Below are positions 1 through 64,000 of a DNA stretch of 64,000 nucleotides, in pieces (the stretch's first letter is position 1; the number at the start of each line of letters is the position of its first letter). Both the position numbers and the translations under genes were made by a program. The DNA is from a virus. The notes below the pieces were generated by a model that saw only the letters and a list, made by a program, of their open reading frames with translations, ran no database searches and was not told the DNA's origin. The stretch covers positions 147,623 through 211,622 of the IMG/VR virus record IMGVR_UViG_3300044644_001125; one strand, 5' to 3'.

Positions 1-1157
1 GTAAATCCACCACCAACATTAACTGAAATCAATCTACCATCATCTTCACCTTCACAGATAATAGCACCTAAACGACCTTCGTTTTTACCAGTACCTTCTT
101 CAAATCCAACAATGGCTAAGTCAACTGTAATAAATGGTTTGATTTTCAACCAAGAAGTTCCACGTTTACATTCATACTTTGCATCTGGGTCTTTAACCAT
201 TATACCTTCAAAACCTTCATCTAAGCATTTTTGATTAAAGTCTTTGAATTCCATTTCACCAATAAAAGTATCTAAGTCTACTTCAATCCATGGTACGATG
301 CTTACGCAGCCTGTATCCTCAAATACACCTTTAAATGTATCTAACAAGTTTCTACGTCTGCGTTGACCCATTTCACTGATACCAGCTTTAAACTCGACTA
401 ATGGCAGAATGTCAAATACGTGCAATACCGCATCATCTGTTTTTACATCATCTTTTCGATTAAGTTGTTTCATAAGTGCTTGAAAATTCTCACTCATGAT
501 TTCACCATCTATTACATAACTACGTCCGAAGTCATCGATTCGTTTTAATAAAGCATCTGTGATATGTGGGAAGTTAACTAACTCTTTTCCATTACGAGTA
601 TACTGTTTTACTTCGCGTGCTTCGTAATCAATAATAGTCAAATTTCTCACACCATCCAACTTGTTATCGAGGATCTTCTTCCCAACCATCTTAGCATCGT
701 GTTTCAACCCATCAGTTGCCAGTTGAACATCAAATACTGGAACTTTGTACTGTGGTTTTTTCGCTTTCTTAGCAACTGTATTAACCGTTTTCTCGGTAAC
801 ACCACATCGCAAATCTTTAATCAAGATTCTACGATACCAGTTATTCCACTGGTCTTGTGTGGCAACGTCCATCGCTAACTTAATAGCATCCCTTGCTTCG
901 TTTCCTGTAATAGCACGGAATCTTAAGGCATCAGCCATTTCAACAAACGCAGTCCAAGGCAATCCTTGACCAGCATCTTCTTCTTTTACGGGTACTTGCT
1001 TAACACCAAATACAATTAAGTTATCCAATGCTAACTTAACACCTTCGAAAAACTCGTCTAGTTCTTCTTTCATTGCATCGGCTAGTACTGCTTCTTTAGC
1101 CAATCTGCTGTTGTCACTTTCTAATTGTTTGATAATGTCTTGTGGTTGTGTTCTCAT
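1..1157 (-). CDS. ATP-dependent DNA ligase, T4 gp30-like (3' end beyond window)
   Basis: Seals nicks in DNA using ATP, acting at the phage replication fork and in repair. Reading the minus strand from ATG at 1157 gives an open frame to the window edge (385 codons, C-terminus missing). The adenylation motif KLDGVR places the nucleotidyl lysine at residue 166, close to T4 ligase K159. DGEI, EGIMVK and WLKIKP follow in the order of ligase motifs III-V. The start is supported by an upstream GGA and a strong promoter at 1190-1218. It is transcribed divergently from nothing close by and lies downstream of the minus-strand small-gene block. Confidence 0.93.
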   Translation of the reverse strand, partial: MRTQPQDIIKQLESDNSRLAKEAVLADAMKEELDEFFEGVKLALDNLIVFGVKQVPVKEEDAGQGLPWTAFVEMADALRFRAITGNEARDAIKLAMDVATQDQWNNWYRRILIKDLRCGVTEKTVNTVAKKAKKPQYKVPVFDVQLATDGLKHDAKMVGKKILDNKLDGVRNLTIIDYEAREVKQYTRNGKELVNFPHITDALLKRIDDFGRSYVIDGEIMSENFQALMKQLNRKDDVKTDDAVLHVFDILPLVEFKAGISEMGQRRRRNLLDTFKGVFEDTGCVSIVPWIEVDLDTFIGEMEFKDFNQKCLDEGFEGIMVKDPDAKYECKRGTSWLKIKPFITVDLAIVGFEEGTGKNEGRLGAIICEGEDDGRLISVNVGGGF

Positions 1158-1189
1158 TGCTGTTTTCCGTTGTGGTTAATGTTGGGTGA

Positions 1190-1218
1190 ATTATATTGTA
1201 GTTAGTCTAGGTTGTCAA
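1190..1218 (-). promoter_or_regulatory. sigma-70-like promoter of the DNA ligase gene
   Basis: On the minus strand TTGACA and TATAAT are separated by 17 bases. The flanking sequence ACTTGACAACCTA closely matches the promoter at 3497-3525, so the two may be paralogous. Confidence 0.8.
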
Positions 1219-1233
1219 GTAGTTTTTGTTATT

Positions 1234-1256
1234 GGCTCGCACCTATCGGTGCTCGC
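1234..1256. repeat. dispersed GCTCGC palindrome, copy 1
   Basis: The inner inverted repeat CACCTATCGGTG is flanked by GCTCGC on both sides. It lies between the ligase promoter and the neighbouring DUF1566 gene. It belongs to a family of about ten copies seen only in the first 15.5 kb. Confidence 0.8.
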
Positions 1257-1267
1257 AATCGTGTGGA

Positions 1268-1564
1268 TCAATTATCTTTTAGATCTCGTATGGCTCTGAC
1301 GTGGTTGACGCTGTTCTTACCGTCGATGCCCCGGCCGTAATCCTGACCCATATGACCCCAGACGTAACTGCCATCGTACTCGGTAGAGGTCCAGTACCAA
1401 CGTTTTTCAAAATCATTTTCTGAATAATATATTTCATTCAATTCTTCCTTATTAGGCAACCGCCATCCAGTCTTACCATCGATATTAAGAGAGAAGCAAT
1501 ATAATCTGGCATCATTCCAATTGAGTTTCGTTTCAGTAGATTTCGGTGCTATTTCAAAGTTCAT
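1268..1564 (-). CDS. DUF1566 (Lcl_C-like) mini-protein
   Basis: 98 residues with the family signature: an N-terminal FEIAP, then WNDARLYCFSLNIDGKTGWR followed by LPN, a Trp/Ser-rich middle (WYWTSTEYDG) and a C-terminal VRAIRDLKDN. Lcl_C/DUF1566 domains are known from surface and collagen-like proteins; their role in phages is unknown. It has no signal peptide or partner domain. Its last codons contain the 12-base word CTAAAAGATAAT. The gene ends the minus-strand small-gene block. Confidence 0.8.
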   Translation of the reverse strand: MNFEIAPKSTETKLNWNDARLYCFSLNIDGKTGWRLPNKEELNEIYYSENDFEKRWYWTSTEYDGSYVWGHMGQDYGRGIDGKNSVNHVRAIRDLKDN

Positions 1565-1580
1565 GTTAGTCCATTATATT

Positions 1581-2027
1581 TTAGTCGAAGCGAACAACGG
1601 TAACGTCTCTATACATAGACCATTCTTTGATCATGCGTAAAACTCGGATCTCGTCACCACCAGCCAGTCCACAACCAATCAATGGAAATCCAAACTTAGT
1701 TTCTGGACTAAACCGTTTTGCTAAATTTTCAAGTACTAAACCAAATGCAGCATAATCGAAATGCGGACAAGTGGCTTGTCCGTAGTGATACTGGGTGTAA
1801 GCATTAACTACTTTACATACCGGAGTTTCTGCTATTGTAAAAGTACCAAGTTTGTTCTTGTCTCCCATATTTGTATTACGGTCAACTACTGCAACTTCAG
1901 GCCAACGATTTGCAAGTTGTCTTGCAATCCCAGCTCCCATAGTATTAAAGCAGTTACAACCATGCACGATCACATCAAATCGTTGTTGTAATGCCAATTG
2001 TATTAGATCACCTTTTACTACTCTCAT
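1581..2027 (-). CDS. macrodomain protein (ADP-ribose binding or processing)
   Basis: 148 residues from MRVVKGDL. Macrodomain signatures are VVKGDLI near the N-terminus, VIVHGCNCFNTMGAGIARQ (the ADP-ribose loop) in the middle, and FPLIGCGLAGG (the phosphate loop). The family binds or hydrolyses ADP-ribose derivatives such as ADP-ribose-1''-phosphate. I chose the start at 2027, not 2048, because it has GGAG seven bases upstream and overlaps the stop of the preceding gene (ATGA). It may act on NAD or ADP-ribose products together with the ADP-ribosyltransferase at 14818-15408; that link is inference. Confidence 0.88.
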   Translation of the reverse strand: MRVVKGDLIQLALQQRFDVIVHGCNCFNTMGAGIARQLANRWPEVAVVDRNTNMGDKNKLGTFTIAETPVCKVVNAYTQYHYGQATCPHFDYAAFGLVLENLAKRFSPETKFGFPLIGCGLAGGDEIRVLRMIKEWSMYRDVTVVRFD

Positions 2028-2272
2028 TTTAATCTCCGTAGTAACCAATCAATTGGCCCAAACTCACAAACTTCTATTGCTTCCGGTGGAATTGGTTTAG
2101 GAATATTTCTACATTCATCTATATTCCCGTCAATCATACGTTTTATTACATCACGTTGTGCCATCAATGATCTACGTGTTTCACTGTGATCCACATACAT
2201 AATTTCATTTCTCAACTTGTCTAATGTTGAATTGATATAATAGTATGTTTCTTGTGTCAATTGTCTATTCAT
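2024..2272 (-). CDS. small protein of unknown function
   Basis: 82 residues, charged and probably helical, with no motif I recognise. It starts at an ATGA overlap with the gene upstream and ends at an ATGA overlap with the macrodomain gene, so translation is probably coupled. The C-terminal codons carry the GGAG used by the macrodomain gene. Confidence 0.65.
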   Translation of the reverse strand: MNRQLTQETYYYINSTLDKLRNEIMYVDHSETRRSLMAQRDVIKRMIDGNIDECRNIPKPIPPEAIEVCEFGPIDWLLRRLK

Positions 2273-2520
2273 TGCTCAACTCCAAATTGTTCTTTAATGT
2301 TATCACTAATTGTAGATAACGCATCGTATGTCCATTCACTGGCTAATTCGCCAGCAGGACTATTGCCAACTGGAATCTGATAGGATTCAATTTGATCAAT
2401 ACATTCTTGGATAACCAACTCCGCAAACTGCTCTACATCCCTTGTCAAGTTGCTTGTACTCCAACCATCATCATCGAGTAGGTTGGCTTGGTATAAAAGT
2501 TCTTTAATTCTACCATTCAT
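2269..2520 (-). CDS. small protein of unknown function
   Basis: 83 acidic residues, not recognised. It ends EQFGVEQ, the same seven residues as the neighbouring gene at 2517-2702, and the shared codons hold the GGAG ribosome-binding site for the next gene. It overlaps both neighbours by four bases. Confidence 0.65.
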   Translation of the reverse strand: MNGRIKELLYQANLLDDDGWSTSNLTRDVEQFAELVIQECIDQIESYQIPVGNSPAGELASEWTYDALSTISDNIKEQFGVEQ

Positions 2521-2702
2521 TGCTCAACTCCGAACTGTTCGTTGGTTATTGATTCAACCAACCGTGTAATATGATTTTCTATATGAGCAGCAAAGTGCTC
2601 AACCATTCTATGGTCACAGAAACCCACTGCGAAATCATCTGCGATCGCATTTGCTGCGTTTAATGCTGCTTGTTTAATCTTGATATTCATGCTATCCATC
2701 AT
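2517..2702 (-). CDS. small protein of unknown function
   Basis: 61 residues, helical in character (KIKQAALNAANAIADDF), not recognised. It shares the C-terminal EQFGVEQ with the following gene although the rest differs. The start at an ATGATG overlap could be either ATG. Confidence 0.6.
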   Translation of the reverse strand: MMDSMNIKIKQAALNAANAIADDFAVGFCDHRMVEHFAAHIENHITRLVESITNEQFGVEQ

Positions 2703-3091
2703 TTAACCCTAAAGTGATCTTCTAATACATTAATAGCCCATTCAAATCCGTGACTGTATCCATTTTTGTAATCAGTACCGCAATCAAGCGATTCACTATA
2801 CTCATCAAGAACTTTCACAGCTTCCTTAATAATCGATTCAGCAAACTTCATCATTTCAACTTCAGTGTATAAGTCTAGCGGACCAGATTCGTGCTGATAA
2901 TCAACTGCAAATGGATTCGGTAATCTATCTCTAAGTTTGCTATACCCGTTTTCTTCTGAGTTGAGCCAAGCATCAAATGCCTCGAAGCTCGTCAATGCCG
3001 CCACTGGGATTGAAACTGTTTTTGATTCAACTGCCTCTTTCATACGATCTAAATCAAAATTAAAATCCTCATGTTCGTTTTCCATATTCAT
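2699..3091 (-). CDS. protein of unknown function
   Basis: 130 acidic residues with no recognised domain. It is coupled by four-base overlaps on both sides inside the minus-strand block, and its final codons (AGGGTTAAATGA) provide the ribosome-binding site of the next gene. Confidence 0.65.
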   Translation of the reverse strand: MNMENEHEDFNFDLDRMKEAVESKTVSIPVAALTSFEAFDAWLNSEENGYSKLRDRLPNPFAVDYQHESGPLDLYTEVEMMKFAESIIKEAVKVLDEYSESLDCGTDYKNGYSHGFEWAINVLEDHFRVK

Positions 3092-3468
3092 ACCTTAGAT
3101 ATATTGTTTAAAAACAACTCAGTATCATCAAGGATACCGGTTTCATAGTCATTTAACAAGGCTTGATTCAGTTTAATCCAATCAAGTATTCGATTCATTG
3201 TTTTAGTAGTAATCCAATCCGCTACTTGCCGTGGGTCGTAATCCAAACTTGGAATCATGATTACGAAGCTATCCGGCATGCTCATTTTGTTTGGTATGTT
3301 AGAAACCTTTACTCGTAAGCCATGCTGCTTCGGAGCCTTACCAACCCAAATGACAACATTCTCTATACCGTGCCGTTTTGGAAATACATTGGCCATCTCG
3401 TACAACTGATCTGATTCCCATTCAGTGGCAACCATGTCAATATATTTGCGTAATTCTTCGGTAATCAT
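3088..3468 (-). CDS. protein of unknown function, first gene of a minus-strand operon
   Basis: 126 residues from MITEELRKYI; not recognised. The start at 3468 is chosen over an upstream ATG at 3561 because GAGGAG lies six bases before it and the promoter at 3497-3525 lies between the two. It heads the coupled series that runs through the macrodomain gene. Confidence 0.65.
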   Translation of the reverse strand: MITEELRKYIDMVATEWESDQLYEMANVFPKRHGIENVVIWVGKAPKQHGLRVKVSNIPNKMSMPDSFVIMIPSLDYDPRQVADWITTKTMNRILDWIKLNQALLNDYETGILDDTELFLNNISKV

Positions 3469-3496
3469 GTTGTACTCCTCAGTTAATGTTGCTGTA

Positions 3497-3525
3497 AGTT
3501 TACGGTAGTTAGTATAGGTTGTCAA
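3497..3525 (-). promoter_or_regulatory. sigma-70-like promoter of the 3468-to-1581 operon
   Basis: TTGACA, 17 bases, TAAACT on the minus strand, with the same ACTTGACAACCTA context as the ligase promoter. Confidence 0.7.
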
Positions 3526-3557
3526 GTGTTTTATTGCTCGCGAGGTATCAAATTGGT

Positions 3558-3806
3558 TCAATTATCTTTTAGATCTCGAATAGGTCTAACAAAAAGTCTG
3601 CCATAACTCGCCTCATCATCGTCTGCTGTCCAATGATACCAAGTGGTTGCATACTCATTTTCTGATTCGTAAATCTCGTTTAGTTCTTCTCCTGTAGGTA
3701 ATCTCCATCCAACTTTACCATCTATATTAAGAGAAAAGCAATACATCCTAGCTTCACCCAAAGTGGCTTCTATCTCTGTTGATTTTGGTGCTATTTCAAA
3801 GTACAT
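3558..3806 (-). CDS. DUF1566 (Lcl_C-like) mini-protein
   Basis: 82 residues from MYFEIAPKSTE, with ARMYCFSLNIDGKVGWRLPT and a C-terminal PIRDLKDN. I chose the start at 3806 because GAGGG lies just upstream and the residues match the family start; it overlaps the preceding gene by 16 bases. Last of three coupled DUF1566 genes on this strand. Confidence 0.78.
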   Translation of the reverse strand: MYFEIAPKSTEIEATLGEARMYCFSLNIDGKVGWRLPTGEELNEIYESENEYATTWYHWTADDDEASYGRLFVRPIRDLKDN

Positions 3807-4108
3807 ACATCCCTCACAGGATAAGCCCAAACCGAATCACCATCGGTTTTGTAATACGTCAACGTCTCAAAATCAGTTAAATCAACTTGAGTCGCCTGAT
3901 CATCGTCGGTACATTCAATAGTCCACACCCAAACTGATGGGTCATTAAAGTCTAAGTAAAACGTATCACGAATGCCTATCAGTTCGTCAATTGTTGGTAA
4001 TCTCCATCCAACCTTACCATCTATATTAAGACTAAAACAATACATCTTTGCTTCATCCCACGTCAACTCGTATTTTCGATATTCTTCTGGTGCTATTTCA
4101 ATACTCAT
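3791..4108 (-). CDS. DUF1566 (Lcl_C-like) mini-protein
   Basis: 105 residues, MSIEIAPEEYRK then AKMYCFSLNIDGKVGWRLPT, a divergent acidic middle and a C-terminal PVRDVCTLK. The tail departs from the usual DLKDN because the frame runs into the next gene's start region. ATGA overlap with the upstream copy. Confidence 0.78.
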   Translation of the reverse strand: MSIEIAPEEYRKYELTWDEAKMYCFSLNIDGKVGWRLPTIDELIGIRDTFYLDFNDPSVWVWTIECTDDDQATQVDLTDFETLTYYKTDGDSVWAYPVRDVCTLK

Positions 4109-4401
4109 TGTAAACCCCTCACTGCAATTACTCGACCGTATACAGATTCTTTGTTACGAATGTCGTCTCTACCGAACATCATATGTTTAATCCAAACCGC
4201 AGTAGTATTGTACTCGTATACAGCGGAAGACCAATACCAATGATCTTTATATGTATACCCACCTAAATGATATATCTCGGTTAACTCGGATAAGGTTGGT
4301 AATCTCCATCCAGTTTTACCGTTGATCTTAAGTGAAAAGCAATACAAACGAGCATCATCCCAGCTAGCTATTAGTTGCGTTGGTTCTATTTCAAATTTCA
4401 T
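4105..4401 (-). CDS. DUF1566 (Lcl_C-like) mini-protein
   Basis: 98 residues: MKFEIEPTQL, ARLYCFSLKINGKTGWRLPT, a middle containing HWYWSSAVYEY, and VIAVRGLQ at the end. First gene of a three-copy coupled unit transcribed from the promoter at 4431-4459. Confidence 0.8.
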   Translation of the reverse strand: MKFEIEPTQLIASWDDARLYCFSLKINGKTGWRLPTLSELTEIYHLGGYTYKDHWYWSSAVYEYNTTAVWIKHMMFGRDDIRNKESVYGRVIAVRGLQ

Positions 4402-4430
4402 TTCATATTCCTACTTGTTTAATTTCGGCC

Positions 4431-4459
4431 TATTATATAGCATGGTATTAAAATGTCAA
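4431..4459 (-). promoter_or_regulatory. sigma-70-like promoter of the minus-strand DUF1566 trio
   Basis: TTGACA, 17 bases, TATAAT on the minus strand. It is divergent from the promoter at 4532-4560, with a palindromic repeat between them. Confidence 0.82.
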
Positions 4460-4500
4460 CCCTCAGTTTACTCCTTATTATATAGATACATTACACCGTA

Positions 4501-4522
4501 GCGAGGAACGAAGTGACGAGCC
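4501..4522. repeat. dispersed palindrome, variant copy 2
   Basis: GCGAG and GACGAGCC flank a changed inner segment (GAACGAAGT). It is followed by ATTAACCACTTGACA, the same spacing from palindrome to -35 box as at 5456-5493. Confidence 0.6.
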
Positions 4523-4531
4523 ATTAACCAC

Positions 4532-4560
4532 TTGACAACCCAATCAATCAAATCTATAAT
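4532..4560 (+). promoter_or_regulatory. sigma-70-like promoter
   Basis: TTGACA, 17 bases, TATAAT upstream of the gene at 4602. A late-type CTAAATAT follows at 4569-4576, so the gene may have both an early and a late start. Confidence 0.8.
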
Positions 4561-4601
4561 ATCAACCACTAAATATACCAATACCCCAAAGGAGTTACCC
4601 A

Positions 4602-5393
4602 ATGCGAATTCACGAAATTGTTGAAGCAATAAAGAAAACCGATACCAAAACAGCTGACATACTCTCGTTCAATACCGAACCAGAATTTCAACCAGCACCA
4701 GAGAAAGGTACGTCCAGACAAGCAATGCATTATAAGGATGTAACCAAACGTTCTAAAGATCTACAAGACGCAATCAAAAAGGTTGAAGCAGGTGAAATGT
4801 CTAAACAAGAATACGACACGCTTGTCAACAAGGTCAAAGCTGTTTACCCATATGAAGAAGTTCCTATGTATGCGGATATTGAAAAAATCAAAGGCGTGAT
4901 TACAAAAGACAAAACTGAAAAAGTAAAAGACCCAATGGAATTGCTACCAAAAGGATACCCAGTTGGCCTACGATTAGACATCCCATCTTACCGTGATAAG
5001 AATACTTGGGTGGTTGCTGTTCACGAACAAAAGAAAGGTTGGGATGCTGGAACACCAATAGCCTATACGTCAACCGCAATCATAACTAATGCAACTCTAG
5101 GTGTACATCCAAACGCGGCAATGAAGATCGCCAAAGGAAATGAAAAAGGTACAATCGCTGTGATGAAAGGTAATTGGGTACCAATGAGTTCCGAGCAAGC
5201 AAAAGCCTATGCAGAAAAAGCAATGAAAAATCCAGCATGGAAACAAGTGGGTATGGATCCAGAACGACATGCTTACTTCTATGATAGAAACAATATGCAA
5301 CCTATCGTAGCAGCAGAACAACTAATCCAAGTAGGTGGTTTCGTTATTGCTTACCGCCCAACCTACGCGAATAAAACTGAATTCCCATACTAA
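4602..5393 (+). CDS. phage protein with a possible capsid-targeting N-terminus, function unknown
   Basis: 263 residues. The N-terminus MRIHEIVEAIK resembles the amphipathic capsid-targeting peptides of T4 internal proteins (for example MKTYQEFIAE). The C-terminal part, with HAYFYDRNNMQPIVAAEQLI near residue 240, recalls a domain I associate with large polyvalent phage proteins, but I cannot name it with confidence. A GGAG ribosome-binding site precedes ATG 4602. Packaging in the head and injection would fit the N-terminus but is inference. The CTAAAAGATAAT word overlaps its stop codon. Confidence 0.6.
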   Translation: MRIHEIVEAIKKTDTKTADILSFNTEPEFQPAPEKGTSRQAMHYKDVTKRSKDLQDAIKKVEAGEMSKQEYDTLVNKVKAVYPYEEVPMYADIEKIKGVITKDKTEKVKDPMELLPKGYPVGLRLDIPSYRDKNTWVVAVHEQKKGWDAGTPIAYTSTAIITNATLGVHPNAAMKIAKGNEKGTIAVMKGNWVPMSSEQAKAYAEKAMKNPAWKQVGMDPERHAYFYDRNNMQPIVAAEQLIQVGGFVIAYRPTYANKTEFPY

Positions 5394-5455
5394 AAGATAA
5401 TTAACCTAGGTTGCTTGGTATTATCGCGAGAGCCGGTATTGTTTATATCTGTATC

Positions 5456-5478
5456 GCGAGCCACGCTAGTGGCGAGCC
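5456..5478. repeat. dispersed palindrome, variant copy 3
   Basis: GCGAG, then the inner palindrome CCACGCTAGTGG, then CGAGCC. The inner arms differ from other copies (CACC...GGTG) but remain self-complementary, so pairing appears to be conserved. It lies 10 bases before a -35 box. Confidence 0.75.
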
Positions 5479-5487
5479 ATTAACCAC

Positions 5488-5515
5488 TTGACATTTCAGA
5501 AAATCCGTTTATACT
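5488..5515 (+). promoter_or_regulatory. sigma-70-like promoter
   Basis: TTGACA, 16 bases, TATACT upstream of the nucleotidyltransferase gene at 5549. Confidence 0.8.
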
Positions 5516-5548
5516 ACCAGAATCTTAACAAACCTGAGAATACACAAA

Positions 5549-6472
5549 ATGAATATTATCAACGAAATGCTATTTGGCTCACATCTATACGGATTGGATA
5601 CTCCAAATTCCGACAAAGACTATAAGGGTATTGTTTTACCAAGTAAAAATCAATTACTACTTGGTAAGACAAGTTTCCATGTAGATCACTCCACAAACAA
5701 CAACGCAAGTAGAAATACAAAAGACGACGTAGATAAAACCTACTACTCACTTCAGTATTTCGTAGACCTAGCTTGCCAAGGTGAAACCGTTGCACTAGAT
5801 ATGCTACACGCAACAGATGACAAAGTTATCGTTAACTCTGATATTTGGAAATTTCTTGTTGATAACAGACATCGTTTCTACACCAAAAGCATGAAAGCAT
5901 ATATCGGATATGTTAGAAAACAAGCAGCCAAGTACGGTGCAAAAGGTAGCAGACTAGCAGAAATCGAACGAGTCCTAAACATCGCTAATGCGGCAAACGA
6001 CAACCAAACTGTTGGTGAATTAACCGTCACAGAAAGCGATGTGGTCAAATGGGTAGTGTACAAAGACAACTATTACTTAGAAGTCTGTGGTAGTAAGTAT
6101 CAAGACAATCTAAAAATCCCATTCCTAAAACGAGACTTACAAAAACATTTTGATAAGTATGGTGAACGTACCAAGTTAGCCAAACTCAATGAAGGTATCG
6201 ATTGGAAAGCCCTCTCGCACGCATTACGCGCGGGTTACCAAGCACGTGATATTTTCACAAAAGGTTACTTTGAATATCCATTGGCAGAATCCTCAATCCT
6301 AATGGACGTAAAACAAGGTAAATTGGACTTTAATGTGGTTGAACCTCTACTGTCAAATCTAGTAGACGAAGTAACCATTCTGGCAAACCAATCCAACTAC
6401 CCAGACAAAGTCGATAGAGAATTCTGGGATGATTTCATCATCGAAAGCCATTTGCAAATTTTCGATAAGTAA
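5549..6472 (+). CDS. RlaP-like predicted nucleotidyltransferase
   Basis: 307 residues. GSHLYGLDTPNSDKDYKGI at residues 10-28 is the GS...D.D active-site signature of polymerase-beta-type nucleotidyltransferases, and the overall layout fits the RlaP/COG3541 group linked to RNA repair. It probably transfers a nucleotide to an RNA or protein end. Together with the RNA ligase (19308) and kinase (56121) it would complete an RNA-repair set. Transcribed from the promoter at 5488 and followed closely by a DUF1566 gene. Confidence 0.8.
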   Translation: MNIINEMLFGSHLYGLDTPNSDKDYKGIVLPSKNQLLLGKTSFHVDHSTNNNASRNTKDDVDKTYYSLQYFVDLACQGETVALDMLHATDDKVIVNSDIWKFLVDNRHRFYTKSMKAYIGYVRKQAAKYGAKGSRLAEIERVLNIANAANDNQTVGELTVTESDVVKWVVYKDNYYLEVCGSKYQDNLKIPFLKRDLQKHFDKYGERTKLAKLNEGIDWKALSHALRAGYQARDIFTKGYFEYPLAESSILMDVKQGKLDFNVVEPLLSNLVDEVTILANQSNYPDKVDREFWDDFIIESHLQIFDK

Positions 6473-6497
6473 TCGAATTGAACCTAATAGGAAATCT

Positions 6498-6773
6498 ATG
6501 AACTTTGAAATAGCACCAGTTTTCATCAAAGCAACTTGGGACGAAGCCCGAATGTATTGTTTTGCTCTTAATGTCAATGGTAAGACCGGTTGGAGATTAC
6601 CTACGATAGCTGAACTACATGAGATGCTAAGTCGAGGATTAATCGAACCCGGAAATTACTGGTCGTCTGAAGTTACTACCAACAACCACATCAAGTATTT
6701 GTCACCAGTCAGTGTTAGGTTCGGCGTAAATGAATACCAATTAGGCGTTTATCCAGTTCGTGATTTAGATTAA
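6498..6773 (+). CDS. DUF1566 (Lcl_C-like) mini-protein
   Basis: 91 residues: MNFEIAPVF, ARMYCFALNVNGKTGWRLPT, a middle with GNYWSSEV, and YPVRDLD at the end. The start at 6498 is chosen for the family-typical N-terminus and the upstream AGGAAA. A lone copy behind the RlaP-like gene. Confidence 0.8.
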   Translation: MNFEIAPVFIKATWDEARMYCFALNVNGKTGWRLPTIAELHEMLSRGLIEPGNYWSSEVTTNNHIKYLSPVSVRFGVNEYQLGVYPVRDLD

Positions 6774-6776
6774 ATA

Positions 6777-6804
6777 TTGACTTACTTTCTTAATCTGTTA
6801 CAAT
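6777..6804 (+). promoter_or_regulatory. sigma-70-like promoter facing the repeat cluster
   Basis: TTGACT, 16 bases, TACAAT. No good open frame follows before clpP, so it would transcribe the repeat cluster itself, either as clpP leader or as a short RNA. Confidence 0.55.
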
Positions 6805-6839
6805 AGCATTTTGATAGCGTGCGAGGCGAGATAGCCGCC

Positions 6840-6993
6840 GAGCATCTTGACAATATTAATATCGCGAGCACCGCTAGGTGCGAGTATCTTGACAATATTA
6901 ATATCGCGAGCACCGCTAGGTGCGAGCCAATATATGTTTGTTTGCGGAGTATCTTGACAATATTAATGTTGCGAGCACCGCTAGGTGCGAGCC
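6840..6993. repeat. three tandem copies of a TTGACA-plus-palindrome unit
   Basis: Three units begin GAG(C/T)ATCTTGACAATATTAAT and run into the palindrome GCGAG-CACCGCTAGGTG-CGAG (palindromes at 6864-6884, 6906-6928 and 6971-6993). Each has a -35-like TTGACA but no -10 box at the right distance, because the palindrome occupies that place. This fills the 308-base gap before clpP; apparent small open frames here are repeat artefacts. Confidence 0.85.
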
Positions 6994-7019
6994 AATGTAA
7001 AACTAATATGAATTAACGA

Positions 7020-7048
7020 TTGACTTACTTTCTTATCAGGGTTATACT
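7020..7048 (+). promoter_or_regulatory. sigma-70-like promoter of clpP
   Basis: TTGACT, 17 bases, TATACT. The spacer shares TACTTTCTTA with the promoter at 6777. Confidence 0.78.
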
Positions 7049-7081
7049 AACCTTTCTTACAATTTAAAACTTAGGAGTTAC

Positions 7082-7681
7082 ATGATGATGGTACCAATGG
7101 TAGTAGAGAACACAAGCAAAGGCAGGGTTTTTGATATTTTTAGCATGTGCCTCAAAGAAAACGTGGTGTTTATAAATGGACCTATTGCAACCGAGATGAG
7201 TCATGTTGTTGCTGCACAGTTATTATATCTTGAATCAGTTGACCCAGAAAAACCCATTTATATTTATATCAACTCATTCGGTGGGGAGTGCCGAAGTGGA
7301 TTATTTTTATACGATACGATTCAGCACATAAAAAATCCAATAAAAACAGTAGCTTGCGGAGCGGTTTGTAGTATGGGAAGTTTCTTGGCTAATTCTGGTT
7401 CGCCTGGCCATAGGTATATTCTACCAAATGCAGCGGTGATGATTCATGCGGTCCGTGGGGGTTCTAACGGAAGTGTTCACGATGCTATGATTCAAATGGA
7501 AGAAATGGTAAAATTAAACGATAAACTAACCGAATTATACGTGAAACACAATTCAAAAGGTAAAACAATCGAAGATTTCAAACAAGCGATGTCTCGCGAT
7601 TATTGGTTAAGTGCAGAAGAAGCAATCGAATTTGGATTAGTTGATTCCATAATGACTTCACGAAAAGACTTACCACTCTAA
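7082..7681 (+). CDS. clpP: ClpP-like ATP-dependent protease subunit
   Basis: 199 residues, the size of mature bacterial ClpP. The serine nucleophile is S97 in GAVCSMGS, the histidine is H122 in VMIHAVRGG, and the aspartate is D173 in SRDYWLSAEEA, giving the full triad at the expected spacing. ClpP forms a tetradecameric chamber fed by host ClpA or ClpX. AGGAG precedes the first of three ATG codons. The window also encodes ClpS (52171), so the phage could both alter and redirect host proteolysis. It is followed by a bidirectional terminator. Confidence 0.93.
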   Translation: MMMVPMVVENTSKGRVFDIFSMCLKENVVFINGPIATEMSHVVAAQLLYLESVDPEKPIYIYINSFGGECRSGLFLYDTIQHIKNPIKTVACGAVCSMGSFLANSGSPGHRYILPNAAVMIHAVRGGSNGSVHDAMIQMEEMVKLNDKLTELYVKHNSKGKTIEDFKQAMSRDYWLSAEEAIEFGLVDSIMTSRKDLPL

Positions 7682-7686
7682 CTGAG

Positions 7687-7715
7687 AAAGGCCACCGCAA
7701 GGTGGCCTTTCTTTT
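7687..7715. terminator. bidirectional intrinsic terminator
   Basis: The stem AAAGGCCACC/GGTGGCCTTT with a GCAA loop is followed by CTTTT. It lies between convergent clpP and the minus-strand endonuclease gene. Confidence 0.88.
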
Positions 7716-7718
7716 ATC

Positions 7719-9197
7719 CTATTTCTTACTAGGCTTTTTGTTCAACTTCTTTTCGAGTTTCTTGGCTTCCTTCGCTATTCGTTTTTCTTCTTTAACTATA
7801 GCAGTCCAATCATTTTCCCACATAACAACCAAGTTGTATCCAAAATCAATTATCTCTTGGTCCATTCTACAAGAATGTTCGTACAATTCACCAAATGTTT
7901 TTCCATGTTTTATACTAAAAGATGATGGATCAAATACTGATGGGTTTCCATGATAATAATCGCCGTGAAATTGATATATTGTATTCGTTTCAATGCAATA
8001 CCCATCAACTGGTCTTGTTCGTTTCTCCGGTAATCTAAATTCTCTAACCAGTTCAAGTCCTAAACTATCCAACCATGCGTTAGCAGGTTTAGAACCATTA
8101 ACACAACTATTCTTTACCTTTGGATTTTCTTTCTCGCATTCAGGGCATCCATACTTGTAGTGTTTACCAACTAGTATAGAAAAATCACCATGCACTGGGC
8201 AGGTAACTATAATAGGTACATTTTTAATATCACCACATAGTTCCACCTTCGAATAATCATATTTGAAATCATGAATCAAATTTAACTTTTCCACCAATTC
8301 TGGAACCTTTAAACTAACACGCTCACCCATCTCACGTCTGCTACAGGTATTACAACCCCAGCCGGTTAGATGTGATCTCGGGGATATTTCAAAATCACCA
8401 TGCTCTTTGCAGGTAACAATTATTGTCGTTCCACGCGATTTTACATATACAGTTTTATCATATTCGTACCGGAAATCATGTTTCTCATTCGCCTTGGCTA
8501 CATATTCCTCAGTTGTTGTACGTCTATGTGGTCTTTCAACACCTTTAGTTTGTTCAGATATTGAATCTTTACCACATTTCGCACATCCATAGTAGGTGTG
8601 AGCATGTGCGGTTTGTGTGAATATCCCATGTTTTTCACATTCGATATTTATTTTCGTAGTACTATCGACATAATAGCTTTCAATATCTGGGTATGTATAC
8701 TTTCCTTCGTGCTTTTCTTCGAATCTAACAAGCATTTCATCTAATGGTACTTTGCGACGTTCACTGCATTTCTCGCCTTTGCATTTTCCACACCCATGTT
8801 TATTAATATGGTCTGAAGGTTTTTGTAAAAAAGGCCCATGAACTAAGCAGTGTATCTCCACCTTCTTGTGCATGTGTTCATATTTCACCTGCGAGTAGTC
8901 AAATTTAGGATTTTCTATATTATCATGTGCTTCATTGAACTTTTCAATGACGTCTTCTTGGGACATTCTACTGTTTTTACTATGCGCATCATTAGCACAC
9001 TGCTTGCACCCATACATAGAGCGAACATGATCATACAATCTCTGTTCAAATAAACCATGAACTGGGCAATGTATCAATACCAGGCTATCTTTCCCAATAT
9101 ATTCGACACTTGAGTAATCGAATTTTCCATTGAACTTATTAGTTGCTTCTGCTATCATTCTTGCGGCGTAAGATTCGCCTCTGCTAAATACTGTCAT
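7719..9197 (-). CDS. large zinc-repeat protein with Vsr-like C-terminal nuclease domain (putative homing endonuclease)
   Basis: 492 residues. The N-terminal two-thirds is a series of about five repeats of the form YDYS.V.Y...V.I.C..HG.F...P..H..GC..C, each with Cys/His sets able to bind zinc and perhaps DNA. After residue 390 comes a compact domain with RPVDGYC, YQFHGDYYHGNP and LVVMWENDW, which resembles the Vsr/EDxHD endonuclease fold. Such proteins behave as free-standing homing endonucleases in large phages. GAGGAG precedes ATG 9197. A late-type motif lies upstream at 9262-9269. Confidence 0.75.
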   Translation of the reverse strand: MTVFSRGESYAARMIAEATNKFNGKFDYSSVEYIGKDSLVLIHCPVHGLFEQRLYDHVRSMYGCKQCANDAHSKNSRMSQEDVIEKFNEAHDNIENPKFDYSQVKYEHMHKKVEIHCLVHGPFLQKPSDHINKHGCGKCKGEKCSERRKVPLDEMLVRFEEKHEGKYTYPDIESYYVDSTTKINIECEKHGIFTQTAHAHTYYGCAKCGKDSISEQTKGVERPHRRTTTEEYVAKANEKHDFRYEYDKTVYVKSRGTTIIVTCKEHGDFEISPRSHLTGWGCNTCSRREMGERVSLKVPELVEKLNLIHDFKYDYSKVELCGDIKNVPIIVTCPVHGDFSILVGKHYKYGCPECEKENPKVKNSCVNGSKPANAWLDSLGLELVREFRLPEKRTRPVDGYCIETNTIYQFHGDYYHGNPSVFDPSSFSIKHGKTFGELYEHSCRMDQEIIDFGYNLVVMWENDWTAIVKEEKRIAKEAKKLEKKLNKKPSKK

Positions 9198-9261
9198 ATT
9201 GATGTCTCCTCTATAGACGTTGATTAGTAGTTCAAGATATTTCCCGATATCTTTTACTATG

Positions 9262-9269
9262 AGTATTTA
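9262..9269 (-). promoter_or_regulatory. late-promoter-like motif (TAAATACT)
   Basis: ATAAATACT on the minus strand about 65 bases upstream of the endonuclease start. Confidence 0.5.
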
Positions 9270-9303
9270 TCTTTTTGAATCTAAAAGATAATGAAACCCA
9301 AGG

Positions 9304-9330
9304 AACCCGACTTAGATCGGGTTTCTTTTT
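9304..9330 (+). terminator. intrinsic terminator hairpin
   Basis: The stem AACCCGA/TCGGGTT is followed by TCTTTTT. It is sandwiched between two perfect copies of the 12-base word CTAAAAGATAAT (9281-9292 and 9333-9344). Confidence 0.75.
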
Positions 9331-9351
9331 GTCTAAAAGATAATGCCTTAA

Positions 9352-9498
9352 GGCTCGCACCTAGCGGTGCTCGCACCTCACAAATCCACCCACAATAGCT
9401 CCTCACAATATCCACCGTATACTTACATTGGCTCGCACCTAGCGGTGCTCGCGACCTCACAAATCCACCCACAATAGCTCGTCGCTAACGCTCCTCGC
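9352..9498. repeat. palindrome cluster with 45-50 base direct repeats
   Basis: Palindromes lie at 9352-9374 and 9430-9452, with a diverged one at 9477-9498. The first two are each followed by ACCTCACAAATCCACCC and ACAATAGCTC, so the repeat unit extends beyond the palindrome. The 9198-9609 gap holds these repeats, the terminator above and a C-rich, T-poor stretch to 9600 in which I see no gene. Confidence 0.82.
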
Positions 9499-9609
9499 AT
9501 CACTAAAATAAAATCCAACCTATCGGCACTCGCATCACTAAAATACAAACCAGCAACCTCACAAATCTAACCCACATCAAACCAACACCAAAAATACAAA
9601 CAAATCCAC

Positions 9610-9638
9610 TTGACATTCAACAAATCTCTAAGTACAAT
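9610..9638 (+). promoter_or_regulatory. sigma-70-like promoter of the DUF1566 array
   Basis: TTGACA, 17 bases, TACAAT, 29 bases before the first array gene. I see no other promoter inside the array, so it may transcribe all 17 genes as one 4-kb message. Confidence 0.8.
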
Positions 9639-9666
9639 ACGTAAAAAATACATTATAGGAACAAGC

Positions 9667-9939
9667 ATGGCAATTGAAATAGCACCTGAAGAATACTGGA
9701 AAAAACTCGAATTTAATGATGCTAGGTTATATTTGTTTTCGTTGGTAATAGATAATCATGCAAATTGGCGATTTCCCACACAAGATGAATGGCTTCACGA
9801 GATATACGACTTTACATCAGAATATAAGCAATTCTTTTCTGATTTTTGGCTACTAGAAGACTTGGCTTGCGTTACACCAGACAAATTAAATGAGTGGAAA
9901 GATCCGCTGTTTATAACCATACCAGTAAGAGACTTATAA
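9667..9939 (+). CDS. DUF1566 array gene 1 (long type)
   Basis: 90 residues: MAIEIAPEEYWKK, ARLYLFSLVIDNHANWRFPT and a C-terminal ITIPVRDL. Start 9667 is taken over the upstream ATG at 9610 because that one lies in the promoter and 9667 has AGGAA before it. It ends TAATG, overlapping gene 2 by one base. The middle is Phe/Trp-rich. Confidence 0.78.
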   Translation: MAIEIAPEEYWKKLEFNDARLYLFSLVIDNHANWRFPTQDEWLHEIYDFTSEYKQFFSDFWLLEDLACVTPDKLNEWKDPLFITIPVRDL

Positions 9940-10211
9940 TGGCAAGACTAGACATAAAATTTGAACTCGCACCAGAGAAATACTGGAATTGTATGACGCA
10001 TGAGGAAATCCGACTCTACTTGTTCTCATTGAATATTGATGGTACAACAGACTGGCGAGTACCCACTAACTACGAAATTCTACAATTAAAAGGCATATGT
10101 TGGCAATCCGGTGAACTTGTTTGGTATAATGAAGCTGTTCTATATTTTAACAACCATCCAAGTAACGTCAGTGCATACTACAAGTTAATTCCAGTGAGAG
10201 ATAAAAGATGA
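9939..10211 (+). CDS. DUF1566 array gene 2 (long type)
   Basis: 90 residues from MARLDIKFELAPEKYW. It has IRLYLFSLNIDGTTDWRVPT and ends LIPVRDKR. The junction with gene 3 lacks two bases (CT) of the usual GATCTAAAAG, so the stop falls four bases early, yet the ATGA coupling to gene 3 is kept. Confidence 0.78.
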   Translation: MARLDIKFELAPEKYWNCMTHEEIRLYLFSLNIDGTTDWRVPTNYEILQLKGICWQSGELVWYNEAVLYFNNHPSNVSAYYKLIPVRDKR

Positions 10212-10519
10212 TTGAAATAGCACCCAAAGAATATGAAATCCGATCAAGCTGGGACGATGCCCGTTTGTATTGTTTTGCTCTTCGCATAGATGGTAAAACT
10301 GGTTGGAGGTTGCCAACTGTTAAGGAGTTGAATAGTATCTGGGCTATGCCCGGCTGCGATTTTGCTAGATGGTATTACTGGTCATCTGAAGAAGGTGACA
10401 TTGGGTATGCTATTGATGTAGATTTTAATCGACAAGGTATAGATTATAAGTCATCGCCTGAGAATAAGGGATATGATGATAACTTAGTTAGACCAGTAAG
10501 AGATCTAAAAGATGATTGA
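10208..10519 (+). CDS. DUF1566 array gene 3 (long type)
   Basis: 103 residues, the longest copy. MIEIAPKEYEIR, ARLYCFALRIDGKTGWRLPT, a middle with ARWYYWSSEEGDIG as in full-length Lcl_C domains, and VRPVRDLKDD. Probably closest to the ancestral form. Confidence 0.82.
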   Translation: MIEIAPKEYEIRSSWDDARLYCFALRIDGKTGWRLPTVKELNSIWAMPGCDFARWYYWSSEEGDIGYAIDVDFNRQGIDYKSSPENKGYDDNLVRPVRDLKDD

Positions 10520-10718
10520 GATAGGTGAAACAACAGATGCAAGATTGACCTACGCAGAAGCAGTGATGTATTGTTTTTGTTTAGGTGATGGTTGGAGATT
10601 GCCGACACGTCACGAATATTTCAATACAGACGAGGCAATGGCGTTTTCATGGTATAACGGTAAACAAAGCACGAGTCTGCGGCCAGTTACTCCAGTACGA
10701 GATCTAAAAGATGATTGA
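10512..10718 (+). CDS. DUF1566 array gene 4 (short type)
   Basis: 68 residues. The short type begins MIEIGETT and has VMYCFCLGDGWRLPT, lacking the IDGKTG segment of long copies. The middle is DEAMAFSWYNGKQST and the end is TPVRDLKDD. Eight-base overlaps on both sides. Confidence 0.78.
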   Translation: MIEIGETTDARLTYAEAVMYCFCLGDGWRLPTRHEYFNTDEAMAFSWYNGKQSTSLRPVTPVRDLKDD

Positions 10719-10935
10719 AACAGAAATTGAAGTAGGTAAACCTGCAAAACCCATGACATATGATGAAGCGGTATTCTATTGTTTTTGTTTAGGTGATGGT
10801 TGGAGATTGCCAACTGGCGAAGAATATATGCGTTTAAATCTGCAAATGTGTTGGTGGGAAGGTCAACGTTCATTAGGTGAAAGTTCATTAGGTGAATGGT
10901 TAGTTGTTCCAGTGCGAGATCTAAAAGATGATTGA
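10711..10935 (+). CDS. DUF1566 array gene 5 (short type)
   Basis: 74 residues with VFYCFCLGDGWRLPT. The middle holds a short internal duplication (SLGE-SSLGE) from a 15-base tandem repeat at about 10869-10898, direct evidence of recent slippage in the variable part. Confidence 0.78.
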   Translation: MIETEIEVGKPAKPMTYDEAVFYCFCLGDGWRLPTGEEYMRLNLQMCWWEGQRSLGESSLGEWLVVPVRDLKDD

Positions 10936-11143
10936 AACCAAATTTGAAATAGGTGTAAGATCAACAACAAAGATGACCTATGACGACGCAGTGATGTATT
11001 GTTTCTGTTTGGGTGATGGCTGGAGATTACCTACTATTGAAGAATTCGACGGCAATGTAAACTTCGTTTGGAACTTTAATGACCAAACTAACCGTAATAA
11101 CCGTTGGCATGTAATCCCAGTACGAGACTTACAAGATGATTGA
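10928..11143 (+). CDS. DUF1566 array gene 6 (short type)
   Basis: 71 residues, MIETKFEIGVRS, VMYCFCLGDGWRLPT, an Asn/Trp-rich middle (FVWNFNDQTNRNNRW) and IPVRDLQDD. The end has Q for K in the shared tail. Confidence 0.78.
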   Translation: MIETKFEIGVRSTTKMTYDDAVMYCFCLGDGWRLPTIEEFDGNVNFVWNFNDQTNRNNRWHVIPVRDLQDD

Positions 11144-11393
11144 AATAGCACCTGAAGAATATTGGGTTGAATGTACGTGGCAAGAAATCAAACTGTACTT
11201 GTTTGTATTGACTATTGATGGTAAGCAGGATTGGAGATTACCAACCGAAGAGGAACAAGAGGATTGGTTTGTTAGCATACCGAATATCAAGGCTGAACGA
11301 TGGACAATTACGGATACTTTGGATGAAGAATGGTATTCTCGAGTTGGATCCAAGTTTTTGTTAATCCCAGTACGAGATCTAAAAGATGATTGA
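11136..11393 (+). CDS. DUF1566 array gene 7 (long type)
   Basis: 85 residues, MIEIAPEEYWVEC, IKLYLFVLTIDGKQDWRLPT, an acidic middle and LIPVRDLKDD. Overlaps both neighbours by eight bases. Confidence 0.78.
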   Translation: MIEIAPEEYWVECTWQEIKLYLFVLTIDGKQDWRLPTEEEQEDWFVSIPNIKAERWTITDTLDEEWYSRVGSKFLLIPVRDLKDD

Positions 11394-11646
11394 GATAGCA
11401 CCGGAAGAGTATTGGAAAAAATCGACCATCCACAATATCGATTTGTACTTGTTTGTTTTGACGATTGATGGTAAGATTGGCTGGAGATTGCCTACCAGCG
11501 ACGAATGGATTTATTACGTGTATGATGCAAGTGACCCAAACCATTGGATGGGTAATTATTGGTTTTCAGATGAACTTGGTTATATTGAGGATCAGGGAGA
11601 ACCTGAACTTGATATTATACCAGTAAGAGATCTAAAAGATGATTGA
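11386..11646 (+). CDS. DUF1566 array gene 8 (long type)
   Basis: 86 residues, MIEIAPEEYWKKS, IDLYLFVLTIDGKIGWRLPT, with NHWMGNYWFSDELGY in the middle, the YW.S motif typical of Lcl_C. Ends IIPVRDLKDD. Confidence 0.8.
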   Translation: MIEIAPEEYWKKSTIHNIDLYLFVLTIDGKIGWRLPTSDEWIYYVYDASDPNHWMGNYWFSDELGYIEDQGEPELDIIPVRDLKDD

Positions 11647-11851
11647 GATAGGTGAAACTACAAATTCAAGAATGACCTACGCCGATGCCGTATTTTACTG
11701 TTTTTGTCTAGGTGGCGACTGGAGATTACCAACTGAAGGGGAATCCGCGCGTTATATACCAGGTCACATTGGTTGGTTAAAAGACGACTTCCTGCGCCAT
11801 GGTGTTAGTCTTTGGCCCGTAACTCCAGTGCGAGATCTAAAAGATGATTGA
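11639..11851 (+). CDS. DUF1566 array gene 9 (short type)
   Basis: 70 residues. The N-terminus MIEIGETTNSRMTYADAV is nearly the same as gene 4, and the end WPVTPVRDLKDD also matches, but the middle differs (IPGHIGWLKDDFLRHG). Confidence 0.78.
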   Translation: MIEIGETTNSRMTYADAVFYCFCLGGDWRLPTEGESARYIPGHIGWLKDDFLRHGVSLWPVTPVRDLKDD

Positions 11852-12095
11852 ACCCAAACTCGAAGTAGCACCTGAAGAGTACTGGATAGAAACCGAGGTG
11901 ACTAATCTTATATTTTATCTTATGTTATTGGACATTGATGGTAACCGGGATTGGCGGGTCCCAACACTTGACGAAACTCGAGTTGTAAGAGTTCATGGCA
12001 TTCGTGGGATGTGGAATTCTAATGATACGGTTGATAACATTTCCCACAAAATTAAATATTGGTTAATCCCAGTACGAGATCTAAAAGATGATTGA
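11844..12095 (+). CDS. DUF1566 array gene 10 (long type, divergent core)
   Basis: 83 residues, MIEPKLEVAPEEYW, a changed core (LIFYLMLLDIDGNRDWRVPT) without the usual Cys, and LIPVRDLKDD. Confidence 0.76.
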   Translation: MIEPKLEVAPEEYWIETEVTNLIFYLMLLDIDGNRDWRVPTLDETRVVRVHGIRGMWNSNDTVDNISHKIKYWLIPVRDLKDD

Positions 12096-12327
12096 AGTAG
12101 CACAGAAAAACCAATGGCTCTCAGTTAGTCAAGCCGATGCTAAACTTCGGATGTTTGTTCTGGGTGATGGTTGGAGGTTTCCGACCTTCGTGGAAACCCA
12201 CAGTCTGCAATTTCCAATGATGGTTTCACCAGTTTGGAATACAGATACTATTAATAACCCTGAGTTAGATAAGCATCATGATGTTCGACGGGTGTTTATC
12301 CCAGTACGAGATCTAAAAGATGATTGA
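12088..12327 (+). CDS. DUF1566 array gene 11 (third type, recent duplicate)
   Basis: 79 residues, MIEVAQKNQWLSV, AKLRMFVLGDGWRFPT. It is clearly a tandem duplicate of gene 12 (shared LQFP.M, INNPELDK and IPVRDLKDD), with changes concentrated in the middle. Confidence 0.78.
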   Translation: MIEVAQKNQWLSVSQADAKLRMFVLGDGWRFPTFVETHSLQFPMMVSPVWNTDTINNPELDKHHDVRRVFIPVRDLKDD

Positions 12328-12559
12328 AGTAGCACAGAAAAAGCAATGGATTCCCCTTGTACGAGACGATGTTAAACTTCGTGTGTTTTTACTAGGTGAT
12401 GGGTGGAGATTACCAACCTTTGACGAAACTCGACTGCTGCAATTTCCAACGATGACCACACCTTACTGGTATGCGGATATCATTAATAATCCAGAGTTAG
12501 ATAAGGGTCGTAGCAATCGTCGATTACTTATCCCAGTACGAGATCTAAAAGATGATTGA
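12320..12559 (+). CDS. DUF1566 array gene 12 (third type, recent duplicate)
   Basis: 79 residues, MIEVAQKKQWIPL, VKLRVFLLGDGWRLPT. Same length as gene 11 with no indels; substitutions cluster at TMTTPYWYADI and GRSNRRLL. Confidence 0.78.
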   Translation: MIEVAQKKQWIPLVRDDVKLRVFLLGDGWRLPTFDETRLLQFPTMTTPYWYADIINNPELDKGRSNRRLLIPVRDLKDD

Positions 12560-12785
12560 AATAGCACCTGTTGAATATCACAAAAAATTAACGTATACGG
12601 ATGCCAAGTTATATTGTTTTTCTTTGAATATAGATGGTAAGGTTGGTTGGAGATTACCAACACAGAAAGAATTTTTCAATAACCGAAACATATATGGTTG
12701 GTATGCTGATGGTGTAGGTGAACGAAGTGATCGATTAACTAATCTTGGAACTATTATCCCAGTACGAGATCTAAAAGATGATTGA
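12552..12785 (+). CDS. DUF1566 array gene 13 (long type)
   Basis: 77 residues, MIEIAPVEYHKK, AKLYCFSLNIDGKVGWRLPT, a short middle (NIYGWYADGVGERSD) and IIPVRDLKDD. The core is nearly identical to the minus-strand copies at 3558 and 3791. Confidence 0.79.
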   Translation: MIEIAPVEYHKKLTYTDAKLYCFSLNIDGKVGWRLPTQKEFFNNRNIYGWYADGVGERSDRLTNLGTIIPVRDLKDD

Positions 12786-12987
12786 AATAGGTCCTAGAAC
12801 AAATACTCCATTATCCAAAGAGGATGCGGAATTTTACTGTTTTTGCCTTGGTGACGGTTGGCGATTAGCAACAGCGGATGAGTTTTACTCGATGCTTGGT
12901 AGTATTATTGGTTGTTACGATTCTTTTAGTGACCCAAATACCGTAAAATTATTCTTCACACCAGTACGAGATCTAAAAGATGATTGA
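12778..12987 (+). CDS. DUF1566 array gene 14 (short type)
   Basis: 69 residues, MIEIGPRTNTPL, AEFYCFCLGDGWRLAT (LPT changed to LAT), middle SIIGCYDSFSDPNTV, end FTPVRDLKDD. Confidence 0.77.
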   Translation: MIEIGPRTNTPLSKEDAEFYCFCLGDGWRLATADEFYSMLGSIIGCYDSFSDPNTVKLFFTPVRDLKDD

Positions 12988-13189
12988 GATAGGTGAACAA
13001 TCAGAATTTAAAATGACCTACGACGAAGCAGTTATGTATTGTTTTTGTTTAGGTGATGGTTGGCGATTACCAAGTCAAGAAGAATACCACAAATACATCC
13101 CACCCTATTTTGGTGTAACTTGGTATCAAGAACATGGTTTGTGGTTTAATTTACCAGTAATCCCAGTGCGAGATATAATCGATGATTGA
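12980..13189 (+). CDS. DUF1566 array gene 15 (short type)
   Basis: 69 residues, MIEIGEQSEFKMTYDEAV, MYCFCLGDGWRLPS, an aromatic middle (YFGVTWYQEHGLWFN) and a variant tail VRDIIDD that still preserves ATGATTGA. Confidence 0.77.
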   Translation: MIEIGEQSEFKMTYDEAVMYCFCLGDGWRLPSQEEYHKYIPPYFGVTWYQEHGLWFNLPVIPVRDIIDD

Positions 13190-13418
13190 GCAAGCACCCA
13201 AAGAATACGAAAAAGAGTTGACGTGGAATGCAGCAATCTTCTACTGTTTCTCACTTAATATTGAAGGTGATGTTGGTTGGAGATTACCGACTTATGAAGA
13301 AATACGTACTATCGTTGGTTACACGAATACGTGGAAATATTGGTACGGTGAAGTCAGAGATGACAGTGAGACTAAAAGATATCGAGTAATCCCAGTGCGA
13401 GATCTAAAAGATGATTGA
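13182..13418 (+). CDS. DUF1566 array gene 16 (long type)
   Basis: 78 residues, MIEQAPKEYEKE, AIFYCFSLNIEGDVGWRLPT, middle NTWKYWYGEVRDDSE, end VIPVRDLKDD. Confidence 0.78.
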   Translation: MIEQAPKEYEKELTWNAAIFYCFSLNIEGDVGWRLPTYEEIRTIVGYTNTWKYWYGEVRDDSETKRYRVIPVRDLKDD

Positions 13419-13626
13419 AATCGGAAAAGCATCAGAATTTGGCATAAGTTATGACGAGGCAGTTTTGTATTGTTTTTGTTTGGGTGATGGTTGGAGGTTA
13501 CCAACACAAGCGGAATACTACGCTAATCAGGAATCAGTTGGTGCATGCTGGTATCAAGGCGACCCGGCAAGCCATTTGGGTAAACTGTGGCCAGTAGTCC
13601 CAGTGCGAGATATAAAAGCGGATTGA
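13411..13626 (+). CDS. DUF1566 array gene 17 (short type, terminal copy)
   Basis: 71 residues, MIEIGKASEFGISYDEAV, LYCFCLGDGWRLPT, middle GACWYQGDPASHLG, end VPVRDIKAD. GATGAT has become GCGGAT before the stop, so there is no overlapping start and the chain ends here. Confidence 0.78.
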   Translation: MIEIGKASEFGISYDEAVLYCFCLGDGWRLPTQAEYYANQESVGACWYQGDPASHLGKLWPVVPVRDIKAD

Positions 13627-13644
13627 ATCAATCGCGAGTGTCAC

Positions 13645-13652
13645 CTAAATAT
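13645..13652 (+). promoter_or_regulatory. late-promoter-like motif (CTAAATAT)
   Basis: Lies 5 bases before the small membrane-protein gene, too close for a standard leader; it may be chance or give a near-leaderless message. Confidence 0.3.
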
Positions 13653-13656
13653 CGGT

Positions 13657-13827
13657 ATGAAATTCTTAATTTACGTCGCACTCACTTACGGTTTAGCATG
13701 GATATTAACCACGGTTATTGATCAAATCCAGCACTACAACATTCCTACCAAACACTGGTATGAGTTTGGTTACCTATTATCTATTATTGTATTCACACAC
13801 ATAATTGCTTACTTTGTACGAAAATGA
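13657..13827 (+). CDS. small two-helix membrane protein
   Basis: 56 residues from MKFLIYVALTYGLAWI. Two hydrophobic segments (about residues 3-19 and 40-53) flank a polar middle (QHYNIPTKHWYEF). Its stop overlaps the start of the phosphoesterase (ATGA). Function unknown. Confidence 0.6.
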   Translation: MKFLIYVALTYGLAWILTTVIDQIQHYNIPTKHWYEFGYLLSIIVFTHIIAYFVRK

Positions 13828-14609
13828 CTAGAATATACTACGCATCAGATTTACATTTAGAACATCGCCAATTGGATTACGGGATTATACATCCGATTCC
13901 AAATAGCATTTTAGTATTAGCTGGTGATATTGTTCCTACTGCGAGTCTAATATTCCAACAGAATCACCCAGATCCTACTAGTACTGATTTTGTTGACTTT
14001 TTTGAGATTATTTCGTTTAAGTACAAACATGTCATTTATGTTGCTGGGAATCATTCATTATATGGATCCCAATATAACAGCATTGGTAACTTAAAACGCG
14101 CATTGGCTGAGTATACCAATATCCATGTTTTAGATTGCGAATCGATTACCTTAGAAGGTATTGATTTTTACGGTGGTACGTGCTGGACTGACTTCAACCG
14201 AGAAGATCCACAAACCATGATGTTAGCACCAAGAACGTTAATGGACTTTCGTGTTATTAAAGAAGGCACTGGTAAGTTCTTACCTAGCACTGCGTTAGAA
14301 TTACACAAACAATACTTGGTTGGATTAGACAAGTTCTTAAATACTACTAAGAACAAGACAGTTGTTGTGAGTCATCATTCTCCATCACATGCGACTATTA
14401 ATCCAATCTACAAAGACCAATACCACATGAATGGATTGTTCTCGTCGGATTTGACCGAATACATGGAAGGGATTGATTATTTCATCTATGGTCACATGCA
14501 TTCAGGCTTAGACGTGGTACATGGTGACTGCCACGTTATTACAAACCCTCGTGGGTATCCTCACGAACCAAGTCACCGCAATTTTCAAATGAGGTATTTT
14601 GACTTATGA
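13824..14609 (+). CDS. calcineurin-like metallophosphoesterase
   Basis: 261 residues. Metal-binding motifs in order: SDLHLEH (8-14), LAGDIV (32-37), VAGNHSLYG (about 71-79), SHHSPSH and GHMHSG. This is the full two-metal phosphoesterase set. The substrate could be a nucleotide, nucleic acid or protein phosphate. Overlaps its neighbours by four bases on each side. Confidence 0.88.
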   Translation: MTRIYYASDLHLEHRQLDYGIIHPIPNSILVLAGDIVPTASLIFQQNHPDPTSTDFVDFFEIISFKYKHVIYVAGNHSLYGSQYNSIGNLKRALAEYTNIHVLDCESITLEGIDFYGGTCWTDFNREDPQTMMLAPRTLMDFRVIKEGTGKFLPSTALELHKQYLVGLDKFLNTTKNKTVVVSHHSPSHATINPIYKDQYHMNGLFSSDLTEYMEGIDYFIYGHMHSGLDVVHGDCHVITNPRGYPHEPSHRNFQMRYFDL

Positions 14610-14788
14610 CCATGCATTATACAAAACATCGTGATGTTAAGAAATCGTCATTAATAGATGGCTATGGTTCTGTATCTGGAATGGAAGGGCCATTCAGAGA
14701 TAAACAAGATAAGGTTGTTTACTACGACCCATTGCAAGGTAAGTACCTTTCTGCTAAGGAAGTTTTTAAGTACTCTGCAGTTCACTAA
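14606..14788 (+). CDS. small protein of unknown function
   Basis: 60 residues, hydrophilic, with GYGSVSGMEGPFRDKQDKVV. Not recognised. Coupled to the phosphoesterase by an ATGA overlap and followed by a terminator. Confidence 0.6.
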   Translation: MTMHYTKHRDVKKSSLIDGYGSVSGMEGPFRDKQDKVVYYDPLQGKYLSAKEVFKYSAVH

Positions 14789-14793
14789 AAGAT

Positions 14794-14819
14794 AAGGCAC
14801 CGACATAGGTGCCTTTTTT
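14794..14819. terminator. intrinsic terminator between convergent genes
   Basis: Stem AGGCACC/GGTGCCT followed by TTTTT. An 11-of-12 match to CTAAAAGATAAT forms its upstream edge (14784-14795). Confidence 0.85.
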
Positions 14820-15408
14820 AGTTAAAGTTGATTGGTAAATCGTAGTCAACAATCTTATCAGTTGGTTTGATCTGTTGCACGTCTGAGATTTTCTGTAAGT
14901 TGAAAATAACGACCATCATTTCATTCCACCCAAAAGCATTTGGTACTAGTAGATAATCGATGCCATTGTCTACAAAGAACTGACTTAAGTTAACAGTATC
15001 GGTTGCCTTAATTGCTTTTTCATTCAAAATGACGTTATTGAATACATACGCTGGTATCATGTTATTTTGATTGTACTTCTCAAGTCGTTGCATAATGTCG
15101 TTACGTTTTGCTTTAGTTACGAATTGGTTAACAAACCCAAGTGCCTTATCATGTTCGACATGCGATTTATTCGCATCCGTGCCTTTAGTCAAGGTAAGCA
15201 GATATAGTTTTCGTGAACCTTTGCTGTATTTTCTGGCAGTGTCGTAATGGGTGGTTGCGTACAAACCAGCACCATATTCAAATCTACCGGTTTTTTGTGG
15301 AATTAAGACTAAGTCACTGGTTAAGTTTCCACCATGCCACAAACTCATGGTTCCTGGCTCTTTTGATAATTCAACTGTGTTTTCTGTTACAAACTCGGAT
15401 ATTCGCAT
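14818..15408 (-). CDS. PARP-like ADP-ribosyltransferase, possibly head-packaged
   Basis: 196 residues. The catalytic layout is PARP-like H-Y-E: H25 in LWHGG, Y50 in EYGAGLYATTHYDTARKYS, and E163 in GWNEMMVVIF. Such enzymes move ADP-ribose from NAD to a protein or nucleic acid. The first residues, MRISEFVTENTVEL, resemble T4 capsid-targeting peptides carried by internal proteins such as the ADP-ribosyltransferase Alt. A late-type motif lies upstream. Injection with the DNA to modify host targets is inference. The start at 15408 is the only ATG giving this N-terminus. Confidence 0.75.
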   Translation of the reverse strand: MRISEFVTENTVELSKEPGTMSLWHGGNLTSDLVLIPQKTGRFEYGAGLYATTHYDTARKYSKGSRKLYLLTLTKGTDANKSHVEHDKALGFVNQFVTKAKRNDIMQRLEKYNQNNMIPAYVFNNVILNEKAIKATDTVNLSQFFVDNGIDYLLVPNAFGWNEMMVVIFNLQKISDVQQIKPTDKIVDYDLPINFN

Positions 15409-15433
15409 TTAGTTACTCTCTTGTTAGTATCCG

Positions 15434-15440
15434 GTATTTA
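15434..15440 (-). promoter_or_regulatory. late-promoter-like motif (CATAAATAC)
   Basis: Minus-strand ATAAATAC about 26 bases upstream of the ADP-ribosyltransferase start, a normal late-promoter distance. Confidence 0.5.
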
Positions 15441-15441
15441 T

Positions 15442-15464
15442 GGCTCGCACCTAGCGGTGCTCGC
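15442..15464. repeat. dispersed GCTCGC palindrome, last copy
   Basis: GCTCGC flanks the inner CACCTAGCGGTG. I found no copy beyond this point. Confidence 0.8.
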
Positions 15465-15488
15465 TACCAAACAAAATCCAATTAAACC

Positions 15489-15516
15489 TTGACATCCCTT
15501 ATCTTTTAGCTATAAT
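15489..15516 (+). promoter_or_regulatory. sigma-70-like promoter with the 12-mer in its spacer
   Basis: TTGACA, 16 bases, TATAAT. The spacer contains TTATCTTTTAG, 11 of 12 bases of the dispersed word. Initiation would fall near 15523, so the DUF1566 message may be leaderless. Confidence 0.75.
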
Positions 15517-15523
15517 ACGACCC

Positions 15524-15844
15524 ATGATTGAATTTGCCCCAGACGAATATTGTACATACTTAAATTGGTACGATGCCAAGGTCTACTGTTTTGCTTTGAC
15601 GATTGATGGTAAGACTGGTTGGCGATTACCTACGTTTGAAGAATTTGCAGAATGGAATGCCAGTTCTGAGTATGCTGGCGTTCGTGAGTTTGATATCGCG
15701 TTACCTGTACATTTCTGTTGGACTTCAACAGAAAATGAAGATCAACAAGATACCGTGTGGGTTCACTGTGATCAAGGTATTATCTACAGCACAGAGGGCA
15801 AGGAATATCGCAGATTAACAAAACCGTGTAGAACATTCTCTTGA
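15524..15844 (+). CDS. DUF1566 (Lcl_C-like) protein, single copy
   Basis: 106 residues: MIEFAPDEYCTYL, AKVYCFALTIDGKTGWRLPT, FCWTSTENEDQQDTVWVHCD and a diverged C-terminus (LTKPCRTFS) without PVRDLKDD. The outlying end suggests it is not exchanging sequence with the array. Confidence 0.78.
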   Translation: MIEFAPDEYCTYLNWYDAKVYCFALTIDGKTGWRLPTFEEFAEWNASSEYAGVREFDIALPVHFCWTSTENEDQQDTVWVHCDQGIIYSTEGKEYRRLTKPCRTFS

Positions 15845-15868
15845 CATCCGGTAAATATAGGGTATACT
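15841..15868 (+). promoter_or_regulatory. sigma-70-like promoter
   Basis: TTGACA, 16 bases, TATACT, overlapping the last codons of the DUF1566 gene and serving the gene at 15896. Confidence 0.78.
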
Positions 15869-15895
15869 ACTTCACATGTCAACCAAGGAGACCAA

Positions 15896-16231
15896 ATGTC
15901 GCAGCTACTCGATCGATTTACTAACTTTTTCAAGAAACAACCACCAGTTGAAATGACTGAACAGGAACGCATGATGTACTACATTGAGCAAACCATTCAA
16001 AAAAGTAAACTTGAGGCTAAAGAGCATTGCACTGTTTGTATTTTTCAAACTCCTCGTGAAACACCAACCGGTGCTACTTTAGAATTGTTTCGACCAGAGT
16101 TAGTTATCCCAGATGATGCAATTTACATCGAGGATAGATTGATTAAGTTGGGACATTATTGTTCTACCAAGTACAACAGAAATTCAATAACCGTCTTTGT
16201 CTATTTTGACGAGGATCATTTTAACTTTTAA
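15896..16231 (+). CDS. protein of unknown function
   Basis: 111 residues, soluble and mixed charge, starting MSQLLDRFTNFFKKQPP. Not recognised. AGGAGACC lies before the start; the following gene begins 12 bases after its stop. Confidence 0.62.
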   Translation: MSQLLDRFTNFFKKQPPVEMTEQERMMYYIEQTIQKSKLEAKEHCTVCIFQTPRETPTGATLELFRPELVIPDDAIYIEDRLIKLGHYCSTKYNRNSITVFVYFDEDHFNF

Positions 16232-16243
16232 ACAGGAGATACG

Positions 16244-16621
16244 ATGGATGATTACTGGTCATACATTGGAGTTGGTGTAAGTTGTTTTGTATTAGGGTGG
16301 GTAATATCACATTGGTATTGCATTCGAACCTTTGGTGATATCTTAGAATACTTTGGTATTACGGTGGATGACTTGGAGAACATGAAAATCGAAGAGTTGT
16401 TAGCCAAGAATGAAGACGAACCAGATGAAACCGAAGTAGCTATTACTGTTGAGACAGTTAACGGCCAACTATATGCTTACACTAAAGAAAACCCAAGATT
16501 CCTTGCACAAGGCCGTAACCGCGAAGAATTGATTAATGCGTTAGGTGAGAAATTATCTGATGTAACCATCCTTATCTCTGAAGGAGATGAAGGTTTCGAA
16601 TTAATGACTACCGAGAACTAA
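16244..16621 (+). CDS. single-pass membrane protein of unknown function
   Basis: 125 residues. One membrane segment at about residues 7-24 (IGVGVSCFVLGWVISHW) is followed by an acidic soluble domain. AGGAG precedes the start. Part of a run of small membrane-protein genes. Confidence 0.62.
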   Translation: MDDYWSYIGVGVSCFVLGWVISHWYCIRTFGDILEYFGITVDDLENMKIEELLAKNEDEPDETEVAITVETVNGQLYAYTKENPRFLAQGRNREELINALGEKLSDVTILISEGDEGFELMTTEN

Positions 16622-16624
16622 ACT

Positions 16625-16819
16625 ATGAATACTAACTTTATTGACGACATTGAACCAAAAACTGAAGAACAACGTTTACGTAACATATTACTAGGCATTG
16701 CTACTTTGAATGCTGCTGATTATTGTACTGGTACTGAATTACAATGGGCTGAAGCTGCCCTGTTTAGAAAGGTTCGCCAAGTTGCTCACGAGGCATTGAT
16801 GGAAGAACCAATTTGTTAA
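16625..16819 (+). CDS. small protein of unknown function
   Basis: 64 residues, acidic at the start, predicted helical, not recognised. Starts three bases after the previous stop. Confidence 0.58.
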   Translation: MNTNFIDDIEPKTEEQRLRNILLGIATLNAADYCTGTELQWAEAALFRKVRQVAHEALMEEPIC

Positions 16820-16898
16820 TAGTTTATTTCCAATTTGGAAACAATTATTGCTACTTTTAAGCAATAAATACTATATTACAACCCACAAGGAAACAATC

Positions 16899-17063
16899 AT
16901 GAAAACATCGAACAAAAATCGATCAACTACTGCCCCTTACCTTTGGGGTCCTGGCGAAACAACCGTAGAACCACCTTCTGCGCATACTGTGGTAGAAAAC
17001 CCATGGGTTTTACTATTCTCAACTGGTTTTGCTCTTTGGGTATTATCGGGGTTGATAGCATGA
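16899..17063 (+). CDS. small single-pass membrane protein
   Basis: 54 residues from MKTSNKNRST. Hydrophobic C-terminal segment WVLLFSTGFALWVLSGLIA. Start 16899 is chosen for AAGGAAAC upstream; TAAATACT lies at 16865-16872. Overlaps the next gene by four bases. Confidence 0.58.
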   Translation: MKTSNKNRSTTAPYLWGPGETTVEPPSAHTVVENPWVLLFSTGFALWVLSGLIA

Positions 17064-17170
17064 AAGAACATGGCACTAAACAAATCAATGCGTTAATGCA
17101 CGACTTATCCATTGTTGCAACTGTGTTTTTAGTTGGAGCTACTACATTAATCCTGACATCATTAGGCTAA
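17060..17170 (+). CDS. very small single-pass membrane protein
   Basis: 36 residues, MKEHGTKQINALMHDL then the hydrophobic SIVATVFLVGATTLILTSLG. Coupled to the preceding gene by ATGA. Function unknown. Confidence 0.5.
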   Translation: MKEHGTKQINALMHDLSIVATVFLVGATTLILTSLG

Positions 17171-17172
17171 AA

Positions 17173-17331
17173 ATGTCACAAACTCAATTTGATATTATTG
17201 AAGATCAAGCTGAACAAATCAAACGTTACAAGGAAGTTGTATTTGGATTGTCAGTGGTGGTTGGAGTACAAACCACTTTGATACTAGGTGGTGCTCTACT
17301 CACCTACTATGCATATTACTATCTTTCTTGA
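17173..17331 (+). CDS. small single-pass membrane protein
   Basis: 52 residues with a charged N-terminus and the hydrophobic segment VVFGLSVVVGVQTTLILGGA. It starts two bases after the previous stop and is followed by a terminator, so it ends the operon from 15841. Confidence 0.52.
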   Translation: MSQTQFDIIEDQAEQIKRYKEVVFGLSVVVGVQTTLILGGALLTYYAYYYLS

Positions 17332-17335
17332 AATC

Positions 17336-17361
17336 AAGGGCTACTACGGTAGCCCTTTTTT
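17336..17361 (+). terminator. intrinsic terminator
   Basis: Stem GGGCTAC/GTAGCCC with TTTTTT after it. The 12-mer CTAAAAGATAAT follows at 17366-17377. Confidence 0.88.
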
Positions 17362-17389
17362 GTGTCTAAAAGATAATTGAAAATAATGG

Positions 17390-17418
17390 TTGACATTAGT
17401 ATTCATTAGCGTTACAAT
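17390..17418 (+). promoter_or_regulatory. sigma-70-like promoter, first of two before the noncoding region
   Basis: TTGACA, 17 bases, TACAAT. No open frame with a ribosome-binding site follows. Confidence 0.72.
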
Positions 17419-17473
17419 TAACCATAGATTGAAATTACCCAAAAGCAGTGAACGAGATACCTTGAAAAATAGG

Positions 17474-17502
17474 TTGACAATCCCCATTATAAAGTCTATA
17501 CT
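17474..17502 (+). promoter_or_regulatory. sigma-70-like promoter, second of two before the noncoding region
   Basis: TTGACA, 17 bases, TATACT. Transcription would begin near 17509 and cover the candidate structured RNA. Confidence 0.75.
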
Positions 17503-17545
17503 TAATCATATTCTAGCTAAAAGCAGTTACACTAAAGTAGTTTAC

Positions 17546-17644
17546 AGAGACCAACTCAATTATTATCGACACCCAGTCTATTAATTCTATTATCTTTTAG
17601 AGACCATCTCAAATCATATCGACACCAAGTCTATTATCTTTTAG
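17546..17644. repeat. two direct repeats ending in the 12-mer
   Basis: Two imperfect units beginning AGAGACCA(A/T)CTCAA, containing ATCGACACC and AGTCTATT, each end in ATTATCTTTTAG (perfect words at 17589-17600 and 17633-17644). Confidence 0.75.
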
Positions 17645-17649
17645 GCACC

Positions 17650-18100
17650 CGCCAACCCTTGCTCACCGAATTACTAGAACTAACTTAGAAAGGTGAGAGA
17701 ACTGTCAAGAAAGCCGTGCACAGGCGACCATAACGTGCCCTTAAACCCTAGTCTAATTGAATCATAGGGGATGGAAGTTCCGAAGTTGACAGCGGAGATA
17801 TAACACACTACCCCGCCAGATGAGTTATGGGATACGCCTTCGTACAACCCATTTGTGTTATAGCGAAATTAGTAAAAAAGGCTAAAGATGGGTTGAGAAA
17901 ACCCACGTCATATGAATGAGGTAGCAGTTGTTCATATGGCCACCGTCAGATTAATAAGACTGAGCTCGAGGTACCGGCTGACCGCCTCTGTAATTGCTCT
18001 ACTGCTGCTGTGATGCGATACTTGTATGCAGAACAACTTTGGCTATGTTTATATAATGTAGCCAAAACAACTTAGAAGTCACCCGAGTTTTTCGGGTTAA
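17650..18100 (+). ncRNA. candidate large structured noncoding RNA
   Basis: About 450 bases without a credible gene but with many perfect stems: CTCACC/GGTGAG (17662/17692), CCCTA/TAGGG (17746/17765), the nine-base long-range TATAACACA/TGTGTTATA (17799/17854), TGGGTT/AACCCA (about 17889), CATATGAA/TTCATATG (about 17909), TTGGCTA/TAGCCAA (about 18038) and a final ACCCGA/TCGGGT. Two promoters lie upstream. It does not match RNase P, tmRNA or a group I or II intron as far as I can judge. Large phage RNAs such as GOLLD and ROOL are possible relatives. The ends are approximate. Confidence 0.6.
18079..18100 (+). terminator. hairpin ending the structured region
   Basis: ACCCGA, a T-rich loop and TCGGGTT. 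There is no long T-run after it, so termination efficiency is uncertain. Confidence 0.5.
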
Positions 18101-18241
18101 GATGTTCAGCTCCTCATACTGCAGTATTAAAAGCCTCTATAATAGATCTATTAATGATTCTATTATAAATCTATAATTGTAGGAGCGTATAAGATAATTC
18201 TAAAAGATAATAGATCCATTACTTCCTACCTGCTTAAGCCA

Positions 18242-18382
18242 CGCGCACATACATTTTTAGATTCCCTTATAGCTGTTTCCATTCGCGCACATACATTTTA
18301 GATCTATTCGAACCCATACATTATAGCTTTTTACCAGATGCACACATACATTATAAACTCCATTCGAACACATACATTTTAA
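18242..18382. repeat. five iteron-like repeats, core CACATACATTTTAG
   Basis: Cores start at 18246, 18288, 18313, 18343 and 18369, preceded by CGCG, ATTCGCG, ATTCGAA or GATG. Spacing is 42, 25, 30 and 26 bases. All are in the same orientation. Iteron arrays of this kind can bind a replication or partition protein; function here is unknown. Confidence 0.75.
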
Positions 18383-18383
18383 A

Positions 18384-18565
18384 CTAAAAGATAATTACCT
18401 AATAAGATCATCTATAAGGCCATAACTAAAGATCATCAATACAAAACATCATAACTAAAAGATAATAGTTCAAAGATAAACATCATCTATAAGACAATCA
18501 TAATTCAATCATCTTTTAGTAATAAACATCATCTATAAGACAATCATTGTTACATTATCTTTTAG
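18384..18565. repeat. mixed repeat block: CATCTATAAG units and 12-mer words
   Basis: AAACATCATCTATAAGACAA occurs twice (about 18478 and 18525), with a shorter ATCATCTATAAGGC at 18408. Interleaved are perfect 12-mers at 18384, 18455 and (reverse) 18554, and a one-mismatch copy at 18508. The stretch 18100-18634 holds only repeats; I see no gene. Confidence 0.72.
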
Positions 18566-18634
18566 TATTATTCTTTCAAATGGGCAGTTACGTCCAAAAT
18601 CTGGTGAGTTCATATCAGTTCAATTAAATACTAG

Positions 18635-18663
18635 TTGACATCATATCTATTTGCAGTTACTAT
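18635..18663 (+). promoter_or_regulatory. sigma-70-like promoter
   Basis: TTGACA, 17 bases, TACTAT, upstream of the small membrane-protein gene at 18692. AATTAAATACT directly precedes it. Confidence 0.72.
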
Positions 18664-18691
18664 CTGCATCACTTCCTAAAGGAGAATACCA

Positions 18692-18778
18692 ATGGATCCA
18701 GATTTACCACGTGACGTAACCTTGGCTATAGCATTCATTATAACTGTTTGCTTCATTTACTTCGTTTGGGAAGAATAA
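18692..18778 (+). CDS. very small membrane peptide
   Basis: 28 residues, MDPDLPRDVTL then the hydrophobic AIAFIITVCFIYFVW. The good AGGAG (AAAGGAGAATACC) and promoter support a real gene despite its size. Function unknown. Confidence 0.55.
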   Translation: MDPDLPRDVTLAIAFIITVCFIYFVWEE

Positions 18779-18808
18779 CCTTTTAACTAATTAACGAGAG
18801 ATAGTCCG

Positions 18809-19315
18809 ATGGGAATGTTTGACAGCTTTTATATAGAAGATAATGAAGAAATTCAAACCAAGCAATTAGATTGCTTGCTACATGGGTATTCATTAGGGGA
18901 TCCAGTTCAGTCTTATGAAAACTTTGATGGACCTACTGGCAATTACTACTTATTCGAGGAGCACGAGAATGTTGGGCTGATAGTCATTAATAACATTTTC
19001 ATTGACTGGGTTCGTACCGATGATACCAGACAAGCCACTAGAGAGTTATTCAATAGTTATCTGGAAAAACCTGACTTAGTGGCATTGAAGTTGTCTGATA
19101 TTATCAAAGAACGACTTTACCCAGCCAAGCAGAAGGTTAATAAGAAACTACATAATATCCGTAGTGCAGTTCGTGAGTACGAGATGTTTAAAGAAAACCC
19201 AGATGTAGAGCTAAGATACAGTATGTTGTTCGGTGACTTTAGTAAGTTTAAAGAAGGTGAGACCTTAGAGTCTGTTATTGCCAATTATCTAAAAAATGAG
19301 GAAACCAATGAATAA
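18809..19315 (+). CDS. conserved-looking phage protein of unknown function
   Basis: 168 residues beginning MGMFDSFYIEDNEEIQTKQL, a start I associate with small proteins of large phages but cannot assign. Acidic with a basic helical stretch (PAKQKVNKKLHNIRSAVREY). Its last eight bases overlap the RNA ligase gene. Confidence 0.65.
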   Translation: MGMFDSFYIEDNEEIQTKQLDCLLHGYSLGDPVQSYENFDGPTGNYYLFEEHENVGLIVINNIFIDWVRTDDTRQATRELFNSYLEKPDLVALKLSDIIKERLYPAKQKVNKKLHNIRSAVREYEMFKENPDVELRYSMLFGDFSKFKEGETLESVIANYLKNEETNE

Positions 19316-20405
19316 CTTCCCAGTTATTACTAACTTGGCTGAGTTCAAAGCCCAAGTTGGTGAGGTAAAAGGTATTGAGTTCAAAACTGATGCCAATGGA
19401 TATACCGTTGCTTCGTATCATATACTCGAAAGCGACGTGTTCAAGAATGAGTATGCACGTGAATGTCGTGGTATTACCTTTGACCCATCTGGAAAAGTTG
19501 TATCAAGACCATTCCACAAGTTCTTTAATTTAAACGAAAACCAGTTTACTCAAGAGGGTGTATTAGATTGGAACTCAGTAACTTCGGTTATGGACAAAAT
19601 GGACGGCAGTATGATCACTCCTGTTTTGATTGATGGTTCAATTATCTTCAAAACTAAAAGATCATTTACCTCAGCTGAAGCCAATTACGCTAATGAGAAG
19701 TTCTGCTACAAGTCACACCAGTATCAATTCTCTAAGTTTATGTGTGAACAAGGATTCACACCCATTTTCGAATTGACTTCACGAGCCAATCGAATTGTTT
19801 GTTCGTACAAAGAACCTGCGTTGACTTTGTTAGCCATTAGATCAAATGAGACCGGTGAATATTTTTCACGTGATGATCTTGTTCTATTAGCAAAAGGTTG
19901 GGAAATACCATATGTTAAGTCCTTTATAACTGAATACGAGTTATCTGGTTTATATTGGTTTAAAAATTCAGTAGTGACGGATACTAATAAGGAAGGATAT
20001 GTAATCCAGTTTTCAAATGGCCAAATGGTCAAAATGAAAACTAACTGGTATATGACCTTACATCATGTTGTTACGTTTACTACTGAACGCAATGTAGCAG
20101 AGATGGTTGTATCTGAGAAAGTTGATGACTTCAAAGCGTATATTGCCAGTATCGATGAACCTGAAATGATGGAAACGGTTAATCGGGTTGAAAAACGTGT
20201 AGTTACTGAGATCAATGATATTATAGTTGATGTTGATGAAATTATCGATTTGAAAGAGTTTGATAACCCAAAAGACTTTGCTCTTAAGTATCGTAGCCAT
20301 CCACTATTCTACTTGTTGATGAATTCTTTCAAAGGTAAGGAAAATGATTGGGTTGACTACTTTTTGAAATATCGGTTAAAATCATATTCTACCGAGTGTA
20401 TTTGA
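19308..20405 (+). CDS. rnlA: RNA ligase, T4 RnlA (Rnl1)-like
   Basis: 365 residues, near the size of T4 Rnl1. The adenylated lysine is K97 in DKMDGSM (T4 K99). Other nucleotidyltransferase motifs are CRGITFD (before the lysine), FKTKRSF, FELTSR and EGYVI...VKMKT. It joins 3'-OH and 5'-phosphate RNA ends and repairs tRNA cut by host anticodon nucleases. Start 19308 is taken over 19296 because GAGGAAACC precedes it. Confidence 0.92.
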   Translation: MNNFPVITNLAEFKAQVGEVKGIEFKTDANGYTVASYHILESDVFKNEYARECRGITFDPSGKVVSRPFHKFFNLNENQFTQEGVLDWNSVTSVMDKMDGSMITPVLIDGSIIFKTKRSFTSAEANYANEKFCYKSHQYQFSKFMCEQGFTPIFELTSRANRIVCSYKEPALTLLAIRSNETGEYFSRDDLVLLAKGWEIPYVKSFITEYELSGLYWFKNSVVTDTNKEGYVIQFSNGQMVKMKTNWYMTLHHVVTFTTERNVAEMVVSEKVDDFKAYIASIDEPEMMETVNRVEKRVVTEINDIIVDVDEIIDLKEFDNPKDFALKYRSHPLFYLLMNSFKGKENDWVDYFLKYRLKSYSTECI

Positions 20406-20431
20406 AATGTTACAGTTGAATGACAAAACCC

Positions 20432-20459
20432 TTGACAACCCTAAATATTAGATTACAAA
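20432..20459 (+). promoter_or_regulatory. sigma-70-like promoter with an embedded CTAAATAT
   Basis: TTGACA, 16 bases, TACAAA. The spacer includes CTAAATAT. Confidence 0.6.
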
Positions 20460-20480
20460 TGCCTAACTTCACAGTTGGGC

Positions 20481-20492
20481 ATTATCTTTTAG
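20481..20492 (+). promoter_or_regulatory. 12-mer word fused to a ribosome-binding site
   Basis: ATTATCTTTTAG runs directly into GAGGCAGTATG, so the last bases of the word form part of AGGAGG for the gene at 20501. Here the word may act in translation initiation or its control. Confidence 0.5.
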
Positions 20493-20500
20493 GAGGCAGT

Positions 20501-20836
20501 ATGAAAGACCAAATTGACGTATTAATCGAAGAAGTATCAAATAGATTCAGTAATTTAGAAATAACCAAAACAGAAGATACCATCACGTTAACCGAAAATG
20601 GTATTGTTTTCGGGAAAGTTAAAGCACATTTCACTGCAGATGATCATTTCATCGGATGGGCAATTAATTGCTTGCTCAAAGAAGAAATCTGTAGTAAACT
20701 CTACCCGAAAACTTGGGAGTGCCAACGAATGATGAACAAAGTGTTTAACACCCAACAGGATGCTTTACATGAGTTGATCAGATTTTATGCACTAGGATTT
20801 AAACTATTAAACAGAGAATCAGAATGCAGCCATTAA
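20501..20836 (+). CDS. protein of unknown function
   Basis: 111 residues from MKDQIDVLIEE; not recognised. AGGAGG six bases upstream decides the start over the ATG at 20420. The C-terminal 13 bases overlap the next gene. Confidence 0.62.
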   Translation: MKDQIDVLIEEVSNRFSNLEITKTEDTITLTENGIVFGKVKAHFTADDHFIGWAINCLLKEEICSKLYPKTWECQRMMNKVFNTQQDALHELIRFYALGFKLLNRESECSH

Positions 20837-21012
20837 TTTACGCAGTCGGAATAGCCGCAGTAGTTGCGATAATCGCATACGAAGTGGTACATTATATACC
20901 ATATATCATCAGTCACATAACAGAAATACTTGCTCACATCGCAGTTGGATTGGTTGTAGTAGGTACCGGATATTTTATCACCCATTTTGGAATTGTTGAG
21001 GAAAACAAATGA
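20824..21012 (+). CDS. small membrane protein, two helices
   Basis: 62 residues; hydrophobic segments at about 4-27 and 37-55 with few charges. Overlaps both neighbours, so probably coupled. Function unknown. Confidence 0.58.
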   Translation: MQPLIYAVGIAAVVAIIAYEVVHYIPYIISHITEILAHIAVGLVVVGTGYFITHFGIVEENK

Positions 21013-21179
21013 AACAAGAAACCTTTACCATCATCGCGTGTTCTGCGATGTTCACCGGAGTTATCATGACGTTAACTGATTATAACCCTATTTTCGGAGC
21101 ATATATCACCATTATCGCGTCAGTTTCTTGGATTGTCGGTATTGCTACTGGCTATGTTAAACTTACAACCGAGGAATAA
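21009..21179 (+). CDS. small membrane protein, two helices
   Basis: 56 residues, MKQETFTIIACSAMFTGVIM then a turn (TDYNPIFG) and a second segment AYITIIASVSWIVGIATGY. Starts at an ATGA overlap. Function unknown. Confidence 0.56.
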   Translation: MKQETFTIIACSAMFTGVIMTLTDYNPIFGAYITIIASVSWIVGIATGYVKLTTEE

Positions 21180-21182
21180 CCA

Positions 21183-21665
21183 ATGGCTGAAGTGCTTACT
21201 TTACAATCGTTTGACGAAGAACCGTCTAAGAACAAGTTAGTTATCTTTAACTTTAATAAAAACGAGTATGGCATCACCAAAACATTAACGGATGTTACTG
21301 CTAGGGAATCCAATAAAGGTAAACTAGTGTTTCATCTGGTCTTTGATATCAAAGATAACATTAAGCATACTAAGTTCACGGATGCCAACAGTGATGTTGA
21401 AAACATTCGAGTTATCAAAGTTAACTTATCAACTGCTGTACGAGATACTCACGAGATTTACGCTGGTGAGATGATTCGTTATTTGGAAGAGTTGATCTTT
21501 GAAGAAGACTATCGTTGGCCCAATGTTGTTGTAATTGATTCGTCTGACGAGATAGTCGGAACTAACGTAGTGAACAAGTTGTTGAAACTGGCAACGGATA
21601 CCAATATTGATATCTATACTGCTACTCGTTTAAGAAGTAAGAACTATTCGACAGGGAATATATGA
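21183..21665 (+). CDS. protein of unknown function
   Basis: 160 residues, soluble. VVVIDSSDEI near residue 115 follows a possible beta-strand, but no complete nucleotide-binding motif is visible. Overlaps the next gene by four bases. Confidence 0.6.
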   Translation: MAEVLTLQSFDEEPSKNKLVIFNFNKNEYGITKTLTDVTARESNKGKLVFHLVFDIKDNIKHTKFTDANSDVENIRVIKVNLSTAVRDTHEIYAGEMIRYLEELIFEEDYRWPNVVVIDSSDEIVGTNVVNKLLKLATDTNIDIYTATRLRSKNYSTGNI

Positions 21666-21961
21666 GATACGTAATCTTATTCTTATTAGCTGGATCTGTA
21701 ATGGCTGAAGATTTTAAAGTAGATCCCATCCAATATGATATCCCAGCTTCTAAATGGGTTCCTGCTGCTCGCTGGTATGAAAGCAAAGGTCATTGTACTG
21801 ATCCAATGAATCTATTTGAAGTATGCCAAAGTAAAGGCGCTTTGCTTTTTCACCAAAAGGTTGCTGATTACAAGAAGAAAGTTGTGTTGGCTGCCGCAGC
21901 GAAATCTAAAGCAGTTGTGGTTAAAGCTAAACCTTTGAAAAAGGCGAGTAAACATGCTTAA
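21662..21961 (+). CDS. exported protein of unknown function
   Basis: 99 residues with a signal peptide MRYVILFLLAGSVMA followed by a likely cleavage before EDF. The mature part has two Cys and a Lys/Ala-rich tail (KAVVVKAKPLKKASKH). Periplasmic location is inferred. Overlaps both neighbours. Confidence 0.6.
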   Translation: MRYVILFLLAGSVMAEDFKVDPIQYDIPASKWVPAARWYESKGHCTDPMNLFEVCQSKGALLFHQKVADYKKKVVLAAAAKSKAVVVKAKPLKKASKHA

Positions 21962-22133
21962 GATATCGCCTATTATTGTAATCCTAAGTTTAATAACATT
22001 GATTGGGTTTGTTCTGGTGGCAATCCGAGAGAATGGGGCATTTGTAGGGCTGGCTATTATCGCTACTAGTATATTCTTAACCTGCTTTCTGTTGTATTTC
22101 ACCGAACATTATTTGAGTTTAGTGCTTAAGTAA
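21954..22133 (+). CDS. small membrane protein, two helices
   Basis: 59 residues: MLKISPIIVILSLITLIGFV and LAIIATSIFLTCFLLYF, separated by a short charged turn. It overlaps the exported-protein gene by eight bases. The pair could be lysis-related, but nothing proves this. Confidence 0.56.
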   Translation: MLKISPIIVILSLITLIGFVLVAIRENGAFVGLAIIATSIFLTCFLLYFTEHYLSLVLK

Positions 22134-22144
22134 CCATCATTTAT

Positions 22145-22170
22145 GGCAGGATTTGCCAAATAATCCTGCC
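22145..22170 (+). terminator. strong hairpin without T-run
   Basis: Perfect nine-base stem GGCAGGATT/AATCCTGCC. It separates the membrane-protein operon from the virion genes. Confidence 0.55.
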
Positions 22171-22214
22171 ACCAACCTCCTGTAATTTCCAAAACCACAA
22201 TCTCAAAAAGCAGG

Positions 22215-22222
22215 CTAAATAC
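22215..22222 (+). promoter_or_regulatory. late-promoter-like motif (CTAAATAC)
   Basis: About 50 bases upstream of the first virion-region gene (22271). Confidence 0.6.
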
Positions 22223-22270
22223 ATGATACCAAAGTCAGTATTAACTGCCCATTTTTGAGATAAAGCCCAC

Positions 22271-22720
22271 ATGCGAGCAAAAGAATTTATAGTTAACGTA
22301 AATGTGCCGATTCGGATTAAACTTGCCGGAAACGGCCAGCCCGATATCGATATGCCTGGATATAGTAGCCAGCCGCAGAATATTAACATTAATTTACCAG
22401 ATAGCAATACAAAGCCATCCGGTAATCAAACCAATCTCGATAAATTGAGTGGTAGAGCGAGTGGGTACGGCGATCATCCTAAAGAACGTGAAGTTAAAAC
22501 GGTAAGCTATGATGAACCGAAAGATCCACAGGAATTGGAACAAAATCCAATCTTTGTACCACCACTGCAGCAACAAATTGAAATACAAAAAGCACAAGCT
22601 GGGAAACAAAGCCCAGTTATCTCTGACTTACTTCAAGATGAAGAAGAACCAGACGAAGGCAATAACTATTATGATGAATCCGATGATTACTCTGAGATAG
22701 TTACTAGAAATCAACGTTAA
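22271..22720 (+). CDS. probable virion-associated protein with capsid-targeting-like N-terminus
   Basis: 149 residues. MRAKEFIVNV resembles other MR..E(F/I) starts in this window. The rest is low in hydrophobics, Gln/Asn/Pro-rich and then acidic (DEEEPDEGNNYYDESDDY), probably disordered. A packaged internal protein or scaffold component is plausible. Confidence 0.58.
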   Translation: MRAKEFIVNVNVPIRIKLAGNGQPDIDMPGYSSQPQNININLPDSNTKPSGNQTNLDKLSGRASGYGDHPKEREVKTVSYDEPKDPQELEQNPIFVPPLQQQIEIQKAQAGKQSPVISDLLQDEEEPDEGNNYYDESDDYSEIVTRNQR

Positions 22721-22741
22721 TCAAGGAATGGTGAATCACTA

Positions 22742-23512
22742 ATGTCCATTCAGAAGATTAAAGCAGGCCGTGTAAAATCAGTAAGCGTTGATGATTACGT
22801 TGGCGACAAAGGTACCTTATTTTATGATGAGGACCTTGGTGACTTGCGTCTTTCAGATGGAGTCACACTAGGTGGTATTCCTTTAAATTCAGGTAGTAGT
22901 TCTTCTGGTACTACACGTACTGTATTAACACCAAATATGCCACCTGTTGGCGTCGCTGGTGCTATGTGGTACAACCCAGATACTTCTACTTTGTATATTA
23001 GTCAAGGTGTTTCTTGGATCCCTATAACTTCACCTGATTCTGATGACATAAGTAGTGTACATGATATTCCATTGGGCAATGGTTTATATGTAAGTCAAAG
23101 TGGTGAACTTAGTGTTGACTTTTCTATAATTACAGTTCCAGTTGCAACTGAAAATTCCTACGGTGTTGTGAAAGTTGGTAATGGTTTGAATATAGATCAA
23201 GCCGGTGTTCTTAGTGTTGATTTGACTACAACTCCAGAATCATTACCGACAGCAACACAAACTGCAATTGGTGCTATCAAAGTCGGTACTGGTTTGGCTG
23301 TTGATACTACTGGGTCGTTAAATGTTAATTTATCACCTACTCAATTACCAATAGCGACAACAACTAGCCCAGGTGCTATCACATTGGGTCCTGGACTTGG
23401 ATTAACTGAAGATGGTGCAGTCACGGTAACAGTATATACAAATAATGATGGTGGAACGCCTGTATCAAACTATGGTGGTATTACACCCTATGATGGTGGA
23501 GGAGTTATCTAA
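22742..23512 (+). CDS. tail-fibre or adaptor protein
   Basis: 256 residues. The N-terminal part ([17 protein letters not shown]) resembles the Mtd-N-like attachment module found in several proteins here. Residues about 110-230 hold three repeats of the form A(T)..(S/A)(Y/P)G.(V/I)KVG.GL..D..G.L.V. Ends at a one-base overlap (TAATG) with the collagen-like fibre. Confidence 0.7.
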
Positions 23513-24591
23513 TGGCAATTTCAATTCAACTTAGACGTGGTTTAGCAATTGAATGGTCTACAGTCAATCCGTTATTGGCTGAAGGCGAGTTGGCAGTTGA
23601 ACTAGATACTGGTCTATATAAACTTGGTGATGGTGTTCGTCTTTGGAACGACTTACCTTATTCATCAGGTCCTCCTGGTCCACAAGGTCCGCAGGGTATT
23701 CAAGGTCTAGTTGGTCCAAAAGGTGCTGATGGTATAATCGGTCATGATGGTGCAGTTGGTCCACAAGGTCCTATTGGTCCCGAAGGTCCAGCCGGTCCTG
23801 CAGGCCCACGATACACTTTACCTAAAGCAACAGATTGTAAACTAGGTGGTGTAATGATCGGCGATGGTTTAATCGTCGATTCTTCTGGAAAAATATCAGT
23901 AGATCCAAGTTTTACTAGTGCAGTTAGTATATTAGTAGATGAAGATTTACCAGCCGGTTCTTATGTTAACTTCTTTAGTGATGCTGGTGTTGCTAAAGCA
24001 AGATTGGCTAGTGCTGTTTCAACTGAGTTTGAGGCATATGGTTTTGTTACAACTGCTTGGTTAGTCGGCGATATTGCCACAGTCTATCTACAAGGTAAAA
24101 ATGATATTGACGGTGCTGTTGTACCGATCGGTACTTTATTCCTTAGTACGGTACCAGGTGAATTTACAGATATTCCACCAGTAAACGCTGGTAACATCGT
24201 ACAGAAATTAGGGTATTCTTTCTGTGGATGTGCAATACAAACTACAATTGGTGTTGTGGTTGAGTTGGCAGTTCAATCTGCTTCGAAAAATGTTTTAGTA
24301 TTAGACAATGGTCAGATTCGTGAATTGGGACCAGCTGAATCTATTTCAGGTGCAATCTATGGTATATTCACAACCGAGAAAATTGCGATAATAAACAATC
24401 AAATATTACTACCATCTGAACCTCAAGGAATGATTGTTCATGGTGTTATGATTGTTTACGATAATAATGGGGTTATTACTGAATACGATAGCGTTTCTGT
24501 ATCGAGTAGTAACGGTAAGTATTATGCTTCTTTAAATGAGTTATATGATGTAAATGGACATGGTGTGGTATCGTACTTAGCAAAGGGATAG
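23512..24591 (+). CDS. collagen-like tail-fibre protein
   Basis: 359 residues. An N-terminal Mtd-N-like module ([31 protein letters not shown]) is followed by a Gly-X-Y collagen segment at about residues 54-100 ([14 protein letters not shown], then [12 protein letters not shown]) and a beta-rich C-terminal region. Collagen repeats form trimeric stalks in fibres. Confidence 0.82.
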
Positions 24592-24593
24592 CA

Positions 24594-24788
24594 ATGATAA
24601 TAAGGGATTTTTACTTCGGGGCATGGGCCATCGAACGTGGGGTTGAGTATAGTATAACAGAAGGGAAATTAGAATTGAAAATAAGCAAATCAGAATTCGA
24701 TGCACTACAAGCGGAATATATCGCAACTGTCAAACCGGTTCTTGACCAAGTTAGGTCAATCATACGAATGATTAACCAATCACGTTAA
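24594..24788 (+). CDS. small protein in the tail-fibre cluster
   Basis: 64 residues, charged, with a long predicted helix at the end (VKPVLDQVRSIIRMINQSR). It starts three bases after the fibre stop; possibly a fibre chaperone, but there is no motif. Confidence 0.55.
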   Translation: MIIRDFYFGAWAIERGVEYSITEGKLELKISKSEFDALQAEYIATVKPVLDQVRSIIRMINQSR

Positions 24789-24792
24789 ACTT

Positions 24793-24818
24793 AAATCCCT
24801 GTTTTAACAGGGATTTTT
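24793..24818 (+). terminator. intrinsic terminator
   Basis: Stem AAATCCCTGTT/AACAGGGATTT followed by TT. It isolates the fibre operon from the TnpB element. Confidence 0.87.
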
Positions 24819-24859
24819 CATTATGGTATATCTTAATTTAAACGATTTAAAGCTATAAT

Positions 24860-26170
24860 ATAGCAATCATCGTAAGAAGTCAACCACCCAACGATATACA
24901 TTCGTAGAGTTTGCCCACTCCAACGACTAACTGCGATATCGCCGCAGATCTCTCGATTTTAGTAGTCATTTTCTGTAAGGCCTCTGGGATTACTCCCACA
25001 TCGCCAGTTGCGTGCGATGATAACTGGACCCCATAAGTAAGGCGTTGCCCTTCATGGAGTATATTCGTGGCAGCATTTAGATCCCGGTCATGGACTTCGC
25101 CACACGAGGGGCATTCCCATTCACGTGTATTTAAATCCAAGGATTCGAGTTTATGACCGCAGCAAGAACAGGTCTTACTACTTGGATAAAAACGACCCAC
25201 TTCTTGAACTAGAACACCAGCCCATTCCGCTTTATATTTGATCATCTCTGAAAGAGTAGACCAAGCAATTTCATGGATTACTCTGCTGAGTTTCCGGTTC
25301 TTAAGTAGATTACTGACTGCCAAATCTTCTAAGTAGATCACATCATTGGTAGCCACTATGTACTTACTAAGGATGTGATAATACTCATTTCGCTGTCGCG
25401 TAATCTTGGAATGCAACCGAGCCACTTGAATACGAAGTTTCTCGTGGTTTTTGCTGCCTTTGGTAGTTCTTGCGAACTGCTTTTGTTTGCGTTTTAATAA
25501 CTGCTTGGTTTTCGCATGATACAGCAACGCATCTGGTTTAAGGAATCGAAGACCACTTGAAGTGATCATCAAATCTTTAATACCTAAATCAAAACCGACT
25601 TCTCGGTTTTTGTAATCTTGGGTTGGTACATCGGTTTCTATTAGCACAGAGGCATAATATCTGCCATCTTGGTTTTTAGAAACGGTTACCGATTTAATCT
25701 TAGCATCGGCTGGTAATGGTCTATGAATAACTGCTTTTACTTCTTTTAATTTTGGTAGCGTGATGAAGTTATCCGATACTCTAATACCTTTCCCACTGGT
25801 TCGGTATGACTGACGGCCATGCTTTGATTTGAATGAAGGTGGTTTTACTTTTGAACCTTTTCTTTTCCCCGTAATGGACTCGAAGAAATTCTTATACGCT
25901 GTCGCCAAGTCCATCGCTGCTCCCTGAAGGGCTAGGCTGTCTACTTCTTTCAAAAACTCAAATTCTTTCTTCAATGTAGGTAGAAGATTATTCATATCTA
26001 CCCAGGTAAGATGTTTCTGATTGTTCTTAAATCTATCTTGTTGATCTGCTAATAAGTAATTTGATACCCAACGTTTGCAGCCAAATATCTTCGATATCAG
26101 AACTTTTTGTTCTGCCGATGGGTATATTCGATATTTGTATGCAAGTAATTGTTTCATGTTTGTATTTATG
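24860..26170 (-). mobile_element. IS200/IS605-type element carrying tnpB only (element 1)
   Basis: The tnpB gene on the minus strand has no tnpA beside it. ATCGT/ACGAT can pair at 24869-24895, over the tnpB 3' end where the guide RNA and right end of such elements lie. Ends were not resolved; coordinates are approximate. Confidence 0.6.
24880..26157 (-). CDS. tnpB: TnpB RNA-guided endonuclease (element 1)
   Basis: 425 residues, intact. RuvC motif I is VGFDLGIKDLMITSSG, motif II is VIYLEDLAVSNL, the zinc ribbon is CSCCGHKLE...CPSCG, and motif III is HDRDLNAATNIL. TnpB cuts DNA guided by an omega RNA from its own element end and keeps the element in the population. This copy is clearly a different lineage from the one at 34901. 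It lies in the fibre cluster, on the opposite strand. Confidence 0.93.
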   Translation of the reverse strand: MKQLLAYKYRIYPSAEQKVLISKIFGCKRWVSNYLLADQQDRFKNNQKHLTWVDMNNLLPTLKKEFEFLKEVDSLALQGAAMDLATAYKNFFESITGKRKGSKVKPPSFKSKHGRQSYRTSGKGIRVSDNFITLPKLKEVKAVIHRPLPADAKIKSVTVSKNQDGRYYASVLIETDVPTQDYKNREVGFDLGIKDLMITSSGLRFLKPDALLYHAKTKQLLKRKQKQFARTTKGSKNHEKLRIQVARLHSKITRQRNEYYHILSKYIVATNDVIYLEDLAVSNLLKNRKLSRVIHEIAWSTLSEMIKYKAEWAGVLVQEVGRFYPSSKTCSCCGHKLESLDLNTREWECPSCGEVHDRDLNAATNILHEGQRLTYGVQLSSHATGDVGVIPEALQKMTTKIERSAAISQLVVGVGKLYECISLGG

Positions 26171-26232
26171 CATTTGCAAATATCTGTTTTTGATTAAAAT
26201 CAAGCATTTCAACCCATTTTTCAAAATAGTAT

Positions 26233-26240
26233 GTAAATAC
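26233..26240 (+). promoter_or_regulatory. late-promoter-like motif (TAAATACT)
   Basis: GTAAATACT about 145 bases before the Ala-rich fibre gene; a longer leader than usual, containing the hairpin CTATCA/TGATAG near 26308. Confidence 0.45.
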
Positions 26241-26382
26241 TTATATCAAAACTCAAATGATTTGAGTTCACTTTCTATCCTAATGGATAATCCCCGCTTG
26301 ATACTATCAATGGTGATAGTACAGCTATTCTCAGTTTACTTGTCTAAGGAAAAACAAGGCCAATAAAAAGGAGATTTTTAAA

Positions 26383-27627
26383 ATGGCAATTATCGTTCGT
26401 AACAAGAGTACCATTTATGGTTTAAACGCTGACTTAGCAGCACTTCAAGCTGCTGATGCTGCTGAATTAGCACGCGCTCAAGCTGCTGAAATAGTATTAA
26501 CAAACGACTTAGCTTCTGAAGTAACTCGCGCTACTGGCGTTGAAGGTTCTTTAGCTGCATTGCAAACTTCTGTAAAAACAAACTTAGTAGCTGCTATCAA
26601 TAGTGAAATCAGCCGTGCTGTTGCTGCTGAATTAGTATTAACAAATGGTTTGGCTCAAGAATTGGTTGACCGCGCTGCTGGCGATGCTAACTTACAAGGT
26701 CAAATTGACTCTTTAACTACTGCTTCTAGCGCTGCTCTTCAAGCTGCTATCGATGCTGAAGTTATCGCTCGTACAAATGCAGACAATGCTCTTCAAGCTG
26801 CTATCGATGCAGAGGCTTCTGCTCGTGACGCTGCTGTTGTAGCTGAAGCTGCTGCACGTACTGCTGCTGACGCGGTATTACAATCTGAAATTGACAACAT
26901 CATCAGCAACGTTGATCCAGTTGCTTTAGATTCATTAACTGAAATCGTTGCTTCTTTCCAAGCAATGGATGGCGACTTGTCAGACGCTATCGCTGCGTTG
27001 TCTTCTGGTTCTTCTTCTGCATTGACAGACGAAATCAACCGCGCTACTGCTGCTGAAGGCGTTCTTACAACTAACCTAGCTGCTGAAGCTGCACGTGCAT
27101 TAGCTGCTGAAGCTGCGCTTGCTGGTGACTTAGCTGCTGAAATTTCACGCGCTCTTGCTGCTGAAGCTGCTCTTCAATCTAACATCACTGCTGCTCTTTC
27201 AACAACTGCTGCTAACTTAGCTTCTGCTGTTGCTACTGCTGCTGCTGATTTGGCTACTGAAACTGCTCGCGCTACTGCTGCTGAAGGTGTATTAACTGAC
27301 GCACTTGCTGCTGAAGTTGTTCGCGCTACTGCTGCTGAAACTGCTCTTGACGTTTACTTCAAAGCTGCTGCTGCTGTTCCTGTATTGGAAAGCCGTATCG
27401 TTTCTTCTAACAAAATCACATTGTCTTTCGCTCCACAACAAGGCGTTAATGGCGTTATGAACTTTGCTACAGTTCGTTATATCGACGACAACGGCGTTGC
27501 ATATGACGCACCTGTAACTGTTGACTCTTCAGACGCTTCTGGCAAAACATTAGCGATTTCTGTTGACACTAGTGGTCAATGGGATGGATTCACTGTTTAC
27601 GTTCAATACGTTCACGCAATTGTTTAA
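26383..27627 (+). CDS. Ala-rich coiled-coil tail-fibre protein
   Basis: 414 residues. MAIIVRNKSTIYG is followed by about 300 residues of Ala-rich helical repeats (AAE..RA.AAE..L...LA.E), a long coiled-coil shaft, then a small beta-rich C-terminal domain (IVSSNKITLSFAPQQG to the end). AAGGAGA precedes the start. Codon use is strongly biased to GCT, as expected for a highly expressed late gene. Confidence 0.78.
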   Translation: MAIIVRNKSTIYGLNADLAALQAADAAELARAQAAEIVLTNDLASEVTRATGVEGSLAALQTSVKTNLVAAINSEISRAVAAELVLTNGLAQELVDRAAGDANLQGQIDSLTTASSAALQAAIDAEVIARTNADNALQAAIDAEASARDAAVVAEAAARTAADAVLQSEIDNIISNVDPVALDSLTEIVASFQAMDGDLSDAIAALSSGSSSALTDEINRATAAEGVLTTNLAAEAARALAAEAALAGDLAAEISRALAAEAALQSNITAALSTTAANLASAVATAAADLATETARATAAEGVLTDALAAEVVRATAAETALDVYFKAAAAVPVLESRIVSSNKITLSFAPQQGVNGVMNFATVRYIDDNGVAYDAPVTVDSSDASGKTLAISVDTSGQWDGFTVYVQYVHAIV

Positions 27628-27749
27628 TTGATAGATTTAATATAGGATACTTTTAGTATCCATTTGGACACTAAAACGCATCAAATATGTTAACCCAATG
27701 TATTTGGTGCGTTTTTATAAGATGTAAACATATAAGGAGATTTAAAAAT

Positions 27750-30700
27750 ATGGCTATTATTATTGCAAATGATGGAGATAGAGTAGTCGCTACCATCGCA
27801 GACCGTAATGCAATTGCTAAGAAATTTGACGGTATGCAAGTTACTGTTCAAGATGCAATCGCTGACGTTATTGCGGGAGAAGGCGAAGCACTTTATCAAT
27901 GGTCTGCATCAAAATCAAAATGGATTTTGATCGGCAAAGAAAACATTGACAGCTTAGAATTCATTTCTGAATCAGGCGTTTTAGTTGATGGTAAAGTTAC
28001 AACCTCTGAACATCCACAATCAGGTTTAGTTTGGGATTGTTATGTTATTGGGCAAGATGGTTCAGTTGTTGCTGATATCACTGCTCCTAGTATTATCAAC
28101 AACGAAATCAACATCGGCACCTTAATGTATGATGGATTAACTATCCACTTTTCATACGGTTTTGGTAGAATTCAAGCTACAGTTGCGGCTTTAATTGATG
28201 TTTATAACTTAGGAAGTTTAGATTCAAGCACACCTTCTAACATGAGCGGTTTCGTTTATGGTACAGGTACAATGATTTCTGCTAAATCGTTAACTGCTTC
28301 TGATGTTACTGATTTCACAACTGAAGTTGCTGCGTTAACTCAAGCATCTATCGATGCGAAAGCCCCTATTGCCAATCCTACTTTCACTGGCACTGTTTCT
28401 GGTATCACTAAAGGTATGGTTGGTCTTGGTAATGTTGACAATACAAGCGATATTAACAAACCAGTATCTACTGCTCAACAAACTGCTTTAGACACTAAAG
28501 CTGAATTGGCTGGTTCTGCTACTCAAGATTTCTCTGCTAACGTTGTTACTGTTTCTGGTAACATTTTACCAGCTGGTGCTAATATTGACATCGGTTCTTC
28601 TACTCAAAGATTCAAAACAATCTTTGTTGATGAAGCAAAATTGTCTACAAACACATTGTATATCGGTGATACTGCTATTTTGGGTACAACTGCACAAACT
28701 GTTAACATTCACACTGATCCAGGTCAAAGTTTAGATATCCAAACTTCTGGTTCTGGTACAACTGTTATCCAATCTGTAAGAGGCGTTAACGTTTCTACCA
28801 CAGGCATGAACTCTCCTGTTCAATTAAATGCTTATGGCGTTGGTTCTAATGTTGTATTAGGCGCAACTAACGAAATCCAAATGACAGCAAGCGGAATCGC
28901 GTTGAACGCTCCTGTTACCGCTTCTAGCTTAACATCTACTGGTAATTTGACAGTTGGTGGTAACTTAGTTGTTAATGGTACACAAACTACTATTAATTCT
29001 ACTACTGTTACGACTAAAGATAACATCATTATCTTAAACAATGGTGAAGCTGGTTCAGGTGTAACTGCTGGAACTGCTGGTTTCCGCGTAGACCGTGGCG
29101 ATTTAGTTGATTATGAATTGTCTTTCGACGAATCTGATGATTTCTTCAAAATCGGTGCACAGGGTTCAACTGAAATCATTGCAACTCGCCCATGGGCAAC
29201 TACAACTTTTGCTGCTGCTAATCACAACCACACAGTTGATTCATTAAGCAACGTCACAATTGCTGGTAAAGCTACTAATGACGTATTCAAATGGAGCGGT
29301 ACTGCTTGGGTTAATGGTCAAGTTACTAAAACTGAAGTTGGTTTAGGTAATGTTGATAACACTGCTGATTCAGCTAAACCAGTTTCTACTGCTCAAGCGG
29401 CTGCTTTGGCATTAAAAGCAGACGCGGCTAATCCTACATTCACTGGTACTGTAACTGGCGTTACTGCTACTATGGTTGGTTTAGGTTCAGTAGACAATGT
29501 TAAACAATTACCATATAGTCAAGCATTGGCTATTACTGGTGATGCTACTGCTTCTAGCACAAACTTAAGCACTGGAACTATCGCTGTTACTTTAGCTTCT
29601 GTTGGTACTGCTGGTTCTTACTTCAAAGTTACTACAGACGCAAAAGGTCGTGTAACTGCAGGTAATACTGCTCTAGTTGCTGCTGATATTCCTGATTTAG
29701 CTTGGAGTAAAATCACTTCTGGTACTCCAACTACATTAGCTGGTTATGGTATCACTGACGCGCAAGCTGTAAACACAAAATTAACAAGCATTGCTGGTTT
29801 ATCTAACTTAGCAACTGGTCTTGTTAAATTTACAAATGGCACAGCTTCTATCGATTCAACTGCTTATTTGACTTCTCAAACTGTTACAGCTACCATGGTT
29901 GGTTTGAACAATGTTGAAAACACTGCTGATGCTAATAAACCTGTATCTACTGCTCAACAAGCTGCTTTAGATCTTAAAGCTCCTTTGGCAAGCCCAACTT
30001 TCACTGGAACAGTTGGTGGTATCACTAAATCAATGGTCGGTTTAGGCTTAGTAGATAACACTGCTGATTTAAGCAAACCAATTTCTACAGCAACTCAAAC
30101 TGCTTTAGATCTTAAAGCGCCTTCTGCTAACCCAACTTTCACTGGTACTGTTTCTGGTATTACGAAAAGCATGGTTGGTTTGGCTAACGTTAATAACACT
30201 GCCGACTTAGCTAAACCAATTTCTACAGCAACTCAAACTGCTTTAGATTTAAAAGCTGATCAAGCTACCACTTACACCAAAACTGAAACAGATAGCCGTA
30301 TCCAAGCTGTTGTTGGCGCGGCTCCTGCTGCGTTAGATACATTGGTTGAATTGGCATCTGCTTTAGGTAATGACGCAAGTTACGCTTCTACTATCACAAG
30401 CTCATTGGCATTAAAAGCTCCTTTAGCAAGTCCAACTTTCACTGGTACTGTTTCTGGTATCACTGCTTCTATGGTTGGTCTTGGTTCAGTTACTAACGAC
30501 AAACAGTTGAAAGATAGCCAAACATTGGCTGTTACTGGAGACGCAACTGCGTCTGCTACTGCTTTGAATACTGGAACTATCGCTTTAACATTGGCGACTG
30601 TTACTGATTCAGGTACAGGTTCATTCAAAAAAGTAACTGTTAATGGTAAAGGTTTGGTTACAGGTACTGCTTCTGTTGCTCAAGCTGATATCACTGGCTT

Positions 30701-31409
30701 GTTAGGTGCTGGTTCTATTACTAACACAATGTTGGCTAATGGCGCGGTTGCTAACTTGTCTGGTACTAACACTGGCGACGAAACAGCTGCTACAATTAAA
30801 ACCAAATTGGGTATTTCTACTCTTTCTGGTTCTAACACTGGTGACCAAACCATTACCTTGACTGGTGATGCTAGCGGTTCTGGTACAGGTTCATTTGCTG
30901 TTACGTTATCTTCAGTTGGTACAGCTGGTTCTTACTATAAAGTAACTACTGATGCGAAAGGTCGTGTAACTGCTGGTGTTTCTGCTTTAGTTGCTGCTGA
31001 CATTCCTGCTTTGGATTGGGCGAAAATCACTTCTGGTAAACCAACTACTTTAGCTGGTTACGGTATTACTGATGCTGGTTATTTGAACATTCCGCAAGTA
31101 AGTAACTCAGCTAACTACACAACTGTATTAACTGATTCTGGTAAACATTTGTTACACCCAGCTGCTGATACAACTGCTAGAACATTCACTATTGCCGCGA
31201 ATGCTTCTGTAGCTTATCCAATTGGTACAACTATTGCGTTTGTTAACCAAAACGGTGCTGGTGCGTTAACTATTGCTATCGCAACTGACACAATGAGATT
31301 GGCAGGTGCTGGTACAACAGGAAGTAGAACCCTAGCAGCTAACGGTATTGCTACCGCTGTTAAAATTACATCTACTGAATGGATTATCAGTGGAACAAAC
31401 TTGACCTAA
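27750..31409 (+). CDS. very long tail-fibre protein with VGLGNVDNT repeats
   Basis: 1219 residues. It starts MAIIIANDGDRVVATIADR at 27750, after AAGGAGA; the earlier ATG at 27687 lacks a site. The body has many copies of the motif MVGLGNVDNT.D..KPVSTAQQ and of PTFTGTVSGIT, the fibre repeats known from T4-like distal fibres. Near residues 390-490 is a segment ending GSTEIIATRPWAT. The C-terminus (TIAANASVAYPIGTTI) is a typical fibre tip. Confidence 0.88.
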   Translation: MAIIIANDGDRVVATIADRNAIAKKFDGMQVTVQDAIADVIAGEGEALYQWSASKSKWILIGKENIDSLEFISESGVLVDGKVTTSEHPQSGLVWDCYVIGQDGSVVADITAPSIINNEINIGTLMYDGLTIHFSYGFGRIQATVAALIDVYNLGSLDSSTPSNMSGFVYGTGTMISAKSLTASDVTDFTTEVAALTQASIDAKAPIANPTFTGTVSGITKGMVGLGNVDNTSDINKPVSTAQQTALDTKAELAGSATQDFSANVVTVSGNILPAGANIDIGSSTQRFKTIFVDEAKLSTNTLYIGDTAILGTTAQTVNIHTDPGQSLDIQTSGSGTTVIQSVRGVNVSTTGMNSPVQLNAYGVGSNVVLGATNEIQMTASGIALNAPVTASSLTSTGNLTVGGNLVVNGTQTTINSTTVTTKDNIIILNNGEAGSGVTAGTAGFRVDRGDLVDYELSFDESDDFFKIGAQGSTEIIATRPWATTTFAAANHNHTVDSLSNVTIAGKATNDVFKWSGTAWVNGQVTKTEVGLGNVDNTADSAKPVSTAQAAALALKADAANPTFTGTVTGVTATMVGLGSVDNVKQLPYSQALAITGDATASSTNLSTGTIAVTLASVGTAGSYFKVTTDAKGRVTAGNTALVAADIPDLAWSKITSGTPTTLAGYGITDAQAVNTKLTSIAGLSNLATGLVKFTNGTASIDSTAYLTSQTVTATMVGLNNVENTADANKPVSTAQQAALDLKAPLASPTFTGTVGGITKSMVGLGLVDNTADLSKPISTATQTALDLKAPSANPTFTGTVSGITKSMVGLANVNNTADLAKPISTATQTALDLKADQATTYTKTETDSRIQAVVGAAPAALDTLVELASALGNDASYASTITSSLALKAPLASPTFTGTVSGITASMVGLGSVTNDKQLKDSQTLAVTGDATASATALNTGTIALTLATVTDSGTGSFKKVTVNGKGLVTGTASVAQADITGLLGAGSITNTMLANGAVANLSGTNTGDETAATIKTKLGISTLSGSNTGDQTITLTGDASGSGTGSFAVTLSSVGTAGSYYKVTTDAKGRVTAGVSALVAADIPALDWAKITSGKPTTLAGYGITDAGYLNIPQVSNSANYTTVLTDSGKHLLHPAADTTARTFTIAANASVAYPIGTTIAFVNQNGAGALTIAIATDTMRLAGAGTTGSRTLAANGIATAVKITSTEWIISGTNLT

Positions 31410-31417
31410 TAGAATTC

Positions 31418-31456
31418 CTGGGAACGATACGGTAATGTGCTGTATCGTTTCCCAGC
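31418..31456 (+). terminator. long hairpin terminating the fibre gene
   Basis: CTGGGAACGATAC pairs with GTATCGTTTCCCAG. There is no T-run; the late motif CTAAATAT follows at once. Confidence 0.65.
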
Positions 31457-31463
31457 TAAATAT
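31456..31463 (+). promoter_or_regulatory. late-promoter-like motif (CTAAATAT)
   Basis: Directly after the hairpin, about 55 bases before the FN3 gene. Confidence 0.6.
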
Positions 31464-31516
31464 CTTTTTTGAGGATTTAAAAACATGAATAAAACAAAAA
31501 TTAAAGGGAGAATTCT

Positions 31517-33745
31517 ATGTCTGGGATATTAAGTATATTAGCTGCTAGTGGTGGATATGCTCCTCCGTTTGGTAGTGGTGGGACAACAGTCCCAGACAAG
31601 CCAACCAACGTTGCTGCTACTGCTGGTGATTCTTCTGCTACTGTAACGTTCACAGCGCCAAACAACGGCGGTTCTGCTATTACTGGTTATACTGTGAAAG
31701 CCTTTACTGGTGGCGTTTATACTGGTATTTCTCAGTCTGGTGTTAGCACCACTATTACTGTTACTGGTCTAACTAACGGTACTGCTTATACATTCACTGT
31801 AAAAGCGACTAATGCTATTGGTACTGGTCTTGAATCTACTGCTAGTTCTTCAATTAGTCCTACAAATCAAACCTTCGTAGACGATGTATTCTCAACCTAT
31901 CTCTACACCGGCAACGGCTCAACGCAAACCATCACTAACGGTATTGACTTGGCTGGTAAAGGTGGATTGGTGTGGGGGAAATCCAGAAGCAACACGCGTG
32001 GAAATGAAATGTGGGATACGGCAAGAGGAGCTAACAAGTTACTTATTACTTACGCCACCGCTGCTGAAATCACATATACACAAGGTGTTACAGTATTTAA
32101 TAACAATGGATTTACGGTAGGAAGTGACACTGAAGTAAATGAAAATGGTACATCCTACGCCTCATGGACATTCCGCAAAGCCGCGAAGTTTTTTGATGTG
32201 GTGACTTATACGGGTGATGGTACTACCAATAAAGTTATAAATCATAATTTAGGTTCTGTTCCCGGAATGATAATTACTAAGCGAACAGACGGGACTGGTA
32301 ATTGGACGGTATGGCATCGAGCATATAGTAATGATACAAAATCTTATATGTATCTAAATCTTACTGACGCTTTGGCTTATGCTTCTGGTGCTACACCTAT
32401 AACTATTGATGCCTCATCATTCACTATTGGGACAAATCAAATTTTTGGCAACGGGAGTGGGTGGCAATACGTTGCCTACCTATACGCTCACGACACGTCA
32501 TCCACTGGGATTATTCAGTGTGGGTCGTTTACAACGGACGGTAGCGGTAATGCGACTGTGAATTTGGGTTGGGAGCCGCAGTTTTTTCTTACAAAATGCG
32601 CAACTAACCCTGGATTTGCTAAAAACTGGTCTATTTATGACACCATGCGGGGGTGGGTGGCACAACCTTCATCCGCTGGTAATTTTCAAGCTAATTTAGT
32701 CCCTAATACGACTGCGGCAGAAAGCACAGGAAACACATCACAACCAAAATCAACAGGTGTTAACATAGAAGAAGGTATTGCATCTCAAACTTTCATCTAT
32801 ATGGCAATCCGTCGCCCAAACAAGCCGCCTACAACGGGGACGCAGGTGTTTAGTCCTATTACGTCTAATGATGACAGCGTATTTTCATCAACTAACTTTC
32901 CCGTAGATTCAGTATTTGAAGCTAAACGCAGCGGAGATACCTATAACTCTACATGGTGGGACAGGTTGCGTGGAGCAGCAATGGCATTACATACATCATC
33001 TACTATGGCAGAGGCGAACTTCGGAGGAAGTGCCAAAATGTTCCAGAGCAATACCGGAGTTGGTCCATGTACTCTTTATGGTACAGGTATAAATGTAATC
33101 CAGTACGCTTTCAAACGCGCCCCCGGATTCTTTGATGAGGTTTGTTATACGGGGACTGGAGCAAGCAATGACCCTGGAAGGTTGCAAAACCATAATTTAA
33201 CGGTTGCACCAGAATTGATAATTACCAAAAAACGCAGTGCAGTTAGCGATTGGACTGTGACGGCTTACAATGCTTTAGGTTCAAATAAATGGTGTGCTTT
33301 AAATGACGTAAATACATATACACCTACGACACCTCCCCTTTGGATAGCAGAAGCACCCACGTCAACAGTATATAATGTAGGTGGCGCACTTGATTCTGCT
33401 AGTGCAACATTTGTTACTTACCTATTCGCCACACTCGCTGGCATATCTAAAGTAGGTTCTTACACTGGCAATGGTGGAACTCAGGCTATTCCTTGCGGAT
33501 TTACATCAGGTTCAAGATTCGTCATGATTAAGAGAACGGACTCTACAGGCGATTGGTTAATCGTTGACTCTGCTAGAGGTATTAATGCTAACCAAGATCC
33601 GTTGTTAAAATTGAATTCAACTGCTGCTGAAGTAACCACGGATGATTGGATTGATGCTGATACGTCTGGTTTTGTTGTTAACCAAACTTCAGCTGCAAAT
33701 GCTAACGTTTCTGGTGCTACTTACATTTTCTTAGCCGTGGCCTAG
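31517..33745 (+). CDS. FN3-containing receptor-binding or tail-tip protein
   Basis: 742 residues. Gly-rich start, then one fibronectin type III domain at about 25-115 (PDKPTNVAATAGDSSATVTF ... ITGYTVKA ... TAYTFTVKATNAIG). The remainder holds about four repeats of a domain with YTG.G.....I..G......ITKR..., W.V.D...G and FVVNQT or FTVGS, the type I know as DUF7483-like in tail proteins. Repeated domains of this sort usually sit at the host-contact end. GGGAG precedes ATG 31517. Confidence 0.75.
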   Translation: MSGILSILAASGGYAPPFGSGGTTVPDKPTNVAATAGDSSATVTFTAPNNGGSAITGYTVKAFTGGVYTGISQSGVSTTITVTGLTNGTAYTFTVKATNAIGTGLESTASSSISPTNQTFVDDVFSTYLYTGNGSTQTITNGIDLAGKGGLVWGKSRSNTRGNEMWDTARGANKLLITYATAAEITYTQGVTVFNNNGFTVGSDTEVNENGTSYASWTFRKAAKFFDVVTYTGDGTTNKVINHNLGSVPGMIITKRTDGTGNWTVWHRAYSNDTKSYMYLNLTDALAYASGATPITIDASSFTIGTNQIFGNGSGWQYVAYLYAHDTSSTGIIQCGSFTTDGSGNATVNLGWEPQFFLTKCATNPGFAKNWSIYDTMRGWVAQPSSAGNFQANLVPNTTAAESTGNTSQPKSTGVNIEEGIASQTFIYMAIRRPNKPPTTGTQVFSPITSNDDSVFSSTNFPVDSVFEAKRSGDTYNSTWWDRLRGAAMALHTSSTMAEANFGGSAKMFQSNTGVGPCTLYGTGINVIQYAFKRAPGFFDEVCYTGTGASNDPGRLQNHNLTVAPELIITKKRSAVSDWTVTAYNALGSNKWCALNDVNTYTPTTPPLWIAEAPTSTVYNVGGALDSASATFVTYLFATLAGISKVGSYTGNGGTQAIPCGFTSGSRFVMIKRTDSTGDWLIVDSARGINANQDPLLKLNSTAAEVTTDDWIDADTSGFVVNQTSAANANVSGATYIFLAVA

Positions 33746-33748
33746 TAT

Positions 33749-34495
33749 ATGACTATACCGTTTTTCTATATTTTAAGACATAACGTCACTAATATTAGAT
33801 ATGCCGGTATAAAGTTTGCAAAAGGTTGCAATCCAAGCGACCTTTTGCGGACTTACTTTACTTCGTCAGCTATAGTTAAACCAATGCTATTGGAAGATAG
33901 AACATGTTTTTCTATCGAACAGATTATCGAATTTGAAACCAAAGAACAGGCAATTGACTTCGAGGAAGCGTTTTTAACCGAGCGTCAAGCACATTTATCG
34001 CCAGAATGGTATAATCAATCGGCTGGTAGGGCAATAAACCCTGATAGAGTGGTTGAAACCTGTATGGAAAAATATGGGGTTGATAATTGGATGAAATCCG
34101 AAGAAGCAAAAAGTCAAAAACTGGGTTTTAAAGAGGGTAATACGCATGGATGTTTTCCTAGAAGTGATGAAACTAAGAAGAAAATGTCAGAAAGTTTTAC
34201 AGGTAGAGTTTATTCCGACGAGCATAACGAAAAACTTCGGCAGTCAAAGTTGGGCACGAAAGCGTCTGATGAAACTAAGCAGAAACTATCTGATATACGG
34301 AAAGGGAAACCTAGACCGGCGTCGTTTTCAGCAAAAATGTCCGAAAAGATGAAAGGAGAAAACAATCCAATGTTTGGTAAAGTAAGTCCGAATAAAGGAA
34401 AAACTCTTGAGAAATTCGAATGTGAGTGTTGTGGTGCGCATGTTTCTAAAGCAAATTACAATAAATGGCATGGCGAAAACTGTAAAAAGCAATAA
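33749..34495 (+). CDS. GIY-YIG-like endonuclease with NUMOD3 motifs
   Basis: 248 residues. An N-terminal FFYILRHNVTNIRYAGIKFA resembles a GIY-YIG catalytic start (YILR ... YAG). NUMOD3-like repeats follow (SDETKKKMSESFTGRVYSDE, then SDETKQKLSDIRKGKP, then ENNPMFGK) and a C-terminal Cys2-His-Cys-like element (CECCGAHVSKANYNKWHGEN). This is the layout of T4 Seg-type homing endonucleases. It begins three bases after the fibre gene without a ribosome-binding site I trust. Confidence 0.8.
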   Translation: MTIPFFYILRHNVTNIRYAGIKFAKGCNPSDLLRTYFTSSAIVKPMLLEDRTCFSIEQIIEFETKEQAIDFEEAFLTERQAHLSPEWYNQSAGRAINPDRVVETCMEKYGVDNWMKSEEAKSQKLGFKEGNTHGCFPRSDETKKKMSESFTGRVYSDEHNEKLRQSKLGTKASDETKQKLSDIRKGKPRPASFSAKMSEKMKGENNPMFGKVSPNKGKTLEKFECECCGAHVSKANYNKWHGENCKKQ

Positions 34496-34517
34496 GAAGT
34501 AAATCCAGTTTGAAACT

Positions 34518-34556
34518 AAAACCATCACTGTTTAACCGCAGTGGTGGTTTTTTATT
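34518..34556 (+). terminator. intrinsic terminator
   Basis: AAACCATCACT/AGTGGTGGTTT stem followed by TTTATT. Confidence 0.85.
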
Positions 34557-34559
34557 ACC

Positions 34560-34566
34560 CTAAATA
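34560..34566 (+). promoter_or_regulatory. late-promoter-like motif (CTAAATA)
   Basis: About 32 bases upstream of the sulfotransferase-like fragment. Confidence 0.5.
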
Positions 34567-34597
34567 ATACTTTAACCACTTACATTATGAGACCAAA

Positions 34598-34819
34598 ATG
34601 AACAAAACTCTTCACTTCTTATCTGGTATTCCTCGCAGTGGCTCTACGGTTCTTGCTGCTATTCTTAACCAAAACCCAGCAACTCATGTTTCTACCACTT
34701 CTGGTCTAGTACATGCATTAGACGGTCTAGCTAACACTTGGCATTCTGCTGGTTTACTTAATGAGAACGATCCTGATAGAACTCGGTATGGAAACCGAGT
34801 GACCCCTAGGGTCATCTAA
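34598..34819 (+). pseudogene. sulfotransferase-like N-terminal fragment, cut by the TnpB element
   Basis: The first 60 or so residues (LHFLSGIPRSGSTVLAAILN) contain the PAPS-binding loop PRSGSTVL of the sulfotransferase family. The frame then runs into the left end of the TnpB element and stops as TPRVI. A normal sulfotransferase is several times longer. A possible remnant of the rest lies at 36223, though that part shows no sulfotransferase motif. Confidence 0.7.
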
Positions 34820-36222
34820 TTGGCATGAGCGGCTACTGTCTTACCCGTTATTATACCGACCATGTTCACCAAGTCAACTTACATTTAACTAAATAGAGAT
34901 ATGAGCACATCTACTAAAATCACTGGATATAAAACGAAATGCCTGTTAAATCAGGTACAGATCGCTTTGTTCGATAAATCAGTAGATGGTTGTGTATTCG
35001 CATATAACGAATTTCTTGCATTGGTGAATGCCGAATATGCCATAACTGGTAAGATTTCTACCAAATGCTGTAGTGTTAAAGAATTAAGAAATAACAACCC
35101 GTGGTTAAAAGAACTATCTACTAGAGTAATAGATGGAGCTCGTCTCAATCTTATCGATGCATTTAGCCGGTTCTTTACGAAGCAAAATGACTTTCCTGTT
35201 TTTAAAAACCGGTATAGCAAGAAATCACTAAGACATGCCGGTGATTGTTATCTGTACATGAAAAATGGACGTATGTATGCAGTTATTCCAAAAATTGGTC
35301 ATGTAAAGCTATTAACTGATTTTTCGGATTCGCCTAATCAATTCGATTATACAACCGTTAGCGGTGTAACCCTTTCACAAGACAGTCTTGGAAACTTTTA
35401 TGCCTCATTTCATGCGAAATCAGTAACGGCTCATTTACCGAAGACCTATAAATCAGTTGGTATTGATCCAGGTCTTACTACTTTTGCGACCTTAAGTACT
35501 GGTAAAAAGATCAAGAATCCAAGATTTCGTGAAATAACTGAAGATCGTATGAAAACGCTTCAGCGTAAACTCGCAAAATGCACCAAGAACTCAAGAAGAT
35601 ATAACAAGTATAAGAAACAAATAGCTGCATTGCACCAGAAATCAGCAAATCAATTAAATGACTTCCATAAAAAGACATCAACTAAAATAACCAAAGGCTA
35701 CGACAACATCTATATTGAGGAAACTCAGACCAAAAACATGATGTCTCGTGGTAAAAAGAAAACAAAAAGCCCTAGACGCCTAGGGAAATCATTCGCTCAA
35801 GCCGGAATCAGTGCATTCCGTGAAATCTTGATAAGAAAGGCGGAGCTTGTTGGTAAACAAGTACATCTTGTACCAGCTCGCAATACAACAAAAACTTGTA
35901 GTAGTTGTGGTCATATCCACAACGATTTAACGCTTAAAGATCGGTCATGGTCTTGCCCCGTTTGTGGTGTTGAACATGACCGAGATATAAATGCTGCCCG
36001 AAACATTTTACGAATAGGGCAGCAACGGTTTACCGGAGGTGGACTTGTTGCACAGGGCAACATTACCGGGTTACCTAATCAAAAAAGGACGCAGCAAAGC
36101 GGGTTAAGTCCCGTTAGCAAAAGTACCAGTGCAACTACTAGCAGTACCAGTAGTCTACCTGTTATTTAAACGTCTATTCACGGTTTATCTCGTGAACCGA
36201 GGACACAAAGTCCGAAGTTTAC
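34781..36222 (+). mobile_element. IS200/IS605-type element carrying tnpB only (element 2)
   Basis: Left end: adjacent palindromes ACTCGGT/ACCGAGT (34781-34800) and GACCC/GGGTC (34801-34813). Right end: TTCACG/CGTGAA (36177-36196) just after tnpB, where the guide RNA end would form. No tnpA is present, so it would need a helper transposase. Boundaries are approximate. Confidence 0.7.
34901..36169 (+). CDS. tnpB: TnpB RNA-guided endonuclease (element 2)
   Basis: 422 residues, intact. RuvC I is VGIDPGLTTFATLS, RuvC II is IYIEETQTKNM, the zinc ribbon is CSSCGHIHN...CPVCG, and RuvC III is HDRDINAARNIL. It differs strongly from the copy at 24880. CTAAATA at 34889-34895 lies close to its start. The tail after the zinc region is Ser/Thr-rich. 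Confidence 0.93.
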   Translation: MSTSTKITGYKTKCLLNQVQIALFDKSVDGCVFAYNEFLALVNAEYAITGKISTKCCSVKELRNNNPWLKELSTRVIDGARLNLIDAFSRFFTKQNDFPVFKNRYSKKSLRHAGDCYLYMKNGRMYAVIPKIGHVKLLTDFSDSPNQFDYTTVSGVTLSQDSLGNFYASFHAKSVTAHLPKTYKSVGIDPGLTTFATLSTGKKIKNPRFREITEDRMKTLQRKLAKCTKNSRRYNKYKKQIAALHQKSANQLNDFHKKTSTKITKGYDNIYIEETQTKNMMSRGKKKTKSPRRLGKSFAQAGISAFREILIRKAELVGKQVHLVPARNTTKTCSSCGHIHNDLTLKDRSWSCPVCGVEHDRDINAARNILRIGQQRFTGGGLVAQGNITGLPNQKRTQQSGLSPVSKSTSATTSSTSSLPVI

Positions 36223-36390
36223 ATGGATGCCGCGAAATACCGAGAGAGGTCTTATCGATTCACTGAAGGCCGATTTGCGGATACCAATGCGTTGTTTGAA
36301 AACCCATCTAACGTAAATATCACAATACCAGCAGGATTAACAGTAGACGAAGAGATCGAACTAATCCTAGCAGACCTTGATTTAGACTAA
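36223..36390 (+). pseudogene. C-terminal gene remnant after the TnpB element
   Basis: An open frame with no good start, MDAAKYRERSYRFTEGRFAD..., ends EEIELILADLDLD. It could be the 3' part of the gene interrupted by element 2, in a different frame from the fragment at 34598, or an unrelated small gene. Function not recognised. Confidence 0.4.
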
Positions 36391-36394
36391 ATAC
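36387..36394 (+). promoter_or_regulatory. late-promoter-like motif (CTAAATAC)
   Basis: Overlaps the stop of the remnant; 22 bases before ATG 36416. Confidence 0.6.
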
Positions 36395-36415
36395 CCAAAC
36401 AATTGAGGATTATCG

Positions 36416-36643
36416 ATGGACACCATACAACTAGACGTACCACTTTTTATTAGACTACTTGAACTCGCAAGAGAAGACGTTAAGCAGGATGCTGACTTGC
36501 ATGACGTTGCGGAAATTGTAACAAAACTATCCCAGCGCGGTACTGTTACAATGGCTAATTACAACGAGATTGTTAAATTCATGCAGGAACAAGGAAAAGA
36601 AGACGAATTAGATACGGTTAAACGTTTAGGTGGTATTGGCTAA
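36416..36643 (+). CDS. small virion-region protein of unknown function
   Basis: 75 residues, helical (MDTIQLDVPLFIRLLELARE), with a Gly-ending tail. GAGG precedes the start. Overlaps the next gene by one base (TAATG). Confidence 0.62.
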   Translation: MDTIQLDVPLFIRLLELAREDVKQDADLHDVAEIVTKLSQRGTVTMANYNEIVKFMQEQGKEDELDTVKRLGGIG

Positions 36644-37056
36644 TGCAAACAATTAATATGGGTTCTACACCCAACGACAGAACAGGTGATAGCTTGTATA
36701 CTGCATTTAACAAGGTAAATGATAACTTTGTTGAGTTATATGGATTATCTAATATTAATAAGCCAGTCAGGGAAGTAACTGATAGCAGCGGTGAACAAAC
36801 CATTGATATGCTTGTGGATGGTATTGTAAAAATAGCAGCTTATCGTGATACTATTCTATCTTTTACTAATATCGTACCAGGAAGAGAAATTGTGGTTATC
36901 ATTACCGCCAATGGTGATGTGAATGTATCGTATGGAACTGATGTTATATCAACCGATGGTGCAACTTCGACATTAATCATCGATGGAAATACTGCTATTT
37001 TAAAGTATTATTCTACTGGTGTGTCACAAGCCGCTATCTTCTTACAAAGAAACTAA
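36643..37056 (+). CDS. small tail-fibre-like protein
   Basis: 137 residues. The start TINMGSTPNDRTGDSLYTAF followed by NKVNDNFVELY is an N-terminal module seen in fibre and baseplate proteins of large phages. The remainder is beta-rich. Probably a virion component. Confidence 0.7.
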   Translation: MQTINMGSTPNDRTGDSLYTAFNKVNDNFVELYGLSNINKPVREVTDSSGEQTIDMLVDGIVKIAAYRDTILSFTNIVPGREIVVIITANGDVNVSYGTDVISTDGATSTLIIDGNTAILKYYSTGVSQAAIFLQRN

Positions 37057-37059
37057 AAA

Positions 37060-37818
37060 ATGAAAAAACTACTTTTGCTGTTGTTACCAGTTGTTGCGTT
37101 GGCTAACCCAATTGATGAGAAGTGTCCACAGTTTGTGTCTAACGGTGCACCAGTAAGTAATAGAGCAAATACGCTATATCTTTGTAAGCAAAACTACGCA
37201 ATCAATTATAGAACAGATACTAAAACAGCAGAATATGTCGTTGAACATCCTACCATTGCATCGATAAAAGGACCTGCTAAAAGACAAGATAACTTCCATC
37301 CTGATACATCGTTACCCAAGCAGTATCAAAGTACAATGGCTGATTACAATGCCACTGGATATGATAGAGGTCATTTAGCACCTGCGGGTGATAATACAAC
37401 TAATGCTAGTATAATGAGTGAAAGTTTCGCATTATCTAACATGGTACCGCAAAACCCAAGTAATAATCGTATTATATGGAATAACTTAGAAACTAAGATT
37501 CGTAACTTGGTATTAACTGGTCATGAGGTTTATGTTTCCAGTGGTACATATTATCAACCTGGGTATAAAACTGTTGGTGTTGATAAAGTTGGAGTACCCG
37601 ATTTCTTATGGAAGGTTGTTTATGATAAAACAAGTAATCGAGTAATTGCATTTTTAATACCAAATATCGCATTGAACGTAAAGGATTTACCAAAGTTTGT
37701 TATCCCAGTCACTGAACTTGAAAACTTGATTGGTATTAACTTCTTGCCTTTGCTACCAAATGCTACTAATATAGAATCTGTCACTAGTTCTTTTAAGGAC
37801 TGGCCAGTATTCAACTGA
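37060..37818 (+). CDS. secreted DNA/RNA nonspecific endonuclease (NUC1/NucA type)
   Basis: 252 residues with a signal peptide MKKLLLLLLPVVALA. The catalytic DRGH is at 102-105 (YDRGHLAPAGD), with the metal-binding Asn in NMVPQNPSNNRIIWNNLE. These enzymes degrade DNA and RNA outside the cytoplasm. It lies among virion genes, which suggests late expression and release with progeny, or a role against extracellular DNA. Confidence 0.9.
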   Translation: MKKLLLLLLPVVALANPIDEKCPQFVSNGAPVSNRANTLYLCKQNYAINYRTDTKTAEYVVEHPTIASIKGPAKRQDNFHPDTSLPKQYQSTMADYNATGYDRGHLAPAGDNTTNASIMSESFALSNMVPQNPSNNRIIWNNLETKIRNLVLTGHEVYVSSGTYYQPGYKTVGVDKVGVPDFLWKVVYDKTSNRVIAFLIPNIALNVKDLPKFVIPVTELENLIGINFLPLLPNATNIESVTSSFKDWPVFN

Positions 37819-37866
37819 TCACCGACTACCTTAGAATCGTGAGTTTTTTTGCGATAGGTGAAGGTC

Positions 37867-37926
37867 TGCCGCTAACCTGAATGCAACGGAGTCGTGCCCC
37901 TAGTATTCGAATAGCGGCATTTTTTT
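37867..37926 (+). terminator. terminator with an unusually long, structured loop
   Basis: TGCCGCTA/TAGCGGCA stem enclosing 37 bases, followed by TTTTTTT. The loop contains ATTCGAAT and looks slightly tRNA-like, but is too short for a tRNA. Confidence 0.7.
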
Positions 37927-37938
37927 AATTAAATCAAG

Positions 37939-37947
37939 CTAAATACT
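37939..37947 (+). promoter_or_regulatory. late-promoter-like motif (CTAAATACT)
   Basis: Only three bases before ATG 37951, so either the message is near-leaderless or the motif serves another purpose. Confidence 0.5.
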
Positions 37948-37950
37948 ATT

Positions 37951-38220
37951 ATGAAACCGCAAACACGATCCATCTTACAAGAGTTGAACGATATTGCAGA
38001 TGTACGCAATACCGAATCACTAATTGAAAGCAGAGCAATGAATGTAATAACTTCAGCAATCAACTTGCTTGAAAGTATTCATAAACATTACGATGCTGAA
38101 ACTGCTGGCGAGTTGGAACGTAGACTGGTTAATTCTATTAAGGGTTCAGACCCGTCCAAATTCACGCGTGGAATTCGTAAGATTTCTGAAGCGAGAAAAA
38201 CCAAACGAAAATTGGTCTAG
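37951..38220 (+). CDS. probable head-associated protein
   Basis: 89 residues, highly charged and helical (MKPQTRSILQELNDIADVRN), ending in a basic tail KISEARKTKRKLV. Size and composition fit a prohead-core component, but there is no decisive motif. Confidence 0.55.
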   Translation: MKPQTRSILQELNDIADVRNTESLIESRAMNVITSAINLLESIHKHYDAETAGELERRLVNSIKGSDPSKFTRGIRKISEARKTKRKLV

Positions 38221-38244
38221 TAAGCCAATTCCCTCGAAATCAAC

Positions 38245-38253
38245 CTAAATACT
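38245..38253 (+). promoter_or_regulatory. late-promoter-like motif (CTAAATACT)
   Basis: 45 bases before the abundant structural gene at 38298, followed by the small hairpin GGTTC/GAACC in the leader. Confidence 0.65.
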
Positions 38254-38297
38254 AATGCCGGTTCCTGAGCGGAACCTTATGATAAGGAGAAATAATC

Positions 38298-38717
38298 ATG
38301 GCTAGCCAAACAAGAGTAAACGGTCTCGCAGGAGACGTAGGTGTATTAAACGGTGCAACTGGTGCTATCATCGGTGCAAGTACAAAATTCTACAACATCG
38401 TTGTAAAAAATGTTGGTGGTACACCAATCAATTTACAACCATTGGATGATGCTCCAAACGAAGCATTTGAAAAAATCATGCGCGTTATGCCAAGTGGTAT
38501 TTTAGCATTCTACGCACCAGCGGACACATCTGGTGTTATCAGCGTAGTTGTTGATGGTCACGCTGCACCTGTAGCTACTACTGGTGATGCAACTAAACCA
38601 GGCTTACAAGAAATCATTCGTGCATTAGGTACAACTGTTGGTGCATCTGATGGTTTATCTGGTGTTGACGTATCTGGTACTACTGTAACTTTAGGTACTG
38701 CATTCACTGTAGCTTAA
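38298..38717 (+). CDS. probable abundant virion protein
   Basis: 139 residues, beta-rich and Gly/Thr-rich, few charges. Strong AAGGAGA site, a late motif and its own terminator indicate high late expression. A head decoration protein is possible; no family is recognised. Confidence 0.62.
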   Translation: MASQTRVNGLAGDVGVLNGATGAIIGASTKFYNIVVKNVGGTPINLQPLDDAPNEAFEKIMRVMPSGILAFYAPADTSGVISVVVDGHAAPVATTGDATKPGLQEIIRALGTTVGASDGLSGVDVSGTTVTLGTAFTVA

Positions 38718-38760
38718 TCATTTTTCGGAATTCCTCACCTTTGGGGGCCAGGGATGGGTT

Positions 38761-38789
38761 AAAAAGGGCGGTTTTACCGCCCTTTTTTT
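38761..38789 (+). terminator. intrinsic terminator
   Basis: GGGCGGT/ACCGCCC stem between A- and T-runs. Confidence 0.9.
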
Positions 38790-38795
38790 CGTCCT

Positions 38796-38804
38796 CTAAA
38801 TACT
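38796..38804 (+). promoter_or_regulatory. late-promoter-like motif (CTAAATACT)
   Basis: Two bases before ATG 38807, again too close for a leader. Confidence 0.5.
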
Positions 38805-38806
38805 AA

Positions 38807-39202
38807 ATGGAAACTTATCAAGTAATAACTACCGTTGATATTACCGTGTACTCATCGGATGAGTATGAAATCTCACAGCTATCAAAAAACCAAAGAGCTA
38901 ACTTCAATAGTCTAACACAAGCTATTGGATTGAGAAGCAACTTAGAATGGGATTCTTTACCCGTAAAATACACTGGAAGTTTACCAGACCCAATCGAAGG
39001 CAAGGCAAATCACTGGATTTGGGAGTTCACAACCGAACGAGATCAAGTCTTTTTAAAGGATGACAACCCAGTTGGGCATCTTATTGATGACATCAATGGG
39101 GTTCCAATCATAGCAAATTTAACCAATACAGTCGATATTTACCCTGCTGCGTTTTGCACTCTAGGAAGGCAATGTAACGTCTGGTTAGCCAAAATCGGCT
39201 AA
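38807..39202 (+). CDS. protein of unknown function in the virion region
   Basis: 131 residues with a beta-type start (TYQVITTVDITVYSSDEYEI) and Trp-containing middle (ANHWIWEFTTERDQV). Not recognised. Confidence 0.62.
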   Translation: METYQVITTVDITVYSSDEYEISQLSKNQRANFNSLTQAIGLRSNLEWDSLPVKYTGSLPDPIEGKANHWIWEFTTERDQVFLKDDNPVGHLIDDINGVPIIANLTNTVDIYPAAFCTLGRQCNVWLAKIG

Positions 39203-39207
39203 ATACT
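39199..39207 (+). promoter_or_regulatory. late-promoter-like motif (CTAAATACT)
   Basis: Overlaps the preceding stop; four bases before ATG 39211. Confidence 0.5.
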
Positions 39208-39210
39208 AGT

Positions 39211-39561
39211 ATGAGACTACAAACATGGAAGGTACTGTTGAGCTTAACATTGGGCGCGATATCTGGTATTATCGGAGTCTCTGTTTGGGCATTAGAAACA
39301 AATAATTATGACCTAACCAGACTAGGATTACTTATTCTATTCGCCATATGTGTATTAGGATCGGGTTGGATAATACTAACACTTGCTACCGTATTTAAAA
39401 CAATTGAACATACTCTTCTATCAGTCGATGAAATTAAAGAAGGTTTACTTGAGGCACAGCAACTACTTCGTGAATATGAAGAAGCATCATGCGCCTGTCA
39501 TGGAGACCTCCTTGATGACGGCGACACAATTGAAGAATTTTTGTCTAACGACAACCGCTAA
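39211..39561 (+). CDS. membrane protein of unknown function
   Basis: 116 residues with two membrane segments (about 8-27 and 37-60) and an acidic soluble C-terminus. It precedes an XhlA-like gene, so a lysis role is possible. Confidence 0.6.
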   Translation: MRLQTWKVLLSLTLGAISGIIGVSVWALETNNYDLTRLGLLILFAICVLGSGWIILTLATVFKTIEHTLLSVDEIKEGLLEAQQLLREYEEASCACHGDLLDDGDTIEEFLSNDNR

Positions 39562-39583
39562 CGTTATTTTAGGAGATAATACG

Positions 39584-39829
39584 ATGGCATCTGCACCACG
39601 AACAACACAATTAGAAAGAGAAAGTTTAGAAGCACATGTTGATTTGTGCGCGATCCGGTACGAACAACTCGATACTAGATTAACTAACTTAGAAACCAAG
39701 GTTGATAATGTTCATGAGGACATTCTTAATGGTCAGAAAAGTTTAGTTAAAGTTATCGTGGGAACTGCAGGTACCGTTATCACTGGAATTATCTCAATCG
39801 TAATTGCGTTATTAACAAAAACTAACTAA
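39584..39829 (+). CDS. XhlA/holin-accessory-like membrane protein
   Basis: 81 residues from MASAPRTTQLERESLEAHVD. A coiled-coil N-terminus (YEQLDTRLTNLETKVDNVHE) is followed by one membrane helix (VIVGTAGTVITGIISIVIAL) at the C-terminus, the XhlA-type layout. Start 39584 is fixed by AGGAGATAATACG. Confidence 0.68.
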   Translation: MASAPRTTQLERESLEAHVDLCAIRYEQLDTRLTNLETKVDNVHEDILNGQKSLVKVIVGTAGTVITGIISIVIALLTKTN

Positions 39830-39839
39830 GGTTGTTATC

Positions 39840-40283
39840 ATGGCGTCACTATCTAAAAGATTAACAAACGTCATCAATGCAACACATAAGAAATTAATCG
39901 AGAATAATCGCATATTACCAGTAGAAGTACCTGAAGGAATTCTAGTCGGAAACGTACTGATAGTATGCGATAATTCGGTTAAACATTTAATTCAAAGCAA
40001 CGAATTTGTCTACCGAGATATTCACCTAAACAACGCCACTATTGCAATGGCTAATCTACTAGCCACAAATGCACCAAAATTCAAGATAACCGAAATATAC
40101 GAAGCCGACCGAGAATACTCCCGTTGGTTTATGGATAGTCAACTACTTAAAACTCGATACCACCAAGCAGAAGCCGCATTAGAATTTCAAACAGCAGAGA
40201 TATTCCTAGCAAGGTATACCGAAAGCATTGATAAAGCACTGTCTGCTAAGAAAAGAGTTAACCTCCTAATTAGAAACAGCTAA
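39840..40283 (+). CDS. protein of unknown function
   Basis: 147 residues, mainly helical (LLATNAPKFKITEIYEADRE). Not recognised. The stop overlaps a late motif. Confidence 0.6.
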   Translation: MASLSKRLTNVINATHKKLIENNRILPVEVPEGILVGNVLIVCDNSVKHLIQSNEFVYRDIHLNNATIAMANLLATNAPKFKITEIYEADREYSRWFMDSQLLKTRYHQAEAALEFQTAEIFLARYTESIDKALSAKKRVNLLIRNS

Positions 40284-40287
40284 ATAC
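40280..40287 (+). promoter_or_regulatory. late-promoter-like motif (CTAAATAC)
   Basis: 28 bases before ATG 40315, a good late-promoter distance. Confidence 0.62.
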
Positions 40288-40314
40288 GTTATCTATCTTT
40301 AGGAACCCAAAAAA

Positions 40315-41112
40315 ATGAAAACAACTGATATCTTTAAAATCAACCGAGCATCGCATCGTCTAAATGAATCGATGGAGAAAACCTTTGGTCGTAAGTTAAA
40401 CTTAGAAAGTTTTGACTTACCAAAGTTAGAAGATGCCCGTAACAAATTACGCACACAGTTAAGCCAAGAACGTGGTAATGCTGGCTTCAACGAAAATTTA
40501 AACAATGATGCTTATATCCAAGCACAATGGATGCTAGATTCGATCAATTCTGAAATCTTACAGCGAGAAGAAGCAGGTCTTGATATTGTAGAAACTTCAA
40601 CACAAGGTGGTCAAGTGAGAAAATTAAGAGAAGGTGAAATCCAACAAGCAAGTGCGATTGTAACTGCTAAAACTATGGTTGACCGTGTAGGTCGTTGGAT
40701 TGAAGAATTATCTGGTATGGAAAACGATACATTGTTAACATTAGGCGATTCTATCAGAGACGAAATGAGTCAAGAACAAGCTAAACAGTTTATCTCAACG
40801 GTTGCACCTGCTATTCAAACAGCATTGACTTCATTAAAAGATACTCGTGAAGTATTAGCTTCTGGTGTTCGTCAGCTAACAGGTGAAGAACAAAGTGCTG
40901 AAATGTTGGGTGGTCGTGTACCAGGGGAACCTGAACCAGAAATGGGTATGCCTGGTGAAGAACCAATGGAACCAGTTGCACCAGATATGATGAACCCAGA
41001 TGATGAATTCGCAGTAGCTGAACCTGCTGCTGGTGGTTTTGAAGCTGCTGGTCGTGAAAAACGTGAAAGTATTAACTTCCACAATCGCGTTATGAAAGTA
41101 TTGGCTGGCTAG
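40315..41112 (+). CDS. probable prohead-core or internal head protein
   Basis: 265 residues, mostly charged helix, then an acidic Pro/Gly/Met-rich tail (EPEPEMGMPGEEPMEPVAPD). That combination is typical of scaffold or core proteins. I cannot assign a T4 homologue. Confidence 0.6.
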   Translation: MKTTDIFKINRASHRLNESMEKTFGRKLNLESFDLPKLEDARNKLRTQLSQERGNAGFNENLNNDAYIQAQWMLDSINSEILQREEAGLDIVETSTQGGQVRKLREGEIQQASAIVTAKTMVDRVGRWIEELSGMENDTLLTLGDSIRDEMSQEQAKQFISTVAPAIQTALTSLKDTREVLASGVRQLTGEEQSAEMLGGRVPGEPEPEMGMPGEEPMEPVAPDMMNPDDEFAVAEPAAGGFEAAGREKRESINFHNRVMKVLAG

Positions 41113-41114
41113 TT

Positions 41115-41402
41115 ATGAGATTCTCTGATTTAGATGAGAATTTTGTATTAGCAGAACTCGGTACATCACCAACAATGATTGGCCAGACGGTGTCTGGCCA
41201 ATCTGTTGCACCTCAAGGTGGTGTTAAGACTGCTGCTCCAGTTAATCAAGTAAGTCCGCAACAACAAGCGGCTATTATAGTTAAACAGAAGCAAGACCAA
41301 CGTACCCAATTACAGAATCAATTGAAACAGGCTCGTGATGCAGTTACGGCTGCTCAAAAGCAAGTTACTGATATTCAAAACCAACTGAGTAAACTAGGAT
41401 GA
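41115..41402 (+). CDS. probable head-associated protein
   Basis: 95 residues. MRFSDLDENFVLAELG at the start is similar in style to capsid-targeting peptides; the C-terminal half is a coiled coil (QNQLKQARDAVTAAQKQVTD). Two bases after the preceding stop and overlapping the next gene by four. Confidence 0.55.
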   Translation: MRFSDLDENFVLAELGTSPTMIGQTVSGQSVAPQGGVKTAAPVNQVSPQQQAAIIVKQKQDQRTQLQNQLKQARDAVTAAQKQVTDIQNQLSKLG

Positions 41403-41785
41403 GATTTTACGAATTTAGTGGGGTTGATACTGGTATTGACCAATTTGCAGCATTACTTCATAACTTGGCTGGTAGAGCAGCTAGTGCTAAAAAACCATTG
41501 AAGATGAACTGGCAATCAGTTAGTCAACTAGGTAATAGCATTGGTATGGATTTGGTTAATTATGATACGTTTAAATCAATGTATGATAATGATGCTGCTA
41601 TCCAATCTATCACCAAAGACTTTGATAGGCAATATCTTGAATTAAAAGTTGCTGGTGTTTCTGACCAAGATGAAACTGATGCCAATGCACCACCTAGTCA
41701 AAGTGTAGATGATATTGCTGCTGGTGCTGCTGAAAAGCAAATGGCACAATCTGAGAAAACTCCACCTGCTCCAAAATTAGCTTGA
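41399..41785 (+). CDS. probable head-associated protein
   Basis: 128 residues. MRFYEFSGVDTGIDQF, then a helical body and an Ala/Pro-rich acidic tail. Grouped with the two previous genes as possible core proteins. Confidence 0.55.
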   Translation: MRFYEFSGVDTGIDQFAALLHNLAGRAASAKKPLKMNWQSVSQLGNSIGMDLVNYDTFKSMYDNDAAIQSITKDFDRQYLELKVAGVSDQDETDANAPPSQSVDDIAAGAAEKQMAQSEKTPPAPKLA

Positions 41786-41816
41786 CATTCTGATGTATTC
41801 ATGGGAAAATTGACCC

Positions 41817-42515
41817 ATGAATACATTAAATCCCCCTCGTATTATTGAACGTTATCAATATAAATCATGTGAGCAAATTAACGATCTGGCTACAGGTAAA
41901 AGAAAGTACCTAACACCAGATGGTGAATACTTACCTTCAGTAACTACCATTCTTTCGTCTACCAAAGATCAGACACACTTAGACCAATGGCGTGAACGCG
42001 TTGGCCATGAAAAAGCCAAGCAAATAACAAAAGATGCCGCTAATCTTGGTACTGCCATGCATAATAACTTAGAGAACTTTGTTTTCGGTAAACCAAGACA
42101 ACAAGGTAGCAACTTAATTCACCAGAAAGCCAATCAGATGGCTAATGTTATTATTGAACATGGACTATCTAAAGTTTCTGAAATCTGGGCTATCGAACAA
42201 AGTCTTTACTACCCAGGCTTATACTCCGGTACTACCGATGGTATTGGTGTATATGAAGGTAAACCAGTTATTTTCGATTACAAACAAACCAACAAACCCA
42301 AGAAAGAGGAATGGGTTCAAGATTACTATCTACAGTTAGTTTCTTATGCAATGGCTCACAACGAAGTCTATGGTACTGATATCAAAGAAGGCGTTATCTT
42401 TATGTGTTCACAAGCATTCGAGTTCCAAAAGTTTGAATTAACTAGGGATAAGTTCCAGCATTATCAGAATATTTGGATGGATAGAATTGAGCAACATTAC
42501 CTAAAATTTGCTTAA
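41817..42515 (+). CDS. PD-(D/E)XK nuclease, RecB/Cas4-like
   Basis: 232 residues. The nuclease core is GTTDGIGVYEGKPVIFDYKQ followed by TNKPK (D, then D-x-K), with an upstream LGTAMHNNLENF and a QLVSYAMAHNEVYG helix after the core as in RecB-family enzymes. Probably a phage exonuclease for DNA processing or recombination. Confidence 0.85.
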   Translation: MNTLNPPRIIERYQYKSCEQINDLATGKRKYLTPDGEYLPSVTTILSSTKDQTHLDQWRERVGHEKAKQITKDAANLGTAMHNNLENFVFGKPRQQGSNLIHQKANQMANVIIEHGLSKVSEIWAIEQSLYYPGLYSGTTDGIGVYEGKPVIFDYKQTNKPKKEEWVQDYYLQLVSYAMAHNEVYGTDIKEGVIFMCSQAFEFQKFELTRDKFQHYQNIWMDRIEQHYLKFA

Positions 42516-42531
42516 AATCGCCTAAATACTA

Positions 42532-42540
42532 GATATTAGG
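42532..42540 (+). promoter_or_regulatory. late-promoter-like motif (CTAAATACT)
   Basis: Nine bases before the GTG start of the tailspike gene. Confidence 0.55.
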
Positions 42541-42548
42541 AGAAACTC

Positions 42549-44072
42549 GTGTCGGTAATTCAAATTAGTCGAATACAACAACGTCGTGGTAAAAAGAATT
42601 CAACCAGTGGAGTTCCACAATTGAGTTCTGCTGAACTTGCGTGGGCGGTTGATACACAAGAACTTTACATCGGTAACGGTAGTGTTGCTGAAGGCGCACC
42701 ATACGTCGGTAATACACGAATCCTTACCGAACATGAAAACATATTACTATACGCATCTGGTTATTCATTTGCACACGGTGATGATTCTATAGATTACACT
42801 ACAACAGCAACCCGTACTATACAAAGTAAACTAGATGAGTATGTTTCAGTATTAGATTTCGGTGCAGTCGGTGATAATCTTACTGATAATACCGCAGCGT
42901 TCCAAGCGGCATTAGACCAACTATTCAAAAATACCGATACTACTAAGTACAAAGTTTTAGTAGTACCGAATGGCACTTACAAGTTTTTAAATGACTTGCA
43001 TATCCCTAGCAATGCCATTATTCGTGGTGAAACTAGAAATGCAACGTTGAACATTGGTACATCTACTATTAACGTTATTTCTGGTTTAGAAGCCAGACCT
43101 ATCAATATTGAGTTGTCAAATTTAACCATTCAACGTACCACTGGTCAATTAGATTTAACTAGTTCTAAAGCAGTAAAAGTAGAAAATGTTAAATTTGTTG
43201 GTGATTATACCCTAGATACTGATATAATCGATCCATTATCTGAGTATGCAGCTGTCATTTGGCAAAATGAATTTATTGCAAATGCTACCACTGATTTAAC
43301 TTTTGAAAAATGTGAGTTTGATTCTGTTAGTATCGCGGTTAGATGCACACAACTAGGTGCATTTAGAACCGATGTTATTTTTGATAATTGTGTATTCGCA
43401 ACAAACTTCAATAGTATCGAAATCGATGGATACACCAAACAAGAAAATGCGTGGCTAATCACTGATTGCAAATTCAATGAAGTATTCAATAATGCGTTCT
43501 ATTCTAATTACGGTTCAGGAACCGTTATTCAGAACTCGTCATTTAAGGTTTGTGGTAATGGAGTTAATAATGCAGCATACCCATTGGTCCCAGTGATTTA
43601 CTTCGGCGAAAAGATAAACAATATCGCAGTTGGGTGTAGATGCGATAGACAACAAGCAATTAGTAATACCGTGTCGTCTGATACATTAGCTATTGCTACC
43701 GCAGTAAATGCCAATCTAGCTGAATTTGTTGAGTATAATAGTCATGATATCGTAACTACAAATAGTAACGTATTAACTGTATTCTCAACAAAAAATCGTT
43801 ATATTAAGATTAATTACACGCTAACGTTGGGTAGTTATACCAGAACTGGGGTGTTAACGATATCAGTTGATGATTTGTACACCGATGCATCAATTAGTGA
43901 TCAATACGAATACTCTGCTGGCTCAGATGCCATTCTTGGATTTGAATTTGCTGCAGTTATAAAAGACAATGATGCTAATTCAATAAATGATACTATTGCA
44001 TTACTTTACAGTAATCCACCAGCTACAGGTGATGCTGGTACAATCACATATTCCGTATCTTACGGCGTTTAA
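42549..44072 (+). CDS. beta-helix tailspike protein (pectate-lyase-3 type)
   Basis: 507 residues, starting at GTG with AGGAG upstream. The N-terminus has an Mtd-N-like module (QRRGKKNSTSGVPQLSSAEL ... ELYIGNGS). Residues 95-120 carry VLDFGAVGDNLTDNTAAFQA, the entry motif of the pectate-lyase-3 right-handed beta-helix. Such spikes bind or cleave surface polysaccharide. Confidence 0.85.
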   Translation: MSVIQISRIQQRRGKKNSTSGVPQLSSAELAWAVDTQELYIGNGSVAEGAPYVGNTRILTEHENILLYASGYSFAHGDDSIDYTTTATRTIQSKLDEYVSVLDFGAVGDNLTDNTAAFQAALDQLFKNTDTTKYKVLVVPNGTYKFLNDLHIPSNAIIRGETRNATLNIGTSTINVISGLEARPINIELSNLTIQRTTGQLDLTSSKAVKVENVKFVGDYTLDTDIIDPLSEYAAVIWQNEFIANATTDLTFEKCEFDSVSIAVRCTQLGAFRTDVIFDNCVFATNFNSIEIDGYTKQENAWLITDCKFNEVFNNAFYSNYGSGTVIQNSSFKVCGNGVNNAAYPLVPVIYFGEKINNIAVGCRCDRQQAISNTVSSDTLAIATAVNANLAEFVEYNSHDIVTTNSNVLTVFSTKNRYIKINYTLTLGSYTRTGVLTISVDDLYTDASISDQYEYSAGSDAILGFEFAAVIKDNDANSINDTIALLYSNPPATGDAGTITYSVSYGV

Positions 44073-44100
44073 AACAATAACAAATCTTCAAAAACTAACC

Positions 44101-44127
44101 GGGGTGCAATTAGCACCCTTTTCTTTC
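44101..44127 (+). terminator. intrinsic terminator
   Basis: GGGTGC/GCACCC stem followed by TTTTCTTT. Confidence 0.85.
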
Positions 44128-44185
44128 AACCGTTGCATGATTGCGAGTTTAGTGCTAGAATGCCAAAATCTAGTGAAAATCTAGC

Positions 44186-44193
44186 CTAAATAT
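44186..44193 (+). promoter_or_regulatory. late-promoter-like motif (CTAAATAT)
   Basis: 24 bases before nrdB, unexpected for a metabolic gene. Confidence 0.5.
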
Positions 44194-44216
44194 CATACAA
44201 TCAATAAGAGGCACGC

Positions 44217-45209
44217 ATGGCAATCAGAATATTAACTGAAAAATCGACATACACTGTCGATTATCCTACTGCAATTGAGTTTGCAGAACAACAAGCCGAA
44301 GTCTTTTGGCTACCAGGTGAAATCGAGGTCGAAAAAGACCTGCATGATATGAAAACAACCTTCACCGAATCAGAATATCATGGAGTTATCTCAACTCTAA
44401 AATTGTTTACAATATATGAGCTATCAGTTGGTAATGATTACTGGCAGAACTATGTTTCTAAAGTATTCCCGAGACCAGACATCCAAAGAATGGCTGCTAC
44501 CTTTTCATTTATGGAATTAGGGGTTCATGCACCATTCTACAACAAAATTAACGAAGTACTTGGTTTAGATACCGATGAGTTTTACAGTGATTATATGAAC
44601 GACGAAGTTCTTAAAAATCGCATGGCTTGGATTGGTAAACGTACCGAAAAACGTGATACAGTTTATGATATCTTAAAGTCAGTTGGTATCTTCTCTATGA
44701 TTGAAGGTGCTATTCTATACAGTTCATTTGCTTTCTTAAAGCATTTCAATAGTGTAGGTAAAAATAAGCTCAGTGCCATAAACTCCGGAATCAACTTCTC
44801 GGCTATCGATGAAACTTTGCACAGTCAAGCAGGTGCTTGGTTATTCAGAACATTGTTATCAGAGGCTATCGCTGACAATGCGTTAACTGAAGAAGAATTA
44901 AAAAGTCTAAAAGATGATTTAGTCGAAACAGCCAACTTGATTCTTGAGCATGAAACTGTTATTATTAATAAGATATTCGAAAAAGGTCCAATCCGTGGTA
45001 TTACGGATAAGCAGTTGATTCATTTTGTTGAATCAAGATTGGATACTTGTTTGAAAAACTTGGGTTACAAAGCTATCTTTAAACCCACGTACAACCCTAT
45101 CGAAGAATGGTTCATGAAAGATTTGAATTCGAGTGTTCTACACGATTTCTTTTCAAGTACTGGATCGGATTATACACGCGCTTGGATTGAAGGACGTTTC
45201 ACATGGTAA
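44217..45209 (+). CDS. nrdB: ribonucleotide reductase class I, small subunit
   Basis: 330 residues. Metal ligands and radical site are E68 (TIYELS), E100 and H104 with Tyr108 (MELGVHAPFY), then Glu in SMIEGAIL and Glu/His in AIDETLHSQ. It generates the radical used by NrdA. AGAGG precedes ATG. The last seven bases overlap nrdA. Confidence 0.94.
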   Translation: MAIRILTEKSTYTVDYPTAIEFAEQQAEVFWLPGEIEVEKDLHDMKTTFTESEYHGVISTLKLFTIYELSVGNDYWQNYVSKVFPRPDIQRMAATFSFMELGVHAPFYNKINEVLGLDTDEFYSDYMNDEVLKNRMAWIGKRTEKRDTVYDILKSVGIFSMIEGAILYSSFAFLKHFNSVGKNKLSAINSGINFSAIDETLHSQAGAWLFRTLLSEAIADNALTEEELKSLKDDLVETANLILEHETVIINKIFEKGPIRGITDKQLIHFVESRLDTCLKNLGYKAIFKPTYNPIEEWFMKDLNSSVLHDFFSSTGSDYTRAWIEGRFTW

Positions 45210-47779
45210 AAAAAGAACAATCAATTTATGCTGAATTAGGCGAGGAACGTAAACGCCTACAAGAAGAAGGTAAACTGCCTGAATGGGTAACCACACCAGC
45301 ATGGCAAATGCTAAAAGAAAATTACCTATCTGAGAAGTACCCTGATTTATACTCGGTTTATCATCGAGTAGCCGATCATGCTGCAAAGTATACAAATAAT
45401 CAAGAAGAATGGAGTGCCAAGTTCTTTGAATTGCTTTGGAATGGTTGGTTAGCTGCTTCAACTCCAGTTCTATCTAATATGGGTACTGGTATTGGTTGTG
45501 CAGTGTCTTGTTCTGGTGGTTATATCAATGATAGCGTATATGACTTTTATGATGCACAAAAAGAAGCCGCAGTTCTGTCTAAAAATGGATTTGGTACTTC
45601 TGGTTACTTAGGTGCTATCAGACCACGCGGTTCTAAAATTGCAGGTATGAAAGGTGCTGCATCTGGTGTATTGCCAGTATTCAAAGACTTTGTACAGCTA
45701 TCACGTGATATCAGCCAAGGTAGCCAACGAAGAGGTGCTTGGGCTGGTTATATCGAAATCGATCATGGTGATTTCCATGAATTAGTTAATTACATTGGTA
45801 AAAACCCAGACGATGCTAATATTGGTTGGAATGTAACTGATGCGTTTATTGCTAGATTAGATGCTGGTGATCCTGATGCAATTGAACGCTATCAAAAAGC
45901 ACTTAAATTGAAAATGATTACAGGTAAAGGTTACTTTTTCTTTGTTGATAAAGTAAACCGCCAAGCACCTCAGATGTTTAAAGACAAAGGATTGGAGATT
46001 AAAGCATCTAATCTCTGCTTAACTGGTGATACATTAATCAAAATCAAGATTGCTGATGCTATTAACAGTATTAAGTTAGAAGACTTTGTTCAATACTACA
46101 CCGCCGATTCTACAGTGCAAGTACAAACTTACTTAGATGGTAATGTCCATTGGTCATCAGTTAGTGCTGCTGCTCAAACTGCGATTGTTACTGAGTTGTA
46201 TGAAATTTCAACAAAAGATAGTATGATTAAATGTACTAGTAATCACAAAATCTTTACGGTTAACCGTGGTTATGTAGAAGCTAAGGACTTAACGGAAACC
46301 GATTATCTTTTAGCGAGTAACGGTGAAGTTGCTAGTATTACAGTTAATATTATTGAAGTTGAAGAAACTCCAGTATATGACATCACGGTACCAGAAACAG
46401 AATGCTTCTTTGCCAATGATCTTTTAGTACACAACTGCTCAGAAATTGCATTATTTTCAGACGAAGACCATACATTCTCATGTGTATTATCTTCAATGAA
46501 TGCGTCACTTTACGATGAGTGGAAAGATACTGACGCAGTGTTTAATGCAACTGTTTTCTTAGACTGTGTTAACCAAGATTTAATTGAAATTGGTAAAACA
46601 AAACGTGGTATGGAAAAAGTTGTTCGATTTGCTGAGAAAAGCCGTGCATTAGGTTTAGGTATGCTTGGTTTCCATACTTATCTACAAGATAACATGATCG
46701 CATTTGATTCAATGGAAGCCTATTACAAGAATACTGAAATCTTTAAGCATTTACATGATGAATCTAAAAGAGCATCTGAGTGGATGGCTTCAGCATTTGG
46801 AGAACCTGAATGGTGTGAAGGTTACGGTGTTAGAAACGTAACGAGAATCGCGATTGCGCCGAATATGTGTGTAACAGCGGATACTAAGATTGTTCTAGGT
46901 GACCAATCAGTTGTTGATTATGCTACCTTGATTGGTAAAATGGGTCTTGATTATGATGCTATACGAGCAACAAATGATAAACAATGGCATTCTGCCGTTA
47001 CTCCAGTAGTAGTTGCAACTCCTGAAGGTACTAAAACTGTTGATAAAATCTGGTATAACGGTATTGAAACTGTTTATATGGTAACTTTCACGAAAGGCGA
47101 TGAATACTATTCAATTACCTGTACGGAAAAACATAAGTTTAGACGTATCGATGGTGAATGGATTGAAGCACATGATTTAGTTAAAGGTGAGCAGTTTGAC
47201 AATGGTTGGACTTTTGAAGTTATTGAAGAAATGCCGCTACAAGAAGCGACTTTTGACATCGAAGTTCCAGACGAGCACTGTTATCTTTTAGAATCAGGTA
47301 TTGTTAGTCATAACTCGTCTTCATTAATTTGTGGTTCTGTATCACAAGGTATTGAGCCAATCTACAAAAACGCATACGTGCAAAACACGGCTGCTGGTAA
47401 GATTGATCGAGTTAACCCAACTTTATTACGATTAATGAAAGAAAAAGGTGTTTATTCTGATAAGATCGTTAAAGATATTATTGATAATCACGGTTCAGTA
47501 CAACACGTTGACTGGCTAACAGATGATGAAAAAGCTGTATTTAAAACAGCATTTGAAATTCCACAAACCCAGATCATTCGATTGGCTTCTGCTAGACAAC
47601 GGTTTATTGACCAAGCACAAAGTATTAACTTATTCTTTAGTGCTGAAGAAGATGAAGAATACATTAGTGAAGTTCATAAAATGGCATTCAAAGATCCGTA
47701 TGTTAAATCACTGTATTACATTAGATCTGAGAATGGTGTTGATGTAAACAAATCAGCATGCGTTGCATGTGAAGGCTAA
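45203..47779 (+). CDS. nrdA: ribonucleotide reductase class I, large subunit, with two inteins
   Basis: 858 residues before splicing, 569 after. Extein motifs are ATPVL-like (AASTPVLSNMGTG), CAVSCSGG, NLC (split by intein 1) and SEIALFSDE, FSCVLSSMN, IAPNM/SSSLICGSVSQGIEP (split by intein 2), and a C-terminal SACVACEG with the reducing cysteines. There is no ATP-cone at the N-terminus. The enzyme makes deoxynucleotides for phage DNA synthesis. Confidence 0.94.
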   Translation: MVKKEQSIYAELGEERKRLQEEGKLPEWVTTPAWQMLKENYLSEKYPDLYSVYHRVADHAAKYTNNQEEWSAKFFELLWNGWLAASTPVLSNMGTGIGCAVSCSGGYINDSVYDFYDAQKEAAVLSKNGFGTSGYLGAIRPRGSKIAGMKGAASGVLPVFKDFVQLSRDISQGSQRRGAWAGYIEIDHGDFHELVNYIGKNPDDANIGWNVTDAFIARLDAGDPDAIERYQKALKLKMITGKGYFFFVDKVNRQAPQMFKDKGLEIKASNLCLTGDTLIKIKIADAINSIKLEDFVQYYTADSTVQVQTYLDGNVHWSSVSAAAQTAIVTELYEISTKDSMIKCTSNHKIFTVNRGYVEAKDLTETDYLLASNGEVASITVNIIEVEETPVYDITVPETECFFANDLLVHNCSEIALFSDEDHTFSCVLSSMNASLYDEWKDTDAVFNATVFLDCVNQDLIEIGKTKRGMEKVVRFAEKSRALGLGMLGFHTYLQDNMIAFDSMEAYYKNTEIFKHLHDESKRASEWMASAFGEPEWCEGYGVRNVTRIAIAPNMCVTADTKIVLGDQSVVDYATLIGKMGLDYDAIRATNDKQWHSAVTPVVVATPEGTKTVDKIWYNGIETVYMVTFTKGDEYYSITCTEKHKFRRIDGEWIEAHDLVKGEQFDNGWTFEVIEEMPLQEATFDIEVPDEHCYLLESGIVSHNSSSLICGSVSQGIEPIYKNAYVQNTAAGKIDRVNPTLLRLMKEKGVYSDKIVKDIIDNHGSVQHVDWLTDDEKAVFKTAFEIPQTQIIRLASARQRFIDQAQSINLFFSAEEDEEYISEVHKMAFKDPYVKSLYYIRSENGVDVNKSACVACEG
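46016..46435 (+). other. mini-intein 1 in NrdA
   Basis: 140 residues (272-411). It starts Cys (CLTGDTLIKI), has a TSNHKIF block B and ends YDITVPETECFFAND...LVHN before Cys+1. It sits between Leu and the catalytic Cys equivalent to E. coli C439 (NLC). No homing endonuclease domain is present. Confidence 0.9.
46868..47314 (+). other. mini-intein 2 in NrdA
   Basis: 149 residues (556-704). It starts Cys (CVTADTKIVL), has TCTEKHKF as block B and ends FDIEVPDEHCYLLE...VSHN before Ser+1. It interrupts the substrate loop APNM/SSSLICG. Sequence differs from intein 1, so they are separate acquisitions. No endonuclease domain. Confidence 0.9.
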
Positions 47780-47784
47780 ATCAC

Positions 47785-47816
47785 AAGGGTGGTAGCAATA
47801 CCACCCTTTACTTTTT
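47785..47816 (+). terminator. intrinsic terminator after nrdA
   Basis: AAGGGTGGTA/TACCACCCTT stem followed by TACTTTTT. Confidence 0.8.
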
Positions 47817-47829
47817 GAGGAGAAACCCT

Positions 47830-48045
47830 ATGACACCTGAAAACTTCTGCTACTGGCTGCAAGGTAAAGCTGAATTGCATCCAAATCCACCGACCAAAGA
47901 ACAGTGGCAAGCCATTCGAGAACATTTGGATTTAGTAATGACCAAAGTTACGCCACCTGTACAATACGATAACGTCTTTCCTAGTTTCTTTGAAGACGAC
48001 TATATCGATTTTAACAAGATCGATCCACTTACATTAACCTGTTAG
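47830..48045 (+). CDS. small conserved-looking phage protein
   Basis: 71 residues, MTPENFCYWLQGKAELHPNP then a helix EQWQAIREHLDLVM. The start style (MTPE.FCYWLQG) is one I have seen in many phages, function unknown. GAGGAG precedes 47830, so the upstream ATG at 47815 is not used. Confidence 0.68.
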   Translation: MTPENFCYWLQGKAELHPNPPTKEQWQAIREHLDLVMTKVTPPVQYDNVFPSFFEDDYIDFNKIDPLTLTC

Positions 48046-48053
48046 GAAAAACC

Positions 48054-48821
48054 ATGAGTGCAGAATCAAAAACAAACGTATCAACAGAAGTAACGGATAC
48101 CAGTGTTAGTGCATCCGCTAGTGCTGAAGCAAGTGCAGAAACATCGACTGAAACTACGGTAGGTGGTGTATCTATGGGTGCCGAGGCGTCTGCTGACGCC
48201 GAGGCCAGTGCACAAGCCGGTGCAAGTGTTGGTTTTAATGGTACCGATATCGTAGCAGAAGCCGGTGCGGGTGTTGAAGCACATGCTGATGCCCATGCAG
48301 ATGCTTCAATCGGAGATACTAGCACAGTAAAAGCTACAGTATCAGCAGATGCAAATGCTGAAGCACACGCGGGTGTTGAAGCAGAAGCCTCGATAGGTGC
48401 GCATGGTATTCAAGGTAATGCCGGTGCTTCTGCTGGTGCTAGTACAGGTGTTGGTATTGGTGCGGAAATTAGTAGTAATGGTGTAACTGCAGGTGCTACC
48501 GCTGGCGTTAGTATTGGTGCCCAAGTTGGTGCTAATATTGGTGGTGGAGTTTCACTCGATGGTAATACTGTCACACTAGATGCCGCTGGTAAAATTGCAT
48601 TACTTGCAGGGGTTGACATTGATACCCATATTTCGGTTGATACTACTCCAGTAGTTAACGTGGCAACTACAGTTGCAGCACCAGTGGTTGATGCTGGTAA
48701 AACTGTAGGAAATGCAGTAGTTAACACAGCATCTGATGTTGGTAATACAGTGGTTAATGTGGGAAATGACATCGGTCACGCGGCAAGTAATACGTTCAAG
48801 AAAATCGGCAAGTGGTTTTAG
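48054..48821 (+). CDS. Ala/Gly-rich low-complexity protein
   Basis: 255 residues. It is built of short repeats of the type AEA.A.A..GA..G (for example AEASADAEASAQAGASVG) with almost no aromatics until the end. The last residues, AASNTFKKIGKWF, form a basic amphipathic tail. It has no signal peptide. It may be virion-associated or membrane-active; I do not recognise it. Confidence 0.6.
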   Translation: MSAESKTNVSTEVTDTSVSASASAEASAETSTETTVGGVSMGAEASADAEASAQAGASVGFNGTDIVAEAGAGVEAHADAHADASIGDTSTVKATVSADANAEAHAGVEAEASIGAHGIQGNAGASAGASTGVGIGAEISSNGVTAGATAGVSIGAQVGANIGGGVSLDGNTVTLDAAGKIALLAGVDIDTHISVDTTPVVNVATTVAAPVVDAGKTVGNAVVNTASDVGNTVVNVGNDIGHAASNTFKKIGKWF

Positions 48822-48850
48822 TTGACAACAAGCCAGTTAAGTAGTACAAT
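48822..48850 (+). promoter_or_regulatory. sigma-70-like promoter
   Basis: TTGACA, 17 bases, TACAAT, beginning one base after the preceding stop; serves 48880-49726. Confidence 0.82.
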
Positions 48851-48879
48851 CTTATTTTAACTTAAATTCAAGGATTATC

Positions 48880-49176
48880 ATGCTTTTTATCAATAAAGGT
48901 TTAACAAACGGCGAAGTAGTTACTTTAAAACTTACCAGTGGTGAAGAACTTATCGGTAAGTTAGTTGAAGAAACTGATACCGCGTATAAAGTATCAAAAC
49001 CAATGGTATTAACGATGGATCCAGCTGGTGGTATTGGCATGACTCCGTACTTATTCACTGTTAGCCCAGATGCTGATGTTTCCGTGTTCAAATCAGCAAT
49101 CGCTGCTGCCATGGGATCTGCTAAGGCAATGGCAGATTCATACTTAACTGGTACCACTGGCATCGCTCTAGCATAA
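48880..49176 (+). CDS. Sm/Hfq-fold-like small protein (tentative)
   Basis: 98 residues. The first 40 (GEVVTLKLTSGEELIGKLVE, then ETDTAYKVSKPMVL) match the beta-strand pattern of an Sm1-like motif. The C-terminal half is Ala-rich. RNA binding is possible but unproven. Followed after two bases by the next gene. Confidence 0.6.
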   Translation: MLFINKGLTNGEVVTLKLTSGEELIGKLVEETDTAYKVSKPMVLTMDPAGGIGMTPYLFTVSPDADVSVFKSAIAAAMGSAKAMADSYLTGTTGIALA

Positions 49177-49178
49177 CC

Positions 49179-49427
49179 ATGAAAAATATCTCACTAGTTA
49201 CGTTAGTTGATATCGCTATGAGTATCGACGAAGAAGATCCGATTGATTTTGGTATTCTTGGTCAAACCAAAGAGTCTGCATTTGCGATGGTTGGTGCTTC
49301 AGTGCTTGAAATGTTCGATAAACGAGCATACAATGACGACGACAAGTTAATCTTACTTTCAACTATTACTAAGTTAACCGTTGAAAACATGGTTTTAAAC
49401 ATTAAACTACTAAGAGGCGAACAATGA
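49179..49427 (+). CDS. small protein of unknown function
   Basis: 82 residues, acidic and helical, no motif. Overlaps the next gene by four bases. Confidence 0.6.
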   Translation: MKNISLVTLVDIAMSIDEEDPIDFGILGQTKESAFAMVGASVLEMFDKRAYNDDDKLILLSTITKLTVENMVLNIKLLRGEQ

Positions 49428-49726
49428 AGTGTGAAAAAGGTGATCTTGCTGAAATCATTTACTCGATCAGAGATTCCAATAGAGGTAAAACGGTTTTGGT
49501 TGAAACTTACATTGGTCATTTCCAAGAAGGTGAAGAATTCAACTTTAATGGTCTAGTTTGTCAAGCACATACCACAGATCATTATTGGTGGGTTGCTGCT
49601 GATTACGGATTAAAAGGAATGTTTGGTGAATCACCAAAACTTTACATCCCAGACACATGGTTAGAACCAATTCGACCAACACTCGGTGTTACTGAAACCG
49701 AAGAAGAACTCGATTTGGTATCATAA
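49424..49726 (+). CDS. small beta-rich protein of unknown function
   Basis: 100 residues, MKCEKGDLAEIIYSIRDSNR, with HYWWVAADYGLKG and a C-terminal IPDTWLEPIRP. Resembles small SH3-like phage proteins but cannot be named. Last gene of the operon. Confidence 0.6.
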   Translation: MKCEKGDLAEIIYSIRDSNRGKTVLVETYIGHFQEGEEFNFNGLVCQAHTTDHYWWVAADYGLKGMFGESPKLYIPDTWLEPIRPTLGVTETEEELDLVS

Positions 49727-49729
49727 AAC

Positions 49730-49757
49730 AAAAAGGCTACTTAGGTAGCCTTTTTTT
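49730..49757 (+). terminator. intrinsic terminator
   Basis: AAAAGGCTAC/GTAGCCTTTT stem with a T-run. Confidence 0.88.
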
Positions 49758-49768
49758 GCATTTACCTA

Positions 49769-49796
49769 TTGACAACCCAAAAATATCGTATATAAT
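49769..49796 (+). promoter_or_regulatory. sigma-70-like promoter
   Basis: TTGACA, 16 bases, TATAAT; transcription would start about 330 bases before the endolysin gene. Confidence 0.82.
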
Positions 49797-49804
49797 AGGC
49801 TCCA

Positions 49805-50115
49805 TATTTAGCTAAAACTGCTCAAAAACGCGTAGTTTGAAACTAAATGATTTTAATTAAGTTAAATACTAATGTACGTTTCGATAAGAAACCAGATAAA
49901 CGGCTGAGTCATTTAAAGTAGTATGGATTCAGTCCGCGAGTCTTGGCCAATTAGAAACCCGTAGTTATTAGGGTAGCCATGCTCGCCAAAGGGACAATAT
50001 CTTCTTTAGTATTTTGAAGTTTGTTCCAATGGAGATTGCCACGCGAAAACAAAGGGTTCAACGAACCTCGTGTAGTAACTCCCTTAATGTAATGTTACTT
50101 GATTGTCAGGTAACA
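49805..50115 (+). ncRNA. candidate structured leader or small RNA before the endolysin gene
   Basis: No gene is visible, but nested stems are: GCGAG/CTCGC (49937/49982) enclosing TGGC/GCCA and ACCC/GGGT; GGGACAA/TTGTTCC (49991/50031) enclosing CTTC/GAAG; GGTTC/GAACC (50055-50067) inside CACG/CGTG; and GTTAC/GTAAC near 50095. A late-type TTAAATACT lies inside at 49862-49870. It could be a riboregulator of lysis timing or an independent RNA. Confidence 0.5.
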
Positions 50116-50138
50116 CCAAATGAAAGGAGTTTTCAGTT

Positions 50139-50714
50139 ATGAAAAACAAAATTAAAATAGCATTGCGATTAGGTGCATTGCTAATGGGTTCAATCAGTGC
50201 TGTTTCACATGCAAGTATTAAGCTAGAACATCACATTATTGTTGCTATCCCACCAGAATTAACAATAGTTCATGCAGAACCATTTAATAGCCAGTTAGAA
50301 TGCCTCGCGTTAAACATATATCGTGAAGCAGGTGGTGAGCCTTATGAGGGCAAAGTTGCGGTGGCACAAGTTACCATGAATCGTGTAGCACACCCAGCGT
50401 ATCCAAAAGATATCTGCAATGTAGTTCATCAAAAGAAGTATGTTAGAAATCACGCAGTATGCCAATTCTCTTGGTACTGCATGAAACATAGACCAGTAGA
50501 TGAAATGAACTATGCTTTGTGTCGTGAAATTGCCAGAAAGGTTATGTTTTCTGGTTATAGAATGCGCAAATTTAAAGATGCTCTTTACTTTCATACCGTA
50601 GCGGTTAAACCAGTTTGGCGTAACAGTTTCGATATGATTGGCCGTACTGGACATCACTTGTTTTATCGACCCAAATCTCGAAAAGGTGAGATTATGTTGG
50701 CATCAGCCGATTAG
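50139..50714 (+). CDS. SleB-like cell-wall hydrolase (endolysin) with signal peptide
   Basis: 191 residues. A basic, hydrophobic N-terminus (MKNKIKIALRLGALLMGSIS) is an export signal. The Hydrolase_2/SleB domain follows: LECLALNIYREAGGEPYEGK (catalytic Glu), VAQVTMNRVAHPAYPKDICN, CQFSWYC, ALYFHT and HLFYR. Such enzymes cleave peptidoglycan glycan strands. Export through the host secretion system would suit holin-independent or pinholin lysis. AAAGGAG precedes the start. Confidence 0.88.
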   Translation: MKNKIKIALRLGALLMGSISAVSHASIKLEHHIIVAIPPELTIVHAEPFNSQLECLALNIYREAGGEPYEGKVAVAQVTMNRVAHPAYPKDICNVVHQKKYVRNHAVCQFSWYCMKHRPVDEMNYALCREIARKVMFSGYRMRKFKDALYFHTVAVKPVWRNSFDMIGRTGHHLFYRPKSRKGEIMLASAD

Positions 50715-50732
50715 ATTTAACAAGGACCTAGC

Positions 50733-50757
50733 TGAGTGGTGGTCTAACTGCCACTCA
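50733..50757 (+). terminator. hairpin without T-run after the endolysin gene
   Basis: TGAGTGG/CCACTCA, followed directly by the late motif CTAAATAT (50758-50765). Confidence 0.5.
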
Positions 50758-50765
50758 CTAAATAT
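50758..50765 (+). promoter_or_regulatory. late-promoter-like motif (CTAAATAT)
   Basis: 18 bases before ATG 50783. Confidence 0.55.
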
Positions 50766-50782
50766 CTGTTTTGAGGCTTAAA

Positions 50783-51175
50783 ATGGATAACATAATCGTA
50801 GTAACACCCCCAGATGACATTCACCATGATGGTTTTAGACTACTTCTAGTTGATTTATCACCAGACCAATTTCAAATAGTTTCAGATAGTTTACTAAATC
50901 TCAAATCATTACCGAATGTTGTTGTCTATTCTTGGAATTCCAATGATTTAGACGAATGGCTATTACAAAAGAAAAAGAAAAGCGATCTAATTATCTTCAA
51001 TGCAAGCAGTTCATGTGATAGACTCATTGGCTATCTAGCAGCACAGATAAATACATATTATTTTGGTACGCTAAGAAGTTTAGCTACCGTTAACAATCGA
51101 GTACTGCACAATACCGACCAATGTATTGATTTACTCGACAACTATATAACCCAATATAAGGATTCAATAAATTGA
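50783..51175 (+). CDS. protein of unknown function
   Basis: 130 residues. Alternating beta/alpha pattern (IIVVTPPDDI, FRLLLVDLSPDQF, SDLIIFNASSSCDRLIGYLA) suggests a Rossmann-like fold. It ends at a TTGA overlap with the bS21 gene. Start 50783 fits TGAGG upstream. Confidence 0.6.
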   Translation: MDNIIVVTPPDDIHHDGFRLLLVDLSPDQFQIVSDSLLNLKSLPNVVVYSWNSNDLDEWLLQKKKKSDLIIFNASSSCDRLIGYLAAQINTYYFGTLRSLATVNNRVLHNTDQCIDLLDNYITQYKDSIN

Positions 51176-51405
51176 AAGTAAATGGCACAAAAGTTACCGT
51201 GAAGGAAACTGAAAACATAACGCAAGCATTACGTAGATTCAAGAAATCAGTTAAGAATAACGGTGTATTAGACCGTATTCGAGAGTTGGAATACTACGAA
51301 AAACCAAAAACCACACGCAAGAAAGCAAAAGCAGCAGCAGTTGCACGTAATCGTAAAAGAGAACGTTTAGATAAACTGCCTGGCAAACCAGGTTCTAAAA
51401 AATAA
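51172..51405 (+). CDS. rpsU: phage-encoded ribosomal protein bS21
   Basis: 77 residues. VKETENITQALRRFKKSVKN, NGVLDRIRELEYYEKP and TTRKKAKAAAVARNRKRERL match bS21 along its length. bS21 sits near the mRNA exit side of the 30S subunit and influences initiation. The start is TTG, overlapping the previous stop. A phage copy could replace the host protein and favour phage messages, as proposed for other phages with S21. Confidence 0.9.
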   Translation: MKVNGTKVTVKETENITQALRRFKKSVKNNGVLDRIRELEYYEKPKTTRKKAKAAAVARNRKRERLDKLPGKPGSKK

Positions 51406-51407
51406 TG

Positions 51408-51436
51408 TAGACATTACTAGCCATATGATGTATAAT
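51408..51436 (+). promoter_or_regulatory. sigma-70-like promoter
   Basis: TAGACA, 17 bases, TATAAT before the exonuclease gene. Confidence 0.7.
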
Positions 51437-51465
51437 TGAGTTTTTAACTTGATTTGGAATTACAA

Positions 51466-52071
51466 ATGGCTAATACCGCTATCTGCATTGACTTAGAAAC
51501 ACTAGATACTTTACCAACAGCAACAATCTTAACCATTGGTGCTGTTAAATTTGATCCATATGGACATGAAGCAGTTGACCATCAAATGGAACCCTTTTAT
51601 GTTAAGATTGATTTAGCTAGTTGCGAACCATATAACTTAACAATCTCAGATGAAACTATTGCTTGGTGGGCTAAACAAGGCCCTGAAGCACACAAAGAAG
51701 CATTTGAAGGCACTGATAGAATCCCAATCGAAGATGCCATGCATCAATTGTTTTCTTTTGCACGTGGATGTAAGACTTTTTGGAGTCACGGTGCTGGATT
51801 TGATATTGTTATATGTGAAAACATATTCCGTAAAGTTGGTAGAGCAATTCCTTGGAAATATCATGAAATTCGTGATACTCGTACTATCTATGACTTAGGT
51901 ATTGACAACGACTTTCCAGATATTGAAGTTAAGCATCATGCACTTCAAGATGCGCACGCTGAAGCAGTTGCTGTACAGAACGTATACCGTAAGATTATGG
52001 AAATGAAAACCGTGAAGCCAATCGCAGAACCTTTACATTTCTCTAGTAGCGCGATCAGTTCTAAGGTTTAA
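51466..52071 (+). CDS. DEDD-family 3'-5' exonuclease (Rv2179c/DexA-like)
   Basis: 201 residues from MANTAICIDLETLDT. The DEDD residues are in ICIDLET (D, E), WSHGAGFDIVICEN (D) and HHALQDAHAEA (D with the preceding His). Size and start match the Rv2179c-like exoribonuclease group and T4 DexA relatives. Start 51466 follows a TTGGA site. Confidence 0.88.
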   Translation: MANTAICIDLETLDTLPTATILTIGAVKFDPYGHEAVDHQMEPFYVKIDLASCEPYNLTISDETIAWWAKQGPEAHKEAFEGTDRIPIEDAMHQLFSFARGCKTFWSHGAGFDIVICENIFRKVGRAIPWKYHEIRDTRTIYDLGIDNDFPDIEVKHHALQDAHAEAVAVQNVYRKIMEMKTVKPIAEPLHFSSSAISSKV

Positions 52072-52078
52072 CATTTTC

Positions 52079-52099
52079 GGGCACTAGTTCCTAGTGCCC
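52079..52099 (+). terminator. hairpin without T-run
   Basis: Perfect nine-base stem GGGCACTAG/CTAGTGCCC with a TTC loop. Confidence 0.6.
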
Positions 52100-52111
52100 A
52101 GCTTAAATACA

Positions 52112-52140
52112 TTGACAAGTAACTATTAACCAGATACAAT
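52112..52140 (+). promoter_or_regulatory. sigma-70-like promoter of clpS
   Basis: TTGACA, 17 bases, TACAAT; TTAAATAC is directly upstream (52103-52110). Confidence 0.8.
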
Positions 52141-52170
52141 TAACCTTTAATACCAATACCGGAGACAAGT

Positions 52171-52470
52171 ATGTCAACAGACGTAACAATTAGTGAAAAT
52201 GTAGAATGCACCTTGCAACCACCTAACTTATGGAATGTTGTATTCCATAATGATGACCTAACACCAATGGAATTGGTTATTGAAATTCTTGTTAATTTGT
52301 TTAAATTACCAGAGCAACAAGCAATAGATGTAACCTTAGAGATACATAATTCAGGTAGCGCAATTGCTGGCATTTATCCGTTTGACATTGCCGAGCAAAA
52401 AGCATTAGAATCAGTTGCCGTTGCACGAGCTAACGGTGCACCTTTGATGGTCACGGCAGAACAGGACTAA
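52171..52470 (+). CDS. clpS: ClpS-like N-degron adaptor
   Basis: 99 residues, near the usual size. The conserved core WNVVFHNDDLTPMELVIEIL has the NDD (27-29) that binds the N-terminal amine, and H59 in EIHNSG plus GIYPFDIAEQKA complete the ClpS pattern. ClpS delivers proteins with bulky N-terminal residues to ClpAP. With ClpP at 7082 the phage carries both the protease and its adaptor, but no ClpA was seen. Confidence 0.9.
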   Translation: MSTDVTISENVECTLQPPNLWNVVFHNDDLTPMELVIEILVNLFKLPEQQAIDVTLEIHNSGSAIAGIYPFDIAEQKALESVAVARANGAPLMVTAEQD

Positions 52471-52473
52471 ACT

Positions 52474-52629
52474 ATGAAACAGAAAAAGCTAGTTAAACAA
52501 ATGTACCAAGCCTGCTTGGAAAATGATACAGAAGCAATCATTGAGTTGCGGAAGAAAGAGTTTGAGAAGGTAGTCAAACATCGAGACAAGAAAAAAGCAT
52601 TTAACGGCAAGTGGACTGTTATTCGATAA
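52474..52629 (+). CDS. small protein of unknown function
   Basis: 51 residues, MKQKKLVKQMYQACLENDTE, with a C-terminal FNGKWTVIR. Highly charged helix. Starts three bases after clpS. Confidence 0.6.
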   Translation: MKQKKLVKQMYQACLENDTEAIIELRKKEFEKVVKHRDKKKAFNGKWTVIR

Positions 52630-52632
52630 TAA

Positions 52633-52944
52633 TTACTTGATATCTTTGATCTCATTATTGATTTTAATGTCCGATTTTCTACGTTCGTGATCGATTACTT
52701 TGCTTCGTAAATGTAGAACAACTCGGACTTTTTCATTCAACCGGATTAAATCATGATCAAGCATACGAATTCTGTCGATTAGTGCTATTAATGATTCGTC
52801 GGCCTCATTTATTAGTGGGTCTACCTCATTTACAACCCAACGCCAAATGAATAAAATGATATATGCAATCCCGCATACTGCGACAATTGGATATCCGTAT
52901 TTTGAAACTAAATCTGCGACTTGTTGTACTAATTGCTCATCCAT
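52633..52944 (-). CDS. membrane protein with coiled coil (holin candidate)
   Basis: 103 residues. A membrane segment at about 19-37 (PIVAVCGIAYIILFIW) is followed by helical, charged heptads (ALIDRIRMLDHDLIRLNEKV). The layout parallels the neighbour at 52944. TAATG-type overlap with it. Possible lysis regulators. Confidence 0.6.
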   Translation of the reverse strand: MDEQLVQQVADLVSKYGYPIVAVCGIAYIILFIWRWVVNEVDPLINEADESLIALIDRIRMLDHDLIRLNEKVRVVLHLRSKVIDHERRKSDIKINNEIKDIK

Positions 52945-53222
52945 TAGTCTTTTCTCATGTCTGTTTTTTCAGTGACACGAGAAATTCGTTCTACATCTTG
53001 GTGAAGGCCAAGTGCAGAACTTACCAACGTATCAATTCGTATGATATCAGTATTCATTGTTTTTACTCTGGTATTAAGTTCATTGATTATGTGAATCATT
53101 CCTTTGATTGACGCTATCACTCTTGATAAGATGAACTTCAGGGTAATGAATACGAACCATCCAGCAGTTAAAGCAGAGACAATTGGAAAACCAATGTCTG
53201 ATATAAACTTGAAATAGTCCAT
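52944..53222 (-). CDS. membrane protein with coiled coil (holin candidate)
   Basis: 92 residues, MDYFKFISDIGFPIVSALTA then a membrane helix and ELNTRVKTMNTDIIRIDTLV. It looks like a distant paralogue of the 52633 gene. GGAGCG precedes the start, and a minus-strand late motif is upstream at 53242-53249. Confidence 0.6.
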   Translation of the reverse strand: MDYFKFISDIGFPIVSALTAGWFVFITLKFILSRVIASIKGMIHIINELNTRVKTMNTDIIRIDTLVSSALGLHQDVERISRVTEKTDMRKD

Positions 53223-53241
53223 TATTTCGCTCCAGTTATCT

Positions 53242-53249
53242 AGTATTTA
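53242..53249 (-). promoter_or_regulatory. late-promoter-like motif (TAAATACT)
   Basis: About 20 bases upstream of the start at 53222 on the minus strand. Confidence 0.6.
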
Positions 53250-53268
53250 CCTGGATTTGATTAAATAG

Positions 53269-53297
53269 TTGACATTATGTACAGATTACTGTATACT
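53269..53297 (+). promoter_or_regulatory. sigma-70-like promoter
   Basis: TTGACA, 17 bases, TATACT, for 53323 onward; divergent from the late motif above. Confidence 0.82.
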
Positions 53298-53322
53298 TGA
53301 TTTTGAACTACTAGGAGATAGC

Positions 53323-53586
53323 ATGGAACTGTTAAAATTTCCAACAAAAGATCAACGAGAACTCAACAATGTACTTGCTCGCAAAGCACAAATGATGGAA
53401 GTGCTATGTGCAATGATTGAGATGGTTGAAGAAGATGAAATCACTGAGTTTGTTTGTGCATCATTGGATGGATTTGGCGACATGCAAGTTCATTTATGTG
53501 CATCAGATTACGTTAGTGGGGTTGGGATGTTTGAATTAGGTAAACAAACCCTTATTAATCTATCATTAAGTGGAGAAGAAGAGTAA
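53323..53586 (+). CDS. small protein of unknown function
   Basis: 87 residues from MELLKFPTKDQREL, acidic. AGGAGATAGC decides the start over ATG 53269. Overlaps the next gene by one base. Confidence 0.62.
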   Translation: MELLKFPTKDQRELNNVLARKAQMMEVLCAMIEMVEEDEITEFVCASLDGFGDMQVHLCASDYVSGVGMFELGKQTLINLSLSGEEE

Positions 53587-53750
53587 TGTCTGCAGGTAAA
53601 TGGCATGGTGGCAAAGGCGATAAAGATCGTACTTCTGACATCAACAAATTTCGTAATAACTACGATTTAATCGACTGGTCTAAGGGTAAAGAGCCCAAAG
53701 AACCAGTTAAAACTGAACCCGAATTATCAACAAAAACCGAAGAGGCATAA
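53586..53750 (+). CDS. small protein of unknown function
   Basis: 54 residues, MSAGKWHGGKGDKDRTSDIN, with a Lys/Glu/Pro tail. A GGKGD...R start is common in small phage proteins; function unknown. Confidence 0.6.
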   Translation: MSAGKWHGGKGDKDRTSDINKFRNNYDLIDWSKGKEPKEPVKTEPELSTKTEEA

Positions 53751-53752
53751 AC

Positions 53753-53959
53753 ATGGCAGTAACATCAAAAGCAAACCCAATGCAAACTCGTAATGGTCGT
53801 CCAAGATTAGGCCCATTGAATATTGCTCAATTGACTAAGATTCTTGAAAACTCGAGCACTCGTAAAAAAACGAAAGCTAAGATTCAAAACCGTATTCGTG
53901 CATTGAAATCTCGCCATGGGTATGTTGAACCAGTTGTAGCCGATGAGTCGGTTGACTAA
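53753..53959 (+). CDS. small basic protein of unknown function
   Basis: 68 residues with STRKKTKAKIQNRIRALKSR; perhaps nucleic-acid binding by charge alone. Two bases after the previous stop. Confidence 0.58.
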   Translation: MAVTSKANPMQTRNGRPRLGPLNIAQLTKILENSSTRKKTKAKIQNRIRALKSRHGYVEPVVADESVD

Positions 53960-54254
53960 ATAGCTTTGCTAGTTTAGCTTTAAACTAGCCGGTATTGAAG
54001 AAAGATTAGTAGTTTTGGGAACTTTGTCGTTAATTCGACTCCTATAATGGATGAAGGTCTATGACCATCAACTAAAAATCATGTGTTAGCAGGTTTTATA
54101 AATTTTGTCATTTGCTGCCTGACGTATATATGATGTTTTGTCTTTTGTGGATTGTTCGTTGTCAGAATCTAAGTTATTGAACCTAAGATTTGTCAATTGT
54201 TCACCTAAAACTCTACTTTCTTCGATCCGTATTACTAATCAAATAGGAGTTAAC
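53956..54254 (+). other. 300-base noncoding stretch
   Basis: Begins with CTAAATA (53956-53962), then the hairpin GCTAGTTTA/TAAACTAGC (53968-53989). Smaller stems follow (GGTC/GACC near 54055 and GCAG/CTGC near 54090-54117). No gene or tRNA is convincing. It may be the long leader of the gene at 54255. Confidence 0.5.
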
Positions 54255-54824
54255 ATGCAAATCACCTTACGTAAAGCAAACGCTATTCAAAACGCAATTC
54301 ACGATACTATTCGTTCAATTGATATTAAACTCAACGTCGAACTTAACGAATTCCAAGATGCAGCTACTGTATTAGCAGATGCAAATGCTCAATTATATAC
54401 CAATGATGCACGTAGAGAAGCATTGTTACTTGCTTTATACAATATTCGTGGTTTGGTTGGTGTGGCTAACTCAAGTTCAGGTATTGATTTGAACTTAGCA
54501 AAAGCAGCATTCTTAGATAAACGAGTTATCCAACTAGAAGATATTGCTAGAGTTCCAGCTGCTACTGAATTACAAGTATTAACTGGTAAACTAGACAAAA
54601 TTAAAACACGTGTTACTGATGAAACCCGATATGGTATTTCTCGTGACACCGTGACAACGACTATCGTATCCCAAGAGCAAATCGATGCTGCTAAAGATGC
54701 GATTAAACAACTCAAAAAACAAAAGTTAGCATTAACTGACCAAGTTTTAGAGTTAAACATCAAAACTGAAATTCCATTGACTGATGATGTAGTTAATACA
54801 TTGAAAGCTGAAGGGATTTTGTAA
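54255..54824 (+). CDS. helical protein of unknown function
   Basis: 189 residues from MQITLRKANAIQNAI. Long helices with regular Leu/Ile spacing (RTIRSIDIKLN-like, KDAIKQLKKQKLALTDQVLE) suggest a coiled coil. Start 54255 follows AGGAG. Not recognised. Confidence 0.62.
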   Translation: MQITLRKANAIQNAIHDTIRSIDIKLNVELNEFQDAATVLADANAQLYTNDARREALLLALYNIRGLVGVANSSSGIDLNLAKAAFLDKRVIQLEDIARVPAATELQVLTGKLDKIKTRVTDETRYGISRDTVTTTIVSQEQIDAAKDAIKQLKKQKLALTDQVLELNIKTEIPLTDDVVNTLKAEGIL

Positions 54825-54831
54825 GTTTTGG

Positions 54832-54840
54832 CTAAATACT
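54832..54840 (+). promoter_or_regulatory. late-promoter-like motif (CTAAATACT)
   Basis: Immediately before the tRNA-like element. Confidence 0.5.
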
Positions 54841-54848
54841 GGTATGCT

Positions 54849-54919
54849 GTGGACCTACGTAAGGGGATGGTGGGCTTAAAGAACCCACTAGCGGTGTTCG
54901 AATCATCGGGTCTGCACCA
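54849..54919 (+). tRNA. tRNA-like element with encoded CCA, anticodon unclear
   Basis: A seven-base acceptor stem (GTGGACC/GGTCTGC, with G-T pairs), a perfect T arm (CGGTG-TTCGAAT-CATCG), a discriminator A and CCA end are visible. The D arm is short (three base pairs). The anticodon stem is TGGG/CCCA; the loop is TTAAAGA if a C-A pair closes it, or nine bases if GTGGG/CCCAC pairs. It may be a degenerate tRNA or a tRNA mimic. Confidence 0.5.
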
Positions 54920-54952
54920 TACTTCATTCTAACCTTATTATAGGTATTTCAA

Positions 54953-55228
54953 ATGCAACAAATCCAAGCAAGTCACATCTTAGTTCCATCTCTAATCGCA
55001 GCCAATGAAGTATTGGCTAAACTAAAAGATAATGGAGACTTTGCTACCTTAGCAGCAAATTACAGTTCATGTCCAAGCGGAAAAGCATCTGGTGGCGACT
55101 TAGGCTCATTTGGTAAAGGAATGATGGTTCCTGAATTCCAAGATGCCGCATTCGCATTAGAGGTAGGTCAATTAAGTGAAGCAGTTCAAACTCAGTTTGG
55201 TTGGCATTTAATCAAACGTACTGCCTAA
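54953..55228 (+). CDS. parvulin-type peptidyl-prolyl isomerase
   Basis: 91 residues, exactly one PpiC-like domain: QASHILV, FATLAANYSSCPSGKASGGD, LGSFGKGMMVPEFQDAAFAL, and FGWHLIKRTA at the end. It speeds proline isomerisation and may aid folding of phage proteins. No signal peptide, so cytoplasmic. Confidence 0.92.
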   Translation: MQQIQASHILVPSLIAANEVLAKLKDNGDFATLAANYSSCPSGKASGGDLGSFGKGMMVPEFQDAAFALEVGQLSEAVQTQFGWHLIKRTA

Positions 55229-55539
55229 GTATAATACAACGAAAACTTTTTCAATTCTTCAAGTGTTAGATTGTTCTTAGTTCGGTTAGCCTTGACACTA
55301 ATAACTTGAAGATTATCGAAGGTGTACCCAACGGATGAGTCAATTCTATCAAATGATACTGAATTATCTTTTGGCTCACCTCGATTCCAAACTAAAGGCA
55401 TTCCTAATATCGGACAAGTAATCGGAAAGTCAATCTGATACAAGTCTGCTATCGTCAAATCAAACTCTATATTCCTTTTCTTCGCAGAACTTTTCAATCT
55501 GCTATGAATCTTTCTTACATCTGGTAATTTCGTACTCAT
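55225..55539 (-). CDS. HNH-type endonuclease, small free-standing
   Basis: 104 residues. ITCPILGMPLVWNRGEPKDN, then SFDRIDSSVGYTFDNLQVIS and ANRTKNNLT form the zinc-less HNH pattern seen in small phage nucleases. Its stop overlaps the parvulin stop region on the opposite strand. A minus-strand late motif (55563-55570) lies upstream. Confidence 0.8.
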   Translation of the reverse strand: MSTKLPDVRKIHSRLKSSAKKRNIEFDLTIADLYQIDFPITCPILGMPLVWNRGEPKDNSVSFDRIDSSVGYTFDNLQVISVKANRTKNNLTLEELKKFSLYYT

Positions 55540-55551
55540 TTCATTTCTCTG

Positions 55552-55580
55552 TTGACTTTCGCATATTTAGGTGCTATCAT
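55552..55580 (+). promoter_or_regulatory. sigma-70-like promoter (overlaps a minus-strand CTAAATAT)
   Basis: TTGACT, 17 bases, TATCAT on the plus strand. CTAAATAT for the HNH gene lies on the other strand at 55563-55570, so the two may compete. Confidence 0.62.
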
Positions 55581-55605
55581 TCCCTAAACTTAACTAGGAG
55601 AACCA

Positions 55606-56124
55606 ATGAAAATAACAGCGTACAAATGCGAAGATACAGGTCAAGTCTTTGAACATCTAAAAGATTATCGAACTCATCGTGCAAAGATTAGTCACCAATT
55701 GAAAAAGGAACGTATATGGCGTGAAAAGGCTTTATGGTTGAAACGTAAATGGCAAGAGATGTACAATGCAGTTAGCACAATCCAAGAATTTGAACAGTGG
55801 GTTACTGACAACTGGGATGTATTTGAAGAAAACTATCGTCATCAGTCATGCTATATTAATCGCCGCTATACGTTGCCAAAGTTAGTACAGTTCAAAGTGA
55901 TACAGTCGCATTATGTGGATGGAATATGGAAATGCCAAGCTAAGTTACAGTTATCTGCTGACACACCGTCATTTATCAGTAACTATTTCAGATTTGATGA
56001 TGGACCATTTGAAACATCCAGTGGCGGTGGAAGCCATAAAAACTACAACCAGTATTTTCACATCAAATCGGAAAAGTTCCATGTCTTAACAACCCGATAC
56101 TTTCTAACAAAGGAGCCAGTATGA
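55606..56124 (+). CDS. phage protein of unknown function
   Basis: 172 residues beginning MKITAYKCEDTGQVFEHLKD, which may be a small metal-binding start, then a basic helix and a beta-rich C-terminal half (FDDGPFETSSGGGSHKNYNQ). Not recognised. AGGAG upstream; ATGA overlap with the kinase. Confidence 0.65.
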   Translation: MKITAYKCEDTGQVFEHLKDYRTHRAKISHQLKKERIWREKALWLKRKWQEMYNAVSTIQEFEQWVTDNWDVFEENYRHQSCYINRRYTLPKLVQFKVIQSHYVDGIWKCQAKLQLSADTPSFISNYFRFDDGPFETSSGGGSHKNYNQYFHIKSEKFHVLTTRYFLTKEPV

Positions 56125-56588
56125 TTAAACCAATTGCCTATATATTAGTTGGAATACCAGCATCTGGTAAATCAACTTGGGCAGAAAAACAGGAGTGGAT
56201 CGAAGAATGTGCTTATATCAGCACCGACCATCACGTTGAAGAGTATGCTAAATTAGTAGATAAGACCTATAGCGAAGTCTTTGATGATTATATGCCAACT
56301 GCAATTAACCTAATGGCTGCTGATGTATTAGATGCGGTTAAAGATAATATGGATATCGTTTGGGATCAAACCAGCACTACCGTGAAATCAAGAAGACGTA
56401 AGTTTAAAATGTTAACTGGTTATCACATGATTGCTGTTGTTTTTAGAATACCAGATGACAATACACTAGCTAAAAGATTATCGAACAGACCTGGTAAGAA
56501 TATTCCATGGGATGTAGTTGAAAAAATGAAATCACAATTCGTGATGCCAACTAAAGAGGAGGGGTTTGATGAAATCTGGTTCACGTGA
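56121..56588 (+). CDS. polynucleotide-kinase-like P-loop kinase
   Basis: 155 residues. GIPASGKST at 11-19 is the P-loop; ISTDHH carries the Asp typical of T4 Pnkp kinases, WDQTST matches the substrate lid region, and FRIPDDNTLAKRLSNRPGKN the arginine lid. It probably phosphorylates 5' ends of nucleic acids. There is no phosphatase domain, but a phosphoesterase gene overlaps its end. Confidence 0.85.
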   Translation: MIKPIAYILVGIPASGKSTWAEKQEWIEECAYISTDHHVEEYAKLVDKTYSEVFDDYMPTAINLMAADVLDAVKDNMDIVWDQTSTTVKSRRRKFKMLTGYHMIAVVFRIPDDNTLAKRLSNRPGKNIPWDVVEKMKSQFVMPTKEEGFDEIWFT

Positions 56589-57111
56589 TATCTGGGTAAC
56601 TTCGGATTTACATTTCGGGCATGTTGGAATTTGTAAATTTCTAAAAGATGATGGATCTAAGGTTAGACCATGGGATTCCTATGAGGAAATGGACGCGGAG
56701 TTGATTAAACGGTTTAATGACAAAGTCAAGCCAACTGACAAATGCTATATCTTGGGTGATGTTGCGATTAATCGTCGTGCATTACCAACCCTAGCACGGC
56801 TGAACTGCAAAGACTTAGTTTTAATCAAAGGAAACCACGATTTGTTTAGGTTAGAAGAGTATACTCCGTACTTTCGTGATATCCGTGCGTACATGGTATT
56901 TGAAGATATCCTGTTAAGTCATATCCCAGTGCATCCGCAATCGTTAGCACGATGGCAAGGACAGATACACGGCCATTTACACAATGACTTGGTATTAAAC
57001 AATGGAGTGCCTGATTTACGGTACTTTAATGCCTGTGTAGAGCAGCATGATTTCGCACCTATCTTGTTACAGGACGCGATTTCTCATCTAAAGGAGCGCA
57101 TTACGGGCTAA
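56569..57111 (+). CDS. metallophosphoesterase
   Basis: 180 residues from MKSGSRDIWVTSDLHFGHVG. Metal motifs SDLHFGH, LGDVA, KGNHD, SHIPVHP and GHLHND are complete. It overlaps the kinase by 20 bases. The pair mirrors the kinase and phosphoesterase domains of bacterial Pnkp, so a joint role in RNA end repair is plausible. Confidence 0.88.
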   Translation: MKSGSRDIWVTSDLHFGHVGICKFLKDDGSKVRPWDSYEEMDAELIKRFNDKVKPTDKCYILGDVAINRRALPTLARLNCKDLVLIKGNHDLFRLEEYTPYFRDIRAYMVFEDILLSHIPVHPQSLARWQGQIHGHLHNDLVLNNGVPDLRYFNACVEQHDFAPILLQDAISHLKERITG

Positions 57112-57116
57112 ATACT
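57108..57116 (+). promoter_or_regulatory. late-promoter-like motif (CTAAATACT)
   Basis: 32 bases before the tail protein at 57148, the expected distance. Confidence 0.65.
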
Positions 57117-57147
57117 CTTATACTTACTAATTAGGAGTTTAACAAAT

Positions 57148-58833
57148 ATGCCCTTACAAATACGCAGAGGTCTTGAAGCCCAACGTGTAGCATTGACAAC
57201 ACCATTAGCCGATGGCGAATTGTTATGGACTACCGACCTCAAAAGAATATTTATTGGTGATGGTGTGACGGCAGCTAGTCAATTATCACCAGTAATTAAC
57301 TTTAACGCAGAGGATGCGCAAGATGCAGCCGCTGCGTTGTTCACACATACAGACCACACTGGTATTACATTTACATATGATGATGCCAATGATAAAATCA
57401 TTGCAGTAGTATCTGCATCCGGTACTAGTTCATTTGACACGGTAACTGCAACTAAAATCATTGGTTCTTTATATGCCGCTGATGGTACAACAAAACTTAT
57501 CGACACTACTACCGGTGAAGTAACTACAAATACTAGTGGTACTCATTTCGGTGCAGTATACACAACTAACAAAAGTACAAAAATTATTGATGGATCTACT
57601 GGTGAAATCACTGCAAATACAACTGGTTCGCATTTTGGTTCAGTCACTGGTGATTTAAAAGCATCGAATGGCACTGTATTCTTCAATGCATCTGGTGCAG
57701 GCCAATTAATTGGTAATCTTTCAGGTACTGCTACTAGTGCAGCGCAAATTACAACAGTTGGTAATACTTCCTATGTTGGTGATCCATTACTCGCTGATTA
57801 CTTTATCACTTATGTTAATGCTGCATCTGGTAGTCAAGCACCGCAAACCCACACTGCATTAAAATTCAACCAATACAATCATACATTAACAGTTGATAAT
57901 GTTGTAGCAAATTTAACTGGAAGCGTTACTGGTAATACCACTGGTTATCACTCTGGCGACACGAAAGGTTCTGTATTTGCTGATGATAGTTCAGTTATCG
58001 TTGATGGTATTGGTTTTAAATTATTAGCACCCTTACATGCTAACGTTGTTAGTGATGCTGGAACTATTTTAGTTAATGCGGCATCTGGTTATATTTCAGG
58101 TACTAACGTATCTGCTACTTCATTGCATGCAAATCAAGCAACCATTGGTACAGATACCAATTCTGTTGGGTCGTTATCTGCATTTAATTCGATTGGCACT
58201 TTTGCTAATTTATATGCTACTACCACAAATACAAATCCGTCTTTGACATATAACATGGCCGGTGGTACAAATAATGCACCAGAAACAGTTACTGCTAGTG
58301 ATTTATTAGGTACATTAGTATTCAATGGATATAATGGTAATGATTACGTACCCGCAGTGACTATTAGTTGCACAGCAAACGATGATGTTACGAATAATGG
58401 CATTCCAGGTAGATTTGAAGTAAAAACAACAGGATCTAATGGTCTTACCTCTAATATTTTAGCATTTGATAGTACCGGTACACTAATTGTTGGTAGAGTA
58501 GCGAGTGAATTACAGGGCTTCGTTATTGCAAGTGATGAATCGGTTATTATTGATTCTGATACGAAAACAATTACAGGTACATTAGTTGGTGATGTTAAAG
58601 GTTCGGTATTCGCTGATGATAGTACTATCCTAGTTGATGGTGTTAATGGTGTTCTTAAAGGTCATTTAGAAGGTACTGCGGCTGGCGTTTCTGTTTATGC
58701 CGATGCAACTACTAGAGATGCAGCGATTCCTGAGCCAGTTGTTGGTATGATGGTCGTTGTATTAAATAGTGGTACTCCAAAGTTACAAGTTAACTTAACT
58801 GGTACGTTAGTTGGTTGGACAGATTTGAATTAA
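57148..58833 (+). CDS. tail-fibre protein with repeated FADDSS/IVDG modules
   Basis: 561 residues. The N-terminal Mtd-N-like module (LQIRRGLEAQRVALTTPLAD, GELLWTTDLKRIFIGDG) is followed by repeats around G(D/S)(V/T)KGSVFADDS...VDG and by SLYAADGTTKLIDTTTG. The last 50 residues (ATTRDAAIPEPVVGMMVVVL) form a C-terminal tip seen in fibres. GGAG precedes the start. Confidence 0.8.
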   Translation: MPLQIRRGLEAQRVALTTPLADGELLWTTDLKRIFIGDGVTAASQLSPVINFNAEDAQDAAAALFTHTDHTGITFTYDDANDKIIAVVSASGTSSFDTVTATKIIGSLYAADGTTKLIDTTTGEVTTNTSGTHFGAVYTTNKSTKIIDGSTGEITANTTGSHFGSVTGDLKASNGTVFFNASGAGQLIGNLSGTATSAAQITTVGNTSYVGDPLLADYFITYVNAASGSQAPQTHTALKFNQYNHTLTVDNVVANLTGSVTGNTTGYHSGDTKGSVFADDSSVIVDGIGFKLLAPLHANVVSDAGTILVNAASGYISGTNVSATSLHANQATIGTDTNSVGSLSAFNSIGTFANLYATTTNTNPSLTYNMAGGTNNAPETVTASDLLGTLVFNGYNGNDYVPAVTISCTANDDVTNNGIPGRFEVKTTGSNGLTSNILAFDSTGTLIVGRVASELQGFVIASDESVIIDSDTKTITGTLVGDVKGSVFADDSTILVDGVNGVLKGHLEGTAAGVSVYADATTRDAAIPEPVVGMMVVVLNSGTPKLQVNLTGTLVGWTDLN

Positions 58834-58841
58834 GTTATCTG

Positions 58842-58865
58842 GTGGGCGTTTCACGCCCACTTTTC
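58842..58865 (+). terminator. intrinsic terminator
   Basis: GTGGGCG/CGCCCAC stem with TTTT. Confidence 0.85.
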
Positions 58866-58874
58866 AAATAGCAG

Positions 58875-58903
58875 TTGCTTCTCTTCGTAAATAGTTGTAT
58901 ACT
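58875..58903 (+). promoter_or_regulatory. sigma-70-like promoter
   Basis: TTGCTT, 17 bases, TATACT, for 58934 onward. Confidence 0.65.
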
Positions 58904-58933
58904 TTGATTTTCGAACATTTAATCGGTGAGACT

Positions 58934-59281
58934 ATGACCATTCTAAAAGATAATTCAACTACATTACCCTACAATAGTACAATATCAGGTACATGTTCCC
59001 TGCCCAATAGTGCACTTTCGGGAGCTACTGGATTAACTAACTCGGGAGCTACTGGTTCGGCTAATCCAACGATAAGATCCGGTGGTTCTTTGATTAGTTC
59101 GACATCTAATGGTATTATGCGAGATACTACACTAGAACCAATCAGTAGTAGATTAGCCGCCATTGAAGAACGGCTTGCTATTTTAAATCCAGACTTACAA
59201 AAACTTGAAAAGTATTCGGCATTAAAGCAAGCATACGATAACTACAAATTACTTGAAACTTTATGTAAGGAGAATCCATGA
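58934..59281 (+). CDS. protein of unknown function
   Basis: 115 residues from MTILKDNSTTLPYN, a Ser/Thr/Gly-rich first half and a helical second half (RLAAIEERLAILNPDLQKLE, then LKQAYDNYKLLETLC). The 12-mer CTAAAAGATAAT encodes LKDN here (58943-58954). Overlaps the next gene by four bases. Confidence 0.62.
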   Translation: MTILKDNSTTLPYNSTISGTCSLPNSALSGATGLTNSGATGSANPTIRSGGSLISSTSNGIMRDTTLEPISSRLAAIEERLAILNPDLQKLEKYSALKQAYDNYKLLETLCKENP

Positions 59282-59409
59282 AAACCGAAAAACCAAAAGA
59301 TAATTCAACCAAACCTCAGCAACCGTTCACAAACATGAGTAGAATTAAAGCAATGTTCGCTGCGGCTGAAGCTGAACTCCGTAAACAATTTGAATCCAAA
59401 AAGGTATAG
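59278..59409 (+). CDS. very small protein of unknown function
   Basis: 43 residues, MKTEKPKDNSTKPQQPF then a helix MSRIKAMFAAAEAELRKQFE. ATGA overlap supports translation. Confidence 0.52.
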   Translation: MKTEKPKDNSTKPQQPFTNMSRIKAMFAAAEAELRKQFESKKV

Positions 59410-59410
59410 T

Positions 59411-60070
59411 ATGCAAGTAAAATTAGTATCACATTCAACACCAACCGCTGAGTTTGCAGACCAAGGTATTGCAGATGTGCAAGAGTTAATTGCGTTTTGT
59501 GCTAGAGTAAGTAATCCTAGCAACCAGTTTAATACTGAAACTTCTGAAAAACTCATCAAGTATTTGCTTAAACATAAGCATTTTAGTCCACTTGAAATGG
59601 TTCATGCGTGTGTTGAAATTGAAACGACTCGTGATATTGCTCGTCAAATGTTACGTCACGCATCTTTTAGATTCCAAGAGTTTTCTCAACGATACGCTGA
59701 TCCTACCAAGGAATTGTCATTTGTGTTAAGAGAAGCAAGACTTCAAGATGACAAAAATAGACAAAACAGCATTGTAGTTGATGATAACGAACTGCATGAA
59801 TGGTGGGAAACTGCACAACAAGAAGTGATTGCACTAGTTAAAAGGCATTATGTTGAAGCAATCAATCGTGGTATTGCTAAAGAATGTGCTAGAGTTATCT
59901 TACCTGAAGGAAATACAGTAAGTAAACTTTACATGTCTGGTAGTATTCGTAGTTGGATTCATTATATTGATGTTCGTGCTGATGAAAGCACCCAATTAGA
60001 ACATAGAGTAGTTGCATTGGCGTGTGCTAACGCAATTTCTGCTATTTTCCCAATGGCTGAAAACATCTAA
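59411..60070 (+). CDS. thyX: flavin-dependent thymidylate synthase ThyX
   Basis: 219 residues from MQVKLVSHSTPTAE. The ThyX signature region is RHASFRFQEFSQRYA at residues 82-96; it keeps RH, E, S and RY but has A for the third R and Q for N. HFSPLEM and VILPEGN also fit. It converts dUMP to dTMP with FAD and NADPH. Start 59411 is one base after the preceding stop. Confidence 0.92.
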   Translation: MQVKLVSHSTPTAEFADQGIADVQELIAFCARVSNPSNQFNTETSEKLIKYLLKHKHFSPLEMVHACVEIETTRDIARQMLRHASFRFQEFSQRYADPTKELSFVLREARLQDDKNRQNSIVVDDNELHEWWETAQQEVIALVKRHYVEAINRGIAKECARVILPEGNTVSKLYMSGSIRSWIHYIDVRADESTQLEHRVVALACANAISAIFPMAENI

Positions 60071-60351
60071 TGTCTGACTTGTTTGGTTTGCACCGATTAT
60101 TGGTCAACTGCGGCATTACAATTCAATATGATGGTGAATATATTCCATTTGTACCGCCGCATGAATTTGATCGTGTAGTTTTAACAATGGATAAAGATTC
60201 ATTTGAGATGTTAGCGGACCACATATCAGATGCAAACCAAATTCGCTACAGATTAGCGCAATCAGAGTACGAGGCCGAGATGCGGGATTTGTATCCTGCA
60301 TTGGCCTCTGCTTACGAAAATTACCAAGTTATTCTTAAATTAGTCGAATAG
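60070..60351 (+). CDS. protein of unknown function
   Basis: 93 residues, mixed beta and helix, not recognised. TAATG overlap with thyX suggests coupling. Confidence 0.6.
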   Translation: MSDLFGLHRLLVNCGITIQYDGEYIPFVPPHEFDRVVLTMDKDSFEMLADHISDANQIRYRLAQSEYEAEMRDLYPALASAYENYQVILKLVE

Positions 60352-60354
60352 TTC

Positions 60355-60383
60355 TTGATTTTTCTGAAATCGCGCTATATACT
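60355..60383 (+). promoter_or_regulatory. sigma-70-like promoter of the Imm-like gene
   Basis: TTGATT, 17 bases, TATACT. Confidence 0.72.
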
Positions 60384-60403
60384 ATTATCTCGAGGAAAAT
60401 AGA

Positions 60404-60604
60404 ATGATCGACTTAATCATATCAACGTATGCAATGCTATTCTTAGCAACATACATGATGCCAACCTTTGTTGCCATAGCAAGAAATCACAATCAAACTA
60501 CAACCATTGCTATTCTAAATCTAGTATTTGGCTGGTCTGTTATTGGTTGGGTTATTTTGTTGCTTTGGTCAGCCAATTATAATACAAAACAGGAATTAAG
60601 ATGA
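60404..60604 (+). CDS. imm: superinfection immunity protein, T4 Imm-like
   Basis: 66 residues with two membrane helices. The linker and second helix, TYMMPTFVAIARNHNQTTTI and AILNLVFGWSVIGWVILLLW, are the hallmark of the superinfection-immunity family. In T4, Imm blocks DNA entry by later phages at the inner membrane. Overlaps the next gene by four bases. Confidence 0.93.
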   Translation: MIDLIISTYAMLFLATYMMPTFVAIARNHNQTTTIAILNLVFGWSVIGWVILLLWSANYNTKQELR

Positions 60605-61440
60605 GAGATTATTGGAGTTGCAGTGATTTTGCTGATAAAATCCGAGGTACTGCTAAACCAGAATGGGGTACTGGTACTGAATGGGATTATTGGGAAATTC
60701 ATGCTAAACAAACACATCCTATTCGTTACTGGATAGTTGAAACGGCATTCGATGCGGTTCAAGATTTTATTTGGTGGCCAGTTGACACCCTATACGACAT
60801 CAAGTATTATTGCATCAACCGTTGGGTTACTAAAACTCACCAATTGACAGCTAGTAAGAAAGATCTCAAACCAGGTGAATGGTGTGATGTGGGTGGTAGA
60901 TTCTTACCTTGTTTATTCAACGAATTGGTTGACTTTGTTGAAGTTGAATTAGCTGGTAGTAAGTTGATGTGGATGGACGAAGAAGAATTCAAAAAACAAA
61001 AAGCACCATTCTGGGCTAGAGGTCCATTCAAAACCCGTACATGGCGTAGTCGTGAATTGGGAATGGAATACTTGGCATGGGCTTCAGACTTAACATATGA
61101 TAATCATTGGGGTGTTGATGAAGACCATGCAAATTATGGTGAACTAACCACACAAGCGTTAAATGCACGTGAAATTAAAGAGCTTTACCTTTGGTGGACT
61201 GAAGTTTACCCAACTAGACCAGACCCATATGATGAATCAGGCTTTGCTGCATATCATGAAGCAAGAGCAGAAGCGAATGGTGGTAAGTATAACTGGGATT
61301 GCGATGAAAAAACCGAAGAAGAACGCCAAGAACTAAAATCAGTACTAGATGAAAGTACTCGAATTGAACAGCTATACGAATCCGAAGATACTGCAATGAT
61401 GATTCGATTAATTAAAGTAAGAGATGGACTATGGACTTAA
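60601..61440 (+). CDS. large phage protein of unknown function
   Basis: 279 residues rich in Trp and acidic residues (WSCSDFADKIRG, GTEWDYWEIHAK, PDPYDESGFAAYHEARAEAN). No motif I can name. The size and order suggest a conserved phage gene. Overlaps the zinc-ribbon gene by 10 bases. Confidence 0.65.
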   Translation: MRDYWSCSDFADKIRGTAKPEWGTGTEWDYWEIHAKQTHPIRYWIVETAFDAVQDFIWWPVDTLYDIKYYCINRWVTKTHQLTASKKDLKPGEWCDVGGRFLPCLFNELVDFVEVELAGSKLMWMDEEEFKKQKAPFWARGPFKTRTWRSRELGMEYLAWASDLTYDNHWGVDEDHANYGELTTQALNAREIKELYLWWTEVYPTRPDPYDESGFAAYHEARAEANGGKYNWDCDEKTEEERQELKSVLDESTRIEQLYESEDTAMMIRLIKVRDGLWT

Positions 61441-61622
61441 ATAAGCATACATTTGATTGCCCAGTTTGTAACAAAACTAGGCTATATTTTGAAAAATACG
61501 ATTCCTATTACTGCGAAGACTGCAAAGAATGGTCTGAAGAACCGTGCGACGACAAAGATTGTGACTATTGTAGCACCAGACCAATAACATTAACCCTTGA
61601 GGAGATTAACAATGACCGATAA
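61431..61622 (+). CDS. small zinc-ribbon protein
   Basis: 63 residues with four CxxC-type knuckles: CPVC, CEDC, CDDKDC and CDYC. Probably binds zinc; a transcription or repair role is only a guess. Confidence 0.68.
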   Translation: MDLNKHTFDCPVCNKTRLYFEKYDSYYCEDCKEWSEEPCDDKDCDYCSTRPITLTLEEINNDR

Positions 61623-61857
61623 CGAAAACAAACCAACTGTGGAAACAGAATACATGGCTATTGGCACACCAGTGCTTCAACTAATGAACAAATTAGTGTC
61701 TTTTTATCAACCTGCAACGATTGCAAGCGTTTTCATCATGGAAGGTGCTAAACTACTAAGAAGACTTTTTAAAACTGATGCGTACTTTAAACTATTAGAT
61801 AGTATTTTTGACGAATGCCGTAAACTTAAACCTGAAGAAGATCCAACGGAAGAATAA
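61612..61857 (+). CDS. protein of unknown function
   Basis: 81 residues from MTDNENKPTVETEY, helical, no motif. GGAG in the upstream gene and an 11-base overlap decide the start. TAATG overlap with the next gene. Confidence 0.6.
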   Translation: MTDNENKPTVETEYMAIGTPVLQLMNKLVSFYQPATIASVFIMEGAKLLRRLFKTDAYFKLLDSIFDECRKLKPEEDPTEE

Positions 61858-62195
61858 TGAAACCACAAACACCAGCATTGAACATTTCTAAAACAGGTGA
61901 GTGGAAAGATGCTACTGCTTATAAATTATCATGTGATTGTCACGATAATGACCACTCGGTTGATATGTGGCTAGAAGTAGACCCAGATACCGAGTTTAAA
62001 GATATAACCATTAGTTTCCACGTGCAAACAACCGCACCATTTTGGGAAAAAGGTTTCAATAGATTTAAACTGATCTGGCAATTACTTACTACTGGTTATT
62101 ATAAATCGGAACATCACTTCATTCTTAATGAACAAACAGCCACTACACTGGTTGATGTAATCAAAAAAGACTTGACCAAGTTCAAGAAACTTTGA
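61857..62195 (+). CDS. protein of unknown function
   Basis: 112 residues, beta-rich with CDCHDNDHSVDMWLEVDPD, which could bind a metal. It looks like a conserved phage protein but is not recognised. Confidence 0.62.
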   Translation: MKPQTPALNISKTGEWKDATAYKLSCDCHDNDHSVDMWLEVDPDTEFKDITISFHVQTTAPFWEKGFNRFKLIWQLLTTGYYKSEHHFILNEQTATTLVDVIKKDLTKFKKL

Positions 62196-62238
62196 TAGTA
62201 TATGTCAACCTTAACCAATTATCTAATAGGCGATATAC

Positions 62239-63501
62239 ATGTCTACAGTTAAAAGAAAAACACAAAATGATCATCTAACAGAAGCTAGAGCAGCTAAAGG
62301 TAAAGATCTATCACCAAAATGGGATGGATGTGACGAATGGGATACTAGAACATTTAGTTTAAACTTCCATTGGGCTATGAAGTATTATAACATCGAGAAA
62401 TCTGCCAAGGATTTAAAACCAGCAGTTATCAAATGGATGGGATTAAACGGATTCACTACTGATCAAGTAGATATCTACAAAAAAGGTGCTGATTGGCGTT
62501 CTAATACATCAATTGGCGGTATAGCCAGTTGCCTATTAAAAGGGATGCCAGCACAACGTGATGATTTCAATAACGGTGCTGATACGTCTGTTTGGCTAAG
62601 AACAAGAATCCTTGAAATTATCGACGATTGTAACAAGGATATACAAGAAGAATCAGAAGATGTCAAACCTGCAGCACCAGTTAACATTCAAGAAAGACTA
62701 AAAGATATTAGTCTAAGCATGACGAATGAATTAGAAGATGCAATTGAGTCTTGGATTGAAAACCCAGATACGTTTAATCCAAAAGCATTCAATATTCATA
62801 ACTTATTAAAAGGTAAATCTGCTAAATCAAACCATGTAAGAATCATCAAAGATTATTACACACCGATGTTAACTGAGTTTGAGGAATTGGCCGGTCCAGC
62901 ACCTACTAAACCAGTAGATTATAAAGAACCAGAAGTAACCGAAGATGAAGAAATAGTAGATCCTTATCTTAAAGAAAAGGACATCTATGACCAACTAAAA
63001 GAAGGTTATAAACAACGTACTAAAAAGAATATCACAAGTATTATCAATTTCTTGAAAGATATCATGAGTGCATGTGACATGATTATACAAGAAGATAAAG
63101 CTAATAGAGTACCACGTGTTAAAAAGTCAGTTTCTAAAGAGAAACTAGTTGAAAAACTCAACTACTTAAAAACAGATTCTAATTCTAAGTTAGTATCTAT
63201 TAATCCAGTAACTATCATTGGTGCTGCTATACTATGGTGTTATGATAGTAAAACTAAGAAGTTGTTCAGGTATCTAGCGGACGACATAGATGGACCATTA
63301 GGTGTCAAAGGTACGACTATAATAGGTTACGACCCAAATAAATCGATTGGTAAAACAATCAGGAAACCAGCCGAACAACTGGCAATATTCAAGGCCGGTA
63401 GTAAGACTGCCATTAATAAGTTCTTTGATAGTCTGACTACCGTTGAAATAAAGGCAAATGGTAGAATAAATCCCAACCAGATACTTGTTAAAGTACATTA
63501 A
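62239..63501 (+). CDS. large conserved-looking phage protein of unknown function
   Basis: 420 residues. Charged helical N-terminal half; an acidic linker near 225-250; then a basic helix and a C-terminal beta-rich domain (KLVSINPVTIIGAAILWCYD, KLFRYLADD). It may bind DNA, but I see no defining motif. A terminator follows. Confidence 0.68.
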   Translation: MSTVKRKTQNDHLTEARAAKGKDLSPKWDGCDEWDTRTFSLNFHWAMKYYNIEKSAKDLKPAVIKWMGLNGFTTDQVDIYKKGADWRSNTSIGGIASCLLKGMPAQRDDFNNGADTSVWLRTRILEIIDDCNKDIQEESEDVKPAAPVNIQERLKDISLSMTNELEDAIESWIENPDTFNPKAFNIHNLLKGKSAKSNHVRIIKDYYTPMLTEFEELAGPAPTKPVDYKEPEVTEDEEIVDPYLKEKDIYDQLKEGYKQRTKKNITSIINFLKDIMSACDMIIQEDKANRVPRVKKSVSKEKLVEKLNYLKTDSNSKLVSINPVTIIGAAILWCYDSKTKKLFRYLADDIDGPLGVKGTTIIGYDPNKSIGKTIRKPAEQLAIFKAGSKTAINKFFDSLTTVEIKANGRINPNQILVKVH

Positions 63502-63504
63502 CTT

Positions 63505-63536
63505 AAAAACCCAGACTTAAAAATCTGGGTTTTTTG
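63505..63536 (+). terminator. intrinsic terminator
   Basis: AAACCCAGA/TCTGGGTTT stem with a T-run. Confidence 0.9.
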
Positions 63537-63537
63537 T

Positions 63538-63566
63538 TTGACATCTTACAATTAGTAAGTTAGTAT
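63538..63566 (+). promoter_or_regulatory. sigma-70-like promoter
   Basis: TTGACA, 17 bases, TAGTAT, immediately after the terminator; serves the UvdE-like gene. Confidence 0.75.
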
Positions 63567-63596
63567 ATGCCCAACTTAAACCAACCAGAGAACATC

Positions 63597-64000
63597 ATGA
63601 GAATAGGATTTGCTAGTAAATACGTTCAACAAACGTCAAAAGGCGTGGTCAACGTACCAGAATTAAACATGGGTACTACTACAATCGCTTGGCTTAATCG
63701 TCAATCACGGGCAGTAGCAGAACAAAAACTAACTGATTTAATGCAAGCTAACTTAACTGCTACCTATAAGTTAGTTGAACGTGTTGGTCAGTTACCTGAA
63801 TCACTAAGAATGCTTCGTATTGGCTCTGATGTTCTAACTGCTTATACCCACAAAGATTTCATCGATTTCTACCAACAACCCGATGTCATCAACTACTTAG
63901 AACAAGGATTCAGTAAAATTGGCAATCTAGCACGTGAAAAGCAAGTTAGATTGAGTTTCCATCCAGGTCAGTTCTGCTGTATTGTTAGTGATAGACCAGA
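63597..64000 (+). CDS. uvsE: UV-damage endonuclease UvdE-like (3' end beyond window)
   Basis: 134 codons visible. The N-terminus MRIGFASKYVQQ, NMGTTTIAWLNRQSRAVAEQ, LRMLRIGSDVLTAYTH and RLSFHPGQFCCIVS match the TIM-barrel UvdE family, including metal-site His in FHPGQF. It nicks DNA 5' to UV photoproducts and can start repair independently of UvrABC. Confidence 0.88.
   Translation, partial: MRIGFASKYVQQTSKGVVNVPELNMGTTTIAWLNRQSRAVAEQKLTDLMQANLTATYKLVERVGQLPESLRMLRIGSDVLTAYTHKDFIDFYQQPDVINYLEQGFSKIGNLAREKQVRLSFHPGQFCCIVSDRP

Follow-up and report, generated by a model that had tools for sequence, protein, structure and literature searches.

DUF1566 is the most common Pfam domain reported in the target proteins of diversity-generating retroelements (DGRs), and DGRs with several variable regions (VRs) are known, with six VRs in Stenotrophomonas sp. 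SKA14 (PMC6642488). Jumbo phages can carry lineage-specific expansions of small domains, such as the approximately 35 zinc-ribbon copies of Bacillus phage G; the same jumbo phage survey found no C-type-lectin FGS domains (PMC7824862). Here we analyze an array of seventeen mini-genes in a 64,000-nt window of a 327-kb phage genome record (G000). The array is one cluster of a DUF1566 (Lcl_C) protein family that is spread across the genome, and makes up a minor share of it.

The array occupies positions 9667–13626 of the window on the plus strand. All seventeen ORFs run in the same direction and are intact, with no internal stops and no frameshifts, in agreement with the original prediction of seventeen overlapping mini-genes. 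Their products range from 68 to 103 aa: g1 (9667–9939, 90 aa, Lcl_C-like), g2 (9939–10211, 90 aa), g3 (10208–10519, 103 aa, a full-length Lcl_C domain), g4 (10512–10718, 68 aa), g5 (10711–10935, 74 aa), g6 (10928–11143, 71 aa), g7 (11136–11393, 85 aa), g8 (11386–11646, 86 aa), g9 (11639–11851, 70 aa), g10 (11844–12095, 83 aa), g11 (12088–12327, 79 aa), g12 (12320–12559, 79 aa), g13 (12552–12785, 77 aa), g14 (12778–12987, 69 aa), g15 (12980–13189, 69 aa), g16 (13182–13418, 78 aa), and g17 (13411–13626, 71 aa). Upstream, consensus matching predicts an intrinsic-terminator-like hairpin (9300–9327, plus strand; 11 pairs and a T-rich tail) and a sigma-70-like promoter, TTGACA-17-TACAAT (9610–9638, plus strand; 11/12 matches), 28 nt 5′ of g1.

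The genes are joined by overlapping stops and starts. The g1/g2 junction is TAATG with a 1-nt overlap and the g2/g3 junction is ATGA with a 4-nt overlap; from g3 through g17, all 14 junctions have the 8-nt overlap ATGATTGA, which is also used in other clusters and in relatives. An identical 18-mer, GATCTAAAAGATGATTGA (type copy at 10502–10519, plus strand), is found at 12 of these 14 junctions, and the variants are GACTTACAAGATGATTGA at g6/g7 and GATATAATCGATGATTGA at g15/g16. The predicted near-invariance of the junction at the DNA level from the third gene onward is thus borne out. In g17, the final copy with no gene after it, the cassette is GATATAAAAGCGGATTGA and the ATG is lost (AAAAGCGGATTGA). 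A comparison of cassettes shows the same elsewhere: the ATG is present in all overlapping cassettes and gone from most last copies (GATAATTGA, GCGGATTGA, GACGATTAA), such that the stop/start overlap is kept only where another gene comes next. Given the shortened copies and the 8-nt overlaps, a single transcript with coupled translation would yield all of the array proteins together, and the anatomy of the locus suggests that they are produced jointly in this way.

Silent sites in the array tail are also conserved (pooled pS of 0.28, versus 0.66–0.72 in the rest of the gene). The invariant junction includes CTAAAAGATGAT, which differs by one base from a 12-mer, CTAAAAGATAAT, with 139 occurrences in the phage genome; the ‘LKDD’ tail is therefore in part a DNA motif read in frame. 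Several roles for the 12-mer were considered, and the first two are not supported. As a gene-end element, it terminates 17 ORFs of at least 60 aa, versus 31 at random places. As a three-frame stop element, it is followed by a third-frame stop in only 28 of 93 cases. As a promoter mark it is weak: 7 copies have a TTGACA in the 45 nt 3′ of them, where 2 were expected.

Profile and structural comparisons indicate that the array proteins are small Lcl_C/DUF1566 domains of C-type-lectin-like nature. This identity was part of the original prediction and is supported, except that only g3 exceeds the Pfam cut-off for Lcl_C (PF07603: 3.5e-10, 40.6 bits versus a cut-off of 34.9) among the ten array genes scanned. 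The others were weak or unmatched, including g16 (1.2e-07, 32.5 bits, slightly below the cut-off), g13 (0.0018), and g7 (0.0024). A full-length family member was modeled with a pLDDT of 97.2, and its top PDB match is the C-terminal domain of Legionella Lcl (8q4e; E 9e-7, TM 0.80). The model of g13 (pLDDT 89.8, pTM 0.77) is consistent with a minimal C-type-lectin-like domain. Foldseek matches it best to the Lcl C-terminal domain and to poxvirus A33’s small C-type-lectin-like domain, and PDB ranks 1–4, 6, and 7 are all C-type-lectin-like (TMq 0.51–0.59), but with weak E-values of 0.6 or higher.

The family extends well beyond the array. There are 83 profile matches in G000, and the 82 genes that were read total 23.2 kb, or 7.1% of the record; this count is a lower bound of at least 82 genes. 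The Pfam cut-off is exceeded by 27 members. Outside the array, the window holds members at 1268–1564 (−), 3558–3806 (−), 3791–4108 (−), 4105–4401 (−), 6498–6773 (+), and 15524–15844 (+), with those at 1268–1564 and 4105–4401 passing the cut-off. The family is common to two 372-kb phages (45 and 41 matches) and many other relatives, among them an 88-kb record with 40 matches. A relative’s sequence past the end of G000 maps onto the start of G000, which indicates that the G000 record is nearly complete. When genome contigs were queried with a single protein, the sole match was a fragment of a Bacteroidetes MAG, and this fragment showed no family gene at E 1e-4.

The family is related to DGR target proteins, and an adenine-templated codon pattern is retained in some full-length copies. 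Approximately 14 full-length paralogs elsewhere in G000 bear this footprint, in which the third base of variable codons is nearly fixed (NNC/NNT) and each variable column holds 3–12 amino acids. Y3 in free codons is 127/139 in these copies versus 169/346 upstream (Fisher p 2e-20), and mismatch at first and second positions is 0.61 versus 0.15 upstream. The member at 1268–1564 has such a variable region (Y3 0.92, C/(C+T) 0.67). The template deduced from the footprint matches 107 viral stretches; of 80 such loci examined, 78 have a reverse transcriptase (RT) no more than 2 kb away (median distance 103 bp), and the nearest homologs in isolate phages are DGR targets adjoining RT genes and template repeats. 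The suspicion of a DGR connection thus holds, through the paralogs, more strongly than the first reading could show. The 17 array genes themselves have no footprint: C/(C+T) at third positions is 0.28 both in the middle and upstream, and free-codon Y3 is 0.55 versus 0.46, with no adenine-templated pattern. DGR rewriting of these genes was rejected on this basis, and what ties them to a DGR target is their homology with the full-length copies. Probably the DGR target came first and the expansion followed.

As originally noted for the window, no RT was seen: searches with RVT_1 gave no match in G000 or in ten related records, eleven records that include three of 327–372 kb, while controls were detected. 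G000 also has no template repeat, the deduced template matching only VR copies (81% at best). A multi-target DGR could nonetheless still be working, with an RT supplied in trans (by the host, by a co-infecting prophage, or one too divergent to detect) rewriting the VR paralogs and the short array genes being retired targets. The graded strength of the footprint across the family, from clean to eroded, fits this reading, as does the locus at 324.5 kb, where 13, 11, and 4 of 40 VR codons differ between G000 and L024 at positions 1, 2, and 3, compared to 6, 5, and 17 of 55 codons upstream. Mutagenic retrohoming since the split of G000 and L024 would leave this pattern. Similarly, at 325.5 kb the VRs of G000 and L022 are 10 bases apart and the upstream sequences 1. 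However, a paralog replacing a copy could produce these differences too, between relatives the VRs at 230 kb and at 226 kb show no less conservation than their flanks, and with RVT_1 absent from all eleven records and no template in G000, we consider continued retroelement activity unlikely. A different concern is that the array is a selfish or neutral amplification, in which short junction repeats cause duplications whose products have little function. The near-identical junction cassette, its relation to the abundant 12-mer, and fast copy turnover would all agree with this, but intact reading frames throughout the array do not, and neither does the pooled dN/dS, which in the well-sampled comparisons lies far under 1 and reaches its minimum in the fold core. 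Purifying selection already disfavors such an amplification, and we regard it as improbable.

Family members between relatives are under purifying selection, and the middle of the gene is relaxed rather than positively selected. Across 38 ortholog pairs from relatives G002 and G003, dN/dS is approximately 0.11 in the core, 0.24 in the N-terminus, and 0.40 in the middle, with similar values in other comparisons. The described contrast between a conserved core and a variable middle is upheld. An excess of nonsynonymous change in the middle is not supported, and positive selection there was rejected. Because no orthologous array was found in viral contigs by synteny, using the flanking phosphoesterase gene and g8, selection on the 17 array genes is judged from paralog comparison and from the family. 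Divergence along the array genes is not uniform, with a pooled pN/pS of 0.53 in the N-terminus and core versus 0.74 in the middle. Copies are quickly gained and lost. One locus has 7, 6, and 5 family copies in three relatives, 7 of 44 G003 family genes have no close match among the G002 genes fetched, and arrays in relatives gain, lose, and partly reorder copies. Array construction through neighbor-to-neighbor duplication was rejected, as neighboring copies show no clear excess of similarity over random order (p 0.09); the exception is g11, whose closest copy is its neighbor g12 (66% identity).

Taken together, these data are probably best explained by a DGR-derived family of binding domains that is now diversified by duplication and divergence. 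In this reading, the array is an operon-like cluster, and the very large family to which it belongs consists of stand-alone mini C-type-lectin-like proteins that turn over quickly within a clade of jumbo phages. This family is related to DGR targets. No RT or template is found in the recorded genomes, and diversity is now spread across more than 80 individual genes, which are duplicated, diverge, become shorter, and are lost. The array copies are reduced to 68–103 aa and joined by 8-nt stop/start overlaps, and would be made together. They may be interchangeable binding modules, as first suggested, and the proteins most likely act as a fixed set of small binding domains that differ in loop-region specificity, either intracellular or virion-borne. 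In its most specific form, which we advance only tentatively, a frozen DGR target was copied more than 80 times and streamlined into coupled mini-lectin arrays, each copy with a different predicted partner, replacing retroelement hypermutation. If true, recognition diversity is held in parallel by many genes and not generated in one.

As to where such proteins would act, one possibility, conceivable if far from established, is that they are intracellular adaptors for host takeover or counter-defense, each engaging a different host protein. Many small, clustered paralogs with fast gain and loss between close relatives and individual purifying selection would suit that role, but we identified no known counter-defense protein of C-type-lectin-like fold. 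More doubtful is a role as receptor-binding or decoration proteins of the virion, each for a different type of host receptor. For receptor binding, DGRs usually employ the C-type-lectin fold as scaffold (PMC5006420, PMC6328139), and the Lcl C-terminal domain is a carbohydrate-binding trimer (PMC11162425). However, the single-domain array proteins start right at the domain with no added attachment domain, and they lie outside the tail module, the tail-fiber genes being at ~22–33 kb of the window, ~9–20 kb from the array. The DGR target of Burkholderia phage Magia is likewise in a non-structural region.

The DUF1566 target of Magia is among the closest known counterparts of these proteins, sharing the domain, the C-terminal variable stretch (AWYQNF.NG.Q...RAVR), and the NNC/NNT signature. 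Unlike Magia and similar DUF1566 DGR variable proteins, no RT or template repeat was found here, there are more than 80 paralogs and not a few targets, and the signature is missing in most. Multi-VR DGRs, as in SKA14, also have several DUF1566 targets per genome, but the phage family has roughly ten-fold more copies, is phage-borne, and lacks the retroelement. The paralogs above the Pfam cut-off share their family with the Legionella Lcl C-terminal domain, whereas the phage proteins are mostly stand-alone domains of ~70–125 aa with no collagen stalk, and array members are shortened and mostly fall below the Pfam cut-off. In ATGA-type coupled genes the upstream stop likewise overlaps the downstream start, but the array repeats one 8-nt overlap 14 times consecutively. 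The expansion in Bacillus phage G likewise gives a jumbo phage a large set of single-domain paralogs, with a different fold. DUF1566 DGR targets usually number one to a few per element; this jumbo phage clade has 40 to more than 80, some with a codon scar and others worn to ~70 residues, in a record where no retroelement was found. They offer a natural series for studying how a hypermutated binding scaffold turns into a fixed multigene family. They are also a compact collection of stand-alone domains, for each of which a ligand can be sought in turn.

The 17 DUF1566 mini-genes at window positions 9667–13626 (+) are one part of a larger, genome-wide family. Used as a DNA query, 721 bases of the array matched 70 places in the whole virus record (G000; 327,256 bases, of which the window is bases 147623–211622), and a family profile gave 83 matches. 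The fetched stretches of this record yielded 82 family genes, amounting to 23.2 kb of coding sequence or 7.1% of the record, with 37 products of 92 aa or shorter and 40 of 93–125 aa. Clusters lie on both strands at ~36, 97, 108–131, 144–154, 157–163, 224–232, 236–240, 261, 308, and 324–326 kb of the record. Homologous clusters are present in close relatives known as short contigs, and family matches number 45 and 41 in two related 372-kb records and 40 in a related 88-kb record. Two contigs hold members of other make-up: one with a ~125-aa N-terminal extension (L014:6735–7412) and one with two domains (L009:6535–7137).

The source genome is that of a jumbo phage, identified by its phage genes, which include those for tail fibre and ribonucleotide reductase. 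Its record is nearly complete: in a relative's contig, the bases that come after the homologous end cluster map to the start of G000 (L024:14000–16500 corresponds to G000:1892–4352). For the ribonucleotide reductase large subunit (window 45203–47779), the alignment to phage homologs breaks into three segments that cover ~71%, and an intein or inserts are possible. An IS605-type TnpB-like gene and a transposase also lie within this jumbo phage genome, at window 24880–26157 (-) and 34901–36169 (+).

The curated Pfam cut-off for Lcl_C/DUF1566 was passed by 27 family members of G000. The DUF1566 identity given to the array genes in the original prediction is supported; of the ten array genes scanned, the one at 10208–10519 passes the cut-off and the others score weakly. 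The model of a full-length member (pLDDT 97.2) has the Legionella Lcl C-terminal domain as its top PDB match (E 9e-7, TM 0.80), followed by C-type-lectin-like proteins. For a 77-aa array member (pLDDT 89.8), the top matches were the same Lcl domain and the small C-type-lectin-like domain of poxvirus A33, both with weak E-values. Array members are taken here as putative minimal C-type-lectin-like domains, the fold match of the mini-protein not being significant by itself.

All 17 predicted array ORFs are true open frames, with no sign of pseudogenes among them. A promoter-like TTGACA-17-TACAAT lies 28 nt ahead of the first gene, with a terminator-like hairpin upstream of it. The near-invariant junction described from the third gene on was borne out, with the 8-nt overlap ATGATTGA at every junction and an identical 18-mer in 12 of 14; the array would be transcribed and translated as one coupled unit. 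The overlap is found too in other G000 clusters and in both 372-kb relatives. Silent sites of the tail are far more conserved than those of the rest of the array genes (pS 0.28 vs 0.66–0.72). The surrounding cassette, CTAAAAGATGAT, differs by one base from a 12-mer, CTAAAAGATAAT, that has 139 copies in the 327-kb record and 0 in a reversed control, and copies at cluster ends mostly carry this 12-mer or another ATG-less form. On these grounds the "LKDD" tail partly reflects in-frame reading of a DNA motif spread through the genome; where another gene follows, the A-to-G change creating the ATG is retained. The window holds 16 copies of the 12-mer (9281, 9333, 17366, 18200, and 12 more) vs 0.03 expected, and copies are often paired, 21–54 bases apart, in direct or inverted orientation. 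Roles as a gene-end element and as a promoter mark were each tested and were unsupported. A second dispersed intergenic element, GCTCGCACCTAGCGGTGCTCGC-like, occurs at window 9350–9470 and directly past family genes in two other contigs (L013:4673 and L017:6822).

In the stretch YWSST...AW.Q.F..G.Q....K......VRAVR of 14 full-length non-array paralogs, there are columns with 3 to 12 different amino acids, and in most of these variable columns the third base is nearly fixed as C or T. Where a variable region (VR) codon could end in any base, it ends in a pyrimidine in 127 of 139 cases vs 169 of 346 upstream (p 2e-20); pairwise mismatch at first and second codon positions is 61% in the VR vs 15% upstream. 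Such a pattern is the trace left by mutagenic retrohoming from AAC/AAT template codons of a diversity-generating retroelement (DGR). One footprint-bearing copy lies in the window (1268–1564, -). The footprint is clean in a minority of copies and partly eroded in others. As a test, the template implied by the footprint was written out and used to scan viral contigs. It matched 107 viral stretches exactly, and reverse transcriptase (RT) lay within 2 kb in 78 of 80 fetched loci, at a median distance of 103 bases. The nearest isolate-phage homologs are DGR targets: that of Burkholderia phage Magia adjoins RT, an Avd-like gene, and repeats, and that of Pseudomonas phage Cruim01 adjoins RT and repeats. 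The original suspicion of DGR targets thus fits the 14 full-length paralogs, with their footprint and RT-flanked homologs, but not the 17 array genes, which carry no footprint. In an 88-kb contig of another virus, five tandem DUF1566 genes (L033:8427–10246) differ C-terminally mainly on C-ending codons, like those of a multi-target DGR array; no RT was found in that contig.

As had been claimed, RT is undetected here: RVT_1 was found neither in G000 nor in ten related records, with positive controls, and within G000 the deduced template matches known variable regions only. Two VRs are conserved between relatives to the same degree as their flanks. Those at 324.5 kb and 325.5 kb of the record changed faster than their flanks, the former in a retrohoming pattern, and for this reason VR rewriting, or replacement by another copy, occurred after some relatives split. 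A retroelement source acting in trans on the VRs is conceivable.

Ortholog comparisons show the family to be under purifying selection. Across 38 ortholog pairs of two related records (G002 and G003), dN/dS was lowest in the core (~0.11), followed by the N-terminus (0.24), tail (0.33), and middle (0.40), a pattern that recurs in other well-sampled pairs. The excess of nonsynonymous change envisaged for the middle was not seen in these 38 pairs; the middle is relaxed without positive selection. In the closest array pairs, such as g11/g12 and g15/g17, core pN is well under pS. Copies also turn over. The 324–326 kb locus has 7 copies in G000 vs 6 and 5 in two relatives, and at 224–226 kb four copies are missing from one relative, and two further relatives carry copies absent from G000. 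Of 44 family genes in G003 (88 kb), 37 are >75% identical to a fetched G002 gene and 7 have no such match, and part of the family gene order differs. Despite these gains, losses, and order differences, the copies common to both records differ little (median dS ~0.1).

The copies are probably small binding domains that form a repertoire, with ligands differing from copy to copy. Lcl, a known relative of the domain, binds glycans (PMC11162425), and known relatives act as binding scaffolds that DGRs diversify (PMC5006420, PMC6328139); these favor binding, but no particular ligand or place. An intracellular role is rated slightly likelier than one in the virion, since the proteins stand alone, lack an attachment domain, and are encoded away from tail genes. 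In the open-access papers searched we found no report of a phage DUF1566 family of comparable size, or of one outliving its retroelement. Large paralog families are known in jumbo phages, with no C-type-lectin FGS domains reported in those surveyed (PMC7824862). DUF1566 is itself an established DGR target, and multi-target elements are known (PMC6642488).
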